64,000 nucleotides of DNA from Carnobacterium mobile DSM 4848. Lineage in GTDB: Bacteria; Bacillota; Bacilli; Lactobacillales; Carnobacteriaceae. The stretch lies in the NCBI RefSeq assembly GCF_000744825.1, contig NZ_JQMR01000001.1, positions 2,403,501-2,467,500 of the forward strand, in the 5' to 3' direction. The notes beneath the pieces are model-generated. The model was not told where the DNA came from. It searched no databases and saw nothing but the letters and a program-made list of their open reading frames with translations. The position numbers were made by a program, and so were the translations under genes. Shown piece after piece: positions 1 to 64,000 of this stretch; the stretch's first letter is position 1; each line of letters starts with the position of its first letter.

Positions 1-309
1 CCAATCTATGAAGCTTTATTGGAACGTTTAGTTGGAAAAGACAGATATGTCCTTAAAGGCAGGAAAGAAATAATTGAAGTAACTGTTCAAGCAGAAAGTA
101 TTTTAGACGGTGGGATGATTCGTGATTTTAAATGGCCTAAAGAAGCGTTGTTAACTTCTATCCGCCGTGGCGAAAGCGAGATCATTACTCACGGGGATAC
201 AGTAATGCATTTAGGAGATACCTTGATTATTCTAACAGATGAAGGAGTAGCACAAAAAGTTCGTGAACAAATTAAAGAGATGAGCGAGCATAAAGATAAA
301 CGAATTTAA
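1..309 (+). CDS. ClC-family chloride channel, C-terminal RCK_C (TrkA-C) part (5' truncated)
   Basis: The frame is open from the first base and begins PIYEALLERL, the signature at the end of the ClC membrane domain. An RCK_C/TrkA-C ligand-binding fold follows (EVTVQAESIL near the start, then a WP-x6-SIRRGE strand and a GDTLIILT strand). The fused protein would be a membrane chloride channel or Cl-/H+ exchanger with a cytosolic regulatory domain. The true start lies outside the window, so the first in-frame TTG at 19 is not a start. A stand-alone TrkA-like potassium-channel subunit is the alternative, but the PIYEALLER motif favours ClC. No terminator is obvious between its stop and the next gene. 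Confidence 0.75.
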   Translation, partial: PIYEALLERLVGKDRYVLKGRKEIIEVTVQAESILDGGMIRDFKWPKEALLTSIRRGESEIITHGDTVMHLGDTLIILTDEGVAQKVREQIKEMSEHKDKRI

Positions 310-443
310 AGAAAAAACTGAATGGAGTAAAGGTTTTCGTTTGTCTTCAAAAATAGGAGCTTTTATGTTACTATAATACTGAGAACTTTTCATACAGATG
401 TTCGATGGAAAGAACTATAGAATTTTTAAGGAGATGAGTATAT

Positions 444-953
444 ATGGGAATGTTTGATTTTTTAAAGAAAAAAGACACAACACCTGAAAATAGCCCTGTA
501 AAGTTGTATGCACCGGCAAACGGGAAATTGATTTCAATTGATGAAGTTTCAGATCCTGTTTTTTCACAAAAAATGATGGGAGACGGTTTCGCTGTTATTC
601 CAACAGATGGAAAAATCACATCACCAGCTGCTGGTAAAGTATTAAGTGTTTTTCCAACTCAACATGCGGTGGGCCTTTTACTTGAAAATGGTGTAGAAAT
701 CTTATTGCATATGGGATTAGATACAGTAGAATTAAACGGCGGACCTTTTGAAACGGCCGTTAAAGAAGGCGATGAAGTAACTGAAAACACAGTGATTTCA
801 ACTGTTGATTTAGCTGCTTTAGAAGCTGCGGGTAAAGATAGCGCAATGGTAGTTGTCTTTACAAATATGGATAAAGTATCAGACTTTAACTTAGCTGCTA
901 CAGGAGAAGTTTCTTCTTCTTCAGAGATCGGATCTGTCAAAGCGACTGATTAA
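444..953 (+). CDS. PTS glucose-type EIIA component
   Basis: The 169-residue cytosolic phosphocarrier belongs to the EIIA-Glc (Crr-like) family. It passes phosphate from HPr to an EIIB partner and is often regulatory. The two active-site histidines are visible: His74 in TQHAVG and His89 in ILLHMGLDTV, spaced as in Escherichia coli IIAGlc (75/90). The ATG at 444 follows a good ribosome site (AAGGAGATG). No EIIB or EIIC domain is fused or adjacent, so it must serve a permease encoded elsewhere. A TATAAT at 372-377 is a possible -10. A strong terminator follows, so it is probably monocistronic. Confidence 0.9.
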   Translation: MGMFDFLKKKDTTPENSPVKLYAPANGKLISIDEVSDPVFSQKMMGDGFAVIPTDGKITSPAAGKVLSVFPTQHAVGLLLENGVEILLHMGLDTVELNGGPFETAVKEGDEVTENTVISTVDLAALEAAGKDSAMVVVFTNMDKVSDFNLAATGEVSSSSEIGSVKATD

Positions 954-973
954 TCTCATTCAATAAACAAAGA

Positions 974-1028
974 AAAGACTTACTTTTTCGTTGCTGAGAA
1001 GCACAAACGGAAAGGTAAGTCTTTTTTT
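974..1028 (+). terminator. Intrinsic terminator after EIIA gene
   Basis: Arms AAAGACTTAC (974-983) and GTAAGTCTTT (1015-1024) flank a loop and are followed by a T-run. It ends the EIIA transcript and lies between convergent genes. Confidence 0.85.
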
Positions 1029-1041
1029 GATGCATTTAGTT

Positions 1042-1665
1042 TTAGTTCACAGGTCGGATAAGCGTAAATTCTTCATTTAAAGTAGCATATTGATCGCCTG
1101 CTAAGCGAGCAACGGGATTTAAATCCCCGGTTAAAATATAATCTTTAGCTAAATCAATGACAGATTCATGGAAAAAAAAGTCGGTTATCCGGAAAATAAA
1201 TAAATCCGTGATAATATTTCCAGCTTCATCTTTAATAGGAATATGTTGATACAATTTCCCTTCAAAACGAACTTTTGCTTCTTGAATAGTAGGAACACTA
1301 ACCGTTTGACTATCAATCAAAGTTAATTGAGTTCGATCCAATTCACTTTCATGGGGAGCTAAAGGAGCTGCTGTACGATTCATTTCTTCAACTAAATCCT
1401 GATCTACAATATGAATCACTGCTTCTTTTCGGTCTAAAATATTTCGGGCTGTGTCTTTCTGTTTTCCCGCATTCCGTAAAATGGCTACTGATACAAGAGG
1501 CAGTTCATTGGAAACTCCGCTAAAAAAACTGAAAGGTGCAGCATTAACGATCTTCCCATTTTTTGAAAGAGAGGTGACCCAAGCAATTGGACGCGGAATG
1601 ACGCTGCCGCTGATAAACTTATATTGTTGTTTTTTAGTAAGCTCGTCTGCTGTAAAATGAATCAA
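1042..1665 (-). CDS. Flavin reductase-like / FMN-binding split-barrel protein
   Basis: The 207-residue protein matches the flavin reductase-like domain family: an N-terminal SGSVIPRPIAWVTSLSKNG segment is the typical FMN-binding strand-loop, followed by NAAPFSFFSGVS. Proteins of this group bind FMN and reduce flavin or quinone-like substrates in the cytosol. It lies 23 bp downstream of two dioxygenase-fold genes on the same strand, and no terminator is visible between them, so the three are probably one transcript. The context suggests quinone or aromatic-electrophile detoxification, as with the Bacillus subtilis mhq genes. That role is inferred; the exact substrate is unknown. Confidence 0.75.
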   Translation of the reverse strand: MIHFTADELTKKQQYKFISGSVIPRPIAWVTSLSKNGKIVNAAPFSFFSGVSNELPLVSVAILRNAGKQKDTARNILDRKEAVIHIVDQDLVEEMNRTAAPLAPHESELDRTQLTLIDSQTVSVPTIQEAKVRFEGKLYQHIPIKDEAGNIITDLFIFRITDFFFHESVIDLAKDYILTGDLNPVARLAGDQYATLNEEFTLIRPVN

Positions 1666-1688
1666 ATGAGTAGCTTCCTTTCAATGAA

Positions 1689-2675
1689 TTAGAGGTATTC
1701 TTTTTCAAATTTTTTATTGCTGCGGACAGTATCAATTGGCCGAACAAGTTTCTCAATTTCTGCTCGTTTGTTCCGAAAAGCAGGAGGCAGTGCTAACGTT
1801 TCTCCTAATGTTTCGTAATCTTCTTCATCATCAATAAAACCAGGACCATCTGTTGCGAATTCAAATAAAATACCAGGTGCAATCCGGGCATAAAGCGATT
1901 CAAAATAAAAACGATCTACATAACCAGAAGTTGGAAAACGAAATTGAGCCATTCGGTCGATCCATTTATCTAAGGCGGCGCGATCTTCAACACGGAAGGC
2001 CATATGATGGACACTGCCATACCCTTGTTGAGCTTGCGAAAGATCTTCATTGTGTTCTACAATCATTTGCGCACCATTTCCGCCGGTCCCTACTTCAAAT
2101 AAATGAAAGGCATCTTCTTGGGCAATTTCCTTAAAATGTAAAACTTTTTCTAATACTTCTTTCAAAAAGTTAAAGTTTTCAATCCGAACAAAAATAGGTC
2201 CTAATCCCGTAATGGCAAATTCATCTGGAACAGGTCCTTTATGCCAAGGTATTCCAGTCCCGATTCCTTTATTATTTTCGTCAGAAATCAATTGGTATTG
2301 TTGTTCATCAAAATCTTCAAAAGATAAGGTTTTTGTGCCAAATTGTTCTTTAATTCCATGATGGGAAACGCCATATTTGTCAAAGCGCTTTACCCAATAC
2401 TCTAAAGCAGCATAACTTGGAACGCGTAAAGATGTTTTAGAAATATCATTCGTTCCCTTTGTTCCTTGAGGGATTCCAGGGAAATCAAAAAAAGTCATAT
2501 CTGTTCCGGCACTTCCTTTATCATCTGCAAAAAAGAGATGATAAGTCTGAATGTCATCTTGATTGACGGTTTTTTTTACTAATCGTAAACTTAAAATAGT
2601 AGTGAAAAAATCATAAATTTTTTCCGCACTGCTGGTAATAGCAGTCACATGGTGTATTCCTTTTATTTCATCCAC
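1689..2675 (-). CDS. Ring-cleaving dioxygenase-like VOC protein (MhqO/MhqA type), second of pair
   Basis: The protein has two vicinal-oxygen-chelate (glyoxalase/extradiol dioxygenase) domains in 328 residues. The first opens with GIHHVTAI, placing a metal-binding His near the N terminus; the second has the matching GSVHHMAFRVED. The start chosen is GTG at 2675, preceded at 8 nt by GGAGG; the longer reading frame to 2702 would put this ribosome site inside the gene. It starts 1 nt after the stop of the preceding paralogue, which indicates translational coupling. Family members open hydroquinone or catechol rings in electrophile stress. The substrate is inferred, not shown. Confidence 0.8.
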   Translation of the reverse strand: MDEIKGIHHVTAITSSAEKIYDFFTTILSLRLVKKTVNQDDIQTYHLFFADDKGSAGTDMTFFDFPGIPQGTKGTNDISKTSLRVPSYAALEYWVKRFDKYGVSHHGIKEQFGTKTLSFEDFDEQQYQLISDENNKGIGTGIPWHKGPVPDEFAITGLGPIFVRIENFNFLKEVLEKVLHFKEIAQEDAFHLFEVGTGGNGAQMIVEHNEDLSQAQQGYGSVHHMAFRVEDRAALDKWIDRMAQFRFPTSGYVDRFYFESLYARIAPGILFEFATDGPGFIDDEEDYETLGETLALPPAFRNKRAEIEKLVRPIDTVRSNKKFEKEYL

Positions 2676-2676
2676 T

Positions 2677-3579
2677 TTAAAAACCCTCCAAATTCGCTTC
2701 AATTTCTGATCGTTTTGTTTCTAAAAAAGGCGGCAATGAAAAACGTTCTCCTAATTCATCTAAGGGTTCGTCTAATGTAAAGCCAGGTTTATTGGTTGCA
2801 ATTTCAATACGTAAGCCATTTGGTTCTAGTAAATAAAGGCTTTGGAAATATCCGCGATCTGCATATAATTCAATAGCCAGTTGGTGTTGTTTTGCTGTTT
2901 TCTGTAATCGATCGAGTTCGGTAATGGAATCGACAGAATAGGCGATATGATCAATTGAACCGCGTCCCATTCTGGAAACAGCTGTTTGATTGCTAGCTTT
3001 GACCGTGGTAAAACTAGAGTCTTTTTTTATAGCTAATTGTCCAATCGCATGAGAAGGAGACAGGCCTAAATAGTCAGTTAAGAAAGAAACTGTTTCATCG
3101 GGCTGCTCAACACGTAAGGATATTTCGCCTATTCCAATGATTTGTTTGTTTACTGGAATATCTGAATGATGGGTTGCATTTTCAAGCGCAATGGATTCGT
3201 TGACCTCCATTAAAGAAAGAGAAAGAGAGTCATTATCTTTAAAATCCAGCACTTGTTTACAGCTATTATAATCTAAAGGGATAGCATAATCAGTTAAACG
3301 AGTTTCCCAATAAGGCAAACTGCCGCGTGGCACTTTTAACGTTACACTTGAAAAGTAATTATTATTTTTTACAGCCTGTCCTACTTTTTTTAATTCAAAA
3401 AAGGTTAATAATGTACCTGGATTTCCTTGGTAATCTCCATAAAAGAGATGCCGCATTTGTGTATTTTGTTGGTTGACAGTATTCTTTACAAGGCGCAAGC
3501 CTAAAATCTCTGTATAGAAATAATGGTTATCAGCTGCTGATTTTGTAAAAGCTGAAATATGATGGATTCCTTCAACCAT
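2677..3579 (-). CDS. Ring-cleaving dioxygenase-like VOC protein, first of pair
   Basis: The 300-residue paralogue of the next gene has the same two-domain VOC layout: an N-terminal GIHHISAFTKSA motif, then SIDHIAYSVDS in the second half. The start is ATG at 3579, 7 nt after AAAGGAGG; the open frame continues upstream to 3666 but without a ribosome site. It leads the minus-strand operon of two dioxygenase-like proteins and a flavin reductase. A promoter (3647-3675) overlaps a short palindrome at 3666-3682, so it is probably repressed by a quinone- or redox-sensing regulator encoded elsewhere. Enzyme class confidence is high and substrate confidence low. Confidence 0.8.
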   Translation of the reverse strand: MVEGIHHISAFTKSAADNHYFYTEILGLRLVKNTVNQQNTQMRHLFYGDYQGNPGTLLTFFELKKVGQAVKNNNYFSSVTLKVPRGSLPYWETRLTDYAIPLDYNSCKQVLDFKDNDSLSLSLMEVNESIALENATHHSDIPVNKQIIGIGEISLRVEQPDETVSFLTDYLGLSPSHAIGQLAIKKDSSFTTVKASNQTAVSRMGRGSIDHIAYSVDSITELDRLQKTAKQHQLAIELYADRGYFQSLYLLEPNGLRIEIATNKPGFTLDEPLDELGERFSLPPFLETKRSEIEANLEGF

Positions 3580-3646
3580 AATTTGACCTCCTTTATGATT
3601 AGAGTAATAATTTGTTTGATTTTTGAAAGATGCTGCTAGTAAAGCA

Positions 3647-3675
3647 AGCATAGCATACAATATCATTACTTACAA
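3647..3675 (-). promoter_or_regulatory. Promoter of dioxygenase operon
   Basis: On the minus strand TTGTAA (3675-3670) and TATGCT (3652-3647) are separated by 17 nt and lie about 70 nt ahead of the chosen ATG. The -35 lies inside a palindrome, which suggests repression. Confidence 0.5.
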
Positions 3676-3682
3676 TAAGTAA
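3666..3682. promoter_or_regulatory. Palindromic operator candidate TTACTTA-CAA-TAAGTAA
   Basis: A perfect 7-bp inverted repeat with a 3-bp spacer covers the -35 of the dioxygenase operon. Short AT-rich dyads of this kind are used by HxlR- and MarR-type quinone sensors. Which regulator binds cannot be told from the window. Confidence 0.45.
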
Positions 3683-3703
3683 GGGGTGGTAACTTAGCTT
3701 AAG

Positions 3704-3743
3704 CAAAACAACACAAAAAGAATGAGCCTGCTTTTTGTGTTGT
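3704..3743 (-). terminator. Intrinsic terminator after pgl
   Basis: A 13-bp perfect stem (3708-3720 with 3731-3743) is followed on the minus strand by TTTTGC. It separates the pgl transcript from the dioxygenase operon. Confidence 0.75.
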
Positions 3744-3757
3744 GGATAAGAATCATG

Positions 3758-4792
3758 TTATTTGAAATAGACACAGACACATTCAGGCGCATAAACGTCT
3801 TTTTGAATCAGCGTTAATTTTCCTGATGCAGTGTCCCGTTCAAATAAAGTTAAGTTATCAGAATCTTGATGAGCTGCTACAATGAATTTACCAGAAGGAT
3901 CGATAGCAAAATCACGTGGGATTTTCCCTTCAGAAGGAACAATTTCAACTAATTCGAGTGTCTGATCCTTGTCTGAAACCGAAAAGACAGCAATTGAGTC
4001 ATGTCCGCGATTCGAAGCATAAATAAAGCGACCATCATCAGAGATACGGATTGCCGCACCGCCATTGAAACTTGTATGTTCTGCGGGAATAGTAGAAATG
4101 GTTTGAAGGTGAGTGAAAGTTCCTGTTTTAGGTTCATAATCCAATACTAAAACTTCGCTGCTTAATTCCCCAAAAAGATAAGCCGTTGTTCCATTTGGGT
4201 GAAATACTAAATGACGCGGTCCTGTTCCAGGTGCAGCATTGTAACGACTTACTTCAGTTAATTTGCCCGTTTCATCGACTGAATAGGTATAAACGGCATC
4301 TGTTCCTAGATCACAAGCTACGACAAAGCGGTTATCAGGTGTCAGATCCATATAATGAGCATGTGCGCTTTGTTGGTTTTCATGCACACTTGAGCCGGTA
4401 TGTTTAACTGTATCCAATAAAGCTAAATGACCTTCTGCGTCAGTCTTTAAAACAGCTACTTCACCTTTGTGGTAATTTGCAGTGTAAACAAAAGAGCGTT
4501 CTTTATCAAAGCTTACATAACAAGGAGGAGCTCCTTCAGCCGAAACCGCATCCACTTTAGTGATGTCATTTTTTACGTTTTTCTTAAATGAAACGAGTGC
4601 GCCTGCACCATTCTCTTTAGAGATCGCATATAAAACTGTTTGGTCGTCAGATAACGCGAGATAAGTTGGACTGTCAGCTTCCACAACAAAAGACAAATCT
4701 GCTAGTTCTTTTTTTTCAGTATCTAATTGAATTTGATAAACACCTTTACTTTCACGTTTAGTATAGGTTCCTAAAAGTATGTTTTCTTTCAT
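3758..4792 (-). CDS. pgl: 6-phosphogluconolactonase, seven-bladed beta-propeller type
   Basis: The 344-residue protein belongs to the lactonase beta-propeller family (YkgB/Pgl), which hydrolyses 6-phosphogluconolactone to 6-phosphogluconate in the oxidative pentose phosphate pathway. Repeated blades are visible as periodic segments such as LSDDQTVLYAIS, FDKERSFVYTANY, LTPDNRFVVACD, RISDDGRFIYASNRGHDSI and IDPSGKFIVAAHQ. The HAHYMDLTPDNRFV and PGTGPRHLVFHPNG motifs are typical of the family. The ATG at 4792 has an AGGAGGAAT ribosome site. It stands alone between terminators. Confidence 0.9.
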   Translation of the reverse strand: MKENILLGTYTKRESKGVYQIQLDTEKKELADLSFVVEADSPTYLALSDDQTVLYAISKENGAGALVSFKKNVKNDITKVDAVSAEGAPPCYVSFDKERSFVYTANYHKGEVAVLKTDAEGHLALLDTVKHTGSSVHENQQSAHAHYMDLTPDNRFVVACDLGTDAVYTYSVDETGKLTEVSRYNAAPGTGPRHLVFHPNGTTAYLFGELSSEVLVLDYEPKTGTFTHLQTISTIPAEHTSFNGGAAIRISDDGRFIYASNRGHDSIAVFSVSDKDQTLELVEIVPSEGKIPRDFAIDPSGKFIVAAHQDSDNLTLFERDTASGKLTLIQKDVYAPECVCVYFK

Positions 4793-4856
4793 TCCTTATT
4801 CCTCCTATGATTTCGTATTCATTTCTTTTTTAGTATAGCATAGATTAAAAAACAAT

Positions 4857-4903
4857 AAAAAAAAAGCGAGTAGAAAACAGCGTTGTTTTTTCTCACTTTT
4901 TTT
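4857..4903 (-). terminator. Probable terminator after glycerophosphotransferase gene
   Basis: An imperfect hairpin with A-rich left and T-rich right arms (GTGAG against CTCGC on the minus strand) is followed by a run of T. It lies between the minus-strand glycerophosphotransferase gene and pgl. Confidence 0.6.
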
Positions 4904-4912
4904 CGGTTAAAT

Positions 4913-7033
4913 TTATTTTTTTGTAAAACGGGAAGGCACCAGATGTTGAACAGCTTCATAAATCCGCTCATTCGAATGAGTATCTCGATACTCTAATAAA
5001 GCGTCTGCTTTTTGGCGGTTTTTACGAGACATCTCAAAGCCGTCTTGGCCTAATTTAGTTAAATGGTAAATGAAACTGTCTTCGTCACTTGCGATTTCAC
5101 CGGGCAATTCATTTAAATAAATCTCTCGTAGTGAAATTTGATTTTCTGAATCAGGACCTTTGACTTCTGGTTGATAAAAACAAACTGGTTTAGTTAAAAA
5201 ACTGAAATCAAAAGCATGTGGATCAGTATCTGTTATAAATACTTTGCTTTCTTTGAGCAACTGTAAAATGTTTACTTGTTCCTGTAAAAGCACAGAACAG
5301 CCGCAATCAGCAAAACTCCTAAAATAGCGGACCATAGAATGAGGTAAAGCAATCGTAACGGATAGATCATATTCAGCTAGTAATTGTTTAAAGTCAGGGT
5401 TTCTTACTAACGATAAGAAACGTTTTGCTGTCCGGTCAATGGCTTCTGTCTGATAATGCAGTCCCGTTTCTTGATCAGCAGGGAAAATTAAAATTTCTGG
5501 TTTTGTTACGTCCTTTTCATCTGGAGCCAGCAGCGTATCAAAACGCGCTAAACCAGTTAGGGCAACTTGCTGTTCAGGATAGCCTAATGTTTCAATAGCG
5601 TAGCGTTTTTCGATTTTTGAGCTGACCAAAAATAAATCAGTTTTAAATTGATCTGAAGCAAAGCCAAGGGATTGCTTGACCGGTTGTAAGCCTAAAACGT
5701 TGTTTTGCAATAAAATGCGTTTAGCACCAATAATATCGATCCATAGTGGATTACGTGTAGGATAAATATGGTAAGGAGCTTCAGAAGTTAAAATAACTTG
5801 AGCCATTAACAAGGTCCGAATATAGTGTTTGGATTTAAACGGCAAAATGTGTTCTTTATCGAAAGCCACTGCTTTTTCATAATCTGGAGAAGTCGGATCT
5901 AGTACATAATAAACGGTTAGCTCTGGATAGGTTTTTCGTAGGTATTGAAAGAAATACCAGCCATTGTTACGCGCTTCTAATGGTTTTTCACCGATGATCC
6001 AGATATTTCGTTCGGTTTGAAAAGGCTTGACCAGACGAGAAAAAGGTTGGATTTCTTTGTAATACTCGTAAACGGCTTTATCGTATTTTGTTGCAGCCAA
6101 AGACAAGCCGTTATAATGTTCAGTAAAATTAGGAGAGAACAGATATGCTGATTTCCCATAGGAGATTGCCTGATCTTTATAAAATTTACGTGAACTTAGT
6201 TCTTGCGGATTAGCTACGCGAACAATCGTTGGATTAAACAGTCCATTTAAATAAACTTCAAGATAAAAATCAAAGTCCTCGTCGCCGCTGTTATGAATAA
6301 ACAATTCTTTAGCTAGTTCATTTAAATCAACTAGAATGTCATAATCATAGTAATAATGATGCGTCCCGGATTCTAAACGATTCAAGTGATGATTAGAATG
6401 GATGGTTCGGCGATTACCTGTTTTTCGGCCAACCATGATCGTATCGATTCGGTTAACGGCTATGGCAGTGGTGACCAATTCACCGACGATTGTTAAAAAA
6501 TCTTTTTGCGGCTCGATTTGCTTGATCTGACTACTGTGAATATAACGAATGCTGCGTACAGGTATATTTACAGTAAAACAAAAGCCCCTTGTTCTGCGAC
6601 TAAAATAGGGGTAGATATCATTGCCTTGATCTTTGAATTGTGATAAGCCGAAAGAATCAAATTGTTCGAATAAATCAAGCGAAAGTGGTTCATCTTTTCG
6701 AACCCATTCATTTTCTTCTAAATAACGCACAGTATAATAAAATTCAAAGTGTTCTTTCGGATTTTTCGGAGCGTTTTGTCGGATAAAATCACGGATTCCA
6801 ACACTAAAAGAATAAGTAGCCTTATCCTTTTTTTCTGCTAAAAAAGAATAGCGTTGGCCCGTTTCTCTATGTAAGATATAAAATTCTTCTAGTTGAGGTG
6901 TGTGATAATCTGAAAGTGTCAAAGTAGTCATAATTGTATCGCCTTCTTTGCGAATGGAAAAAGAAGGATGTTTTATTTTTTTAGGTTCTTGCTGCATTAT
7001 TTCTTCTGGTTGATTGTCTTTGCTGGATGCCAT
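4913..7033 (-). CDS. CDP-glycerol glycerophosphotransferase family protein (teichoic acid synthesis)
   Basis: The C-terminal half of this 706-residue protein carries the CDP-glycerol:poly(glycerophosphate) glycerophosphotransferase fold: IWIIGEKPLEARNNGWYFFQYLRKTYPE, then YYVLDPTSPDY, a LTGLARFDTLL segment and a late TDTDPHAFDFSFLTKPVCFY. In the canonical enzymes this last block reads TDYSSxxFD; here it is TDTDPHAFDF, a divergent version. The N-terminal 300 residues form a poorly conserved all-beta extension. Family members add or transfer glycerol- or ribitol-phosphate at the inner face of the membrane. The start at 7033 has a GGAGGT ribosome site. It is isolated from other teichoic acid genes, so the exact polymer is unknown. 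Confidence 0.8.
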   Translation of the reverse strand: MASSKDNQPEEIMQQEPKKIKHPSFSIRKEGDTIMTTLTLSDYHTPQLEEFYILHRETGQRYSFLAEKKDKATYSFSVGIRDFIRQNAPKNPKEHFEFYYTVRYLEENEWVRKDEPLSLDLFEQFDSFGLSQFKDQGNDIYPYFSRRTRGFCFTVNIPVRSIRYIHSSQIKQIEPQKDFLTIVGELVTTAIAVNRIDTIMVGRKTGNRRTIHSNHHLNRLESGTHHYYYDYDILVDLNELAKELFIHNSGDEDFDFYLEVYLNGLFNPTIVRVANPQELSSRKFYKDQAISYGKSAYLFSPNFTEHYNGLSLAATKYDKAVYEYYKEIQPFSRLVKPFQTERNIWIIGEKPLEARNNGWYFFQYLRKTYPELTVYYVLDPTSPDYEKAVAFDKEHILPFKSKHYIRTLLMAQVILTSEAPYHIYPTRNPLWIDIIGAKRILLQNNVLGLQPVKQSLGFASDQFKTDLFLVSSKIEKRYAIETLGYPEQQVALTGLARFDTLLAPDEKDVTKPEILIFPADQETGLHYQTEAIDRTAKRFLSLVRNPDFKQLLAEYDLSVTIALPHSMVRYFRSFADCGCSVLLQEQVNILQLLKESKVFITDTDPHAFDFSFLTKPVCFYQPEVKGPDSENQISLREIYLNELPGEIASDEDSFIYHLTKLGQDGFEMSRKNRQKADALLEYRDTHSNERIYEAVQHLVPSRFTKK

Positions 7034-7420
7034 AAATGAGTACCTCCAATATCGCGGAATTAGCGACGATTCACTAATTTTATCATACCAGTCTGTACCC
7101 TTTGAGGCAAACGCTTTTCATCAAATACTAAGGAATTTAAGCAGAATATTTAAAAAGAGAATGGTTTTAAAAAAAAAGAACCAAAGTTTGATACTCAGCA
7201 CACACAAAAGCGCTTCAAAAATCTATTGGGTATTTTTTTGTCAACTATTTATCTTCTTTCTATAATATACAAGTAATGATAGAAACTTAATCTTCTTATG
7301 ATGCTCAAAAGGGCTTTGTCTGCCGTATCCAGTATGTTTCTTTTCTTTACCATTACTATCTCGAATATGCTAAACTATAAGAAACCAAAAGAAGTAAGAG
7401 TTAAGAAGGGAATGGATAAA
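7034..7420 (+). other. Intergenic region and 5' leader of the glucitol-type EIIA gene
   Basis: This stretch has no convincing gene. It holds the ribosome site of the divergent glycerophosphotransferase gene, a strong promoter at 7238-7266, and about 150 nt of leader. The leader is in frame with the EIIA but has no ribosome site, so it is not counted as coding. Confidence 0.6.
7238..7266 (+). promoter_or_regulatory. Sigma-A promoter ahead of glucitol-type EIIA
   Basis: TTGTCA (7238-7243), a 17-bp spacer and TATAAT (7261-7266) are close to consensus. The transcript would start about 150 nt before the ATG. Confidence 0.75.
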
Positions 7421-7780
7421 ATGTTAGTAGGAAAAGTTACAGCTATAGGAGAAAATGCGGTGAGCCAAAAAGATCCAATCATTATTTTATTTGGAGAACA
7501 AGCAACGGAAGATCTTCGTTCAGTTTCAATCATTCAAAAATTTGAAGCAGATAAAAAAGAAGTTACATTAAAACCAGGACAAAAAGTTTCCTTTGATGAC
7601 CAAGAGTACACGATTTTAGAAGTAGGAAGCTTAGCGAACGAAAACCTAAACACGATTGGACACGTCACATTAAACTTTTCAGAAGTACCAAAAGAAGACA
7701 AGTTGGCGAACGGTATTTATTTAAAACCTTTTAAATTACCTGAAGTAACAGTTGGTACAACTGTTTATTATGCAAAATAA
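7421..7780 (+). CDS. srlB: PTS glucitol/sorbitol-type EIIA
   Basis: The 119-residue protein matches the glucitol/sorbitol EIIA family (SrlB/GutA) over its whole length: MLVGKVTAIGENA at the start, IILFGEQATEDLRSVSIIQKF, then TILEVGSLANENLNTIGHVTLNF. The start is ATG 7421, 10 nt after AAGAAGGG; the longer frame from 7298 has no ribosome site. No EIIB, EIIC or sorbitol-phosphate dehydrogenase gene is nearby, so this is an orphan EIIA. It is followed after 39 nt by an AI-2E-family membrane protein gene and probably shares its transcript. A regulatory role is possible but not shown. Confidence 0.85.
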   Translation: MLVGKVTAIGENAVSQKDPIIILFGEQATEDLRSVSIIQKFEADKKEVTLKPGQKVSFDDQEYTILEVGSLANENLNTIGHVTLNFSEVPKEDKLANGIYLKPFKLPEVTVGTTVYYAK

Positions 7781-7819
7781 ACCGTAGGCTAAACTAAGCT
7801 GACTAAGGAAGTGTTGAGA

Positions 7820-9052
7820 ATGGAACAAGAACAAGAAACAGTAAAAACGAAAAGACTAGTTACTTGGTTTTGGAAATGGTTTTTAGATAATAAGGTAGTA
7901 ACGATCTTATTAGTATCCTTATTGCTGTTGTTAAATGTCTTAGTTTTTTCAAAAGTAGCTTATATCTTCAGCCCAATAAGAGATTTCCTTAGTGTGGTCG
8001 GATTACCGATTTTGATGGCCGGTATTTTATACTATTTAGTCAATCCTTTGATTGACTGGTTAGAAATCAAAAAGTTTCCCCGTATTGCGGCTATTCTACT
8101 TGTTTTTATCATTATTATTGCTTTAATTGTTTGGGGTGTAACCACCTTGATTCCCATCATACAAGAGCAAACAGTGAGTTTGATTAAAAACTGGCCGCTT
8201 TATTGGGAGAGTGTAGTGTCGCAAGCAGATAGTTTATTAAGAAGCGACATACTTTCTCAATTTCAGCAACAAGTAAATGACATCAGTCAAAACATTATGT
8301 CTTCCGTATCAAAGCAAGTAACAAATGTTGTCAACACTACGGTTACAAGTATTGGAAATGTTGTTGGAGCAGTTACGAACGTTGTAGTCGCTTTGGTTAC
8401 TATGCCGTTTATTCTGTTTTACTTACTAAAAGATGGACGCAACTTGCCGTATCATATAATGAAAGTTATTCCAACTAAGTTTCGTTTGACAACGTATAAT
8501 TTGTTAACAGAAATCAATACGAAAATCAGTCAGTATATCCGAGGACAATTGTTGGTGGCTTTTTTTGTCGCTTTGATGTTTTGGATTGGATTTGCTGTCG
8601 TAGGGCTGGAGTATGCTGTTACATTAGGAGTGATGGCTGGCTTCTTAAACTTGATTCCCTATTTAGGGTCATTTTTAGCTATGGTACCGGTGGTGATTAT
8701 TGCTTTTGTTACTTCACCGGCTATGCTAGTGAAGGTGCTGATTGTTTTTGCTATCGAACAGACTATTGAAGGTCGAGTCATTCAACCGCAAATTCTAGGC
8801 AGCAACTTAGATATCCATCCCGTTACGATTATTCTCGTTTTACTGACTTCAGGAAAATTATTTGGTATTCCCGGTGTTATTTTAGGAATTCCAGGATATG
8901 CTATTCTAAAAGTCATCCTTGAGTATTTTTTCAACTGGTATCAAAAGCATTCGGGACTATACGAACACGATTATAATCCAGCGAATGAACCAAGTGTGCC
9001 GATTGAAAAAAGGAAAAAGAAGAAAATCAAGAAGAGAAAAAAAGAGGAGTAA
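7820..9052 (+). CDS. AI-2E family transporter (PerM-like membrane protein)
   Basis: This 410-residue polytopic membrane protein has about eight predicted helices: one or two at residues 20-80, one near 95-120, and a cluster from about 185 to 355. The AI-2E/PerM signature appears as GFLNLIPYLGSFLAMVPVV and VIQPQILGSNLDIHPVTIILVLLTSGKLFGIPGVILGIP. Related proteins export autoinducer-2 or act as Na+/H+ antiporters, so the substrate is open. The ATG at 7820 is chosen because AAGGAAG lies 9 nt before it; GTG 7811 overlaps that site. The tail is very basic (KRKKKKIKKRKKEE). Confidence 0.85.
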   Translation: MEQEQETVKTKRLVTWFWKWFLDNKVVTILLVSLLLLLNVLVFSKVAYIFSPIRDFLSVVGLPILMAGILYYLVNPLIDWLEIKKFPRIAAILLVFIIIIALIVWGVTTLIPIIQEQTVSLIKNWPLYWESVVSQADSLLRSDILSQFQQQVNDISQNIMSSVSKQVTNVVNTTVTSIGNVVGAVTNVVVALVTMPFILFYLLKDGRNLPYHIMKVIPTKFRLTTYNLLTEINTKISQYIRGQLLVAFFVALMFWIGFAVVGLEYAVTLGVMAGFLNLIPYLGSFLAMVPVVIIAFVTSPAMLVKVLIVFAIEQTIEGRVIQPQILGSNLDIHPVTIILVLLTSGKLFGIPGVILGIPGYAILKVILEYFFNWYQKHSGLYEHDYNPANEPSVPIEKRKKKKIKKRKKEE

Positions 9053-9053
9053 G

Positions 9054-9085
9054 AGAATCTTAGCAGCTGAACCTGCTAAGATTCT
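9054..9085 (+). terminator. Hairpin after AI-2E family gene
   Basis: A perfect 13-bp stem (AGAATCTTAGCAG with CTGCTAAGATTCT) starts 2 nt after the stop codon. The following tract (TAACTTACTT) is only moderately T-rich. Confidence 0.6.
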
Positions 9086-9146
9086 TAACTTACTTCAAGA
9101 ACCATAGCAGGTAACTAGATATAGTTTTTATTTTTGATAGAGAATT

Positions 9147-9180
9147 AAAGCCAGTGCGGATAATTAACCGCACTGGCTTT
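9147..9180. terminator. Bidirectional terminator between AI-2E gene and azoreductase
   Basis: A perfect 13-bp stem (9147-9159 with 9168-9180) has AAA and TTT at its ends. It sits between convergent genes and can serve both strands. Confidence 0.8.
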
Positions 9181-9186
9181 AATAAT

Positions 9187-9810
9187 TTAAAACGTTTCAC
9201 CTAAAGCAGTTGCATTAACCACTGCATCAGCAACGATTTGAGGAGCATCTTCTGGAGCATAATCCATTCCTTCTACGAATAGTTCATGAAAATCAGAAAC
9301 GCCAATAAAGTTAAAAATAGTTTTGATATAGATACTCGCTGGGTCCTGTCCGCCATAAGTTCCGCCGCTGGCTTGAATGTGCAGTGCTTTTTTATCAGTA
9401 GCTAGACCGACTGGTTGTCCTAATTCATTGTATTTAAATGTTTTTCCAGAAACATTAATTGTATCTATCCAGGCTTTTAGACGGGCCGGTACATTTAGAT
9501 TCCATAAAGGATTAGCTACCACTATTTTATCAGCTGCTAAAAAATTAGCGGTATAATTACCGAATAAAGTGACCTTTTCTTGTTGAACTTCTGATAACTC
9601 GTCAAAAGGAGTGCCAGCTCCAAGAGCAGTCCAAGCATCAAGCAAGTTACGGTCAATTTCTGGAACAGCCATATCGTATAAGTTAGTATCTTCTATAATA
9701 TGGTCAGGATTTGTTTTTTGATACGATTCAATAAAAGCATCCGTTACTTTCATTGAACGGGAAACATCACCAGTTAAGGGATGAGCTCTAACAAGTAATA
9801 ATTTAGTCAT
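9187..9810 (-). CDS. azoR: FMN-dependent NADH-azoreductase
   Basis: The 207-residue flavodoxin-fold enzyme reduces azo compounds and quinones with NAD(P)H using FMN. Visible family motifs are LLVRAHPLTGDVSRSMKV (phosphate-binding loop), DKIVVANPLWNLNVPARLKAWID and LHIQASGGTYGG. The ATG at 9810 is preceded by GAAGG at 9 nt; the frame runs further upstream without a ribosome site. It is divergent from a TetR regulator gene about 230 bp away, so the two might share control. It fits the quinone-stress theme of the neighbouring dioxygenase genes. Confidence 0.9.
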   Translation of the reverse strand: MTKLLLVRAHPLTGDVSRSMKVTDAFIESYQKTNPDHIIEDTNLYDMAVPEIDRNLLDAWTALGAGTPFDELSEVQQEKVTLFGNYTANFLAADKIVVANPLWNLNVPARLKAWIDTINVSGKTFKYNELGQPVGLATDKKALHIQASGGTYGGQDPASIYIKTIFNFIGVSDFHELFVEGMDYAPEDAPQIVADAVVNATALGETF

Positions 9811-9952
9811 TTTGAACATCCTTCTTTCTTTTGTTTTTGTGATGAAAAGAACAATTAATTTTATCTTTATAATCTTACTAAAGATAAGTAGAAGATGCAA
9901 TTGGAAATAAAAAAATAGAAAACGAATTCATCAAAAAAGTAGTCAAAAAAAC

Positions 9953-9981
9953 TTGATTTTTATTTTAGCCTCCCCTATAAT
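9953..9981 (+). promoter_or_regulatory. Promoter of TetR-ABC exporter operon
   Basis: TTGATT (9953-9958), a 17-bp spacer and a perfect TATAAT (9976-9981). The -10 overlaps the TetR operator candidate. Confidence 0.8.
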
Positions 9982-10010
9982 GACAAAGTGTCATTATGAC
10001 GGCATGTCAT
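9977..10010. promoter_or_regulatory. TetR operator candidate: perfect 9-bp inverted repeat plus second dyad
   Basis: ATAATGACA (9977-9985), spacer AAG, then TGTCATTAT (9989-9997) forms a perfect dyad over the -10 and start site. A second, weaker dyad ATGAC-N5-GTCAT follows at 9996-10010 and reuses the same TGTCAT half-site. The position fits autorepression by the TetR protein encoded just downstream. Confidence 0.7.
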
Positions 10011-10037
10011 TTTCAGGAAATGAAAGGAATGAAAAAA

Positions 10038-10658
10038 GTGCCAACTAAAACGTATTTTAATTTATCGGAAGAAAAGCAAAGCCGGTTGGTAGCAGCAGCG
10101 GCAGAGGAATTTTCTCGCGTTCCTTTAAATGAAGCATCAATCAATAATATTATAAAAAAAGCTGAAATTTCGCGCGGCAGCTTTTATCAATATTTTGCAG
10201 ATAAAGAAGACTTGTATTATTATTATCTGAGTTTGCTTAAACAAGATACTCAAAAGATGTTGTTGGATAGTTTTAAAAAAGCGAAGGGAAATTTATTCGA
10301 AGGATACCGTCTTTTTTTTCCCGCTGTACTCACTTTAATCATGGATGAAGAGCATTCTGATTTTTTTAAACATATGTTTTTACACATGGATTACCGTACC
10401 GGTAAAGAAGTAACACCTGATACGGCTAAACATTTAGAAACAGAAAGAAAATCTGATCATCCGCTAAAAAAACACATTGATATGGAAAAATTGAAATTAA
10501 CAGATTCAGAAGATTTTTCTATGTTGATTAAATTTTTGATGACCACTTTATTTGGGACTATAGGAGAAGGCTTCTATAAGAAACACTCGAAGGAAGAAAT
10601 CATTTCAGCATTTAATAAAAAAATAGACTGGATTGAGTATGGTTTAGAAAAAAATTAG
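10038..10658 (+). CDS. TetR/AcrR family transcriptional regulator of the ABC exporter
   Basis: The 206-residue protein has a TetR helix-turn-helix at about residues 25-50 (INNIIKKAEISRGSFYQYFADKEDLYYYYL). A helical ligand-binding region follows. The GTG at 10038 is chosen because AAAGGA lies 9 nt ahead and the resulting N terminus PTKTYFNLSEEK is typical of the group; ATG 10029 in the same frame abuts the ribosome site. It lies 23 bp before two ABC exporter genes, and a perfect dyad covers the shared promoter. It most likely represses the operon until a drug or lipid ligand binds. Confidence 0.9.
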   Translation: MPTKTYFNLSEEKQSRLVAAAAEEFSRVPLNEASINNIIKKAEISRGSFYQYFADKEDLYYYYLSLLKQDTQKMLLDSFKKAKGNLFEGYRLFFPAVLTLIMDEEHSDFFKHMFLHMDYRTGKEVTPDTAKHLETERKSDHPLKKHIDMEKLKLTDSEDFSMLIKFLMTTLFGTIGEGFYKKHSKEEIISAFNKKIDWIEYGLEKN

Positions 10659-10681
10659 CCCATTTAGGAGGAAAGAAAACT

Positions 10682-12403
10682 ATGATAAAACTAGCTAAAC
10701 GAATGAATGGCTTAGCAGTAATTGGAGCAATCTTATTTATGGTTGTCCAAGTTGTCTGTGATTTATATTTGCCCAATTTAACTGCAGATATTATAGACAA
10801 CGGAGTAGCGACAGGAGACGTTGATTATATTATCTCAGTCGGCGTAAAAATGTTGGGTTTCTCTTTATTAAGTGTAGCTGCAGCAACAGGGAATGTTTAT
10901 TTGGCTGCACAGCAATCTCAGTTATTAGGAAAAAATGTTCGAAGTACTATCTTTAAAAAAGTATCTTATTTTTCAAACGATGCAATTGATGAGATTGGAA
11001 CATCCTCGCTGATCACTAGAACGACCAATGATGTGGTCCAAATTCAAATGGTCATCATGATGGGATTAAGAATGATGATTATGGCTCCTATTATGCTAGT
11101 GGGAGCAGGAGTTATGGCTTACAACCGGGAACCTAAGCTTGCCAGTATTTTTCTTTATGTACTGCCGATTTTAGCTGTATTCATGTTAATCATTATGTAT
11201 TTTGGAGTCCCATACTTTAAAAAAATGCAAAGTAAAACGGACCGTTTGAACTTAGTTTTTCGAGAAGGATTGACTGGGATCCGTGTGATCCGTGCATTCA
11301 ATCGAAATGATTCAGAAATAAAACGATTTGACGCAGCCAATAAAGATTTTGCTGATACGTCTATCAAAGCTAATACGATCATGAGTTTTATGATGCCTGT
11401 TATGACCTTGATCATTAGTGCAACCAATATCTCAATTATTTGGTTTGGTGGACACTATATCGGTGATGGGGCTATGGAAGTAGGGAACTTAATTACCTTT
11501 ATGACTTATGCGATGCAAATTTTGATGAGCTTTATGATGTTGTCGATGATTTTCATTTTCATTCCAAGAGGACAAGTGTCTGCTGCTCGTATTAATCAAG
11601 TTTTAGCCACAGAAAGTGCGGTTAAAGATCCAGAAAAACCAACAAAAGTAGATATGGCAAATAAAGGAACATTAGAGTTTGACCATGTTGATTTCCGCTA
11701 TACCGGAGCTGAACAATTAGCCTTAAAAGATATTGATTTTAAAGGGAACAAAGGCGAAATGGTAGCTATCATCGGTGGAACGGGTTCAGGTAAATCGACT
11801 TTAGCTAACTTGATCGCACGTTTTTATGATATTGAATCAGGCAGCATTCGAATCAATGGAGTAGATATTCGTGATATGAATCAAAAAGACTTGCGCAGCA
11901 TGATCGGTTATGCTCCTCAAAAAGCAATTTTATTTACAGGAACGATTCGTTCAAATATGCAATATGGGAAGCCAGATGCAACAGATGAAGAAATTTGGCA
12001 TGCATTAGAAGTTGCACAAGCTAAGAGCTTTGTAGCGGAATTGCCAGACGGTTTAGATAGTCATGTAGAACAAGGAGGAGGAAACTTCTCTGGTGGACAA
12101 AAACAACGGTTAAGTATTGCTCGTGCCCTTGTTTCTAAAGCAGATATATTGGTATTCGATGATTCTTTCTCTGCTCTAGACTTTAAAACAGACGCTGCTT
12201 TACGTAACGCGTTAGTTACAGAAGCAAAAGACGCTGTCGTTGTGATCATTGCCCAAAGAATCAGTACAGTAATGAATGCTAATACTATTTTAGTAATGGA
12301 TGGCGGACAAGTAGTTGGAAAAGGAACACATGAAGAATTAAAAGAAACGAATGAAACATATCAAGAAATTATGAACTCTCAAATGAGAGAGGAGGAAATT
12401 TAA
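10682..12403 (+). CDS. Heterodimeric ABC exporter subunit with degenerate ATP site
   Basis: The 573-residue half-transporter has a six-helix membrane domain (about residues 10-300) followed by an ATPase domain. Walker A (GGTGSGKST) is near residue 365 and the signature is FSGGQKQR. The residue after Walker B is Asp, not Glu (ILVFDDSFSALD), and the H-loop has Gln instead of His (IIAQRIS, near residue 524). This non-canonical site is the known pattern of the LmrC/BmrC/TM287 partner in heterodimeric multidrug exporters. Its stop codon overlaps the start of the canonical partner by 1 bp. RBS: AGGAGG. The substrate is unknown; drugs or lipids are likely. Confidence 0.9.
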   Translation: MIKLAKRMNGLAVIGAILFMVVQVVCDLYLPNLTADIIDNGVATGDVDYIISVGVKMLGFSLLSVAAATGNVYLAAQQSQLLGKNVRSTIFKKVSYFSNDAIDEIGTSSLITRTTNDVVQIQMVIMMGLRMMIMAPIMLVGAGVMAYNREPKLASIFLYVLPILAVFMLIIMYFGVPYFKKMQSKTDRLNLVFREGLTGIRVIRAFNRNDSEIKRFDAANKDFADTSIKANTIMSFMMPVMTLIISATNISIIWFGGHYIGDGAMEVGNLITFMTYAMQILMSFMMLSMIFIFIPRGQVSAARINQVLATESAVKDPEKPTKVDMANKGTLEFDHVDFRYTGAEQLALKDIDFKGNKGEMVAIIGGTGSGKSTLANLIARFYDIESGSIRINGVDIRDMNQKDLRSMIGYAPQKAILFTGTIRSNMQYGKPDATDEEIWHALEVAQAKSFVAELPDGLDSHVEQGGGNFSGGQKQRLSIARALVSKADILVFDDSFSALDFKTDAALRNALVTEAKDAVVVIIAQRISTVMNANTILVMDGGQVVGKGTHEELKETNETYQEIMNSQMREEEI

Positions 12404-14250
12404 TGAGAAATGCAGGATCAAAAATGGCACCCCGCAAAGCCAAGAACTTTTGGGGCACGTTAAAAAGACTGCTTGGTTATATGTCAAGTCGTTTAGTTGC
12501 TGTTGGCTTAGTTTTTGTTTTAGCCATTGTTGGAACTGTCTTGCAGACTAAAACACCGAGAATTTTAGGGGAAGCAACGACAGAAATTTTCAAAGGTGTC
12601 ATGGCAGGAGCTAAGATGCAACAAGCTGGCCAAGCCATGGATAAATTACCAATTGACTTTGATGTGATTAAAAATGTTTTAGTCACTGTAGCTATTTTGT
12701 ATGTTTTATCTGCAGTTTTCCAATATTTCCAACAATTTACCATGACGCGTGTAGCGCAAAGAACGGTTTATGATTTGCGGAAAGACCTAAAAGATAAAAT
12801 GAACAAAGTACCAATGAGTTATTACGACACTCACTCAAACGGAGATATTATGTCACGGGCTGTTAATGACATGGACAATATTGCCAATACGTTGCAACAA
12901 ACCTTGACTCAATTTGTTAACAGTTTCGTCTTGTTTTTTGCCGTATTGTACATGATGCTCAGTATCAGCTGGCAAATGACCTTGATTGCTTTTGTAACAG
13001 TTCCGTTGAGTGTAATTGTGATTGGTTTGATTGCTCCACGTTCACAAAAGCTGTTTGCAAGTCAACAAAAAAAATTAGGCCTATTGAATGACCAAGTTGA
13101 AGAAACTTATGCTGGCCATGTAATTATTAAAACCTATAATCGTGAAGAAGCAGAAATAGAAAACTTTGAAAAACAAAATGAAGAATTGTATCAATCTTCT
13201 TGGAAAGCTCAATTCTTTTCTGGCTTCATTATGCCTATGATGAATTTTGTTAAAAATATTGGTTATTTGCTAGTAGCTGTAGTAGGGGGTATTAAAGTAG
13301 CAAATGGTGGAATGACCTTAGGGGACGTTCAAGCTTTTCTACAATATACCAATCAATTTAGTCAGCCAATGAGCCAAATGGCTAATTTGATCAACACCGT
13401 TCAAGCAACTGTTGCTTCAGCTGAGCGGGTATTTGAAGTGTTAGATGAAGAAGAAATGACAGAAGAAAAATCGAATGTCACACCTATTCAAAATTCACCT
13501 TACAAAATTTCCTTTGAACACGTTCAATTTGGTTATGGTGACGATAATGAAGAATTATTGATGAAAGACTTTAACTTAAATGTTAAAGAGGGCCAAATGG
13601 TTGCTATCGTTGGACCAACTGGAGCAGGTAAATCTACCTTGATCAATCTATTGGAACGCTTTTATGATGTTAAAGGCGGAAGTATCAAATTTGATGGTGT
13701 AGATACCAGAGACATGTCCCGTGATGAATTGCGTTCGCATTTCAGTATGGTATTGCAAGATACTTGGTTATTTAATGGAACAATCCTTGATAATATCAAA
13801 TACGGTAGCGAAAAATATGGTCAAGATGAAGAACGTGTGGCTGCAGCAGCGACAGCGGCTCACGTAGATGATTTTGTTCATACATTGCCTGCTGGTTACG
13901 ATACGATTCTAAATGAAGAAGCCAGCAATATTTCACTTGGGCAACGCCAATTGATTACGATTGCTCGTGCTTTCTTAGTTGACCCTGAAGTCTTGATCTT
14001 AGATGAAGCTACTTCAAGCGTAGATACACGGACAGAAATCTTGATTCAAAAAGCAATGCGCAAGTTATTACAAGGCAGAACAAGCTTTGTTGTTGCTCAC
14101 CGTTTGTCCACTATCCGTGATGCGGATAACATTATTGTGATGAACGAAGGAGACGTAATGGAAACTGGTACACATGATGAATTAATGGCAAAAGGCGGCT
14201 TCTATGCTGATTTGTATAACAGCCAATTTGCTGAACAACCAGCTATCTAA
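12403..14250 (+). CDS. Heterodimeric ABC exporter subunit with canonical ATP site
   Basis: The 615-residue half-transporter has a membrane domain of about 340 residues and an ATPase domain with Walker A GPTGAGKST near residue 404, signature ISLGQRQ, Walker B plus catalytic Glu (VLILDEATSSVD) and H-loop His (VVAHRLS). It is therefore the catalytically complete partner of the preceding subunit (LmrD/BmrD type). An extra loop of about 30 residues follows transmembrane helix 1 (TTEIFKGVMAGAKMQQAG), as in other members of this subfamily. ATG overlaps the upstream TAA by one base. The pair would work together as an ATP-driven drug or lipid exporter under TetR control. Confidence 0.9.
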   Translation: MRNAGSKMAPRKAKNFWGTLKRLLGYMSSRLVAVGLVFVLAIVGTVLQTKTPRILGEATTEIFKGVMAGAKMQQAGQAMDKLPIDFDVIKNVLVTVAILYVLSAVFQYFQQFTMTRVAQRTVYDLRKDLKDKMNKVPMSYYDTHSNGDIMSRAVNDMDNIANTLQQTLTQFVNSFVLFFAVLYMMLSISWQMTLIAFVTVPLSVIVIGLIAPRSQKLFASQQKKLGLLNDQVEETYAGHVIIKTYNREEAEIENFEKQNEELYQSSWKAQFFSGFIMPMMNFVKNIGYLLVAVVGGIKVANGGMTLGDVQAFLQYTNQFSQPMSQMANLINTVQATVASAERVFEVLDEEEMTEEKSNVTPIQNSPYKISFEHVQFGYGDDNEELLMKDFNLNVKEGQMVAIVGPTGAGKSTLINLLERFYDVKGGSIKFDGVDTRDMSRDELRSHFSMVLQDTWLFNGTILDNIKYGSEKYGQDEERVAAAATAAHVDDFVHTLPAGYDTILNEEASNISLGQRQLITIARAFLVDPEVLILDEATSSVDTRTEILIQKAMRKLLQGRTSFVVAHRLSTIRDADNIIVMNEGDVMETGTHDELMAKGGFYADLYNSQFAEQPAI

Positions 14251-14292
14251 TAAGATAAAATAAGAGATTGACTCAAAAGTATAATTAGTTAG

Positions 14293-14341
14293 AAAAAAGT
14301 AGAAAGCGCCAAAGTTATTTGGCAGCTTTCTACTTTTTTTT
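14293..14341 (+). terminator. Intrinsic terminator of exporter operon
   Basis: A 15-bp stem ending in GTAGAAAGC and GCTTTCTAC, with a further GCC/GGC pairing inside, runs into T8. Confidence 0.85.
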
Positions 14342-14430
14342 ACTAGTTATTAGTTTTTTGAATCGACAGTTTTTTGCTTAGAGGAATTAGTACTTAATGT
14401 AGTATGTTTCTTCAATCAAAGCGGTTCTGC

Positions 14431-14736
14431 GGACAACTTTTTACAAAAACGCAGTGTGTTTGTCCCGCAAAGGCATTTCATGGACAACTTTCTACAAAAA
14501 CGCAATGAGTTTGTCCCGCAACGGCATTTCGCGGACAACTTTTTATAAAACTGCAATGAGTTTGTCCCGCAAAGGCATTTCATGGACTGCTTTCTATAAA
14601 AACGCAATGCGTTTGTCCCGCAACGATATTTCATGGACAACTTCCTACAGAAATGCCATGAGTTTGTCCCACAACAGCATTTCATGGACAACTTTCTACA
14701 AAAACGTCATGAGTTTGTCCCATAAGAGTATTAAAG
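14431..14736. repeat. Tandem array of six 51-bp repeats at the 3' end of the NERD gene
   Basis: Six consecutive units of exactly 51 bp begin with GGACAACTTT (one begins GGACTGCTTT) and contain TTTGTCCC; units start at 14431, 14482, 14533, 14584, 14635 and 14686. Each unit carries GGACAA and TTGTCC, so hairpins can form within and between units. The last unit overlaps the stop codon of the minus-strand NERD gene (14731-14733), so the array is the 3' untranslated region of that mRNA. Because 51 is a multiple of three, reading frames stay open on both strands; neither has an obvious ribosome site. There are no spacers, so it is not a CRISPR. Confidence 0.9.
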
Positions 14737-15603
14737 AAGAGTATTAAGAACACGCCTGATTCTTTTTTTTGTAACGGCCTTGTTGCACCAGCGAAATAGC
14801 ATTTCTGTATTTAGATTATTATCTGGAAAAAGTAGCTGATATTCTTTGATACTGGCTAAGAGCGCAGAATTAATAGAGCGTTCATACATACATGAACAAC
14901 AATGGTACTTTATTCGTTGCAGCTCTAAATGGAAAGAATTGCATTTTTCGCAACAGATTCCTTTGCGTAAGTCGCTAAATGAATAATTTGGAATATCATT
15001 CTTAAATGGAGTTGGTTCAATTTGGTGTGCAGCAAAGTCTGCAGCAATTTTTTTATGAAAAGCAGTCAAAGGTATACTCTGGTTTTCCAACGTAGTAAAA
15101 TGCTTGTTCAACTGTGTTGGCAATAAAATATTTTCTCGCCTTGGAGCATTAAATAGAGTAAATTCTGGATTCACATAAGTAACATAGGCTTTGACGTCGA
15201 TATCATACTGAAGTTCTTTTAGGAAAAGGATGAGTTTATTTTTAGTAGTTTGTACTTGAATAAGCGGATTACTTACTTTAAAATTCGGGAGTTTTAACAA
15301 CATCTCTTCTCCATAACAATATTCCCCACTATAATTTTTAATTTCGTATAAATAAATCGCTTTATTAGTTAAAATCAATGAATCAATTTGAAAGGCGTTT
15401 GAAGCATCAGGCCGCAACAATAAGTCATTCATAATTAAACAGTTTTTACTCAACTGAGTGCTCATCTGATCAAAGACCCTTTCACCTGCAAAACCTTTCT
15501 GCAACTGTTGCAGGTATTGTCTCTCTTTGGGTGTTAGTTCCCCTCTTTTTGCCAAAGATTCCATAATCTTTAGCGAAACAGGTTTTTCTCGCTTGTACTC
15601 CAT
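14731..15603 (-). CDS. NERD (nuclease-related) domain protein with C-terminal zinc ribbon
   Basis: The 290-residue protein has a NERD domain at about residues 35-150: GFAGERVFDQM, then FQIDSLILTNKAIYLYEIKNYSG, where the D and the E-x-K of the nuclease-like fold are visible, then NPLIQVQTTKN. A zinc-ribbon-like cysteine set follows (CCEKC near residue 220 and CCSC about 20 residues later). NERD proteins resemble restriction endonuclease folds; their cell role is poorly known. The ATG at 15603 follows GGGAGGA. It is a single-gene transcript whose 3' end carries the 51-bp array. Confidence 0.8.
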   Translation of the reverse strand: MEYKREKPVSLKIMESLAKRGELTPKERQYLQQLQKGFAGERVFDQMSTQLSKNCLIMNDLLLRPDASNAFQIDSLILTNKAIYLYEIKNYSGEYCYGEEMLLKLPNFKVSNPLIQVQTTKNKLILFLKELQYDIDVKAYVTYVNPEFTLFNAPRRENILLPTQLNKHFTTLENQSIPLTAFHKKIAADFAAHQIEPTPFKNDIPNYSFSDLRKGICCEKCNSFHLELQRIKYHCCSCMYERSINSALLASIKEYQLLFPDNNLNTEMLFRWCNKAVTKKRIRRVLNTLL

Positions 15604-15980
15604 TATTCGTATCCTCCCTTATTACATTCTCCTCATCGTTTAATTACGCATTTTAGAGAGAAAGTCATCTTTAAATAGTAAAATAAAGATCAAACACTCA
15701 AAAATAAAACACGCATCAAAGTTTCACCTCTAATTTTCTACACAAAAAAACCATCTTAGCAGGAGTAGCTAAGATGGAAAGGGTTGGGTTCTTTTAAACC
15801 TGGAGGAGGCAAAAGAAAAAAATAAAAAAGTTGGTTGTTTTTGGTATGTCTTTAGTATAGAAAGAAATTGTGAAGAACTTGTGATAAAAGATAAGTTATT
15901 TCGTGAAACTAGTCAAAATACAAGAAGAAATAAAAATAGGTAAATAAATAACCAACGTGTTAAACTAAAAGAAAAAGAAA
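15604..15980. other. Intergenic region between NERD gene and acetyltransferase
   Basis: No gene is supported here. It contains a strong hairpin with a T-run on the minus strand (15743-15778) that follows no visible minus-strand gene. It also contains a GGAGGAGG motif (plus strand, 15802-15809) with no usable start codon after it. Confidence 0.5.
15743..15778 (-). terminator. Orphan intrinsic terminator (possible small RNA end)
   Basis: A perfect 10-bp stem CCATCTTAGC / GCTAAGATGG with a 7-nt loop is followed on the minus strand by TTTTTTT. The nearest upstream sequence on that strand is non-coding, so it may end an untranslated RNA. Confidence 0.6.
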
Positions 15981-15995
15981 ATGAGGGAGAGTAAA

Positions 15996-17189
15996 ATGAC
16001 TGAATACAAAACAATGCCGCTTGATCAATACAAAGAAATGTTAGACTTAGCAAGTTATGCCTTTAATATAGAGAAAACAGAAAAACGCGAAAAAGAATTT
16101 AAAGAGCTTTGCTCTGTTTCAGTATGCTATGGGGCTTTTCAAGATGAAACGTTGATGAGCCAGCTTATTGTCCGGCCAATGGAAGTTTACTTACACGGAA
16201 AAACCTTTCCAATGGGAGGGATCGGCTATGTATCAAGTTACCCTGAAAATAGGGGCGGAGGAGATATCGCTCAATTAATGAAGCTGTCATTAGAAAAGAT
16301 GAACGAACAAGACCAGTTGCTCTCCTACTTATCGCCTTTTTCTTATCCGTTTTATCGCAAATACGGTTATGAACAAAGTTTTGATGATATCCAATATACG
16401 ATTGATGTCAGTGAATTGCCGAAAACGCAAAAAACACCGGGAACAATTCGACGTGTTCAATGGGAAGAAGCAAAAGCAACAATGAAAACTCTTTATAAAA
16501 ATCGCTATCAAACCAGTATTGGTCCGCTTAAACGCAATGAGTGGGATTGGGAATTTTTAATGACGTCACGAGAAGAGTCTCATATTGCGTTATATTTGGA
16601 TGAAAAAGGCGAAGCCCAAGGCTATTTAATCTACTCTTTCAAAGGACAAGACGCCAGAACATTTGTCTTGCAAGAAATGGTTTATTTGTCTCATCCAGCC
16701 TTTAGCGGGTTGTGGAATTTTGTGGCTTCGCATAAAGCCACTTTCTATACCTATCTTTATAAAACGGGTGAATCCGAAAAAATAGCTTACTTGTTAGAGA
16801 ACCCAAGAATTAAACAAGAATTAGTTCCTTCAATGATGACACGAATTGTGAATATGGAACAATTTTTGTTAGCTTATCCATTTAAAGAAAGAGCTCCTCA
16901 AACGGTTTATTTGAAAGTCGAAGATCTAGCAGCTCCCTGGAATACCGGAGTTTGGAAGTTGGAATTATACTTGACTGACAGAAAAGTATCTCGGGTGACC
17001 AATGAACAAGAACTTTCCCAAGTTTCGCTTTTATCAGGCACCATTCAAGCTTGGACACAAGTTTTCATGAATTATCGAACGATTGAAGAATTGCACTTTT
17101 TTGAACGGATTCAAGGAGATGAGCAAACACTGGCTGATTTTGCAAAACGAATTCCAGAAGGAACGCCGGTTTTATATGATTATTTTTAG
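15996..17189 (+). CDS. GNAT N-acetyltransferase, Eis family
   Basis: The 397-residue protein has the Eis layout: an N-terminal GNAT domain with acetyl-CoA loop (GIGYVSSYPENRGGGDIAQLM, near residues 70-90), a YPFYRKYGYE motif, a second GNAT-like region, and a C-terminal sterol-carrier-like domain ending in DYF. The free carboxyl end of Eis proteins acts in catalysis. Eis enzymes acetylate amines such as aminoglycosides at several positions; the substrate here is unknown. The ATG at 15996 lies 5 nt after GAGGGAGAG; ATG 15981 overlaps that site. The following dioxygenase gene has its own promoter. Confidence 0.85.
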   Translation: MTEYKTMPLDQYKEMLDLASYAFNIEKTEKREKEFKELCSVSVCYGAFQDETLMSQLIVRPMEVYLHGKTFPMGGIGYVSSYPENRGGGDIAQLMKLSLEKMNEQDQLLSYLSPFSYPFYRKYGYEQSFDDIQYTIDVSELPKTQKTPGTIRRVQWEEAKATMKTLYKNRYQTSIGPLKRNEWDWEFLMTSREESHIALYLDEKGEAQGYLIYSFKGQDARTFVLQEMVYLSHPAFSGLWNFVASHKATFYTYLYKTGESEKIAYLLENPRIKQELVPSMMTRIVNMEQFLLAYPFKERAPQTVYLKVEDLAAPWNTGVWKLELYLTDRKVSRVTNEQELSQVSLLSGTIQAWTQVFMNYRTIEELHFFERIQGDEQTLADFAKRIPEGTPVLYDYF

Positions 17190-17212
17190 TTGAAGCAGAT
17201 TAGTCTTTCTTC

Positions 17213-17241
17213 TTGCAATCTATTCCTTTTCCATATACACT
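17213..17241 (+). promoter_or_regulatory. Promoter of catechol dioxygenase-like gene
   Basis: TTGCAA (17213-17218), a 17-bp spacer and TACACT (17236-17241). The -10 is the left arm of a palindrome. Confidence 0.5.
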
Positions 17242-17258
17242 TATTAAAAGTAAGTGTA
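17236..17258. promoter_or_regulatory. Palindromic operator candidate TACACTTA-N7-TAAGTGTA
   Basis: A perfect 8-bp inverted repeat with a 7-bp spacer covers the -10 and start region of the dioxygenase gene. Its ACTTA/TAAGT half-sites recall the dyad ahead of the other dioxygenase operon (3666-3682), although the spacing differs. Confidence 0.5.
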
Positions 17259-17276
17259 AAGCGAATTGAGGAAGGA

Positions 17277-18143
17277 ATGAAACAAGTGCCTAATTTAAAT
17301 GAAAAGACGCATATTGGAGAAGTTGTTTTAAATGTTGAAAATTTACAAGAGATGAAACAGTTCTATCAAACTGTTATTGGAATGGATATAAAATTTGAAA
17401 CACCATCAGCGGTTTCTTTTGGTGCAAAAGAAGATCAAACGATTTTGTTAACAATGCAAGTTGTTTCAGCAAACAAGCCTAACGTTCGTTCGACAGGATT
17501 GTATCATTTGGCTCTTTTGTTGCCTACTCGACAAGACTTAGGTGAGATGCTGTATCATCTCCTCGTTTCTGGTTACCCGCTGACCGGTGCCAGTGATCAT
17601 GGCTATAGCGAAGCTCTTTATCTGGATGATCCTGAAGGAAATGGGATTGAAATCTATTGGGATAAACCTAAATCTGAGTGGGACATTCGTCCAGATGGCC
17701 AAATTGCAGGCGTAACAAATCCAATGGATGCAGATAGTGTGATCGCTGAAGCTAAAGAAACGTTCAGTCACTTGCCTTCAGGAAGTTCTATCGGACATGT
17801 GCATTTATTTGTAGCTGACTTGAGTGAGACTGAAGCTTTTTACAAGAATTTATTGGGATTTGAATTAAAATTTGATTTTGGCGCACAAGCAAAGTTTTTT
17901 GCAGCTGGTGAATACCATCATCAAATCGGAGCAAATACTTGGGCGGGAAAAGGAATTCCAGCAGCTAAAAAAGGGACTCGCGGTTTGGCGTATTATACAA
18001 TCGTAGTTCCAGTTAAAGAAGACTTTTCCCGTATTCAAACATCTTTAACAAACAAACAGTATGAATACCAGATAGATAAAGAGAGAGGCGTTCTTTCATT
18101 GGAAGACCCCAATGGAATTACAGTGAAAATCCTACAAGCATAA
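17277..18143 (+). CDS. catE: Catechol-2,3-dioxygenase-like VOC protein
   Basis: The 288-residue protein resembles Bacillus subtilis CatE (YfiE) in length and layout: two VOC domains, the first with THIGEVVLNVENLQEMKQFYQTVIGM and GLYHLALLLP, the second with SIGHVHLFVADLSETEAFYKNLLGF and YHHQIGANTWAGKG. His and Glu metal ligands are in place (HIGEV, GIEIYWD). It would cleave catechol rings with Fe(II) and oxygen in the cytosol. ATG 17277 has GAGG five bases upstream; GTG 17286 is an equally spaced alternative after AAGGA. No catD partner is present. Regulation by a thiol-based repressor is suggested by the promoter palindrome but unproven. Confidence 0.75.
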   Translation: MKQVPNLNEKTHIGEVVLNVENLQEMKQFYQTVIGMDIKFETPSAVSFGAKEDQTILLTMQVVSANKPNVRSTGLYHLALLLPTRQDLGEMLYHLLVSGYPLTGASDHGYSEALYLDDPEGNGIEIYWDKPKSEWDIRPDGQIAGVTNPMDADSVIAEAKETFSHLPSGSSIGHVHLFVADLSETEAFYKNLLGFELKFDFGAQAKFFAAGEYHHQIGANTWAGKGIPAAKKGTRGLAYYTIVVPVKEDFSRIQTSLTNKQYEYQIDKERGVLSLEDPNGITVKILQA

Positions 18144-18156
18144 TTCATTTTATTGA

Positions 18157-18195
18157 CCAGAAAAGGCTTTGGCTTTTTCTGGTTGTTTATTTTTG
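18157..18195 (+). terminator. Intrinsic terminator after catE-like gene
   Basis: CCAGAAAAG and CTTTTTCTGG form a stem around a short loop, followed by a T-rich tract. Confidence 0.75.
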
Positions 18196-18249
18196 ATTTT
18201 ATCCGTAAAAAACTAACAAAAAGTTGCGGCTTTTGTTTCTTTAACTGAA

Positions 18250-18365
18250 ATATCTATGCTATGATCAAGCTAAAAGACCGGACTTAAAAGAGCCAGTATC
18301 AATAAACAAATTTAGAAAAAAGCGAAATCATGCTGGTGGTTAAGCTGCCCATGAGCTTTTTTATT
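18250..18365 (+). ncRNA. Possible structured leader or small RNA ending in a terminator
   Basis: A stem joins AAAAAAGC (near 18315) to GCTTTTTT (near 18356), extended by CATG/CATG pairing, and leads into a T-rich tract about 45 nt before the serine hydrolase start. A TATGCT/TATGAT tract near 18255-18264 could be a -10. This might be an attenuator of the downstream gene or a separate RNA. I do not recognise the fold as a known riboswitch. Confidence 0.35.
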
Positions 18366-18409
18366 TTAAAGGTATCGTTAAGAGAAGTTGAAGAAAGGAA
18401 GAGAGCCGT

Positions 18410-19429
18410 ATGTACGACAACACTAGGAAACTGATCCGACACTTTACCGAAGACGGCACATTGCCTGGAGCAAGTTATGCTTTTATCAATCAACAAGAAA
18501 CCAGGCAATATCGTGAGGGTCTAGCAGCGTTGATTCCTCATAAAGAACCTATCATAGAAAACCAGCAATATGATGTGGCTTCTTTGACAAAAGTCATGCT
18601 GACAACCACGGTTATTTTGCAATTATTGGAGAACAGGGTATTGGCTCTGGATGCCTCCGTACAGACTTACTTACCAGATTTAAGTGCCGGACAAGTCACG
18701 CTTCGTCATTTACTGACACACACTTCTGGGTTAAATGGATTTATTCCCAATCGCAATGCGTTATCAGCAAGTGAATTAAAAGCAGCTTTATTGAGAGTGC
18801 CAGTGGAAGACTCTTTCGGAATAGAAGCGAAGTATACCGATACGAATATGATCTTATTAGGGTATATTATTGAAGTCATTGAAAAGGAAACGCTAAGTGC
18901 TGTTTTTGAAAAGCGAGTGATCCAGCCTCTAAATTTGCGGTATTCAACCTTTCATCCAGCAGACCTGGCCCAATGTGCTCCAACAGAAAAACAACCGGAT
19001 CGCGGTGTGATCAGAGGAGTGGTACATGACCCCAAAGCGTTAGTATTAGGCGATCATTGCGGCAGTGCGGGGTTGTTTTCTACGTTGAACGATGTTTCGC
19101 GCTTTAGCCAGATGCTGCTTCAAAAAGGGCAGTTAGACGGTATTCGTATCTTGCAGGAATCAACCGTTGATCAATTGTCACAAGATTGGACGCCAAATGG
19201 GAAATTAGAACGCTCTTTAGGCTGGGATTTAAAAGTCAGAAAGAAAGACTGCTACCTTTTTCATACTGGTTTTACGGGTACGTTTATTTTATTGGATATA
19301 AAAAAGCAAACAGCTTTTGTTTTTTTGTCTAACCGCGTTCATCCAACTAGTGATACACCGGTGTATCTCAAGAAACGAGATCAATTGATCGATACGTATT
19401 TTGCAGAAAAAGAAGCAGAAATACTTTAA
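18410..19429 (+). CDS. Serine hydrolase, class C beta-lactamase/penicillin-binding-like
   Basis: The 339-residue protein has the SxxK motif as VASLTKVM near residue 60, with the serine as nucleophile, the second motif as YTDTN near residue 143 (Tyr as general base), and HTG as FHTGFTGT near residue 285. The HLLTHTSGLNGF block is typical of the family. There is no signal peptide, so it acts in the cytosol or is exported by another route. Family members are esterases, D-aminopeptidases or carboxypeptidases; the substrate is unknown. The ATG at 18410 follows a GGAAGAGAG ribosome site. Confidence 0.85.
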   Translation: MYDNTRKLIRHFTEDGTLPGASYAFINQQETRQYREGLAALIPHKEPIIENQQYDVASLTKVMLTTTVILQLLENRVLALDASVQTYLPDLSAGQVTLRHLLTHTSGLNGFIPNRNALSASELKAALLRVPVEDSFGIEAKYTDTNMILLGYIIEVIEKETLSAVFEKRVIQPLNLRYSTFHPADLAQCAPTEKQPDRGVIRGVVHDPKALVLGDHCGSAGLFSTLNDVSRFSQMLLQKGQLDGIRILQESTVDQLSQDWTPNGKLERSLGWDLKVRKKDCYLFHTGFTGTFILLDIKKQTAFVFLSNRVHPTSDTPVYLKKRDQLIDTYFAEKEAEIL

Positions 19430-19509
19430 CTTTTAAATGAAAGCAATGTAAAATCGTTTTCAATTATGGTAAGATAAAAAAGAAGTATGCATATGGGAGG
19501 AACGTAAAA

Positions 19510-20466
19510 ATGAACGAACCATTGTTTTTAAAAGCTGTTTTACAAGAAAAAATCTGGGGCGGTACAAAATTAAGAGATGTCTTTGGCTATGATTTACCCA
19601 GTGATAAGGTAGGAGAATGTTGGGCTATCAGTGCTCATCCAAATGGTCCTAGCACAGTATTAAATGGTCCTTATCAAGGAATGACATTGGCAGAAGTCTG
19701 GGAAAAACACCGTGATGTTTTCGGCAATGCCAAAGGAGACGTCTTCCCATTATTAACTAAAATATTAGATGCGAACGATGACTTATCGGTACAAGTGCAT
19801 CCAGACGATGCTTATGGAATGGAACACGAAGGCGAGTTAGGAAAAACAGAATGCTGGTATGTGATCGATGCCGATGAAGGAGCAGAAATCATTTATGGGC
19901 ATCATGCTCAATCAAAAGAAGAATTAGAAACCATGATTCGTGAAGGCAAATGGGACGATTTATTGCGCCGCATCAAAGTAAAAAAAGGTGATTTCTTCTT
20001 TGTTCCAAGCGGAACGATCCATGCGATCGGATCAGGGATCATGATTCTGGAAACGCAACAATCTAGTGATACAACTTACCGGGTCTATGACTATGATCGC
20101 AAAGGCGATGATGGAAAGCCAAGAGAACTGCACATTCAACAATCAGTTGATGTGACAACAGTTCCGCATGTGGATGCAGCAACAGATATCCAAACAGAAA
20201 AACGGGAAAATGTCGAAATTACAACCTATGTAAAAACGGATTTCTTTGATGTATACCAATGGGATATTACAGGAAAAGCAGCATTTGAAGCTACAGCACC
20301 TTATACTCTAGTGAGTGTTTTAGAAGGTGAAGGAACGTTGTCTGTTGAAGCAGGGGACTATCCATTACACAAAGGAACGCATTTCATTTTGCCAAATGAA
20401 ATCAAACATTGGACAATTGACGGCACACTGCAAATTATTGCCTCAACACCAGGAACGAAACTTTAA
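19510..20466 (+). CDS. manA: Mannose-6-phosphate isomerase, class I
   Basis: The 318-residue cupin enzyme interconverts mannose-6-phosphate and fructose-6-phosphate. The zinc-binding segment VQVHPDDAYGMEHEGELGKTE carries the Gln, His and Glu ligands, and GDFFFVPSGTIHAIGSG supplies the second cupin block with its His. Length agrees with the short Firmicute form. The ATG at 19510 follows GGGAGGAA. It is flanked by its own promoter region and a strong terminator. Confidence 0.95.
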   Translation: MNEPLFLKAVLQEKIWGGTKLRDVFGYDLPSDKVGECWAISAHPNGPSTVLNGPYQGMTLAEVWEKHRDVFGNAKGDVFPLLTKILDANDDLSVQVHPDDAYGMEHEGELGKTECWYVIDADEGAEIIYGHHAQSKEELETMIREGKWDDLLRRIKVKKGDFFFVPSGTIHAIGSGIMILETQQSSDTTYRVYDYDRKGDDGKPRELHIQQSVDVTTVPHVDAATDIQTEKRENVEITTYVKTDFFDVYQWDITGKAAFEATAPYTLVSVLEGEGTLSVEAGDYPLHKGTHFILPNEIKHWTIDGTLQIIASTPGTKL

Positions 20467-20474
20467 AAGACGTT

Positions 20475-20524
20475 AAAAAAACCACCGACCTAAACGATTT
20501 TTTTCGTTCAGATCGGTGGTTTTT
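20475..20524 (+). terminator. Intrinsic terminator after manA
   Basis: AAAACCACCGA and TCGGTGGTTTT pair around a 25-nt loop and end in T-rich sequence. A family-1 repeat element starts immediately after it. Confidence 0.85.
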
Positions 20525-20526
20525 AG

Positions 20527-20810
20527 TTGTACAATATTTGACGTTGGTCAGTGACAAAACTGATTTTCTTCTCATTCAAAACAATTTGGAAACACATCTC
20601 AAAAATTTTTGGAGGAATAGGGAGTTGCTTGTAGCCATGGAAAAGGATACAAGGAGAATTACTTAGCGTTAGGCTTTAGTCGCTACGCTGAGTTTGAACT
20701 TGTAAGTTTTGAGACACGTTCTTCGGCTCAAAACGGTCCCATGGCTTTCCACAAGCAACCCCGTAGTCCGGAAGAAATTTTCTCACCAACGCTAGAAAAT
20801 AAAGAACCGT
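20527..20810 (+). repeat. Family-1 dispersed structured element, copy A
   Basis: This is one of four full copies (A 20.5 kb, B 42.8 kb, C 53.7 kb, D 29.3 kb). The outer arms are CGTTGGT (20542-20548) and ACCAACG (20785-20791). Inside these, GTTGCTTGT...GCCATGG pairs with CCATGGC...ACAAGCAAC, and two inner hairpins follow (ACTTAGCGT with ACGCTGAGT, GTTTTGAG with CTCAAAAC). It has no reading frame of note and no homology to a transposase. It lies between the convergent genes manA and gatD. Arm changes in the other copies are mostly matched on the opposite arm. Confidence 0.85.
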
Positions 20811-20816
20811 TTTTAG

Positions 20817-21494
20817 TTACGCGAATAAGACTTCAGCCTCTTGAGGGAACCGTTTCTTAACGGCTTCTTTTAGAATACGATCAGTCAAAGACACATTGCG
20901 AACTAAGATAGGCCCATGAAGATAAGAACAATAAGTTTGCTTGTAATGGGCGCCTTCTGTTTTATCTTCGCCATTGTTCCCTTGACCAACTTCAACTATG
21001 CCTAAGGGTTTGACATTTTCACCTAAGAAAGTCCGACCGTTGTGGTTTTCAAATCCTTTATAGGTTTCACCAAACTCGTCATTTTTAATCACGATATCAC
21101 CGATGAAACGATTGTTTTCTTGATTGAGCGTGTAGTGATCTAGAGCACCAGCACCTTCAATTTTATTGCCGGCAGCATCCACATAATAATGGCCCAGTAA
21201 TTGGAATCCACCGCAAATACCGACCATTACACCATCGTTTTCAATGTAAGTGGCAATATCTTCTTTTTTATTTTGCAAATCTTTTGAAACAATGCGTTGT
21301 TCAAAATCTTGACCGCCGCCAAAGAAAACTAAATCATATTTAGTTGGATCAAAAGCTTGATCTAAACTGATGATTTCCGTATCAAAGGTAATGCCATACT
21401 GTTTTGCACGATGCTGCAGCATCAATAAATTGCCGTTATCCCCATATGTGTTCAATAAATTTCCATAAAGATGACAAACTTTCAACTCAACCAT
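20817..21494 (-). CDS. gatD: Lipid II isoglutaminyl synthase, glutaminase subunit GatD
   Basis: The 225-residue class I glutamine amidotransferase-like subunit releases ammonia from glutamine for MurT, which amidates the D-Glu of lipid II. The catalytic Cys94 lies in [12 protein letters not shown] and His193 in YLHGPIL. The start is ATG 21494, placed 1 nt after the murT stop, with AAGGAGG ahead of it; the frame continues to 21530 inside murT without support. The two genes form one transcript and encode one complex. Amidated peptidoglycan is needed for efficient cross-linking in Gram-positive cocci and lactobacilli. Confidence 0.95.
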
Positions 21495-21495
21495 C

Positions 21496-22845
21496 TTACA
21501 TGCCTCCTTCAATATAATGTTGATTGGCAAGTTCTTTGCGCAATTGCAAGACAGCTGTATAAGTTGCTAATACGTGAATTTTCTTAGTAGGCGCGTCTTT
21601 GAAACTCTTGATCAAATCAGTCAATTCAGGAATGACTTGCAGTTCTTCTGCTGGTACACCGGCAACTTCGATCCGAGTTTTGATATCTTCCACTCGCTCA
21701 CCGCTGACTGTAAATTGCTTGATAGTCATATCGGTGATGCTTTCGTAATTTGCGTCCCAAATCCAACTGATATCCGTTCCGTCCGCAGCATTGGCATTTA
21801 AAATAGAAACAAAAGAAAACGGCTCAGGATCGCGGGCGATCATATCTAACACTTGGTTTAACCCAACGGGATTTTTCACCAAATTGACTGTAATTTCTTT
21901 GTCCTCAATGTTAATAATTTCTTGCCGGCCAAATACCCGTTTAGCAGATTGAAATCCGCTTCTTATCTGATCAGGGGATACATCAAAAATCCGGCCAATG
22001 CTGTAAGCAGCTAAAGCATTATAAATGTTATACTGACCGCCAATGTTGATTTCAAAAGGTTCACCATCAATGATAAAACGCGAAGATTGGTGATCCATCT
22101 TTAGAATATCTGTCATACGGTAAGTTAGTTCAGGACGTTTAAATCCACAATGCGGACAATAGTATTTTCCAAGGTTACTGTAAGAGATGAATTTGTAATG
22201 TAAAATATGATGACATTGCGGGCAAAGGACTCCATCGGTATTATAATGAGCTTGCATTTCCCCGTCAGGCAAATGATCAAAGCCAAAATAAACCCGTTTA
22301 TTGACCGTTTCTTTTGAATTAAAAATCGGAGCATCACCGTTGCTGACGATCAAAGCCTCAGGTGCTAGCGCAGCACCGTCCAACATCAATTGATAAGTGG
22401 TATAGATTTCACCATAACGATCCATTTGATCGCGGAAAACATTGGTGAAAACAATCGCTTTTGGTTTGACATATTTCGTTACGTGAACCAAACTAGCTTC
22501 ATCGACCTCTAAAATAGCTACTTTGTTTTTTTTATTAGTTGTATAAGTGTGGTGTGTCAAGAAAGTCGAAACGATCCCTTGCTGCATATTTGCACCTGTT
22601 GGATTAGTAATGATATCTGGGTATTTTTGTTTCAACACTTGATAAGTCAAAGCTGTTGTTAATGTTTTTCCATTTGTCCCAGTCACGATTACGACTTCGT
22701 AATCTTTAGACAATGCGCCTAAAACGGTAGGATCCAGCTTTTGTGTTAACATGCCTGGATAACTGCTGCCTCCTTTAAAAAAGGTATGGAGTCCCCATCT
22801 AGTTGTTTTTCCTACCATAATGGCAAATGCGTTACGTATACTCAA
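21496..22845 (-). CDS. murT: Lipid II isoglutaminyl synthase, Mur ligase-like subunit MurT
   Basis: The 449-residue protein has the Mur ligase central domain with ATP loop [11 protein letters not shown], a zinc-ribbon insertion (CPQC near residue 205 and CPHCG about 20 residues later) that distinguishes MurT from MurC-F ligases, and the C-terminal DUF1727 region ([14 protein letters not shown]). The start is TTG 22845: GGAGG lies 8 nt ahead of it, while the longer frame begins inside the ribosome site. It acts at the inner membrane face with GatD. An extended -10 (TGCTAAAAT on the minus strand, near 22905-22915) is a possible promoter. Confidence 0.95.
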
Positions 22846-23189
22846 TTGAGTTTCCTCCAATAAATAAAATAATGAGAACAGATAATTTGCTGCTACTTTT
22901 TCATTTTAGCACAATTTTTTTGAAAGAATATTAAAATTACTTAACTTGTTTGATTCTATAGATAAATTTAATGAATTTGATCGCCAAAAAACGGAGAATT
23001 CTGATTATAAAGGAAGCGAGTTGACAATTAGGGATGAGAATTTCTTTGTCTTGAAAAACAGAAAATATGGGAGCTGTTCTGTTGCAAATAAGCCTCTTTC
23101 CATTTTTCTTTTACAAATTTAATGCAAAATTCACAAAATTACCGTATAATTCTAAGAGATTCCTATGAAAGAAAAGAGGATTTAAAATT
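22846..23189. other. Divergent promoter region between murT and tdk
   Basis: No gene is seen. The left part carries the probable murT promoter on the minus strand. A TATAAT at about 23146-23151 is the probable -10 for tdk, with a weak -35. Confidence 0.5.
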
Positions 23190-23759
23190 ATGGCTCAACT
23201 TTTTTTCAAATACGGTGCAATGAACAGCGGAAAAACCATTGAGATTCTTAAAGTGGCATATAACTATGAAGAACAAGACAAACCTGTTGTTCTTATGACA
23301 AGCGGTTTGGATAATCGAGATGAAGTGGGCATTATTTCTAGCCGGATCGGTTTGCGGCGTGAAGGGATTTCGATCTTTGATGATACCAATATTTATGAAA
23401 CTATTCAAGAACTTGATTTCAAGCCTGCTTGTGTATTAATTGATGAAGCACAATTTTTAATGAAAACACATATTTTTCAATTAGCTCAAATCGTGGATGA
23501 TCTTGATATTCCTGTTATGGCCTTTGGTTTGAAAAATGATTTTAAAAATGAGTTGTTTGAAGGTTCTAAATACCTATTACTTTATGCAGATAAGATTGAA
23601 GAGATGAAAACAATCTGCTGGTATTGTCACAGAAAAGCCATTATGAACATGCGGATGATCAATGGTAAACCTGTCTATGCAGGCGAACAAATTCAAATCG
23701 GCGGAAATGAAAGTTACTTTCCCGTTTGCCGTAAACACTATATCCACCCACCCCTTTAA
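23190..23759 (+). CDS. tdk: Thymidine kinase
   Basis: The 189-residue type II thymidine kinase phosphorylates thymidine with ATP in pyrimidine salvage. Visible are the P-loop [10 protein letters not shown], the Walker B-like LIDEAQFL with the catalytic Glu, a zinc site starting at ICWYC and ending at CRKH, and the lasso-loop segment [16 protein letters not shown]. The ATG at 23190 follows AGAGGA. The short intergenic region before prfA is filled with hairpin repeats instead of the rpmE gene found there in some Bacilli. Confidence 0.95.
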
Positions 23760-23763
23760 AACA

Positions 23764-24115
23764 GGATGTGGAGCGCTCTCGTTCAGCTCAGACAGAAAAT
23801 TAGGAAACTTGAGAGAAATGTTTCATTTCCAGAAAGATTATCTATTTTGACGAGAAACTGTGGCAAGCAGCTCAACTATAAGGATGCGAAGTGCCACATG
23901 GGAGTTTCGATTCAAAATTAGGAAACTTGAGGGAAATGTTTCATTTCCAGAAAGATTATCTATTTTGACGAGAAACTGTGGCAAGCAGCTCAACTAAAAG
24001 GATGCGGAGTGACCCGGATAGAAACACAGAGATTTTAGGAACTTTCCAAGCAAGATCAACCTGAGCATTGCTGAAAGTTATCTAATTTGCCAAATGCCGC
24101 ATGAGAGTTCCTTAA
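23764..24115. repeat. Family-2 hairpin cluster, locus 1 (three modular units)
   Basis: Three units start with GGATGYGRAG at 23764, 23882 and 24000 (spacing 118). Unit 2 is type alpha: GTGCCACA pairs with TGTGGCA, AGTTTC with GAAACT, TCAAAAT with ATTTTGA, and GGAAATG-TTT-CATTTCC forms the tip. Unit 3 is type beta, with an AACTTTC/GAAAGTT stem and AGCAA/TTGCT. Unit 1 begins like the gamma unit of locus 2 and continues as alpha, so it is a hybrid. The cluster lies directly after tdk. Confidence 0.85.
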
Positions 24116-24161
24116 ATAAAAAGACAGCAGCAGTAAACTATGAAAAAAGGAGAATTTCGGT

Positions 24162-25238
24162 ATGTTTGATAGATTAGCTAGCGTCGAAGGACGTTACGAA
24201 GAACTGAATGAATTGTTGAGTGATCCTGAAGTAGTCAGTGACACAAAACGATTAATGAAACTGACGAAAGAAGAAGCTGGACTACGTGAAACAGTAGCCA
24301 CTTATCGTCGATATAAAGCGGTCGAACAAGACATTGCAGATACAGAAGAAGTCTTAGGAGAAACTTCTGATCCTGAAATGACAGAAATGGCTAAAGAAGA
24401 ATTAGCAGAATTAAAAAATGAAAAAACTGAAATTGAAGAAAAAATGAAAGTCTTGATGCTTCCTAAAGATGAAAATGATGATCGTAATATCATTATGGAA
24501 ATTCGAGGAGCAGCCGGAGGAGACGAAGCAGCGCTATTCGCAGGCGATTTATTCGGCATGTACCAAAAATACGCTGATGCACAAGGCTGGAAAACAGAAG
24601 TGTTAGATGCCAATATTACAGGAATCGGCGGATACAAAGAAGTTACGTTAATGATCACCGGAGAAAATGTGTATTCAAAATTAAAATACGAAAATGGCGC
24701 GCATCGTGTTCAACGTGTTCCATCAACGGAATCACAAGGACGGATCCATACTTCAACAGCAACCGTTATGGTAATGCCGGAAGCTGAAGAAGTAGAACTG
24801 GATATTGCCGATAAAGACATTCGGACAGATATTTATCATGCCAGCGGAGCAGGTGGACAGCACGTTAATAAAACAGCTTCGGCTGTTCGTTTAACCCATT
24901 TACCGACAGGAATAGCTGTTGCTATGCAAGATGCTCGTTCACAAATTCAAAACCGCGAAAAAGCGATGAAAGTCTTGCGGGCTCGCGTCTATGACCATAT
25001 TCAACATGAAGCGCAAAGTGCGATCGATATGGAACGTAAATCAGCAGTAGGTACTGGAGATCGTTCAGAGAGAATTCGAACCTATAACTTTCCGCAAAGC
25101 CGCGTAACCGATCATAGAATTGGCTTAACCATTCAAAAATTAGAACAAATTTTAAATGGCAAACTCGATGAAATCATTGATGCTTTGATTTTGCATGATC
25201 AAACAGCCAAAATGGAGCAGCTCAAAGATGAAAATTGA
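24162..25238 (+). CDS. prfA: Peptide chain release factor 1
   Basis: The 358-residue class I release factor reads UAA and UAG. The codon-recognition PxT motif is PST in [14 protein letters not shown], and the catalytic GGQ is in [11 protein letters not shown]. The glutamine of GGQ is methylated by PrmC, whose gene overlaps the prfA end by 11 bp. Length is normal. The ATG at 24162 follows GGAGA. Together with prmC and the ywlC-like gene it forms a translation-linked operon conserved in Bacilli. Confidence 0.97.
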
Positions 25239-26073
25239 TGAAACGTATCGTGAAGTCCTGAAATGGGCTTCTTCTTTTTTAGAAGACGCTGGTCAAGAAG
25301 CGACAGCGGCAGAGTTCTTATTAAGAGGGCGCTTGAATTGGTCTAAAACAGATTTTATTTTACATTTAGAAAACCAGATCCCTGTGGAAATAAAACGACA
25401 GTTGATTGAGGATGTTAAGCAGCACAGTAAAGGGATTCCCATTCAGCATATATTAGGCTATGAATGGTTTTATGATTATTGTTTTAAAGTGACTAAAGAC
25501 ACATTGATCCCGCGTCCTGAAACAGAAGAAATCGTAGATAAATTTTTAAAACACGCGCCTAGTCGTTCATTAACTGTTTTAGACATCGGTACAGGTACTG
25601 GTGCAATTGCCATCACCATAAAAAAAGAACGTCCGCAAGATGAAGTGACGGGAATTGACTTGTCGAATGCAGCCTTAACAGTGTCTAAAGAAAACGCAGC
25701 ACATTTACAAGCGGATGTTCGCTTTCTAGCTGGAGATTTAACAGCACCGGTAAAAGCAGAGCAATTCGATGTGGTTATTTCCAATCCGCCTTATATTGGT
25801 GAAAATGAAAAGATCGATATGGATGAATCTGTTTTAAACTATGAGCCGCAAATGGCTTTATTTGCTGAGAATAATGGTTTGGCCATTTACCAAAGGTTAG
25901 CGGAAGAAATACCGGCAATCTTGAAACCAGACGGACAGATTTTTTTAGAAATCGGATTTCGTCAAGGAGAAGCGGTCAAAGGTATTTTTCAAGCTGCATT
26001 TCCAAACGCAAAAGTAGAAGTAGAAAAAGATATGAGTGGACATGATCGGTTGATTACAGTAAAACAAATTTGA
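25228..26073 (+). CDS. prmC: Release factor glutamine N5-methyltransferase
   Basis: The 281-residue SAM-dependent enzyme methylates the GGQ glutamine of release factors. It has a helical N-terminal domain, the SAM-binding [13 protein letters not shown] motif and the substrate-binding NPPYIGENE motif. The ATG at 25228 overlaps prfA by 11 bp, with GGAG about 10 nt ahead; the frame starts earlier inside prfA without a ribosome site. Translational coupling with its substrate gene is likely. Confidence 0.95.
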
Positions 26074-26097
26074 TTTATATAAAATGGAGGTGAGGCT

Positions 26098-27117
26098 ATG
26101 GACACCAAGATATTTCAATTGAATGAAATTGAAAAAGCTGCACAATTGTTGAATGAAGGAGAATTAATAGCGTTTCCTACTGAAACAGTCTATGGATTAG
26201 GTGCCAATGCACAAGATGAAACAGCCGTAAAAAAAGTTTATGCTGCTAAAGGACGGCCCAGCGATAATCCATTGATTGTCCATGTCGCTTCAATGGCCGA
26301 AGTAAAAAAATACGTAGCAGAAGTTCCGTTTGCTGCACAAAAATTGATGGAAAAATATTGGCCAGGTCCGTTAACCATTATTTTCCGTACAAAACCGGGA
26401 GTCTTTTCTAAAACCGTAACTGGCGGTTTAGAAAGCGTAGCTATGCGTATGCCGGATAATACAGCAACACTTGCGCTAATCAAAGCAACAGGAAAACCGC
26501 TAGTAGGACCGAGTGCGAATACTTCAGGGAAACCAAGCCCGACAACCGCTCAGCATGTTTACCACGATTTGCACGAAAAGATTGCCGGTGTATTGGATGG
26601 CGGTAAAACAGGAGTTGGATTAGAATCGACTGTTTTAGATATGACAGATCCTAAGAATCCAGTTATTTTAAGACCTGGCGCAATGACAAGAGAAGTGATA
26701 GAAGCCGTTATTGGTCCGATAGACACTGACCGTCATCAGGTTTCTAAAGAAGAAAAACCTAAAGCTCCAGGAATGAAATACAAACACTATTCACCAAACG
26801 AACCGGTAGTTATCGTTAAAGGGTCAAACGATCAGTGGCAAAAAGCCATTGACTATTACCAACTGCAAGGTGAAAAAGTTGGGCTGTTAGCTAATGAAGA
26901 GTGCATTCGTTTCTTTGAAACAACAGTAACGGATACATTTTCTCTAGGGAAAAAAGACGGAATTGCTGATGCAGCCAAATTGTTGTATGCCGGTTTGCGT
27001 TATTTTGAAACAACAGAAGCCACAGTGATCTTGGCTGAAGCGCATGAAGCTGAAGGATTAGGGGATGCTTATATGAACCGGTTGGAAAAAGCAGCCGGGA
27101 ACCATTATTTTCAGTAA
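26098..27117 (+). CDS. ywlC: Threonylcarbamoyl-AMP synthase (Sua5/YwlC)
   Basis: The 339-residue enzyme makes threonylcarbamoyl-AMP from threonine, bicarbonate and ATP for the t6A37 tRNA modification. The N-terminal YrdC-like domain shows LIAFPTETVYGLGANA, KGRPSDNPLIVH, and PSANTSGKPSPT. A flexible linker and the smaller C-terminal Sua5 domain (from about residue 235) follow, so this is the long two-domain form. The ATG at 26098 follows GGAGGTGAGG. It continues the prfA-prmC operon with a 24-nt gap. Confidence 0.93.
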   Translation: MDTKIFQLNEIEKAAQLLNEGELIAFPTETVYGLGANAQDETAVKKVYAAKGRPSDNPLIVHVASMAEVKKYVAEVPFAAQKLMEKYWPGPLTIIFRTKPGVFSKTVTGGLESVAMRMPDNTATLALIKATGKPLVGPSANTSGKPSPTTAQHVYHDLHEKIAGVLDGGKTGVGLESTVLDMTDPKNPVILRPGAMTREVIEAVIGPIDTDRHQVSKEEKPKAPGMKYKHYSPNEPVVIVKGSNDQWQKAIDYYQLQGEKVGLLANEECIRFFETTVTDTFSLGKKDGIADAAKLLYAGLRYFETTEATVILAEAHEAEGLGDAYMNRLEKAAGNHYFQ

Positions 27118-27177
27118 AGTAAAACAGAAAGAGACATGCTATACTGAATATATTCTACTTAAGGGTGTGAGTTGAAA

Positions 27178-28416
27178 ATGGATTTTAGAGAATTTGATAA
27201 AGATGTATTTGATGCGATAGACCAGGAAAAAAATCGCCAAGAAAATAATATTGAGTTGATTGCTTCTGAAAATTTTGTTTCAGAAGGTGTACTGGCAGCT
27301 CAAGGCAGTATTTTAACAAATAAATATGCAGAAGGTTATCCAGGAAAAAGGTATTACGGCGGTTGTGAATACATTGATGTAGTGGAAAACTTAGCGATTG
27401 ACCGTGCAAAAGAACTCTTTGGAGCAGAATATGCTAACGTACAACCGCATTCAGGTTCCAGCGCAAATATGGCTGTTTTTAATGCATTTTTAGAACCGGG
27501 CGATAAAGTATTAGGAATGGATTTGACGCATGGTGGGCATTTAACCCACGGCTCTCCAGTCAATTTTAGCGGAAAAACATATGATTTTGTCGCTTATGGA
27601 GTCGATAAAGAGCATGAAGTAATTGATTATGCCGCTGTCCGTCAACAAGCAATAAAGCATCAGCCTAAAATGATCATTGCAGGAGGCAGTGCCTACTCCA
27701 GAACAATTGATTTTGCCAAATTCCGTGAAATCGCAGATGAAGTAGGTGCGTATTTAATGGTCGATATGGCTCATATTGCTGGACTGATTGCTGCCGGAGC
27801 GCATCAAAATCCGGTTCCATATGCAGATGTTGTTACAACAACGACTCATAAGACTTTAAGAGGTCCGCGCGGAGGAATGATTTTAGCGAAAGAACAGTAT
27901 GGAAAAGCTTTGAATAGTGCCATCTTCCCGGGCATTCAAGGAGGTCCGCTGGAACATGTGATTGCTGGAAAAGCTGTTGCATTAAAAGAAGCGATGACAC
28001 CTGAATTTAAAGAATACGCTATCCAAGTGATCAAAAATGCTAAAGCGATGGAAGCCGTGTTTAATGCATCGCCGGGTCATTTGATCAGTGACGGAACGGA
28101 TAACCACTTATTGTTGTTTGAAGTTACTCAATTTGGATTAAATGGGAAAGAAGCAGAAGCTTTATTGGATGAAGTAGGTATCACAGTCAATAAAAATACT
28201 ATACCGTTTGAAACACTGAGCCCATTTAAAACAAGCGGAATCCGAATTGGAACGCCGGCAATTACAACACGAGGTTTTGATGAAGCCGATTCTAAAAAGG
28301 TAGCGGAACTGATCGTAGAAACCTTAAAGGCAAAAGAACAGCTTGAAAAACGCGAAGAAATTAAAAAAACAGTTTTAGCTTTAACGAAGCAAAATCCGTT
28401 ATACGTGAAAAAATAG
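27178..28416 (+). CDS. glyA: Serine hydroxymethyltransferase
   Basis: The 412-residue PLP enzyme converts serine and tetrahydrofolate to glycine and methylene-tetrahydrofolate. The PLP lysine is about residue 225 in [14 protein letters not shown]. Other signatures are [29 protein letters not shown] and [14 protein letters not shown]. The ATG at 27178 is preferred to the TTG six bases earlier; GGGTGTGAG serves as ribosome site for either. A TGCTATACT extended -10 lies upstream, so it probably has its own promoter. Confidence 0.95.
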
Positions 28417-28427
28417 CATAAGAGAAC

Positions 28428-28484
28428 AAAAAAGCAGCTTCAGATAACAGCAGAATACCTGTATTTATCTGAAGCTGCTTTTTG
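28428..28484 (+). terminator. Intrinsic terminator after glyA
   Basis: GCAGCTTCAGATAA pairs with TTATCTGAAGCTGC, with A-run and T-run at the ends. Confidence 0.9.
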
Positions 28485-28587
28485 CAAGAGTATTTTTTTA
28501 GAAAAGATAGGAAACTGCTAGCCTTTAATTTGATTTTCCTTTACAATGGAAGTGTTTGAAATCTATAGAAAATGAGGGCTGAAGATT

Positions 28588-29217
28588 ATGGGAAAATTTC
28601 ATGTGATAAACCATCCATTGATCCAACATAAAGTTACAATTCTGCGCGACAAAAATACTGGCACAAAAGATTTTAGAGAAGCCGTAAATGAAATTGCGCG
28701 TCTAATGGCATACGAAGTTTCAAGAGACATGCCTTTGCAAGATGTTGAAATCGAAACGCCTTTAATTAAAACAACACAAAAACAATTAGCAGGTAAAAAA
28801 GTTGCGATTATTCCAATTTTAAGAGCCGGTTTAGGTATGGTCGACGGGACCTTAGATTTGATTCCTGCAGCAAAAGTTGGACACGTAGGGATGTACCGTG
28901 ATCATGAAACCTTGGAAGCAGTTGAATATTTTGTTAAATTGCCGTCAGATATTAAAGATCGTCAATTACTAGTAGTCGATCCAATGTTAGCCACAGGCGG
29001 TTCAGCTATTGCTGCAATTGATGCATTAAAAAAACGTGGCGCAAGCTCAATCAAATTTGTTTGTATCGTAGCAGCTCCAGAGGGCGTACAAGCTTTAGAA
29101 GAAGCACATCCGGATGTTGATATTTACACTGCAGCTTTAGATGAAAAATTAGATGAAAATGGGTATATTTTACCTGGCTTAGGCGATGCTGGTGATCGTT
29201 TATTCGGAACACTTTAA
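28588..29217 (+). CDS. upp: Uracil phosphoribosyltransferase
   Basis: The 209-residue salvage enzyme makes UMP from uracil and PRPP. The PRPP loop is visible as [16 protein letters not shown], with the uracil-binding [12 protein letters not shown] at the C terminus. The ATG at 28588 follows GAGGGCTGAAG. It is monocistronic, with a strong terminator before the ATP synthase region, the usual order in Bacilli. Confidence 0.97.
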
Positions 29218-29219
29218 AA

Positions 29220-29265
29220 TAAAAAAATCTCAAAAAAGAATTTTTTCTTTTTTGAGATTTTTTTA
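29220..29265 (+). terminator. Intrinsic terminator after upp
   Basis: AATCTCAAAAAAG and CTTTTTTGAGATT pair closely and run into T7. Confidence 0.9.
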
Positions 29266-29319
29266 TTTTTTATATTGAAAACAGAATTTAGGTGAAAAAC
29301 GGTTGTTTAATAGGTTCTA

Positions 29320-29612
29320 TTATTTTTAATGTTGGTAAGAAGAATGAGTATATTCCACAACTTGAAATTTTCGGAGGAATAGCGGCTCCTTGCAGCCATG
29401 TAAAGGATTCTTAAAAACGAAGCACTGTGGGCATGCGCCCAAGTGTATCATGTCTGTAAAACTGCTGAAGCAGCAACAGCCATGACAAGGCTTGAAAGGC
29501 TGGAGACATGTAAGGCTCCAGTCGTTCCCATGGCTCTTGCAAGTAGAAGCGTAAATTCCGGAGGAAATTTCATTATTAAGCATGACCAACACAATTCGAT
29601 AAAGAACCGTTT
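29320..29612 (+). repeat. Family-1 dispersed structured element, diverged copy D
   Basis: This copy keeps the outer arms as TGTTGGT (29330-29336) and ACCAACA (29585-29591), the GGAGGAATAG block, the CTTGCAGCCATG arm with its partner CCATGGCTCTTGCAAG, and the GGAGGAAATTT block. The interior differs from copies A-C, yet a stem sits at the same place (CTGGAG with CTCCAG instead of TTTTGAG with CTCAAAA). A GGGC/GCCC hairpin replaces the ACTTAGCGT hairpin. It lies between upp and the atp operon. No reading frame here has a ribosome site. Confidence 0.8.
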
Positions 29613-29690
29613 AATAAGGAACATAAAAAGTGACGGATTCAACAAAACCATTCCGGAAATAGTAGTATAAAAAAAGTTGAAAAAGGAGGG

Positions 29691-29707
29691 TCATGAAACT
29701 TTCATGA
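29691..29707. promoter_or_regulatory. Perfect palindrome TCATGAAA-C-TTTCATGA upstream of atp promoter
   Basis: An 8-bp dyad with one central base lies 26 bp upstream of the predicted -35 of the ATP synthase operon. The position would suit an activator or a repressor; no function is known. Confidence 0.4.
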
Positions 29708-29732
29708 AAACATAATATTTTTTCACAATGTT

Positions 29733-29761
29733 TTGTGTTTTAATCTAAATGGTGGTAAGAT
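29733..29761 (+). promoter_or_regulatory. Candidate promoter of ATP synthase operon
   Basis: TTGTGT (29733-29738), a 17-bp spacer and TAAGAT (29756-29761). The leader to the atpB GTG would be about 225 nt. Confidence 0.45.
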
Positions 29762-29763
29762 AA

Positions 29764-30714
<951 letters not shown>

Positions 30715-30754
30715 GAATAAGAAAAAATGATTTAAAAATTAGGAGGAAATTATT

Positions 30755-30967
30755 ATGGGTTTAATTGGAGCAGCAATCGCAATCGCAGGTGCAGCGATCG
30801 GAGCCGCATTTGGTTCAAGTAAAGTTATTTCAAAAACAATCGAATCTATCGCTCGTCAACCAGAAATGAAAAGTCAACTTCAAACGTTAATGTATATCGG
30901 TGTTGGTTTAGTAGAGGCTATTCCAATCATGGCAGTTGTTATCGCATTTATTCTTGTATTTAGTTAA
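30755..30967 (+). CDS. atpE: ATP synthase Fo subunit c
   Basis: The 70-residue hairpin of two helices is joined by the RQPE loop. The ion-binding Glu54 is in [14 protein letters not shown]. The Gln and Ser/Thr that mark Na+-binding rings are absent (Ala follows the Glu, and the helix-1 Gln position is Ala), so the ring is expected to use protons. The ATG at 30755 follows AGGAGGAAAT. Confidence 0.96.
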
Positions 30968-31091
30968 TAAGGCGAAATAAATTACCGGCTGACATCAATC
31001 AAATAAATTTGAGGTAAGGGTGGAGCTGGCAAGGGGATCTCTACCTTTTTCGCAGATAGTTAAACTGAATACGAGAAGGAAGTGAAAAATA

Positions 31092-31607
31092 ATGTTCAAA
31101 CAGTTAGTTTTAGGAGCAACAACTGCAGGGGATACAATTGTTGTACTAGTATCGTTTTTACTCTTGATGGTTTTATTAAAGAAATTTGCATGGAAACCGT
31201 TGATGAATATTATGGAACAACGGGAACAAAACATTGCAAGTAACATAGAAAATGCTGAAATTGCCAAAAACGAAGCTGAACGCCTAGCTGCAGAACGTCA
31301 AGAAAAATTAGATAAGACACGGGCAGAAGCAGCCACAGTGTTAAATAAAGCTAGAGAATCTGCTGAAAGTGCAGAAAAAGAATTATTGGCAGCAGCCAGA
31401 GTAGAAGCCTCTCGATTAAAAACGGATGCAAAGAAAGAAATTGAAAATGAACGACAAATGGCTTTAGCCAGTGTACGTAATGATGTCAGCGCCTTGTCTA
31501 TTCAAATTGCTGAAAAATTGATCGGCAAAGAATTAACAACTGAAGGTCACGCTGAATTGATCAATGAATACATTGAAAGGCTGGCGGATGTAGATGAGAC
31601 TAAATAG
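31092..31607 (+). CDS. atpF: ATP synthase Fo subunit b
   Basis: The 171-residue peripheral stalk subunit has one N-terminal membrane helix (residues 12-30, TIVVLVSFLLLMVLLKKFAW) followed by a long charged helix. The DDLIF-type atpI is absent and the gene order is standard. ATG 31092 follows GAAGGAAG. Its end overlaps atpH by 14 bp. Confidence 0.95.
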   Translation: MFKQLVLGATTAGDTIVVLVSFLLLMVLLKKFAWKPLMNIMEQREQNIASNIENAEIAKNEAERLAAERQEKLDKTRAEAATVLNKARESAESAEKELLAAARVEASRLKTDAKKEIENERQMALASVRNDVSALSIQIAEKLIGKELTTEGHAELINEYIERLADVDETK

Positions 31608-32136
31608 AGATATGGATTCCGGCCAATTAGCCAAAGCTTTTTATTACGATTCAATTGAAAAAGGAACAGAAGACGTTGTTTTCGACAATCTAATGGACGT
31701 TCGCCAGATTTATTCTGGCAACCCTAATATAAGTGATTTTTTTAACAATCGAGATGTTGCACAAGTTGATAAAGAAAAAATTTTAACAGATTTGACTAAA
31801 GATTTTACACCAGATGTAAAAAGCTTTGTTCAAACGATTTATGATTTTCGGAGAATGGGAGATATGTTAACAATTATTCACGAGTACGAATTGTTATATG
31901 ACCATGAAAATCGCACAGTTGTAGCGAAAGTTACAACAGCTGTTCCTTTAGAAAAAGAGCAGGAAGAACGAATCAAAGAAGTATTTTCTAAAAAATTCAA
32001 TGCAAAAAAGATTTTATTGAATAAAGTAAAAGATGAAAAGATTTTAGGCGGAGTGGTCATTGAAATTGAAAACAAAGTTTTTGATGGCAGTATTCGTTCA
32101 AATATAGAAAATCTAAAGAAACAATTAATTAAATAA
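31594..32136 (+). CDS. atpH: ATP synthase F1 subunit delta
   Basis: The 180-residue subunit links the stalk to F1. The C-terminal motif (DEKILGGVVIEIENKVFDGSIRSNIENLKKQL) is diagnostic of the delta/OSCP family. ATG 31594 overlaps atpF; ATG 31612 in the same frame is a possible shorter start. Translational coupling with atpF is likely. Confidence 0.94.
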   Translation: MRLNRDMDSGQLAKAFYYDSIEKGTEDVVFDNLMDVRQIYSGNPNISDFFNNRDVAQVDKEKILTDLTKDFTPDVKSFVQTIYDFRRMGDMLTIIHEYELLYDHENRTVVAKVTTAVPLEKEQEERIKEVFSKKFNAKKILLNKVKDEKILGGVVIEIENKVFDGSIRSNIENLKKQLIK

Positions 32137-32164
32137 TGAAGGAAAGAAATAGCTGAAGAGGTGA

Positions 32165-33718
<1,554 letters not shown>

Positions 33719-33733
33719 AGGCGGTGAGTAAAA

Positions 33734-34651
33734 ATGGCAGAGTCTTTAAATGACATTACCAAAAAAATTGCATCAACTAAAAAAACAAGTCAAATCACAA
33801 ATGCTATGCAGATGGTGTCAGGAGCCAAATTATCTAAGGCTGAACAAACAGCCAGCGGCTTTCAGATATACGCTAAGAAAGTGAGAGAAATTGTTACCCA
33901 TTTAGCGCATACTCAATTAGCAATAATTGAAGATAGTCATTTAATTGGGACCAATTCACCTTCGAATATCGATTTTCACGACATGCTGATCGAACGACCA
34001 GTTAAAAAAACAGGTTATATCGTGATCAGCTCTGATAAAGGTTTGGCTGGCGGCTATAATAGCTCGATTATTAAAGCAACCATAGATATGATCCAAAAAG
34101 ACCATTCTTCGCCAGATGAATATATTTTCATGGCTGTCGGCAGTACGGCAGGGGATTTCTTTAAATCAAGAGGAATGAACGTAGCTTATGAATTAAATGA
34201 CATTAGCGACCAGCCGACATTTGATGAAGTTCGAGGCATTGCCCGGACAGCAACAGAAATGTATAAAAATGAAGTATTTGATGAGTTGTATGTTTGTTAC
34301 AACCACCACATCAACACCATCTCTTTTGAGTACCGTGCTGACAAAATGTTGCCATTAAATAATCTGGATCCCACAGAAACAGTGGAATATGAAAGTGATT
34401 ATTTATATGAGCCTTCAAAGGAAGAAATTCTGGATATTTTGTTGCCGCAGTATGCTGAAAGTTTGATTTATGGTGCTATTCTAGATGCAAAAGCTGCTGA
34501 ACATGCGGCTCGTATGACGGCGATGAAAGGTGCAACAGATAATGCAAATGACATTATTGATGACTTAACCGTGCATTACAATCGGGCTCGTCAAGCTGCG
34601 ATAACAGAAGAAATTACTGAAATCATAGGCGGAGCTTCTGCATTAGGATAG
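33734..34651 (+). CDS. atpG: ATP synthase F1 subunit gamma
   Basis: The 305-residue rotor subunit has the N-terminal coiled coil ([30 protein letters not shown]) and the C-terminal signature [49 protein letters not shown] 33734 follows GGCGGTGAG. Confidence 0.97.
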
Positions 34652-34674
34652 AGTAATGAATGGAGGGAAAATGA

Positions 34675-36105
<1,431 letters not shown>

Positions 36106-36122
36106 TAAAGGAGGCAACCCAA

Positions 36123-36542
36123 ATGGCGGAATTACAAGTACAAATTGTGACTCCAGCGGGTATTGTCTATAACCATCGGGCAAGCAGAGTAATTGTGCGC
36201 TCCACCGATGGAGAGCTAGGCATTCTTCCTGGTCATACACCTATTATTGTACCGTTGACCATTAATGGCGTCCGTATCGAACGGATCTCTACTAATGCTG
36301 AAGACTTGATTGCTGTAAATGGCGGAATAATGGAAATGCGTGATAATGTTTGTTCCATTATTGCTGATAGTGCGGAAAGAGCACGTGATATAGATGTAGA
36401 GCGTGCTTTTGCAGCTAAACACCGTGCAGAAGAACAACTTCGCAAAGCGGATTCTGTTCACAATCAAAAACAACAAAAACGAGCAGAAATCTCTTTACGT
36501 AAAGCAATTAATCGTATTTCTGTTTCCAAACACAATCAGTAA
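36123..36542 (+). CDS. atpC: ATP synthase F1 subunit epsilon
   Basis: The 139-residue protein has the beta-sandwich domain (LQVQIVTPAGIVYNHRA, GELGILPGHTPIIVPL) and two C-terminal helices that can inhibit ATP hydrolysis. ATG 36123 follows AAAGGAGG. It ends the operon, before a terminator. Confidence 0.95.
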   Translation: MAELQVQIVTPAGIVYNHRASRVIVRSTDGELGILPGHTPIIVPLTINGVRIERISTNAEDLIAVNGGIMEMRDNVCSIIADSAERARDIDVERAFAAKHRAEEQLRKADSVHNQKQQKRAEISLRKAINRISVSKHNQ

Positions 36543-36568
36543 CTGATAGGAATAGTAGGAATAGATGG

Positions 36569-36604
36569 AAAAAACTCCCAGTAAAAAAGCTGCGGAGTTT
36601 TTTT
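36569..36604 (+). terminator. Intrinsic terminator of the atp operon
   Basis: AAAACTCC pairs with GGAGTTTT and ends in T7. Confidence 0.8.
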
Positions 36605-36714
36605 CTAGTTGTGATTTAAAGGCTTATAAGATGTTAAAGAGAAGAGCTGGGCAAAACTTGAAAATATCTTTTAGAAAAAGAGTGTGCTAAAATAAATAAA
36701 AGAGGAGTAAAGAA

Positions 36715-36945
36715 ATGAGTTTTATAGGTATTCAAGCGTTGATTAGTATCGTATCTCATATTTTTTTCATATTGGTATCTTTTTGGGCGTTAAAAGCCTT
36801 AATGATTGAAAAGTGGATCAAAAAAAATCATATTGGACAAGCAAAACTAATTTACTTGTTTTTATCGATTACAATTGGGTATACGGTAAGTTCATTTGTG
36901 ATAGAATTTATTCTGATGTCAAGAAACTTAATCTTTTTGTTCTAA
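36715..36945 (+). CDS. DUF1146 family small membrane protein (YwzB-like)
   Basis: The 76-residue protein has two membrane helices (residues about 5-28 and 45-70). The family (DUF1146, B. subtilis YwzB) has no known role. Its place between atpC and murA is the same in many Bacilli, which supports it as a real gene. ATG 36715 follows AGAGGAG. An extended -10 (TGCTAAAAT) lies upstream. Confidence 0.8.
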   Translation: MSFIGIQALISIVSHIFFILVSFWALKALMIEKWIKKNHIGQAKLIYLFLSITIGYTVSSFVIEFILMSRNLIFLF

Positions 36946-36969
36946 TTTTTCATGTCAGAAATTAAAGAA

Positions 36970-36999
36970 TTGAAAGTAAGCTGACTTCTATGCTATAAT
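36970..36999 (+). promoter_or_regulatory. Promoter of murA
   Basis: TTGAAA (36970-36975), an 18-bp spacer, and TATAAT (36994-36999) with an extended TGC. Confidence 0.7.
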
Positions 37000-37073
37000 A
37001 TACAAGATTGCTGTAAATTGTTAGAGCGACAGGCTTAGGTAGTTGGCAACAGAAATTTCGGAGGGATAGAATC

Positions 37074-38387
37074 ATGAAAAAGATGATTATTCGTGGCGGT
37101 AAACGTCTTGAAGGAACAGTAAAAGTAGAAGGCGCAAAAAATGCTGTTTTACCCATTTTAGCAGCATCTATCCTGGCAAGTAAAGGACAAAGCAAATTAA
37201 GCAATGTACCGATTTTGTCAGATGTTTTTACAATAAATGAAGTTTTACACCATTTAAATTTGACCGTTGATTTTAATGAAACCAATAAAGAAATTACATT
37301 AGATGCTTCAGGAGAATTGAACTTTGAAGCTCCATTTGAATATGTTAGTAAAATGCGTGCATCAATTGTTGTGATGGGCCCGCTTTTAGCACGACTAGGT
37401 CATGCTAAAGTTGCATTACCAGGTGGCTGTGCGATTGGAACGCGACCAATTGATTTACATTTAAAAGGATTCGAAGCGATGGGTGCCAGAGTACATATTG
37501 AAAATGGCTATATCGAAGCTTTCGCAGATACATTAAAAGGGGCTCGCATTTACTTAGACTTCCCGAGTGTGGGAGCAACGCAAAACATTATGATGGCTGC
37601 TACATTAGCAGAAGGCATTACGACCATTGAAAACGTCGCTCGTGAACCTGAAATTGTTGATTTAGCGAACTTCTTAAATCGAATGGGTGCTAAAGTCTTC
37701 GGAGCCGGAACAGAAACAATCCGGATCGAAGGAGTTGAAACACTAGTCGGTACGGACCATAGCATTATTCCTGATCGTATTGAAGCAGGAACATTTATGG
37801 TAGCTGCAGCAACGACAAAAGGCAATATTTTTATTGAAGATGCTGTCTCTGAACACAATAAACCATTGATCTCAAAATTAACAGAAATGGGTGTTCAATT
37901 TATCGAAGAAAAAAATGGCTTACGTGTGATTGGGCCTGAAAAATTGAAAGCTACAGATGTTAAAACGATGCCGCATCCAGGTTTCCCAACTGATATGCAA
38001 GCTCAAATCACCATTGCACAGGTGGCAGCTGAAGGCACAAGTACAATGAAAGAAACGGTATTTGAAAATCGTTATATGCATATGGAAGAACTTCGTAAAA
38101 TGAACGGATCGTTTACTGTGGAGAACCAAACGTTAGTGATTTACGGTCCTGCTAAATTGCAAGGAGCTGAAGTTGCGGCAACCGATTTAAGAGCAGCAGC
38201 AGCTTTGATTATTGCCGGTATGATTGCTGAAGGGTATACTAGAGTCACACATTTAGAATACTTAGATCGCGGTTATTATGAGTTTCATAAAAAACTTCAA
38301 AAACTGGGTGCAGATATTGAACGAATCGATGAAACAGCTTCCCACGTTTTAAAAGAGGAAGAATTGAGTACTTTATTTAACGGATAA
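37074..38387 (+). CDS. murA: UDP-N-acetylglucosamine 1-carboxyvinyltransferase
   Basis: The 437-residue enzyme adds enolpyruvate to UDP-GlcNAc, the first committed step of peptidoglycan synthesis. The active-site Cys119, target of fosfomycin, is in [16 protein letters not shown]. [12 protein letters not shown] at residues 17-28 and [17 protein letters not shown] near residue 370 are typical. ATG 37074 follows CGGAGGGA. The genome may have a second MurA paralogue, as most Firmicutes do; which isoform this is cannot be told with certainty. Confidence 0.95.
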
Positions 38388-38395
38388 CAAACGAA

Positions 38396-38444
38396 CAAAA
38401 ACTGGAATGAATTTGCCTTTAAAGGCGTTTATTCCAGTTTTTTT
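38396..38444 (+). terminator. Intrinsic terminator after murA
   Basis: AAAAACTGGAAT pairs with ATTCCAGTTTTT and ends in a T-run. Confidence 0.85.
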
Positions 38445-38658
38445 AATAAAGTAGAATTGGATAATTTTTTTGTATTCAATGTCTAGCGGGCTTGTCCCGC
38501 TCTGCTTAGTTATAGATTTATTAAAAAAGTCAAGCAAATAATGATTTTTTTAAAACATCATTTCAGATTAAGTTGAAACATGCTATAATTATAAATTAGG
38601 TGGCTAGTACAAAAAACTTGCTATAAATTGAACAAGAGCTTGAGAGGAGAACGTAGTA

Positions 38659-39651
38659 ATGGCGAAAGACATAGGAATCGATTTAGGAACGGCCAATGTA
38701 TTGATTCATGTAAAAGGAAAAGGAATCGTGTTAAACGAACCTTCAGTAGTTGCAATCGACACTAAAACCAATCGTGTCTTAGCGGTTGGAGAAGAAGCAT
38801 ACTTAATGGTCGGACGTACGCCTGGCAACATTCGTGCTATTCGTCCTTTAGATGGTGGAGTTATTGCTGACTTTGATATTACCGAAGCTATGTTAACTCA
38901 CTTTATTGATAAATTAAATGTAAAAGGATTTTTATCTAAACCAAACATTTTAATTTGCTGTCCAACAAATATTACAGCAATTGAGCAGAAAGCAATCATT
39001 GAAGCAGCAGAAAAAAGCGGAGGGAAAAATGTTTTCCTTGAAGAAGAGCCTAAAGTTGCTGCAATTGGTGCTGGGATGGATATCTTCCAACCAAGCGGAA
39101 ATATGGTCATTGATATCGGTGGCGGAACAACTGATATCGCCGTCCTTTCTATGGGAGGAATTGTAACGAGCCGTTCGCTGAAAGTAGCAGGAGATCGGAT
39201 GGATAATGAAATCACTCAATTTGTGAAGAAAAACTACAAATTAATGATCGGTGAACGTACAGCTGAATCAATCAAAATGGAAGTAGGCACAGTTTTTCCT
39301 GATCATCGTGATGATTCTATGGATGTTAGAGGACGCGACATGGTCAGCGGTCTTCCAAGAACGATTACCATTAAATCCAGCGAAGTTCAAGAAGCTACAG
39401 CAGAATCCATGGCGTTGCTGGTTCAACAAGCAAAAGACGTTTTAGAACAAACCCCGCCTGAATTGTCTGCTGATATTATTGATCGCGGAATCATTTTAAC
39501 CGGTGGAGGAGCTTTACTAGACGGTATTGACCAGCTTTTTGCTGAACAATTAAAAGTACCTGTCTTTGTGGCTGAACAGCCTTTAGATTCTGTTGCACTA
39601 GGAACGGGTATTTTATTAGAAAATATGACTAAGAAAAAATTCAGTATGTAA
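38659..39651 (+). CDS. mbl: MreB-like cell-shape actin homologue Mbl
   Basis: The 330-residue actin-like ATPase has DIGIDLGTANVLIHVKGKGIVLNEPS at the start and the phosphate loop MVIDIGGGTTDIAVLS near residue 155. MreB/Mbl filaments guide cell-wall synthesis in rod-shaped cells, so its presence agrees with a rod-shaped lactic acid bacterium. The start follows GAGAGGAGAA. A TATAAT with extended TGC at 38584-38589 is the probable -10. Confidence 0.92.
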   Translation: MAKDIGIDLGTANVLIHVKGKGIVLNEPSVVAIDTKTNRVLAVGEEAYLMVGRTPGNIRAIRPLDGGVIADFDITEAMLTHFIDKLNVKGFLSKPNILICCPTNITAIEQKAIIEAAEKSGGKNVFLEEEPKVAAIGAGMDIFQPSGNMVIDIGGGTTDIAVLSMGGIVTSRSLKVAGDRMDNEITQFVKKNYKLMIGERTAESIKMEVGTVFPDHRDDSMDVRGRDMVSGLPRTITIKSSEVQEATAESMALLVQQAKDVLEQTPPELSADIIDRGIILTGGGALLDGIDQLFAEQLKVPVFVAEQPLDSVALGTGILLENMTKKKFSM

Positions 39652-39678
39652 AAAAATTCCGGAAAATGAGGTGAGATC

Positions 39679-39885
39679 GTGACAAAAGAGAGAATCGCAA
39701 CGCAAATGGTGTCATTTGTATTAAAAGTTTTACTTGTTCTTGTCTTGATCGCTATCGCTTTAATTCTTGGCATAATGGTAGGATACGGTATTTTGGGAGA
39801 CGGCAACCCTTTTGCTATTTTTGATATGTCAACTTGGGGCCACATCTTTAGTTACTTTACTAAGCCGACTATCGTCAATGGATAA
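39679..39885 (+). CDS. EpuA-family small membrane protein
   Basis: The 68-residue protein has one long hydrophobic segment (residues 12-38, VLKVLLVLVLIAIALILGIMVG). It matches the EpuA family (often labelled DNA-directed RNA polymerase subunit beta in databases, a misleading name) found after murA or mbl in lactic acid bacteria. The start is GTG 39679, with GAGGTGAG ahead. It is 27 nt downstream of mbl and probably cotranscribed. Confidence 0.75.
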   Translation: MTKERIATQMVSFVLKVLLVLVLIAIALILGIMVGYGILGDGNPFAIFDMSTWGHIFSYFTKPTIVNG

Positions 39886-39908
39886 TTAAATAAACAATTA
39901 AAAATAAG

Positions 39909-39952
39909 AAACGCCAAATAAGGAGTATGTTCCGATTTTTGGTGTTTTTTTT
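39909..39952 (+). terminator. Intrinsic terminator after the epuA-like gene
   Basis: AAACGCCAAA with TTTTGGTGTTT, followed by T-rich sequence. Confidence 0.8.
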
Positions 39953-40025
39953 GTTAAAAAAAGTGAAATGATTTGTTTTTAGCAGATAATCAATGTGAAA
40001 GGAAAGAAGACAAGGAGGAGAAGAA

Positions 40026-40397
40026 ATGAATCAAACCAATTTAGTCGGTCGGCTGGTCAGAGAAATTGAAGTAAAAGAAGTAGGAGAAGGAAAAATTGTG
40101 CTAAACAATACGCTGGCAGTAAAACGCAATTTCAAAAGCGAGCAAGGACAACAAGCCGATTTTATCCCTATTGTTGCTTGGGGCCAAGTAGCTAAATTGC
40201 TGCAGATCTATTGTGAAAAAGGAGACTTGGTGGGATTGACTGGACGCATTCAATCAAGGTCTTATTTGAGCAAAGAAGAAGAAACTATTTTTGTTATTGA
40301 ACTGCTGGTGGATGAGGTTGATTTTTTACAAGGAAAAAGAAGTACAACAAGTGCAAGCTCTTCATTTAAAGAAAGCAAACAAAATACGTCCTATTAA
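40026..40397 (+). CDS. ssbB: Short single-stranded DNA-binding protein (SsbB-like)
   Basis: The 123-residue protein has one OB fold (NLVGRLVREIEVKEV, FIPIVAWGQVAKLL, GDLVGLTGRIQSRSY). It lacks the acidic C-terminal tip (DDDIPF type) that replicative SSB uses to bind partners. The form is that of B. subtilis SsbB (YwpH), which protects incoming DNA during competence, but competence here is only a possibility. ATG 40026 follows AAGGAGGAG. Confidence 0.8.
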   Translation: MNQTNLVGRLVREIEVKEVGEGKIVLNNTLAVKRNFKSEQGQQADFIPIVAWGQVAKLLQIYCEKGDLVGLTGRIQSRSYLSKEEETIFVIELLVDEVDFLQGKRSTTSASSSFKESKQNTSY

Positions 40398-40434
40398 TAA
40401 ATGAAGAAGCAAGTAAGTTTATTTCTATTACTCG

Positions 40435-40466
40435 AAGCGCTGCCTCTTAAAAGAAGCAGCGTTTTT
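40435..40466 (+). terminator. Intrinsic terminator after ssbB-like gene
   Basis: CGCTGC and GCAGCG, with additional TCTT/AAGA pairing, followed by TTTTT. Confidence 0.85.
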
Positions 40467-40610
40467 GTACTGTGCGATATCAGTCCATTTCTATACGAAA
40501 AAAGCAAAGTAGTGGGCTTAAAATGAATCATAAGTTTATCGTTCATTTGCCTTTCAAAAAAGTGTATACTAAACTAAAGTCAGAGTTAAAGAAAAGAGAG
40601 GCTTCTTAAA

Positions 40611-41321
40611 ATGAAAATAATTATGATAGAAGATAATTCATCGGTTTGTGAAATGATGGAAATGTTTTTTCAAAAAGAACAGTGGGAAGCAAGCTTTATC
40701 CAAGATGGAAAAGAAGGATTAGATATTTTTCTTGCAGATAATGAAAGTTGGGATCTCGTTATTCTTGATTTGAATTTACCCAGTATGGATGGCATGCAAA
40801 TTTGCCGCGAAATACGTAAGGTTTCAAAAACAATTCCCATTATTATGTTGACTGCTAAAGATTCCGAAAGCGACCAAGTGATCGGATTAGAAATGGGGGC
40901 GGATGATTATGTCACCAAACCATTCAGTCCGTTAACTTTGATTGCTCGAATCAAAGCCTTAACGAGACGCGCAAACTTAAGCCGAGAAAATAATGACGAA
41001 CTAGAAAGACCCTATGAAATTGAAACCAAGCATTTAAAAATAGATAAAAAGACACGAGAAGCTTTTTTGTATGATCAAGAAATTGAGGGATTGACCCCAA
41101 AAGAGTTTGAATTATTGTATACACTTGCCAAGAATCCTAAACAAGTTTTTTCACGAGAACAATTATTGACTATGATTTGGGATTACGAGTATTTTGGAGA
41201 TGAGCGTACAGTAGATGCACATATAAAAAAATTAAGACAGAAAATCGATAAAAACGGTCCTCAAGTCATTCAAACTGTTTGGGGAGTAGGATATAAATTT
41301 GACGATACTGAGGTAGAGTAA
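40611..41321 (+). CDS. OmpR-family response regulator
   Basis: The 236-residue regulator has a receiver domain with phosphoacceptor Asp53 (LVILDLNLPSMDG), Thr in IIMLTAKD and Lys in DYVTKPF, then a winged-helix DNA-binding domain (EGLTPKEFELLYTLAKNPKQVFSREQLL, RTVDAHIKKLRQKI). The kinase gene starts at the next base after its stop. ATG 40611 follows AGAGAGG. Target genes are unknown. Confidence 0.93.
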   Translation: MKIIMIEDNSSVCEMMEMFFQKEQWEASFIQDGKEGLDIFLADNESWDLVILDLNLPSMDGMQICREIRKVSKTIPIIMLTAKDSESDQVIGLEMGADDYVTKPFSPLTLIARIKALTRRANLSRENNDELERPYEIETKHLKIDKKTREAFLYDQEIEGLTPKEFELLYTLAKNPKQVFSREQLLTMIWDYEYFGDERTVDAHIKKLRQKIDKNGPQVIQTVWGVGYKFDDTEVE

Positions 41322-42746
41322 ATGAAGTTGAAATATTTTTATCAACAAATGTTAGCTTTTTTTGCTGTGATCTTAACGTTGCTGGTTATTATGGGCTTTT
41401 CATTTTTGCAATTTGCTCGAAATACAACCTATGGAAATACAGAGAAGCAATTATACGGCTATGCTGAGGCGTTGATTTCAAGCGGCTTGCAACAAGACCA
41501 GCTCGATAATGGACAGCTGGTGTTGAGTAACCAAGGAGTGACAGTCAGTGTATTCAGCAATAAAGACCTAATGATTTATCCTAAGACGGATAAGGCCTAT
41601 TCAAGCGGTCTTTCAGAACAAGACCTGAAAAAGTTGGCAGCAGGTAAACGACTTTCTTTAACAGTGCGTCAAAAAGACTTTTATGGCAATGATCAACAAA
41701 TGGCAATTGTGTATTTGCCTTTTTTCACACAGGATAACGGAGTCTTTTCAGGATTCGTGGCTGTTAGTTCGCCTATCAGCGGGATTGAAGCTACTTTGAT
41801 GGCTTTGCGAAACAATCTCTTTAGTGCATTCTTATTTTCTTCTCTAGGTGCGTTTATCATCAGCTTGATTTTTGCTAAATACCAAGTGAACCGTATTAAT
41901 CGATTAAGACGAGCCACTCATACCGTTGCGGGCGGCGGGTTTGATATTCAATTGGAAAATCATGGCAGAGATGAATTTGATGATTTAGCTGGTGATTTTA
42001 ATAGTATGGTAAATTCTTTGAAGAGTTCTCAAGAAGAAATTGAACGCCAAGAAAACCGGCGTAGGCAATTTATGGCCGATGCTGCCCATGAGATGCGAAC
42101 GCCGTTGACTACTATTAACGGGCTGTTGGAAGGTCTGGAACACGATATGATACCAGAACATCAAAAGCAACGGAGTATTGAATTGATGCACAATGAAACC
42201 CGTCGATTGATCCGTTTAGTAAATGAAAATTTAGATTATGAAAAAATCCGTTCTAATCAAATCATTTTACGTAAACAAAGCTTTAATGCACATGAAGCAT
42301 TGGAAATGATCGTTGAACAGCTTTCGAGCAAGGCCCAAACAGCTAATGATCGTCTGATTTTGGACTGTCCGCTAGATATGCAGATTTACGCCGACTATGA
42401 CCGTTTTGTTCAAATTATGGTCAACCTTATTCAAAATGCGATTCAATTCACGAAAGACGGAGAAATTAAGCTTACAGGTCGAATGAATCCATATGAAAGC
42501 ATCATTACTATTGAAGATTCTGGAATAGGAATGGAAGCAAAAGAAGTGGAGAACATTTGGGAACGTTACTATAAAGCCGATGTCTCTAGAAAAAATACAT
42601 TATATGGCGAGTCAGGGTTAGGTCTAGCTATTGTCCAACAACTGATGAATTTACATGAAGCAACAATCACGGTTGAGAGCACACCTAGAAAAGGGACAAC
42701 ATTTACATTGGTTTTTCCTTTTGAAGAAGACCGTTCAGCAAACTAA
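41322..42746 (+). CDS. Two-component sensor histidine kinase
   Basis: The 474-residue membrane kinase has two membrane helices (about residues 12-32 and 162-185) enclosing an extracytoplasmic sensor of about 130 residues, then HAMP (VNRINRLRRATHTVAGGGFD), the H-box with His256 (MADAAHEMRTPLTTINGLLEG), N-box (QIMVNLIQNAIQFT) and G-boxes (DSGIGM, GESGLGLAI). It starts immediately after the regulator stop, so the two are translationally coupled. The signal is unknown; a cell-envelope role is plausible but not shown. Confidence 0.93.
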   Translation: MKLKYFYQQMLAFFAVILTLLVIMGFSFLQFARNTTYGNTEKQLYGYAEALISSGLQQDQLDNGQLVLSNQGVTVSVFSNKDLMIYPKTDKAYSSGLSEQDLKKLAAGKRLSLTVRQKDFYGNDQQMAIVYLPFFTQDNGVFSGFVAVSSPISGIEATLMALRNNLFSAFLFSSLGAFIISLIFAKYQVNRINRLRRATHTVAGGGFDIQLENHGRDEFDDLAGDFNSMVNSLKSSQEEIERQENRRRQFMADAAHEMRTPLTTINGLLEGLEHDMIPEHQKQRSIELMHNETRRLIRLVNENLDYEKIRSNQIILRKQSFNAHEALEMIVEQLSSKAQTANDRLILDCPLDMQIYADYDRFVQIMVNLIQNAIQFTKDGEIKLTGRMNPYESIITIEDSGIGMEAKEVENIWERYYKADVSRKNTLYGESGLGLAIVQQLMNLHEATITVESTPRKGTTFTLVFPFEEDRSAN

Positions 42747-42774
42747 AACAGCAAACAAAAAAATGGTTGTATAA

Positions 42775-43045
42775 CATTTGATGTTGATCAGTAATAAAAC
42801 TGATTTCCTTCTCATTCAAAATGATTTAGAAAATATCTCAAAAATTTTTGAAGGAATAGGGAGTTGCTTGTAGCCATGTAAAGGATACAAAGAGAATTAC
42901 TTAGCGTTAGGCTTTAGCCCTTACGCTAAGTTTGACACTTGTAAGTTTTGAGATGCGTTTTTTGGCTCAAAACGGTCCCATGGCTTTCCACAAGTAATCT
43001 CGTAGTTCGGAGGAAATTTTCTTACCAACGCCAGAAAATGAAGAA
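42775..43045 (+). repeat. Family-1 dispersed structured element, copy B
   Basis: The layout is as in copy A: GGAATAGGGAGTTGCTTGT then GCCATG on the left, CCATGGC then ACAAGT on the right. The inner stems are ACTTAGCGT with ACGCTAAGT and GTTTTGAG with CTCAAAAC. The outer arms TGTTGAT and ACCAACG (43024-43030) pair less well here. It lies between the convergent sensor kinase and ltaS genes, before the ltaS terminator. Confidence 0.85.
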
Positions 43046-43096
43046 CTCAAAAAATCCGATGTACTTAGCCTTTTAAGCTGAGTGCATCGGATTTTC
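43046..43096 (-). terminator. Intrinsic terminator after ltaS
   Basis: AAAATCCGATG and CATCGGATTTT form the stem, with a T-run on the minus strand. Confidence 0.85.
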
Positions 43097-43099
43097 TTA

Positions 43100-45244
43100 T
43101 TAATTAGTTGTTTCTGTTTCAACGGGTTCGTCGCTAGCGACTGGTATTTCTTCATCATTGGTTTTTAACTCAGGAGCATTAGTTTTATATAAATCAGCTG
43201 TTGAGCGACCACCGTTTAGATGATATAAACTCGTTGATTTATCGCCCAGTTCTTCGTTGATCGTTTTTAATTGTTCAATTTGGTTCTGGTAATCATAAGA
43301 AGCGGGATCAATTTCTTTTAATCCTTCAGGAGTATAGAAACGCAATAAATCACTATTCAAAATACTGTCAGATAAGCTCAATTGTGTAGCTACAGCTTCT
43401 TTCAGCTTTTCTTTTTCAGCGATGACTTCTTCTGATGGTTCTTCAATCAATTCGCCGGTAGCTGTATCATAAATGTTTGAACCGTTAATGGTATATTTAG
43501 GTGTAACAACATCACCATTACGGAAAGCGACGGTTTGATCATGATCTGCTGAGAATAAATCAGTTCCCAACATGACATTGTCTTTTGTTTCCACGCCTAG
43601 TAAGTGCATCAATGTAGGCAGCATATCTACTTGTCCGCCGAATTGTTCGTTGATCTTTCCATTAGTCGTTCCAGGAATATGATACATTAACGGAATACGT
43701 TGCATCATATCATTATTGTAGCCATCCCATGTTTCAGGATCTTCACCTAATAAAGGAGCTAATGTTTTATTTCTTGAATTTGAAATACCATAGTGGTCTC
43801 CGTATAAGACGATAACAGAATTCTCATACAGACCAGAATCTTTCAGGTAATTGAAAAATTCTTCAACTGCTTGATCCAAATAATGAGCCGTTACAAAGTA
43901 ATTGTTGATCGTATCGTCTGCTGTTTGAGCAGGTTTGAAGTCAACGTTTGCTTCATCCAAAGGATATGGGAAGTGATTGGAAACAGAAATCATTTTAGTA
44001 TAAAAAGGTTGAGGCAGTTGTTCCAAGTATTGAACAGATTCTTTAAAGAATAATTTATCTTTTAATCCATATTCCAGCGTGTTGCCTTCAGACATATCAT
44101 AATAACTGGCATCAAAGAAGTAATCGACGCCCATTTGTTTATATGTGTTGTTTCGATTCCAGAATGAACCAACATTCCCGTGCATCACTGCACTGGTATA
44201 GTCTTTTTCTGAACCTAGAATTTGAGAAGCGGATTCAAACGTGTTGCTGCCGCCGACTTGGGTAAATGCACCGCCTTGCGGTAAACCGAATAACGAGTTT
44301 TCTAACAACATCTCAGAATCTGACGTTTTTCCTTGTCCTACTTGATGGAACAAGTTAGAAAAACTTTGCGTTTGTTGATCATGGTAAATACTATTTAAGA
44401 AAGGAGTAACTTCGTGTAATTCACCATTTTCATCTTCTAATTTGTAATCAATCAGAAATTGTTGGAAACTTTCTAAATGCAAGTAAATAACATTGCGGTT
44501 TTCAGCAATCCCAAACATATCTGGATTTGGTGCAGCATAATGGTCATCTAGGTAAGAAAGAACGGCTTCCATATCAGATTCATCAGCGTTTGCTTTATGC
44601 TGATTCGATTGAGCAGTTTGATAGCCATCATACATTGTAAAGAAGTTGATCCCTAAGTACTTTACAATGTAATTCCGGTCAAATGTACGAGCTAATAGTT
44701 GCGGACGATTGCTTTCCGATAGTGCAAGATTGCCTGCAAATAAAGTAACAGCCAAGGTAGTGATTGCAATAGCAGAACGCTTTTTATATGGACGTATATC
44801 AATTTTGATTTTCTTGGTCAAAACCAGACCTAATAAGAAAATAAAGTCAATCCAATAAAAAATATCTCGGGCTGACAATAAAGCTGTTGTACTAGCACCT
44901 AATCCGCCAGCTACGTTTCCTGCTCCCAGCATGGTCGTTACGGCAAGAAAATCAGAAAATTCCCGGTAATAGAGAATATTGGCGAATAACAAAGTACTTA
45001 ATAAAAAGTAAATGACAAATAGCGCAGTGTACGCCTTCTTGCTCTTTTTAAAATAAAGTGCGATAGAAAAGAACAAAACTGTACTAGCAACCGGGTTGAA
45101 GAACAAGATAAATTGCTGCATTGCTCCGGTAACACCGAGTGAAAATTCCCTCGTGTAGCTGAGATAAGTTTTTGCCCAAAACAAAACGACTGCTAAAGAA
45201 AAGAAACCGAGCCGTGTATTGAGTATATTTTTTAGTTTAGTCAC
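43100..45244 (-). CDS. ltaS: Lipoteichoic acid synthase, LtaS-type sulfatase-fold membrane enzyme
   Basis: The 714-residue enzyme polymerises glycerol-phosphate from phosphatidylglycerol outside the membrane. Five N-terminal helices (residues about 10-180) precede the extracellular sulfatase domain. The catalytic Thr307 lies in VGQGKTSDSEMLL and metal ligands are Glu258 (YLHLESFQ) and the DH of VLYGDHYGIS, at spacings matching Staphylococcus aureus LtaS. The tail of about 70 residues after the domain is longer than usual. The start is GTG 45244 after AAGGAGG. A promoter lies just downstream of an inserted IS element. Confidence 0.93.
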   Translation of the reverse strand: MTKLKNILNTRLGFFSLAVVLFWAKTYLSYTREFSLGVTGAMQQFILFFNPVASTVLFFSIALYFKKSKKAYTALFVIYFLLSTLLFANILYYREFSDFLAVTTMLGAGNVAGGLGASTTALLSARDIFYWIDFIFLLGLVLTKKIKIDIRPYKKRSAIAITTLAVTLFAGNLALSESNRPQLLARTFDRNYIVKYLGINFFTMYDGYQTAQSNQHKANADESDMEAVLSYLDDHYAAPNPDMFGIAENRNVIYLHLESFQQFLIDYKLEDENGELHEVTPFLNSIYHDQQTQSFSNLFHQVGQGKTSDSEMLLENSLFGLPQGGAFTQVGGSNTFESASQILGSEKDYTSAVMHGNVGSFWNRNNTYKQMGVDYFFDASYYDMSEGNTLEYGLKDKLFFKESVQYLEQLPQPFYTKMISVSNHFPYPLDEANVDFKPAQTADDTINNYFVTAHYLDQAVEEFFNYLKDSGLYENSVIVLYGDHYGISNSRNKTLAPLLGEDPETWDGYNNDMMQRIPLMYHIPGTTNGKINEQFGGQVDMLPTLMHLLGVETKDNVMLGTDLFSADHDQTVAFRNGDVVTPKYTINGSNIYDTATGELIEEPSEEVIAEKEKLKEAVATQLSLSDSILNSDLLRFYTPEGLKEIDPASYDYQNQIEQLKTINEELGDKSTSLYHLNGGRSTADLYKTNAPELKTNDEEIPVASDEPVETETTN

Positions 45245-45359
45245 TGATTTAAATCCTCCTTAAAAATACGAAGAACAGGATAGATGTTCTTTTATTTGAA
45301 TTGAAAAAATTTCATGTTTTTTTTGAATGGTTGGATTTCTTCAAAAGATATCACTCTAT

Positions 45360-45388
45360 ATTTTACAGCTAATTTACAAGTTAGTCAA
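45360..45388 (-). promoter_or_regulatory. Promoter of ltaS
   Basis: On the minus strand TTGACT (45388-45383), a 17-bp spacer and TAAAAT (45365-45360). The IS element ends 17 bp upstream of the -35, so the core promoter is intact. Confidence 0.7.
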
Positions 45389-45394
45389 TTTTAT

Positions 45395-47094
45395 CAGCTG
45401 AATGGTTTGTGTCAAGTTTTTCTCGAGCGTCCTATTCCTTCACTAGTTTAGGCACTCTATTTTTGTACACCCATCAGCTACCGCACGGCTCCGCCGCTTG
45501 CTGGCCCATCTTTTGGAAGAACGTTCCTAAAACCAGGAACCTTCTCCCAAAAGACAGGAATTAACGAAAACTTTTAATTAATTGTCCTATTGCCGATGAA
45601 CGAGAGGCATACAATGGAATGATCCCATTCTTTGCCCCGACTGACTGCCGTGTTTTCTCATGCAATAACGACGATAAACGAACCGTTTGGTTCAGCTTGC
45701 GTTGTTGTCTCGCACTTCTATTTTGTTGGTGAAGATAGTCTTCACGCAAGGTGTGATTGAACATCCCTTGTTTTACCTTTACCATAGCTTCGCAACCTTC
45801 TGCACTCCAATGCATTCCTCGCTTTTTCATGCGAAAAGAGATGTGTCGTTGATTCGACTCCATTGCGCCTAATCCTCTGGCGCCTTTCGGAGCCTGTTCT
45901 ACTTTTTCGCGCCAATCGAAAATCCGATCCCAATTCCGTAAAACATAGGTTCTAAATGTATTCAGTTTTTCCACTGCTGCTGTTTCGTCTAACGTACTTT
46001 CATACGTATCCAGCCAAATAGTTAAATGATCTAAATCATGCGTCTTTAATGCTTGCTTGACCTGCTGTTTAAAAACGTTAGTTTTCACGCCAAATGCACG
46101 ATTCAAGCCTTGGAAGACATGATAAGAGTCTAGCTGATTGAGAACGGGATAATTCGATTGAGAAAAAGCTTCTTGGAATCTATCTGCAGTATAGCCTTGT
46201 CCACCGTCACTATTGGTAATGACTTGGGCTTGTTGTAAGGCATAATGATTCGCTGTAAAGGCTTGAACCTCTGCCCAAAAACCAGCGGTTTTTTTAGTCG
46301 TCATAATGGCTTTAGGTTCCTTTAAGGAAACGCGTTTTCCGTTTTTATTCCAGCCTTCGTAAAGAATGGCATGACGAACTTCTAAGCTTTTTTTCTTTTC
46401 TGTTCCACGAACAAAAACGCCATCCGCTTCGGCATAGAAATAGTCCACTTTTTTCCCTTCTGGTAATTCAGCTGCTTCTTCTAGCTCCAATACGCTTTCT
46501 TCATCTTCACGTGCTTGTGCTGATCCAACGCGTTTAAGAAGACTGCCAACTGTTTGGTGGCTGATTGTGACAGCCGTCCATTCATTTAGCATAGTTGCAG
46601 TATCTCGATAAGTAGCTTTACTCGCCAACTCAGCCACTTTTACTTCTACTAATGGACTATGACGCTGATATTTTCGAATGCCTAACCACTCATCTAGTGG
46701 ATAATGATTCTGATCCGTGTGATCTACCATTAAGGTACGATAGTACCGAACGGGACCGAAAATAAATTGGACCGTTTTCCAATCTTCTCGTTTCACTTTC
46801 CAACCTTCAAGTTGTTTCTCCTCTTTGATCACCTGATTGATATGAGTGAAGACATCTCCCACTAATTCAGAAAATACTTCATACATATAAACCTGAATAG
46901 CTTCTTCTGTCTCTATTAAATTGTTTGAATCCTTTATTATTTGGTAAACCTTTGATATAATCTTATTCATAAGAAGGCCTCTTTCAATTATGTATTTGCC
47001 GGTCAAGCATACATTTATGATAGAACGCCTTCTTTCTTTTTGCCAGTAAAAAATAATAATATCTCGAGAACTATTTTACACATACAGCTGAATG
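45395..47094 (-). mobile_element. ISLre2-family insertion sequence, complete, with 10-bp direct repeats
   Basis: CAGCTGAATG occurs directly at 45395-45404 and 47085-47094 and encloses about 1680 bp. Inside these, the ends are imperfect inverted repeats: TTTGTGTCAAGTTTTTCTCGAG at the left and, read inward from the right, TATGTGTAAAATAGTTCTCGAG. The only gene is the intact ISLre2 transposase. The repeats are read as a target-site duplication, so the element is a whole, fairly recent insertion between ltaS and the vanZ-like gene. A further inverted repeat (TTTTGGAAGAA against TTCTCCCAAAA) after the transposase stop may be its terminator. Confidence 0.88.
45561..46970 (-). CDS. ISLre2-family transposase (UPF0236)
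   Basis: The 469-residue protein matches the ISLre2 transposase family (UPF0236): an N-terminal helical segment, WLGIRKYQRHSPLVEVKVAELASKATYRDTATMLN, a DDE-like core with YAEADGVFVRG and VITNSDGGQGYT, and GARGLGAMESNQRHISFRMKKRGMHWS near the end. It is uninterrupted and should be functional. ATG 46970 follows AGAGGCC; the frame extends to 47006 without a ribosome site. Confidence 0.92.
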   Translation of the reverse strand: MNKIISKVYQIIKDSNNLIETEEAIQVYMYEVFSELVGDVFTHINQVIKEEKQLEGWKVKREDWKTVQFIFGPVRYYRTLMVDHTDQNHYPLDEWLGIRKYQRHSPLVEVKVAELASKATYRDTATMLNEWTAVTISHQTVGSLLKRVGSAQAREDEESVLELEEAAELPEGKKVDYFYAEADGVFVRGTEKKKSLEVRHAILYEGWNKNGKRVSLKEPKAIMTTKKTAGFWAEVQAFTANHYALQQAQVITNSDGGQGYTADRFQEAFSQSNYPVLNQLDSYHVFQGLNRAFGVKTNVFKQQVKQALKTHDLDHLTIWLDTYESTLDETAAVEKLNTFRTYVLRNWDRIFDWREKVEQAPKGARGLGAMESNQRHISFRMKKRGMHWSAEGCEAMVKVKQGMFNHTLREDYLHQQNRSARQQRKLNQTVRLSSLLHEKTRQSVGAKNGIIPLYASRSSAIGQLIKSFR

Positions 47095-47244
47095 ATACCA
47101 GTCAAACGTAAGAAAAAGACGGCTAGAACAGGCTGATCTAACAGAAGGTTAAATTTAAGTAAAGTTTCTGTTCATTTTAATCAAAAAAAGACGTAGAGTA
47201 AGTTATAATAAGGAACATCAGATAAAGGGAGGTTTTGCCTCACA

Positions 47245-47892
47245 ATGTATTTTTTACAAAGTTTATTTGACTTAACAGAGAATATGTTCGGAGATTCAAT
47301 CAATCATTTTCCATTAATCGAGCTCATCTTTTATAGTCTGGATCAAGCATTATTTTATTTTATCTTTTGGGTAGTGGGGCGTAGTCTTTATCTTATTTTT
47401 GTCAACAGGAAGAAAGAGGCTTTTAACATCCGGCGAGAAGTTATTTTAAGCACCTTTATTTTTTATGTCATTTTATTGGTACATTTAACAGTCTTTCGAG
47501 AAGAGAACAGGATTGGGAACGTAGAACTGTCTATTCGATCTCTAGATCAAATTAATTTGACGCCTTTTGTTCATACCTTTAAACTGACAGAAGGAGTGAC
47601 TTTGTTTGACTATTATTATAATTTGTATGGAAACATCCTTTGGTTCATCCCGATGGGGTTTGGTACGGCTTATTTAATGAAAAAAAAGCCCTTTTTCTTT
47701 AAAACTTTATTGATTGGTTTTAGTGTATCTTTTTCAATTGAAACCATGCAATTTTTATTTCAAACAGGGATCGCTGATATAGATGACTTGATTTTCAATA
47801 CGACCGGAACACTAGTAGGATTGCTGCTCTATATAGTCAGCCACTGGATCTACTGTAAAATAAGAGCTGAAAAAGAAAGAAAAAGTGAGTAG
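47245..47892 (+). CDS. VanZ family membrane protein
   Basis: The 215-residue protein has five helices. The VanZ core is clear: NLYGNILWFIPMGFGTAYLM, ETMQFLFQTGIADIDDLIFNTTGTLVGLLLY. VanZ proteins can raise tolerance to teicoplanin or other envelope-active peptides by an unclear route. The ATG at 47245 follows GGGAGG at 12 nt. TATAAT near 47204 is the probable -10. It now lies behind the IS element. Confidence 0.85.
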   Translation: MYFLQSLFDLTENMFGDSINHFPLIELIFYSLDQALFYFIFWVVGRSLYLIFVNRKKEAFNIRREVILSTFIFYVILLVHLTVFREENRIGNVELSIRSLDQINLTPFVHTFKLTEGVTLFDYYYNLYGNILWFIPMGFGTAYLMKKKPFFFKTLLIGFSVSFSIETMQFLFQTGIADIDDLIFNTTGTLVGLLLYIVSHWIYCKIRAEKERKSE

Positions 47893-47950
47893 GAGTTATA
47901 ATTTAATCATTTTATTGTAAAAAAAAAGACTTAAAAGGAGTTCAACAATC

Positions 47951-49129
47951 GTGGAAAAATATATGTTAAAAAGACGGGCAACAGAACGTGCTCGTAATGG
48001 GTATCCTTTACTGGTATTGGAAGATTTCGTTAAAGAACCAAAAGTAGCAGAAGGCACGTTGGTAGAATGCATAGATGAACAAAGAAAATTTGTGGCGATT
48101 GCTTACTTGGCGAAACAAAATAAAGGCGATGGTTGGATATTAACTACACAGCCATCTGTAAAAATTGATCAATCTTTTTTTGAAAATCTCTTTCAAGAAG
48201 CCATTGATCACCGGTCAATTTTCAAGTTGAATGAACAAACGACCGCTTATCGTATTTTCAATGGAGAAGGCGATGGATTAGGCGGAATTACGATTGATTT
48301 TTATGCAGATTACTATGTTATTTCATGGTACAGTCAAGGAATTTATAAGCACCGGGATACAATCATAGCGGCTTTCGAAGCTGTTGTACCAGAATACCAA
48401 GGAATTTATGAGAAGTTACGTTTTGAAACTAAGGCTAAACCAGCAACAGATCTGATTGCCGGAAAACCGGCACCTGAGCCTTTGGTAATCAAAGAAAATG
48501 GAATCAAGTATGCTACTTATTTAAATGACGGGCTGATGACAGGCATTTTCTTAGATCAACGAGACGTTCGTCAAAGTTTATTGGAAAATTACGCAATGGG
48601 CAAATCAGTACTAAACACATTTAGTTATACTGGGGCTTTTTCAGTTGCTGCAGCAATGGGCGGTGCAACTGAAACCACCAGCGTAGATTTAGCCAAACGC
48701 AGTTTACCCAAAACAATCGAACAATTTGAATTGAATGGACTTGATCCGGCTAATCAGACTATTCGGGTAATGGACGTTTTTGATTACTTTAAATACGCCC
48801 TTCGCCATCACTTATTTTTTGACGTAGTAGTGGTTGATCCGCCAAGTTTTGCTCGTTCAAAAAAACGGACATTCAGTGCGGTTAAAGATTATAGTCTGTT
48901 ACTGGAAGATATAATCCAATTGACTGCATCCAACGGCATCATTATTGCATCAACGAATGCAGCGAATGTTACCACTAAAAAGTTCGAAGGATTTATTGAA
49001 GAAGCTTTTAACAATCAACAAACTGCTTATACAATAGAAGAAAAATATACCTTGCCAGATGATTTCAAAATCAATCCTGCATTTTCTCAAGGAGATTATT
49101 TGAAAGTATATGTAATACGTAAAAAATAA
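47951..49129 (+). CDS. Class I SAM-dependent rRNA methyltransferase (RlmI-like)
   Basis: The 392-residue protein has an N-terminal PUA domain (VEKYMLKRRATERARNGYPLL), a central EEHEE-type linker (YRIFNGEGDGLGGITIDFY) and a C-terminal methyltransferase with GKSVLNTFSYTGAFSVAAAMGGA and the catalytic-site motif VVVDPPSFARSK. It would methylate a cytosine (m5C) of 23S rRNA; the exact position is not certain in Firmicutes. The start is GTG 47951 with AAGGAG 10 nt ahead. Confidence 0.9.
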   Translation: MEKYMLKRRATERARNGYPLLVLEDFVKEPKVAEGTLVECIDEQRKFVAIAYLAKQNKGDGWILTTQPSVKIDQSFFENLFQEAIDHRSIFKLNEQTTAYRIFNGEGDGLGGITIDFYADYYVISWYSQGIYKHRDTIIAAFEAVVPEYQGIYEKLRFETKAKPATDLIAGKPAPEPLVIKENGIKYATYLNDGLMTGIFLDQRDVRQSLLENYAMGKSVLNTFSYTGAFSVAAAMGGATETTSVDLAKRSLPKTIEQFELNGLDPANQTIRVMDVFDYFKYALRHHLFFDVVVVDPPSFARSKKRTFSAVKDYSLLLEDIIQLTASNGIIIASTNAANVTTKKFEGFIEEAFNNQQTAYTIEEKYTLPDDFKINPAFSQGDYLKVYVIRKK

Positions 49130-49169
49130 ATAATTCTCAAATGAAAGAGCTAAAGAAGGTTAGAAATAA

Positions 49170-49655
49170 ATGAAAAAAACAAAGCAGCAAAAAACGAATG
49201 CCATTCGTCTGCTGGATAAAGCGGGCATACCTTATCAACTTCATGAGTATCCTTGGAGTGAAGACCACCTAGACGCAAGTGCAGTAGTTGAAGGAGTAAA
49301 AGTTCCTGGCGAGTGGATTTTTAAAACGATTGTAACGGTCGGGGACAAAACGGGGGCAATCGTAGCTTGTATTCCGGGAGCCAGTGAGATCAATTTAAAA
49401 GCTTTGGCGAAAGTCAGCGGAAATAAACGTGTTGAATTATTAAAATTAACGGAATTAGAAAAGACAACAGGGTATATCCGAGGTGGTTGTTCGCCGCTTG
49501 GTATGAAAAAACTCTTTCCCACGTACCTATCAAAACATGCAGAAAAAATGGATAAAATCGTTATTTCAGCAGGCAAACGCGGATTGCAAGTTGAACTTGA
49601 TCCATTAGACTTGCAACAGCTCACTTCAGCTGTTTTTGCTGAAATCGAAGCTTAA
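49170..49655 (+). CDS. YbaK/EbsC-type aminoacyl-tRNA deacylase
   Basis: The 161-residue protein of the YbaK/ProX family removes mischarged amino acids (usually Cys from tRNA-Pro) by editing in trans. Visible motifs are YPWSEDHLDASAVVEG, WIFKTIVT with the conserved Lys, CIPGASEINLKALAKVSGNKRVELL, and RGGCSPLGMKKLFPTY. ATG 49170 follows GAAGG. It is 40 nt after the methyltransferase gene and probably in its transcript. Confidence 0.9.
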   Translation: MKKTKQQKTNAIRLLDKAGIPYQLHEYPWSEDHLDASAVVEGVKVPGEWIFKTIVTVGDKTGAIVACIPGASEINLKALAKVSGNKRVELLKLTELEKTTGYIRGGCSPLGMKKLFPTYLSKHAEKMDKIVISAGKRGLQVELDPLDLQQLTSAVFAEIEA

Positions 49656-49665
49656 AAAATAGAAA

Positions 49666-49778
49666 AGCAGTACAAGCTGCTCTGGCTCGACAGGAAAACA
49701 GGAAGTCCAACCCGGAATGAGCATACTGCGCAAGGGGTAGGACTTCCTGTTTTTTCCGAGAGCCAAGCTTGTACTGCT
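49666..49778 (+). terminator. Terminator nested inside a long palindrome
   Basis: The inner stem (AACAGGAAGTCC with GGACTTCCTGTT, 12 bp) is followed by T6. It is enclosed by a second set of perfect arms, TGGCTC/GAGCCA and AGCAGTACAAGC/GCTTGTACTGCT. The whole 113-bp block could fold as one hairpin in which the T-run is partly internal. Confidence 0.8.
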
Positions 49779-49821
49779 AGACATCAGATGGAAGAAAAGT
49801 TAAATAACCTTTATAGGTTAA

Positions 49822-49873
49822 AGAAAAGCAGGACAAGCCAAATGTGGGCTTTTTGTCCTGCTTTTCTTATTTT
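49822..49873. terminator. Bidirectional terminator between deacylase and flavoprotein genes
   Basis: AGAAAAGCAGGACAAGCC pairs with GGGCTTTTTGTCCTGCTTTTCT, with some loop-out bases. T-rich tracts occur on both sides. Confidence 0.8.
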
Positions 49874-51145
49874 TTAGTGTGCTAAAGCTTGGGCAGCAGC
49901 GTGCATCCCCGCAACGCGTCCAGTAATGAAGGCTCCAGTAATGTTATAGCCGCCAGTATAACCGTTGTAGTCCAAAATCTCTCCGGAAAAATACAACCCC
50001 TGCATTAATTTACTTTCCATTGTTTTAGGATTTACTTCTTTTGTGTTGATGCCTCCGCCAGTCACAAAAGCTTTTTCAATCGGTAAGGTACCGGTCGCTC
50101 TAAAGCGGAAGTCTTTTAAGAACTCAATTAGCCCAGTTTGAAGATCGGCAGGAACCTGTTTTAATGGAGTGTTTTCATCAATACCAAGGCGTGTGAAAGC
50201 AAACAAAAGATACCGTTCCGGCACAAGCCCTTTTAAAGCATTTTTTATACTTTTTTCTCCTTCATGTTTTACCAAGCTTTGGAACCGTTGGGTAAGTTCG
50301 CCTTTTGTCAACTCAGGCAATGCATCGAGTGTCATGGTGACAAAATCCGTTTTATCGCGCTGCATCGTTTGGTGGACAAACATGGAACACCGTAAAACAG
50401 CAGGACCAGAAATTCCAAAATGGGTAAAAATCATATCCATTTGATGGGCGATCACTTTTTTGCCTTTTTTATTCAGGACGCTTAAAGCGATATCGCGCAA
50501 CGAAAGACCTTGCAGCGTTTTATCTTGGATGAACGGTTCATCCGATAAGACCGGGACTTCTGTTGGATAGAGCGGCTTTAAACTATGTCCAGCTTGTTTT
50601 GCCCATTTATAGCCGTCGCCTGTTGAACCGGTTCTAGGCATAGCTCGTCCTCCGGTTGAAAGAATGACACTTTTTGCCGACAATTCGCGTTCGTCTTGCA
50701 AGCGCAAACCCGCTACTTTATCTTCTTTAAATACGAACGTATCAACTGGCGCATTCGTATAAATGGTAATCGCTAAACGTTCCATAATCTCAATCAACGC
50801 TTCTAAAACCGTTCTGGATTTATCTGTGGTCGGAAACATCCGACCATGATCTTCTTCTTTTAAAGAAACACCATTGGATCGAAAAAAGTTCATAATGTCA
50901 TAATTATCATATTGATGAAATGCACTATAAAGAAAACGGCCATTACCAGGAATATGAGCTACGATTTCTTCTTTATCGCGGTTATTTGTTACATTGCACC
51001 GTCCGCCTCCAGTGACCAGCAATTTGCGGCCGAGCGTTTTGTTTTTTTCTACTACGGCAACTTTAGCTCCATTTTCAGCAGCAGAAATAGCCGCCATCAT
51101 CCCGCTTGTTCCGCCGCCTACTACAATGACATCGTAATCTGTCAT
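49874..51145 (-). CDS. HI0933/YhiN-family FAD-dependent oxidoreductase
   Basis: The 423-residue flavoprotein has the Rossmann motif VIVVGGGTSGMMAAISAAENGA at the start, then LGRKLLVTGGGRCNVTNN, the HI0933-family mark, and a C-terminal FAD block GQ-like YNITGAFITGRVAGMHAA. The family has no settled reaction. The start is ATG 51145 after AGAGGA; the frame extends to 51181 without support. It is monocistronic on the minus strand. Confidence 0.87.
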   Translation of the reverse strand: MTDYDVIVVGGGTSGMMAAISAAENGAKVAVVEKNKTLGRKLLVTGGGRCNVTNNRDKEEIVAHIPGNGRFLYSAFHQYDNYDIMNFFRSNGVSLKEEDHGRMFPTTDKSRTVLEALIEIMERLAITIYTNAPVDTFVFKEDKVAGLRLQDERELSAKSVILSTGGRAMPRTGSTGDGYKWAKQAGHSLKPLYPTEVPVLSDEPFIQDKTLQGLSLRDIALSVLNKKGKKVIAHQMDMIFTHFGISGPAVLRCSMFVHQTMQRDKTDFVTMTLDALPELTKGELTQRFQSLVKHEGEKSIKNALKGLVPERYLLFAFTRLGIDENTPLKQVPADLQTGLIEFLKDFRFRATGTLPIEKAFVTGGGINTKEVNPKTMESKLMQGLYFSGEILDYNGYTGGYNITGAFITGRVAGMHAAAQALAH

Positions 51146-51325
51146 GTCTGTTCCTCTTTTCTTTTGTACAAAGGTACTCATTTGCTCTTTACTTTAGCAT
51201 ATTTTACCCACCGGTTCCATGCTTCAAAGAAAAAAGACGAATGAAATCAGTTACATCTTGTAGTTCGGTGTGCAGGCCTGTTATGATAGACCTATTGTAA
51301 AATAGAGAATGAGTAGGAGGAAATC

Positions 51326-52183
51326 ATGGGAATATTAATAGCGTTAATTCCAGCGATTGCATGGGGAAGCATCGGTCTGGTAAGTGGAAAATTGGGTGGA
51401 ACCGCTCATCAGCAAACATTAGGAATGACAATTGGAGCAATGGTTTTTGCAGTAGGTGTCTACTTCGTTTACCAGCCGGCTCTTGATGCAAAATTATTGA
51501 TCGTTGGATTAGTATCCGGCTTCTTTTGGACTTTGGGACAAAACCAACAATTTAAATCGATGAAATTGGTAGGTGTATCCAGTACTTTGCCGATTTCTAC
51601 CGGATTGCAGTTGATTGCAAATACATTAGCAGGAGTATTGCTGTTTCACGAATGGACGAGTGCGCGAGACATTATTTTAGGCACGATTGCTTTAGTTTTG
51701 TTGATTATCGGTGTACGCTTTACCACGATCAGCGACACGAAAGAAACAAACAGCAGCTCGGATTCATCTAAAAAAGCATGGACAAAAGCTTTGGCCTTAT
51801 CCACTCTAGGCTATGCTCTTTATACGATTACAGTCAATGCATCCGGCGTCAGTGCTTTAGCGGTGATTTTACCGCAATCGGCTGGAATGTTAGCTGGAGC
51901 TTTGTTGTTCTCTTGGAAAGAAAATATACGAAGCAAATACACGGTTCGGAACATTTTGACAGGACTTATTTGGGGAATCGGAAATATCTTTATGCTTCTC
52001 GCAATGAAAAAAATAGGATTAGCTGTCAGCTTTTCATTATCGCAAATGGGAATCATCATTTCAACACTAGGCGGTATTTGGTTGTTAGGAGAAACAAAAA
52101 CAAAACGAGAAATCAAATATGTGATTTGGGGCTGTCTGTTAGTGATAGTCGGCGGTATTGTTTTGGGATATCTAAAAGCTTAA
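51326..52183 (+). CDS. GRP-family sugar uptake protein (GlcU/RbsU-like)
   Basis: The 285-residue protein has ten membrane helices. Family motifs are AIAWGSIGLVSGKLGG at the start, FFWTLGQNQQFKSMKLVGVSSTLPISTG, and SFSLSQMGIIISTLGGIWLLGE. Members take up glucose or ribose with protons. No sugar kinase or dehydrogenase gene is adjacent, so the substrate is uncertain. ATG 51326 follows AGGAGG. Confidence 0.88.
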   Translation: MGILIALIPAIAWGSIGLVSGKLGGTAHQQTLGMTIGAMVFAVGVYFVYQPALDAKLLIVGLVSGFFWTLGQNQQFKSMKLVGVSSTLPISTGLQLIANTLAGVLLFHEWTSARDIILGTIALVLLIIGVRFTTISDTKETNSSSDSSKKAWTKALALSTLGYALYTITVNASGVSALAVILPQSAGMLAGALLFSWKENIRSKYTVRNILTGLIWGIGNIFMLLAMKKIGLAVSFSLSQMGIIISTLGGIWLLGETKTKREIKYVIWGCLLVIVGGIVLGYLKA

Positions 52184-52247
52184 CAGCCTAATGAATACAA
52201 CGGCACGATCAAAAAACGAATGATCTAAAAGATAGGTAGGTTAGCTG

Positions 52248-53627
52248 ATGGAACTTTTTCGCAAAAAACCGATGAATACGGCATTACATGAAAAGATCAC
52301 TTTAAAGAAAGAATTAAAAACGTTTGATTTGATATTATTAGGACTGGGAGCCATTGTTGGAACCGGAATATTTGTAATCACCGGGACCGCCGCTGCTGCA
52401 ACTGCTGGACCAGCGCTGATCGTCTCTTTTGTCATTGCAGCTTTCTCTTGTGCCTTATCGGCTTTGTGCTATGCAGAGTTTGCTTCACGAGTACCAGTAG
52501 GCGGAGGAGCATATTCCTATATCTATACTATTTTCGGCGAACTTTTCGGTTGGCTGGTCGGCTGGTTGTTGATTTGCGAATATTTATTGGCAAATGCTTC
52601 AGTAGCATCGGGCTGGTCAGGTTATGTCCATGGATTTTTAGACGGAATGGGCATTCATTTCCCGCAAGCTCTGCGTGCATCTTATGACCCGGCCAATGGC
52701 ACTTATGTAGATGTGATCGCAATTGTGATCACATTGATTGTCACGTTTATTGTGGTTCAAGGAGCAAAAAAAGCGCTGCGGTTGAATAATGTGATGGTGA
52801 TCGTCAAGTTTAGTCTGATTGCATTGTTTATTTTAGTCGGCATGTTTTATGTTAAACCAGTCAACTGGACCCCCTTTGCTCCATTTGGTCTAAAAGGAAT
52901 CGCAGCAGGATCTGCAATCGTCTTTTTTGCCTTTTTAGGGTTTGATGCAGTCAGTACGGCTGCTGAAGAAGTAAAAAACCCTCAAAAAGACGTTCCTCGA
53001 GGAATCATCGGGTCATTGGGAATCGCTACAGTCTTATATATCGGCGTGACATTAGTCTTGACAGGACTCGTGCCTTATACGCATTTGAATGTAAAAGATC
53101 CCGTTGCATTTGCAATGCGCTTTATTGGCCATGATATGATCGCCGGCATGATTTCAATCGGAGCGATTTTGACGTTATTGACAGTTTTGATTTCCATGAC
53201 GTACGGCTTGGCTAGATTAGTGTATACCATCAGTCGTGACGGACTATTGCCGATAACATTAAGTGAAATCAATGAAAAAACTAAAACACCGCATAAAGCT
53301 ACGATCGTAGTGGGCATCGTGTCTGCTGTCTTGGCAGGTGTGATTCCGTTAAATCAACTAGCCGCGCTAACAAATATCGTTACGCTGATGGTATTTGTTA
53401 TTATTGCTGCCGGTATCCTTCAATTGCGAAAAGACTATGGAAAACCGAAACCAGGTGAATTCAAAGTACCTTGGGTGCCGCTTTTTCCAATCGTTTCCAT
53501 CATCGTTTGTCTTTACTTGATGATTCAGTTGTCAGCTTCTGTATGGTTGATGTTTGCTGTTTGGCTGGTTATCGGACTTTTAGTTTATGTCTTTTACGGG
53601 TACAAGAACAGCCGCTTAAATAATTAA
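52248..53627 (+). CDS. APC-superfamily amino acid permease (CAT/YfnA type)
   Basis: The 459-residue permease has twelve helices. The substrate-site signature LGLGAIVGTGIFVITGTAAA in helix 1 and FFAFLGFDAVSTAAEEVKNPQKDVPRGI in helix 6 mark the cationic-amino-acid-transporter group. The size and lack of a 14-helix extension agree with YfnA. The likely substrate is an amino acid such as threonine, serine or a cationic one; this is not settled by sequence. The ATG 52248 has only a weak ribosome site (TAGGTAGG). A strong terminator follows. Confidence 0.88.
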   Translation: MELFRKKPMNTALHEKITLKKELKTFDLILLGLGAIVGTGIFVITGTAAAATAGPALIVSFVIAAFSCALSALCYAEFASRVPVGGGAYSYIYTIFGELFGWLVGWLLICEYLLANASVASGWSGYVHGFLDGMGIHFPQALRASYDPANGTYVDVIAIVITLIVTFIVVQGAKKALRLNNVMVIVKFSLIALFILVGMFYVKPVNWTPFAPFGLKGIAAGSAIVFFAFLGFDAVSTAAEEVKNPQKDVPRGIIGSLGIATVLYIGVTLVLTGLVPYTHLNVKDPVAFAMRFIGHDMIAGMISIGAILTLLTVLISMTYGLARLVYTISRDGLLPITLSEINEKTKTPHKATIVVGIVSAVLAGVIPLNQLAALTNIVTLMVFVIIAAGILQLRKDYGKPKPGEFKVPWVPLFPIVSIIVCLYLMIQLSASVWLMFAVWLVIGLLVYVFYGYKNSRLNN

Positions 53628-53646
53628 ATATACTAAACGCACGACC

Positions 53647-53687
53647 AAAAAGAGCAGCTCAGACAAAAAAGTTTGAGCTGCTTTTTT
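53647..53687 (+). terminator. Intrinsic terminator after APC permease gene
   Basis: AGCAGCTCA and TGAGCTGCT, followed by T6. Copy C of the family-1 element starts immediately after. Confidence 0.9.
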
Positions 53688-53690
53688 GGG

Positions 53691-53975
53691 TTGTACAATT
53701 TTTGACGTTTGTAAGTAACGAAACTGAGTTTCATTTAATTCAAAACGATTTAGAAGCATATTCAGAAATTTTTGGAGGAATAGGGAATTGCTTGTAGCCA
53801 TGGAAAAGGATACAAGGAGAATTACTTAGCGTTAGGCTTTAGCCGCTACGCTAAGTTTGAACTTGTAAGTTTTGAGACACGTTCTTCGGCTCAAAAAGGT
53901 CCCATGGCTTTTCACAAGCAACCCCGTAGTCCGGAGGAAATTTTCTTACAAACGCTAAAAAATCAAGAACCTTTT
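53691..53975 (+). repeat. Family-1 dispersed structured element, copy C
   Basis: The outer arms are CGTTTGT (53706-53712) and ACAAACG (53948-53954); compared with copy A one base has changed on each arm so pairing is kept. The GTAGCCATGG arm and its partner, and the two inner stems, are as in copy A. It lies between a terminator and the lipoprotein gene. Confidence 0.85.
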
Positions 53976-54136
53976 TTGTTTTTAACAAGATAACCAATAG
54001 TTAAGTCCTTTTACTTTTAATTAAAGAAGGTTATCCTCTATACTTAAGGTACAGCAAAGAGAAAAAGCAATACCTCAACATTCCAGTTGTCGTTAAAAAA
54101 TAAACGAATCATAGATAGAAAAGGAGAAGGATAAAA

Positions 54137-54823
54137 ATGAGAAAAACGATGAATAAAAAGGCCTTGATCGGAACAGTTACTTTGGCATCTTCCTTATTAT
54201 TGATGGCGTGCAGCAATGACAATCAAAACAATGATGCCAATACGCCAGTGGAATCTTCTTCAGAAATGGTGATGTCGAGCGATCAAATGGAGAGTTCGAG
54301 TATGATGGAATCTAGTTCTTCAGCAATGAGTTCAAGTTCAGCAGAGTCTAGTTCTGCCAATAGCGATATGAACGACAGCTCATCCAAAGGAATAGAGAAT
54401 AAAAACTTTGACGTGAGTATGGAAGAAGCCGTTAATAAATTTAATGACACTTATTCAGGTGCTAAAATTACCTCTGTCGCTATCGACAATGACTCAAACA
54501 GCTATGTATACGAAGTCAAAGGGTATAACGATACCAATGAAGTAGAAGTAAAAGTAGATGCAATGACTGGAGAAATCGTTAAAAAAGACACAGATGACAA
54601 AGATGATGTTGAAGACGACGATGTATTAGACTTGAATGGATTGGTTTCTCCGCAAGAAGCAATGAAAGCGGCACTGGATGAAGTCGGCAGCGGATATGCT
54701 AAAGAGTGGGAAATTGATAGTAAAAACGGGAAAGTCTACTATGAAATCGATGTAGAAGGCAGCGACACAGACAATGATGTGCACATCGATGCTAAAACCG
54801 GTGATTTCATTGGGTATGATTAA
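54137..54823 (+). CDS. Lipoprotein with Ser-rich linker and two PepSY domains
   Basis: The 228-residue protein has a lipobox (SLLLMAC, Cys near residue 26), so it is lipid-anchored outside the membrane. Residues about 38-85 are Ser/Met/Glu-rich. Two PepSY domains follow: VSMEEAVNKFNDTYSGAKITSV to MTGEIVKKD and VSPQEAMKAALDEVGSGYAKEW to KTGDFIGYD. PepSY units are thought to bind or inhibit peptidases. ATG 54137 follows AAAGGAGAAGG. It precedes the ABC/FtsX genes but is separated by an 18-bp palindrome. Confidence 0.85.
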   Translation: MRKTMNKKALIGTVTLASSLLLMACSNDNQNNDANTPVESSSEMVMSSDQMESSSMMESSSSAMSSSSAESSSANSDMNDSSSKGIENKNFDVSMEEAVNKFNDTYSGAKITSVAIDNDSNSYVYEVKGYNDTNEVEVKVDAMTGEIVKKDTDDKDDVEDDDVLDLNGLVSPQEAMKAALDEVGSGYAKEWEIDSKNGKVYYEIDVEGSDTDNDVHIDAKTGDFIGYD

Positions 54824-54912
54824 CAAGCAATAAAAAGTACGGATACTTTTTAAACGAGATGAAAATAACAGACTGCTAATAAAGTAATCTGCTAGCGAAA
54901 AGCTAAAAGATT

Positions 54913-54956
54913 AAATAAGTCGTAAAAATCGCAGAGGTGATTTTTACGACTTATTT
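54913..54956 (+). promoter_or_regulatory. Perfect 18-bp inverted repeat at the ABC-FtsX promoter
   Basis: AAATAAGTCGTAAAAATC (54913-54930) and its complement (54939-54956) are separated by 8 nt. The TATACT at 54963-54968 is a good -10 and its -35 would lie within the right arm. The block may act as terminator of the lipoprotein gene, as an operator, or as both. Confidence 0.6.
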
Positions 54957-55012
54957 ATGTGTTATACTTATTTTTATTGATTAAAATTGCAGACAGAAAT
55001 GTAGGGATAGAA

Positions 55013-55714
55013 ATGGCTTTTGTAGAAATTATTGATGAGTATAAACGGTATCAGATGGGAGATACGACCATTGCTGCCAATGACGGAATCTCTTTTGAAA
55101 TCGAAAGAGGCGAATTTGCTGTAATCGTTGGGCCCAGTGGTGCAGGAAAATCTACTGTTTTGAATATTTTGGGCGGAATGGATACGGCCGATGAAGGTCA
55201 AGTAAAAGTAGACGACATCAACATTGCAACATTTAATAAAAAAGAACTGACCAAGTACCGTCGTGACGATGTCGGATTTGTTTTTCAGTTTTACAACTTA
55301 GTTCCCAATTTAACCGCTAAAGAAAATGTAGAATTAGCAGCAGAAATATCTAAAAATGCATTAGATGCAGAACAAGTATTGAAAGAAGTGGGATTAGGCA
55401 GCCGACTAAATAACTTTCCAGCTCAGTTGTCTGGTGGAGAACAACAGCGTGTAGCTATTGCTCGGGCATTAGCTAAGCAGCCTAAATTGTTATTGTGTGA
55501 CGAACCAACAGGCGCTTTGGATTACGAAACAGGCAAGCAGATCTTGAAGCTGCTGCAAGACACGTGCATCAATACAGGCACAACCGTTATCGTGATCACT
55601 CATAACCAAGCCATTGCGCCTATGGCTGATCGAATCATTGAAATCAATAATGCAAAAGTACGTAAAACAACTGTGAACTCTCATCCTTCATCAGTAGCGG
55701 ATATCGAATGGTAA
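55013..55714 (+). CDS. ABC transporter ATPase (MacB/LolD-like) of FtsX-type system
   Basis: The 233-residue ATPase has Walker [11 protein letters not shown]-loop [19 protein letters not shown], signature [16 protein letters not shown], and Walker [13 protein letters not shown]. These are typical of the mechanotransmission ABC group that pairs with FtsX-like permeases. The start is ATG 55013, with a weak AGGGAT site; the frame extends upstream to 54959 without support. It is followed after 12 nt by the permease gene. Confidence 0.9.
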
Positions 55715-55726
55715 GGGGGAGATAAG

Positions 55727-58700
55727 ATGAAAAAGAAAGCTTTATGGAAAGATATTGTTAAAGAACTGTGGCAATCCAAAGCACGGTTTCTTTCTATCTT
55801 TGCTATTATTACATTAGGAGTCGCTTTTTTTGCCGGTATCAAGGCAACTGGACCGGATATGATCGATACGACAGATCAGTATTATCGAGATACAAATTTA
55901 ATGGATTTGAAAGTTGTCTCGACTTATGGACTGGAACAATCGGATATTGACTTACTAAAAACAGTTGAAGGAGTTTCTGTTCAAGCCGCCTACAGCAAAG
56001 ATGTTATTTTGAAAGATAGCGGATTAGTGACAAAAGTCTTAAGTTATCCAGAAAAGGCTGAAAACAGTGTCAATCAATATGTTGTTGTATCCGGCAGGCT
56101 TCCCGAAAAATCAGGTGAGATAGCGTTAGATGCTACAGCAAAATATGATTCCGAATACAAACTAGACGATTCAATCGTTTTAACAACAGACGATCCAGAT
56201 GATCCGATAAAAGACAGCTTAGTTGAAGATACGTATAAAGTCGTCGGCTTTGTAAACAGTCCGCAATACATTGAACATAGCGCTCGGGGAAACAGTACGG
56301 TGGGAACAGGTTCATTAGACGGATTTGCAGTTATCCCTAAAGCTGATTTTGATATGGAGTATTATACAGAAGCGTATTTGACATTTTCAGACACTTCTTC
56401 ACTGGAAGCTTATTCAAACTTATATGAAGGTAAAGTAGATAAGCACCAAACGGACATTGAACAACTGACAAAAGATTTGCCGAAAGAACGATTAGATACC
56501 ATTAAAAAAGAAGCAAAAGAAGAAATTGACAAAGGGCAAAAAGAAATCGATGAGGCTAAAGAAAAACTAGCCGATGGACAATCACAATTGGATGATGCGA
56601 AGAAAGAGCTGGATGACGGCCGAGCAGATTACCAAGAAGGCCTTGGAAAACTAGAAAGCGAAATCAGCAAAGCACAAGCTGAGCTGGATGCCAATAGCCA
56701 AAAACTAGCTGAAGGAAAAAAAGAACTGGCTTCAAAACGGGCTGAACTTGAGGCAGGTCAGACAGAATTAAACCAAGCCAAACAATCGTTTAACGAACAA
56801 AAAGCTGCAGCTGAAGCCGACTTGGCAGCTGGAGAAAATGAACTAGCTGCCAATCAACAGCAAATCGACGAAGGCGTCCAAGCAATTAAAGCAGCGAAAA
56901 TAGAAATCGAACAAGGCAAACAAGCGATCCAGCAAGGACAGGCTCAATTAGATCAACAAACGCAAGAACTCAAAGCAGGCCAACAACAAGTGAACGACAT
57001 GAAAGCAGCGCTTCAAGCTGCACAAGCTGAATTGGCCCAAGCAGTTGAAGCGGGAACAGATGAAGCTGCTTTAGCTGAGTTAAAGCAAACTATCGCGCAG
57101 TTGCAACAAGCTATCCCAGCTGCTGAAAAAGAAATTGAAAACGGTCAAGCCGCTTTGAACCAAGGACAAGCAGAGTTAGATAAACAATCGAATGCTGTTC
57201 AAGCCGGCGAACCAGAACTGAATCAAAAACAAGCTGAATTAGAAGCGGCTCAAAGCAAATTGAATCAGGCTAAAGAAACTTTTGCCGCACAAAAAGCTGC
57301 TGCTCAAGAAAAACTGACCGCTGGAGAAAATGAAATCGCAGCAAACCAGCAGAAAATCAACGAAGGGCAACAAGCAATTCAATCAGCAGAAACAGAATTG
57401 GCTAAGGGTGAAGCTCAATTAGCTGAAGGACAAGCTACGTTGGATCAAGAGCAGGCTAAGGGAAAAGCTGAACTAGCCGATGCCAAAGAAAAGCTTGAAA
57501 CAGGTCAAGCCGATTATGAAAAAGCTGCAGCAGAATTTGAAACACAGAAAAAAGATGCAGAAAAGAAAATTTCAGACGGAGAAGCCGATTTGGCAGATGC
57601 TAAGAAGGAATTAGCCGAGCTTGCTAAACCAGAATATTTTGTTTTTGACCGCAGTGTCAATCCCGGCTATGCAGAATATAGCGATAATGCGGATCGTATA
57701 TCGGCGATTGCACAAGTCTTCCCAGTATTTTTCTTCCTCATCGCTGCGTTGGTTTGTTTGACGACCATGACTCGAATGGTTGATGAACAGCGGTTGCAAA
57801 TAGGAACATTAAAAGCACTAGGTTACACGAATGGAGACATCTCCATCAAGTTTATGCTGTATGCTTCATTAGCTAGTGTGATCGGTACGATCGTTGGATT
57901 ATTGATTGGTTATCAAGTGTTCCCAAGCGTGATTTTCAACGCCTATGGGTCATTGTATAATCTGCCAAGTATTCGTATCACCTACTATATCAGCTATGGG
58001 TTGATTTCATTTGCGATATCGATTCTTTGTACAGTCGCTTCGGCTTATGCAGCTGTAAGAGTGGCGTTGAAGAGCAATGCGGCAACACTGATGCGGCCAA
58101 AAGCACCAAAAATCGGCCAACGGATTTTACTAGAACGTCTGCCGTTTGTTTGGAATCGTATGGGATTCATTCAAAAAGTAACGGCTCGAAATTTATTCCG
58201 CTATAAACAACGGATGTTGATGACCGTTCTAGGAATAGCGGGTTGTACTGCTTTAATTTTAACAGGTTATGGCGTATCCGATTCAATTGCAGATATTCCA
58301 AGTCTGCAGTATGGGAAAGTGATGAAGTATGATGGACTAGTTGCTTATAACACTGATGCAACGAAAGAAGAAAAGAAAGACTATCAAGACTTTATTCAAT
58401 TACAACCTGAAATACAAAGTCATTTAAACGTGCTGCAAGAACCGTATACCGCTTCTAAAAAAGGTGCGAACAAACAAGATGTAACGGTTTTTGTACCAGA
58501 AACTACTAAACAGCTAGACGATTATGTATTTTTAAATGATCGGCGCTCAGGAGAAACCTATTCATTGTCGGATAATGGTGCGGTCATCACCGAGAAGTTA
58601 GCTAAATTGTTTGACTTGAAAGTCGGAGACACATTGTCAATGAAAGACGATGACAATAATGAAGTCGACGTTAAAGTTTCTCACATTGCAGAAAACTACG

Positions 58701-59305
58701 CAGGCCATTATGCTTATATGACAAAGGATTACTATAAAAAAGCAGCTGGTCAAGAACCGGTATATAATACACAATTGCTGAAATACCAAGAAGGAAAACA
58801 ATGGGAAGACAAAATCGGCAGAGAGTTGACAGCTATGCCGAGTGTCGCAGCAATCAGCTTTGTACGAGACGTAAGTGGAACAATCAACGATACAATGGGT
58901 AGTTTAGGCATTGTAACGTTGGTGCTGATCGTTTCAGCAGGGTTGCTGGCTTTTGTCGTACTGTACAACTTGACCAACATCAATGTATCAGAACGGATCA
59001 GAGAACTGTCTACCATTAAAGTCTTAGGCTTTTTTGATAAAGAAGTGACGTTATACATTTATCGAGAAAACATCATTTTAACTTTAATGGGAATCGTAGT
59101 CGGTTCGTTATTAGGAACAGTACTGCACGGTTTTGTTTTGAATACAGCTGAAATGGATATACTGATGTTCAGTCCGAATATCCGTCCATTAAGTTTCCTT
59201 TATTCAGGACTTCTAACCTTGCTGTTTTCTGGGATCGTCATGATCGCGATGCACATCAAACTAAAAAATGTCGACATGATCGAAGCCCTAAAATCAGTAG
59301 ATTAA
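55727..59305 (+). CDS. Giant FtsX-type ABC permease with long extracytoplasmic coiled coil
   Basis: The 1192-residue protein has helix 1 at residues 20-40, an extracytoplasmic domain, a predicted coiled coil from about 250 to 635 rich in Gln/Ala/Glu, then three helices in the first FtsX block (about 660-780, ending before MRPKAPKIG), a further domain and four helices in the second FtsX block to the C terminus. The coiled coil holds an internal duplication: about residues 340-410 resemble 503-572 (shared AGENE-AANQQ and LNQAK). Such permeases couple ATP use to work outside the membrane, for example on lipoproteins, peptides or wall enzymes. The substrate is unknown. ATG 55727 follows GGGGGAG. 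Confidence 0.87.
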   Translation: MKKKALWKDIVKELWQSKARFLSIFAIITLGVAFFAGIKATGPDMIDTTDQYYRDTNLMDLKVVSTYGLEQSDIDLLKTVEGVSVQAAYSKDVILKDSGLVTKVLSYPEKAENSVNQYVVVSGRLPEKSGEIALDATAKYDSEYKLDDSIVLTTDDPDDPIKDSLVEDTYKVVGFVNSPQYIEHSARGNSTVGTGSLDGFAVIPKADFDMEYYTEAYLTFSDTSSLEAYSNLYEGKVDKHQTDIEQLTKDLPKERLDTIKKEAKEEIDKGQKEIDEAKEKLADGQSQLDDAKKELDDGRADYQEGLGKLESEISKAQAELDANSQKLAEGKKELASKRAELEAGQTELNQAKQSFNEQKAAAEADLAAGENELAANQQQIDEGVQAIKAAKIEIEQGKQAIQQGQAQLDQQTQELKAGQQQVNDMKAALQAAQAELAQAVEAGTDEAALAELKQTIAQLQQAIPAAEKEIENGQAALNQGQAELDKQSNAVQAGEPELNQKQAELEAAQSKLNQAKETFAAQKAAAQEKLTAGENEIAANQQKINEGQQAIQSAETELAKGEAQLAEGQATLDQEQAKGKAELADAKEKLETGQADYEKAAAEFETQKKDAEKKISDGEADLADAKKELAELAKPEYFVFDRSVNPGYAEYSDNADRISAIAQVFPVFFFLIAALVCLTTMTRMVDEQRLQIGTLKALGYTNGDISIKFMLYASLASVIGTIVGLLIGYQVFPSVIFNAYGSLYNLPSIRITYYISYGLISFAISILCTVASAYAAVRVALKSNAATLMRPKAPKIGQRILLERLPFVWNRMGFIQKVTARNLFRYKQRMLMTVLGIAGCTALILTGYGVSDSIADIPSLQYGKVMKYDGLVAYNTDATKEEKKDYQDFIQLQPEIQSHLNVLQEPYTASKKGANKQDVTVFVPETTKQLDDYVFLNDRRSGETYSLSDNGAVITEKLAKLFDLKVGDTLSMKDDDNNEVDVKVSHIAENYAGHYAYMTKDYYKKAAGQEPVYNTQLLKYQEGKQWEDKIGRELTAMPSVAAISFVRDVSGTINDTMGSLGIVTLVLIVSAGLLAFVVLYNLTNINVSERIRELSTIKVLGFFDKEVTLYIYRENIILTLMGIVVGSLLGTVLHGFVLNTAEMDILMFSPNIRPLSFLYSGLLTLLFSGIVMIAMHIKLKNVDMIEALKSVD

Positions 59306-59309
59306 ACAA

Positions 59310-59760
59310 GGATGCGAAGTGCCGCAAGGGAGTTTCGATTCAAAATTAGGAATCTTGACGGAAATGTTTCATTTCCAGAAAGATTATCTATTTTGACGAG
59401 AAACTGCGGCACGCAGCTCAACTAAACAAGGATGCGAAGTGCCGCAAGGGAGTTGCGATTCAAAATTAGGAATCTTGACGGAAATGTTTCATTTCCAGAA
59501 AGATTATCTATTTTGACGAGAAACTGCGGCACGCAGCTCAACTAACAGGATGCGGAGTGACCCTGATAGGCACACAGCAATTTTAGGGATTTTCAAAGCA
59601 AGAGCATCCTGCGCATTGCTGAAAATCATCTAAATTGCCAAGTGCCTGGGTCACGCAGCTCAACTAACAAGGATGCGGAGAACGCTGAACAGGCATGACA
59701 GAAAATTACTTAGTCTCTGTTGAATGTATCATTCGTACAGAGATTTAAGAGAGAGAAATG
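59310..59760. repeat. Family-2 hairpin cluster, locus 2 (alpha, alpha, beta, gamma)
   Basis: Four units begin with GGATGCG at 59310, 59430, 59548 and 59671. The first two are nearly identical alpha units (GTGCCGCA with TGCGGCAC, AGTTTC with GAAACT, TCAAAAT with ATTTTGA, AATCTT with AAGATT, tip GGAAATG-TTT-CATTTCC). The third is beta (GTGACCC with GGGTCAC, GGCAC with GTGCC, GATTTTC with GAAAATC, AGCAA with TTGCT). The fourth is a shorter gamma unit (TCTCTGT with ACAGAGA) cut by the family-1 fragment. All share the ending GCAGCTCAACTAA when complete. Confidence 0.88.
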
Positions 59761-59940
59761 TAGTGACCTTCTGGGAAATACCACAAGAGGCCAAAAAACC
59801 TCGAGGATATTTCATCTTTTTTCCGTATCCTTTTCATGGCTACAAGCAACTCCCTATTCCCCAAAAAATTTCTGAGATGTGTTTCTAAATTAGTTTGAAT
59901 TAAAAGAAACTCCGTTTTATGACTTACCAACGTCCTAGGT
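59761..59940 (-). repeat. Family-1 element, truncated inverted copy E
   Basis: On the minus strand this starts with ACGTTGGTAAGT (outer arm, 59932-59926 region), then ATTCAAACTAATTTAGAAAC, GGGGAATAGGGAGTTGC and GTAGCCATG-AAAGGATAC. It diverges after position 59825 and lacks the usual right half. A short hairpin (GAAATA/TATTTC with GAGG/CCTC) takes its place. It borders the family-2 cluster. Confidence 0.75.
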
Positions 59941-59950
59941 TGTGAAATCG

Positions 59951-59994
59951 AAAAAAAAGTGTTGAGATTATTTTTATCTCAACACTCTTTTTTT
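59951..59994. terminator. Intrinsic terminator, bidirectional
   Basis: GTGTTGAGAT and ATCTCAACAC around a 7-nt loop, with A-run and T-run on the two sides. It lies between the FtsX gene region and the convergent AraC gene. Confidence 0.85.
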
Positions 59995-60100
59995 ATGATA
60001 GTTATTTTCTGTAAAGCGTAAAAAACATTTCTCAGGACAGGATTATTACATATAAAAAAAGCAAATAGGTTTAACCGACTAGTAGTCTGTTCCCCCACTC

Positions 60101-60952
60101 TTATTTGGAATAGAATTGAGCTCGATAGGCAGAAGGGGACATTCCTCTGTAATGAGCAAATTGCCTTGAGAAATGAGAAGAATGATTAAAGCCGACCAAA
60201 TAAGCGATGTCTTCGATTGAATGACTGGTTTTTCTAAGTAATTCAGCCGACTTATTTAAGCGGTATTCAATCAAATAAGTTTTTGGACTGATTTGCTGAT
60301 ATTTTTTAAACAATCGAAATAAATAAGTCCGTTCAATTTGAACAACTTCTGCTAACTGTTCAACATTAAAATCTGGTTCAAGATACCGCTGATGAATCAA
60401 ATTAATGGCTTCTTTGACATACTTTTCAGCTTCGCTTAAATTATGGACTAGTTCCTCGTGATACTGAGAAGATAGCAAATTAACGATATGGTAAGCTTCG
60501 CCTAAAGCTGAATAAGGTTTATTTTGTTCTGAAAATTCAAAAACATTTTTAAAGTACTGATTCAGTTGATAGGAATCAATGAACTCGTATGTGTAATTTA
60601 TTTCACTTCCTTCAAGTGTAGAATGAAGCAAACCGCACTCTTGGAATATCTGTTGACAAGCTGAACCTTTAAATCCAATCCAGCGATAACTCCAAGGATT
60701 ATCCGGTATAGGGTAATAATTGTTTTTGGTATTCGGCGGTATGATAAATCCTTGATTTTCTTTTAAAGTAAAGTGTTTATCATTGATAAACACTTGACCT
60801 TCACCTTTTAAAATAAAGTGGATCAAATAATAATCAATCGGTTCATATTGATAAGGCTCTCTAGGCCTCACATCCTCATACCCGCATTCATAAATATAAA
60901 ATTCTTCATTTAATTTTTTATCTGTTAAAAACGTTCCTACAGAGTTGAACAC
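60101..60952 (-). CDS. AraC-family transcriptional regulator
   Basis: The 283-residue regulator has an N-terminal cupin-like ligand-binding domain (HFILKGEGQVFINDKHFTLKENQGFIIPPNTKNNYYP, near residues 45-82) and a C-terminal double helix-turn-helix (VEQLAEVVQIERTYLFRLFKKYQQISPKTYLIEYRLNKSAELL, then IEDIAYLVGFNHSSHFSRQFAHYRGMSPSAYRAQF). The layout is that of sugar-responsive activators (MsmR/RafR type). The start is GTG 60952 after AGGAGG. It is divergent from the permease-lacZ pair and likely regulates it. Confidence 0.9.
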   Translation of the reverse strand: MFNSVGTFLTDKKLNEEFYIYECGYEDVRPREPYQYEPIDYYLIHFILKGEGQVFINDKHFTLKENQGFIIPPNTKNNYYPIPDNPWSYRWIGFKGSACQQIFQECGLLHSTLEGSEINYTYEFIDSYQLNQYFKNVFEFSEQNKPYSALGEAYHIVNLLSSQYHEELVHNLSEAEKYVKEAINLIHQRYLEPDFNVEQLAEVVQIERTYLFRLFKKYQQISPKTYLIEYRLNKSAELLRKTSHSIEDIAYLVGFNHSSHFSRQFAHYRGMSPSAYRAQFYSK

Positions 60953-61030
60953 ATCAATCCTCCTAAAAACAACATAATGTCAAACATAAGCAACATTCAT
61001 TAATTCCATAATAACAAAAAAACCGTTAAT

Positions 61031-61045
61031 ATGAAAGCGTAATCA
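61031..61045. promoter_or_regulatory. cre (CcpA) site
   Basis: ATGAAAGCGTAATCA matches every position of the cre consensus WTGNAANCGNWNNCW. It lies in the divergent region before the permease-lacZ operon, consistent with carbon catabolite repression. Confidence 0.65.
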
Positions 61046-61046
61046 A

Positions 61047-61062
61047 ACATCAGCGCTGATGT
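61047..61062. promoter_or_regulatory. Perfect 16-bp palindrome ACATCAGCGCTGATGT
   Basis: The dyad has a central CG, the form used by LacI/GalR-family operators, and sits directly beside the cre site. No LacI-type gene is in the window; AraC proteins usually bind direct repeats. Confidence 0.6.
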
Positions 61063-61105
61063 AAAAAAAGAAGTACGATTACCAAAAAATCGGCAACACT
61101 TATAA

Positions 61106-64000
<2,895 letters not shown>

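Follow-up and report, generated by a model that had tools for sequence, protein, structure and literature searches.

Tandem hairpin units in the window

The window (the whole stretch of DNA analysed, 64,000 nt) lies in a genome of 2.63 Mb whose prfA product is 89% identical to the PrfA of Carnobacterium jeotgali. It carries repeated hairpin units at three loci, all on the plus strand: two tandem arrays, A (23764–24116) and B (59310 to about 59800), and a single unit at 49663–49785. The E-values of the covariance model (CM) reach 1e-30 in the window.

Array A begins 4 nt downstream of the TAA stop codon (23757–23759) of a tdk-like ORF (23190–23759) and contains three units in tandem. The first (23764–23879; CM E 4.8e-17) is a chimera, with a gamma 5′ half and an alpha 3′ half, and is followed by the linker TATAA (23877–23881) and by an alpha unit (23882–23997; E 2.3e-28). 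The third is a beta unit (24000 to about 24116) that retains its stem, has lost its 3′ end and matches the model only weakly (E 0.0019). Array B has four units. The sequence TAAACAA (59303–59309), made up of a stop codon (TAA, 59303–59305) and a linker, precedes the first of them (alpha, 59310–59425; E 1e-30) and is exactly repeated after it (59423–59429). A second alpha unit (59430–59545; E 1.7e-29), a beta unit (59548–59667; E 8.9e-24) and an interrupted delta unit lacking its 3′ end (59671 to about 59800) complete the array. The interruption (59705–59775) is a hairpin of about 66 nt, CTTAGTCTCTGTT...GTGACCTTCT, which splits the unit at its U bulge, and the same insert is found at 2271294 in the window's own genome and in a relative (G001, C1:1505458).

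The locus at 49663–49785 was absent from the earlier note on this DNA and was recovered by the covariance model (E 1.9e-8). The first model base lies 7 nt past the stop codon of ORF 49170–49655. This unit has a different class of flank (AGAAAAGC...GCTAGAC), which is typical of Enterococcus- and Bacillus-type genomes and is represented by this one copy in the window's genome.

The earlier note had described alpha and beta units at 23.9 kb and 59.3 kb as nested hairpins in which base changes between the loci keep the pairing. That observation is confirmed by the fold, the model matches and covariation relative to shuffles, and the units turn out to be a larger phenomenon than first described. 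Both reported changes are exact: the alpha arms are GCCGCA/TGCGGC at 59.3 kb and GCCACA/TGTGGC at 23.9 kb, while the beta stem is GATTTTC/GAAAATC in the 59548 unit and AACTTTC/GAAAGTT in the 24000 unit.

A common fold supported by covariation

Each unit is one closed hairpin of about 105–122 nt including the flanks, with 39 covarying base pairs. The closing helix, P0, pairs GA.GC (of GGATGC) with GCTC (of GCAGCTC); in a relative (G002) P0 is GA.GU with ACTC, a paired change. Next come P1 (7 bp, type-specific), P2 (about 5 bp), P3 (e.g., CAAAAU/AUUUUG) and a U bulge, beyond which are AGR/UCU, an A or G bulge, P3c and P4. At least six core types (alpha, beta, gamma, delta, epsilon and zeta) arrange their helices in the same order and carry the bulged UAGR/AUCU motif. 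Since all types share this architecture, flank and core represent one element.

The interpretation first placed on the units is partly supported, but its claim that unrelated cores share the same flanks, with the flanks as the unit and the cores as its cargo, is not. The flanks (GGATGCGRAG and GCAGCTCAACTAA) are indeed present, but the cores are related to one another by P1–P4, the bulged motif and the flank-made P0, and a cargo role does not agree with flanks that pair as the closing helix of a single architecture. The modularity stands, as unit types alternate within an array that keeps a single linker, and there are chimeric units. The units are interchangeable, yet each is a whole element.

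In a model-fitted alignment of 150 units, 94.0% of 4997 cells were paired, compared to 65.7% after shuffling, and all 39 pairs had changed on both sides; a cleaner alignment of 123 units, also model-fitted, gave about 94% against about 66%, with both sides altered in 37 of the 39 pairs. Covariation scores for the two sets were about 0.70, against about 0.21 for shuffles (0.694 and 0.204 for the 150 rows) and 0.06–0.13 for slid controls, so that the covariation sought in a larger alignment was found. Model-fitted alignments are biased towards the structure, and an alignment of 13 alpha and beta units made by MAFFT alone, which is free of that bias, still had 93% of cells paired against 82% in shuffles, and a covariation score of 0.350 against 0.160, with none of 500 shuffles scoring as high. 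Wobble is rare (about 2% of cells). With the conserved G.U set aside and the counts collapsed by locus, the non-Watson-Crick cells comprise more G.U than A.C (92 against 45; p = 4e-5), and this excess indicates that the sense strand is the strand that folds. Selection thus acts on the pairing, with a preference for the sense strand.

A second hairpin insert, of about 60 nt (CACCTAAAGGTAGCC...CAGCTACG), lies exactly at the A/G bulge of the dnaK unit in five or more of six loci (L299, L300, L301, L304, L305 and L307, near 1575–1640).

One end of the array faces the gene

The first 19 arrays include 16 that start between −1 and +4 nt relative to a stop codon; two others are entered in frame by the upstream gene, and the remaining one opens with an interrupted unit. 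Arrays of the window's own genus mostly begin 0–4 nt past the stop. For 133 arrays from many genera, the median gap from the 5′ end to a CDS boundary is 5 nt and that from the 3′ end is 168 nt; measured in the same way, the 3′ end almost never abuts a CDS boundary. Seventy-nine of the 133 follow a stop codon in the sense orientation, most of them (about 55) at −1 to +8 nt. About 23 are antisense and lie ahead of gene starts, with the start codon either 14–22 nt off, behind a Shine-Dalgarno site (13 arrays), or 3–6 nt off and without an obvious Shine-Dalgarno (10 arrays). With the 5′ end abutting in most arrays and the 3′ end free, it is the GGATGC end that faces the gene in both transcription orientations.

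The phase of the gap is uneven: 33 of 55 gaps are 2 mod 3, and none of the 55 is 3 nt. A 2 mod 3 gap puts GAT GCG RAG in frame with the upstream gene, and the cases in which a gene is read into the unit (...QDAE) have the same phase. Such a loss of the stop codon was seen at L168, L183, L186 and L259, and at 2399434 and 2500684 in the window's own genome; in each the gene reads into the unit in the one phase and terminates at a stop codon that the unit supplies early on in that frame. At six dnaK–dnaJ loci, a sense unit after dnaK is accompanied by an antisense unit that ends 3–6 nt before the dnaJ ATG and leaves no visible Shine-Dalgarno for dnaJ.

Linkers, junction repeats and turnover

The linkers, which span the 3–10 nt from CAAY to the following RGATG, are specific to the array. 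Within an array they were identical in 19 of 45 comparisons, even where the next unit was of another type, and between arrays in 76 of 4671; in some arrays the linkers differ from one another. The stretch just upstream of the first unit also resembles the first linker (suffix match 121 against 73 expected, with none of 2000 permutations as high), the TAAACAA of array B being an upstream/linker repeat that includes the stop codon. Many junctions thus have site-specific direct repeats of about 4–9 nt, even between unlike units. These junction repeats suggest duplication of the target, although duplication of linker-plus-unit blocks could also yield them between units of one type.

In four congeners, orthologous sites were variously empty, decayed, or occupied by other types or numbers of units. 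The tdk–prfA site is filled only in the window's own genome. Among the sites common to several species are rpoB–rpoC, map, fliN and pcrA–ligA. Flanks of empty and filled sites (genomes G000 to G004, the first being the window's own) are too diverged to place the insertion to the base.

At two sites the unit itself could be followed between species. In a genus of Streptococcus-like bacteria (about 2 Mb genomes; the assignment is inferred from streptococcal gene content), the 110-nt unit after the dnaK stop codon is more conserved than the third codon positions of dnaK in all of 190 species pairs. Median identities are 0.973 for the unit and 0.833 for the third positions, and the next 100 nt (0.31) are unalignable. 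Other copies are only about 80% identical to the dnaK unit, so genome-wide homogenisation fails to explain its conservation. Between the first rpoB units of the window's genome and of G001, a small sample, one double and two single changes leave the pairing intact, and there is one more mismatch.

Distribution among Bacilli

Further copies, looked for as a check on the earlier note, were plentiful. The window's own genome has 33 model matches, 30 on the plus and 3 on the minus strand, nearly all within one third of the chromosome (C1 1.75–2.57 Mb), and there are many more in relatives. Model R1 matched 15 of 18 genomes of the window's family and 97 of 395 genomes of the order. Model R2 matched 50 of 399 genomes of the class, and among 398 genomes of the phylum its matches were confined to class Bacilli; all 22 genomes of an Enterococcus genus had matches, the richest at least 149. 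In the Streptococcus-like genus, copies are present in 132 of 147 genomes, three of which (G186, G295 and G489) show strong local expansion, with many tandem copies and TACA/TTCA-type linkers.

In several relatives, one strand is common to all among the matches listed. A strict one-strand rule was dropped, given the three minus-strand copies in the window's own genome and the use of both strands in other genera. A DNA similarity search of 72,556 plasmids and 50,697 phages gave no match, and carriage by either was likewise dropped. At the Rfam gathering score no family was detected in the window, and none for the units at nine related loci, where the only hit was a separate THF riboswitch (RF01831, 40 bits; L192, 1426–1514) beside an enterococcal array; a permissive Rfam search returned chance matches only.

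Origin and possible function

Taken with the structure, polarity, junction repeats, turnover and local constraint described above, the units are likely to be copies of a non-autonomous, structured, interspersed mobile element, restricted to Bacilli, that inserts at the ends of coding sequences and is sometimes retained. Successive units would insert at the same boundary, each duplicating a short target that often includes the stop codon, and a target of this kind would give the CAAC|TAA-linker|GGATG junctions. Repeated insertion at one boundary may then build the tandem mixed arrays. The unit would be transcribed within the mRNA of the upstream gene, as a 3′-UTR or intercistronic part, with its hairpin predicted to begin within about 10–18 nt of the stop codon. 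By analogy with E. coli REPs near stop codons, such a hairpin might slow termination or ribosome recycling, or shield the mRNA from nucleases. Most sites would turn over and decay, as in a parasitic phase, and a few would be domesticated under purifying selection, for example after dnaK in the Streptococcus-like genus. The units probably move and, at some sites, also benefit the cell.

Several observations count against this explanation. The variable repeat length (4–9 nt) is unusual for a DDE transposase, the roughly ten arrays 3–6 nt before an antisense start lie outside what a 3′-UTR role explains, and the gap phases are uneven. A mobilising enzyme was not found; the Y1 (REP/IS200-type) transposase, PF01797, was ruled out as mobiliser by its absence from 16 of the 18 family genomes, including the window's own.

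The host may instead have made the units as a non-mobile family of cis-regulatory RNAs, that is, control or mRNA-stability hairpins that were duplicated and selected at stop codons. This is conceivable but judged unlikely. Strict sense adjacency to stop codons, strong in-place conservation after dnaK and a G.U bias indicating the sense strand would all be expected, and translational control by REPs that lie within 15 nt of a stop codon is a precedent (PMC12306157). Such a family would, however, hardly vary in unit number and type at orthologous sites, many of them empty in close relatives, nor reach at least 149 matches in an Enterococcus genome. Decayed and chimeric copies, host genes without a functional theme, the 23 or so antisense arrays before starts, and the junction repeats also speak against it.

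Landing exactly at stops and next to Shine-Dalgarno sites would be accounted for by integration at the RNA level or linked to the ribosome, through an RNA intermediate or with a target set by translation boundaries. The 5′ end is flush with CDS boundaries in both orientations and the 3′ end is not, the direct repeats vary in length, and there is a phase preference, with the read-in cases all in one phase. We know of no mechanism for such integration of these units, and we regard it as improbable: so far, no reverse transcriptase or integrase has been tied to the unit, and the antisense class is hard to square with insertion into mRNA.

The small size, the many chromosomal copies and the direct repeats would also suit a classic MITE of a DDE insertion sequence (IS), with the boundary preference arising only from selection against more harmful sites. 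The terminal inverted repeats are limited to the 4-bp P0, however, and the structure is maintained over the full length, beyond the need of IS ends. A parent IS was not seen in a non-exhaustive search, and plasmids and phages lacked matches. Were selection alone at work, the 5′ distances should scatter like those of the 3′ end. A MITE of this kind is judged very unlikely.

That the units are very short ORFs whose translation is coupled to that of the upstream gene (ATG in GGATGCG, TAA in CAACTAA) is scarcely credible and was rejected. Of 113 distinct units, 36 keep the ATG frame open throughout (11.6 in shuffles), a count inflated by alpha copies, but in most units that frame is closed or frameshifted. 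The Enterococcus flank class lacks an ATG at this position, as do many streptococcal units, and changes track base pairing, not codons.

The mobile-element reading has a more far-reaching form, which we offer tentatively and consider doubtful: a class-wide mobile element of structured RNA, steered by translation boundaries (the stop codon in sense, the Shine-Dalgarno region in antisense), always with the same end towards the gene, by a mechanism undescribed for bacterial repeats, and domesticated as a post-transcriptional element at chaperone genes.

If the main reading given above holds, essential operons (rpoB–rpoC, pcrA–ligA, tdk–prfA and dnaK–dnaJ) of Carnobacterium-, Streptococcus-, Enterococcus- and Bacillus-type genomes contain members of a large, hitherto undescribed family of structured repeats, exactly where hairpins can alter termination, reinitiation and the decay of mRNA. 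Given the strict end polarity, one may ask by what means a mobile element locates the ends of genes. The covariance model allows immediate annotation of the units, and the conserved dnaK copy a direct functional test.

Comparison with known repeats

The units work like REP/BIME or BOX elements, yet lack their defining features where tested. EFAR of Enterococcus faecalis are reportedly interspersed hairpin repeats of many sequence types. The related comparison is with Efa-1 (163 nt, 65 copies; PMC2267715): both it and EFAR resemble the units as enterococcal interspersed hairpin repeats, but Efa-1 folds as two adjacent stem-loops (about 163–170 bp) and the unit is a single hairpin.

The REP/PU/BIME sequences of enterobacteria are also interspersed palindromes that often lie no more than 15 nt from a sense stop and form modular clusters, and they have been proposed to act in mRNA stability and in the stalling of ribosomes; about 11% of the RepRanger E. 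coli REPs lie within 15 nt of a stop (PMC12306157). The units share this adjacency and hold to it far more strictly, a likeness of function only. REPs are 20–40 bp and tied to Y1 TnpA-REP enzymes (PMC3733652); the units, in contrast, are 105–122 nt with 39 pairs rather than 20–40 nt palindromes, and PF01797 is absent from the window's own genome.

BOX elements (S. pneumoniae and S. suis) are modular, variably assembled and intergenic, form hairpins once transcribed, and have reported direct repeats (PMC3049150). They differ in having no such distance peak at CDS ends and in being almost absent from streptococci other than pneumococcus, mitis and suis, whereas the units are class-wide and occur in 132 of 147 genomes of the Streptococcus-like genus. 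SPRITE (S. pneumoniae) is likewise a hairpin near CDS 3′ ends (PMC3049150), but its 18-bp duplex and following U-rich tract are terminator-like, unlike the 39 pairs and conserved bulges of the units. Intrinsic terminators, SPRITE included, were rejected as an identity for the units, which end in GCUCAAYUAA without a U run and sit inside rpoB–rpoC, pcrA–ligA and tdk–prfA. A likeness to integron attC sites was dropped, as GCUCAAC fits RYYYAAC on one side only, without a second box.

The bcr1 repeat of the Bacillus cereus group is, like the units, a structured mobile repeat in Bacilli (147–167 nt; PMC2267715), and by description it is set apart by its greater length and its restriction to one species group. 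We class the units, compared by description with EFAR, BOX and bcr1, as a new family within a known kind of repeat, one whose insertion geometry is unusual.
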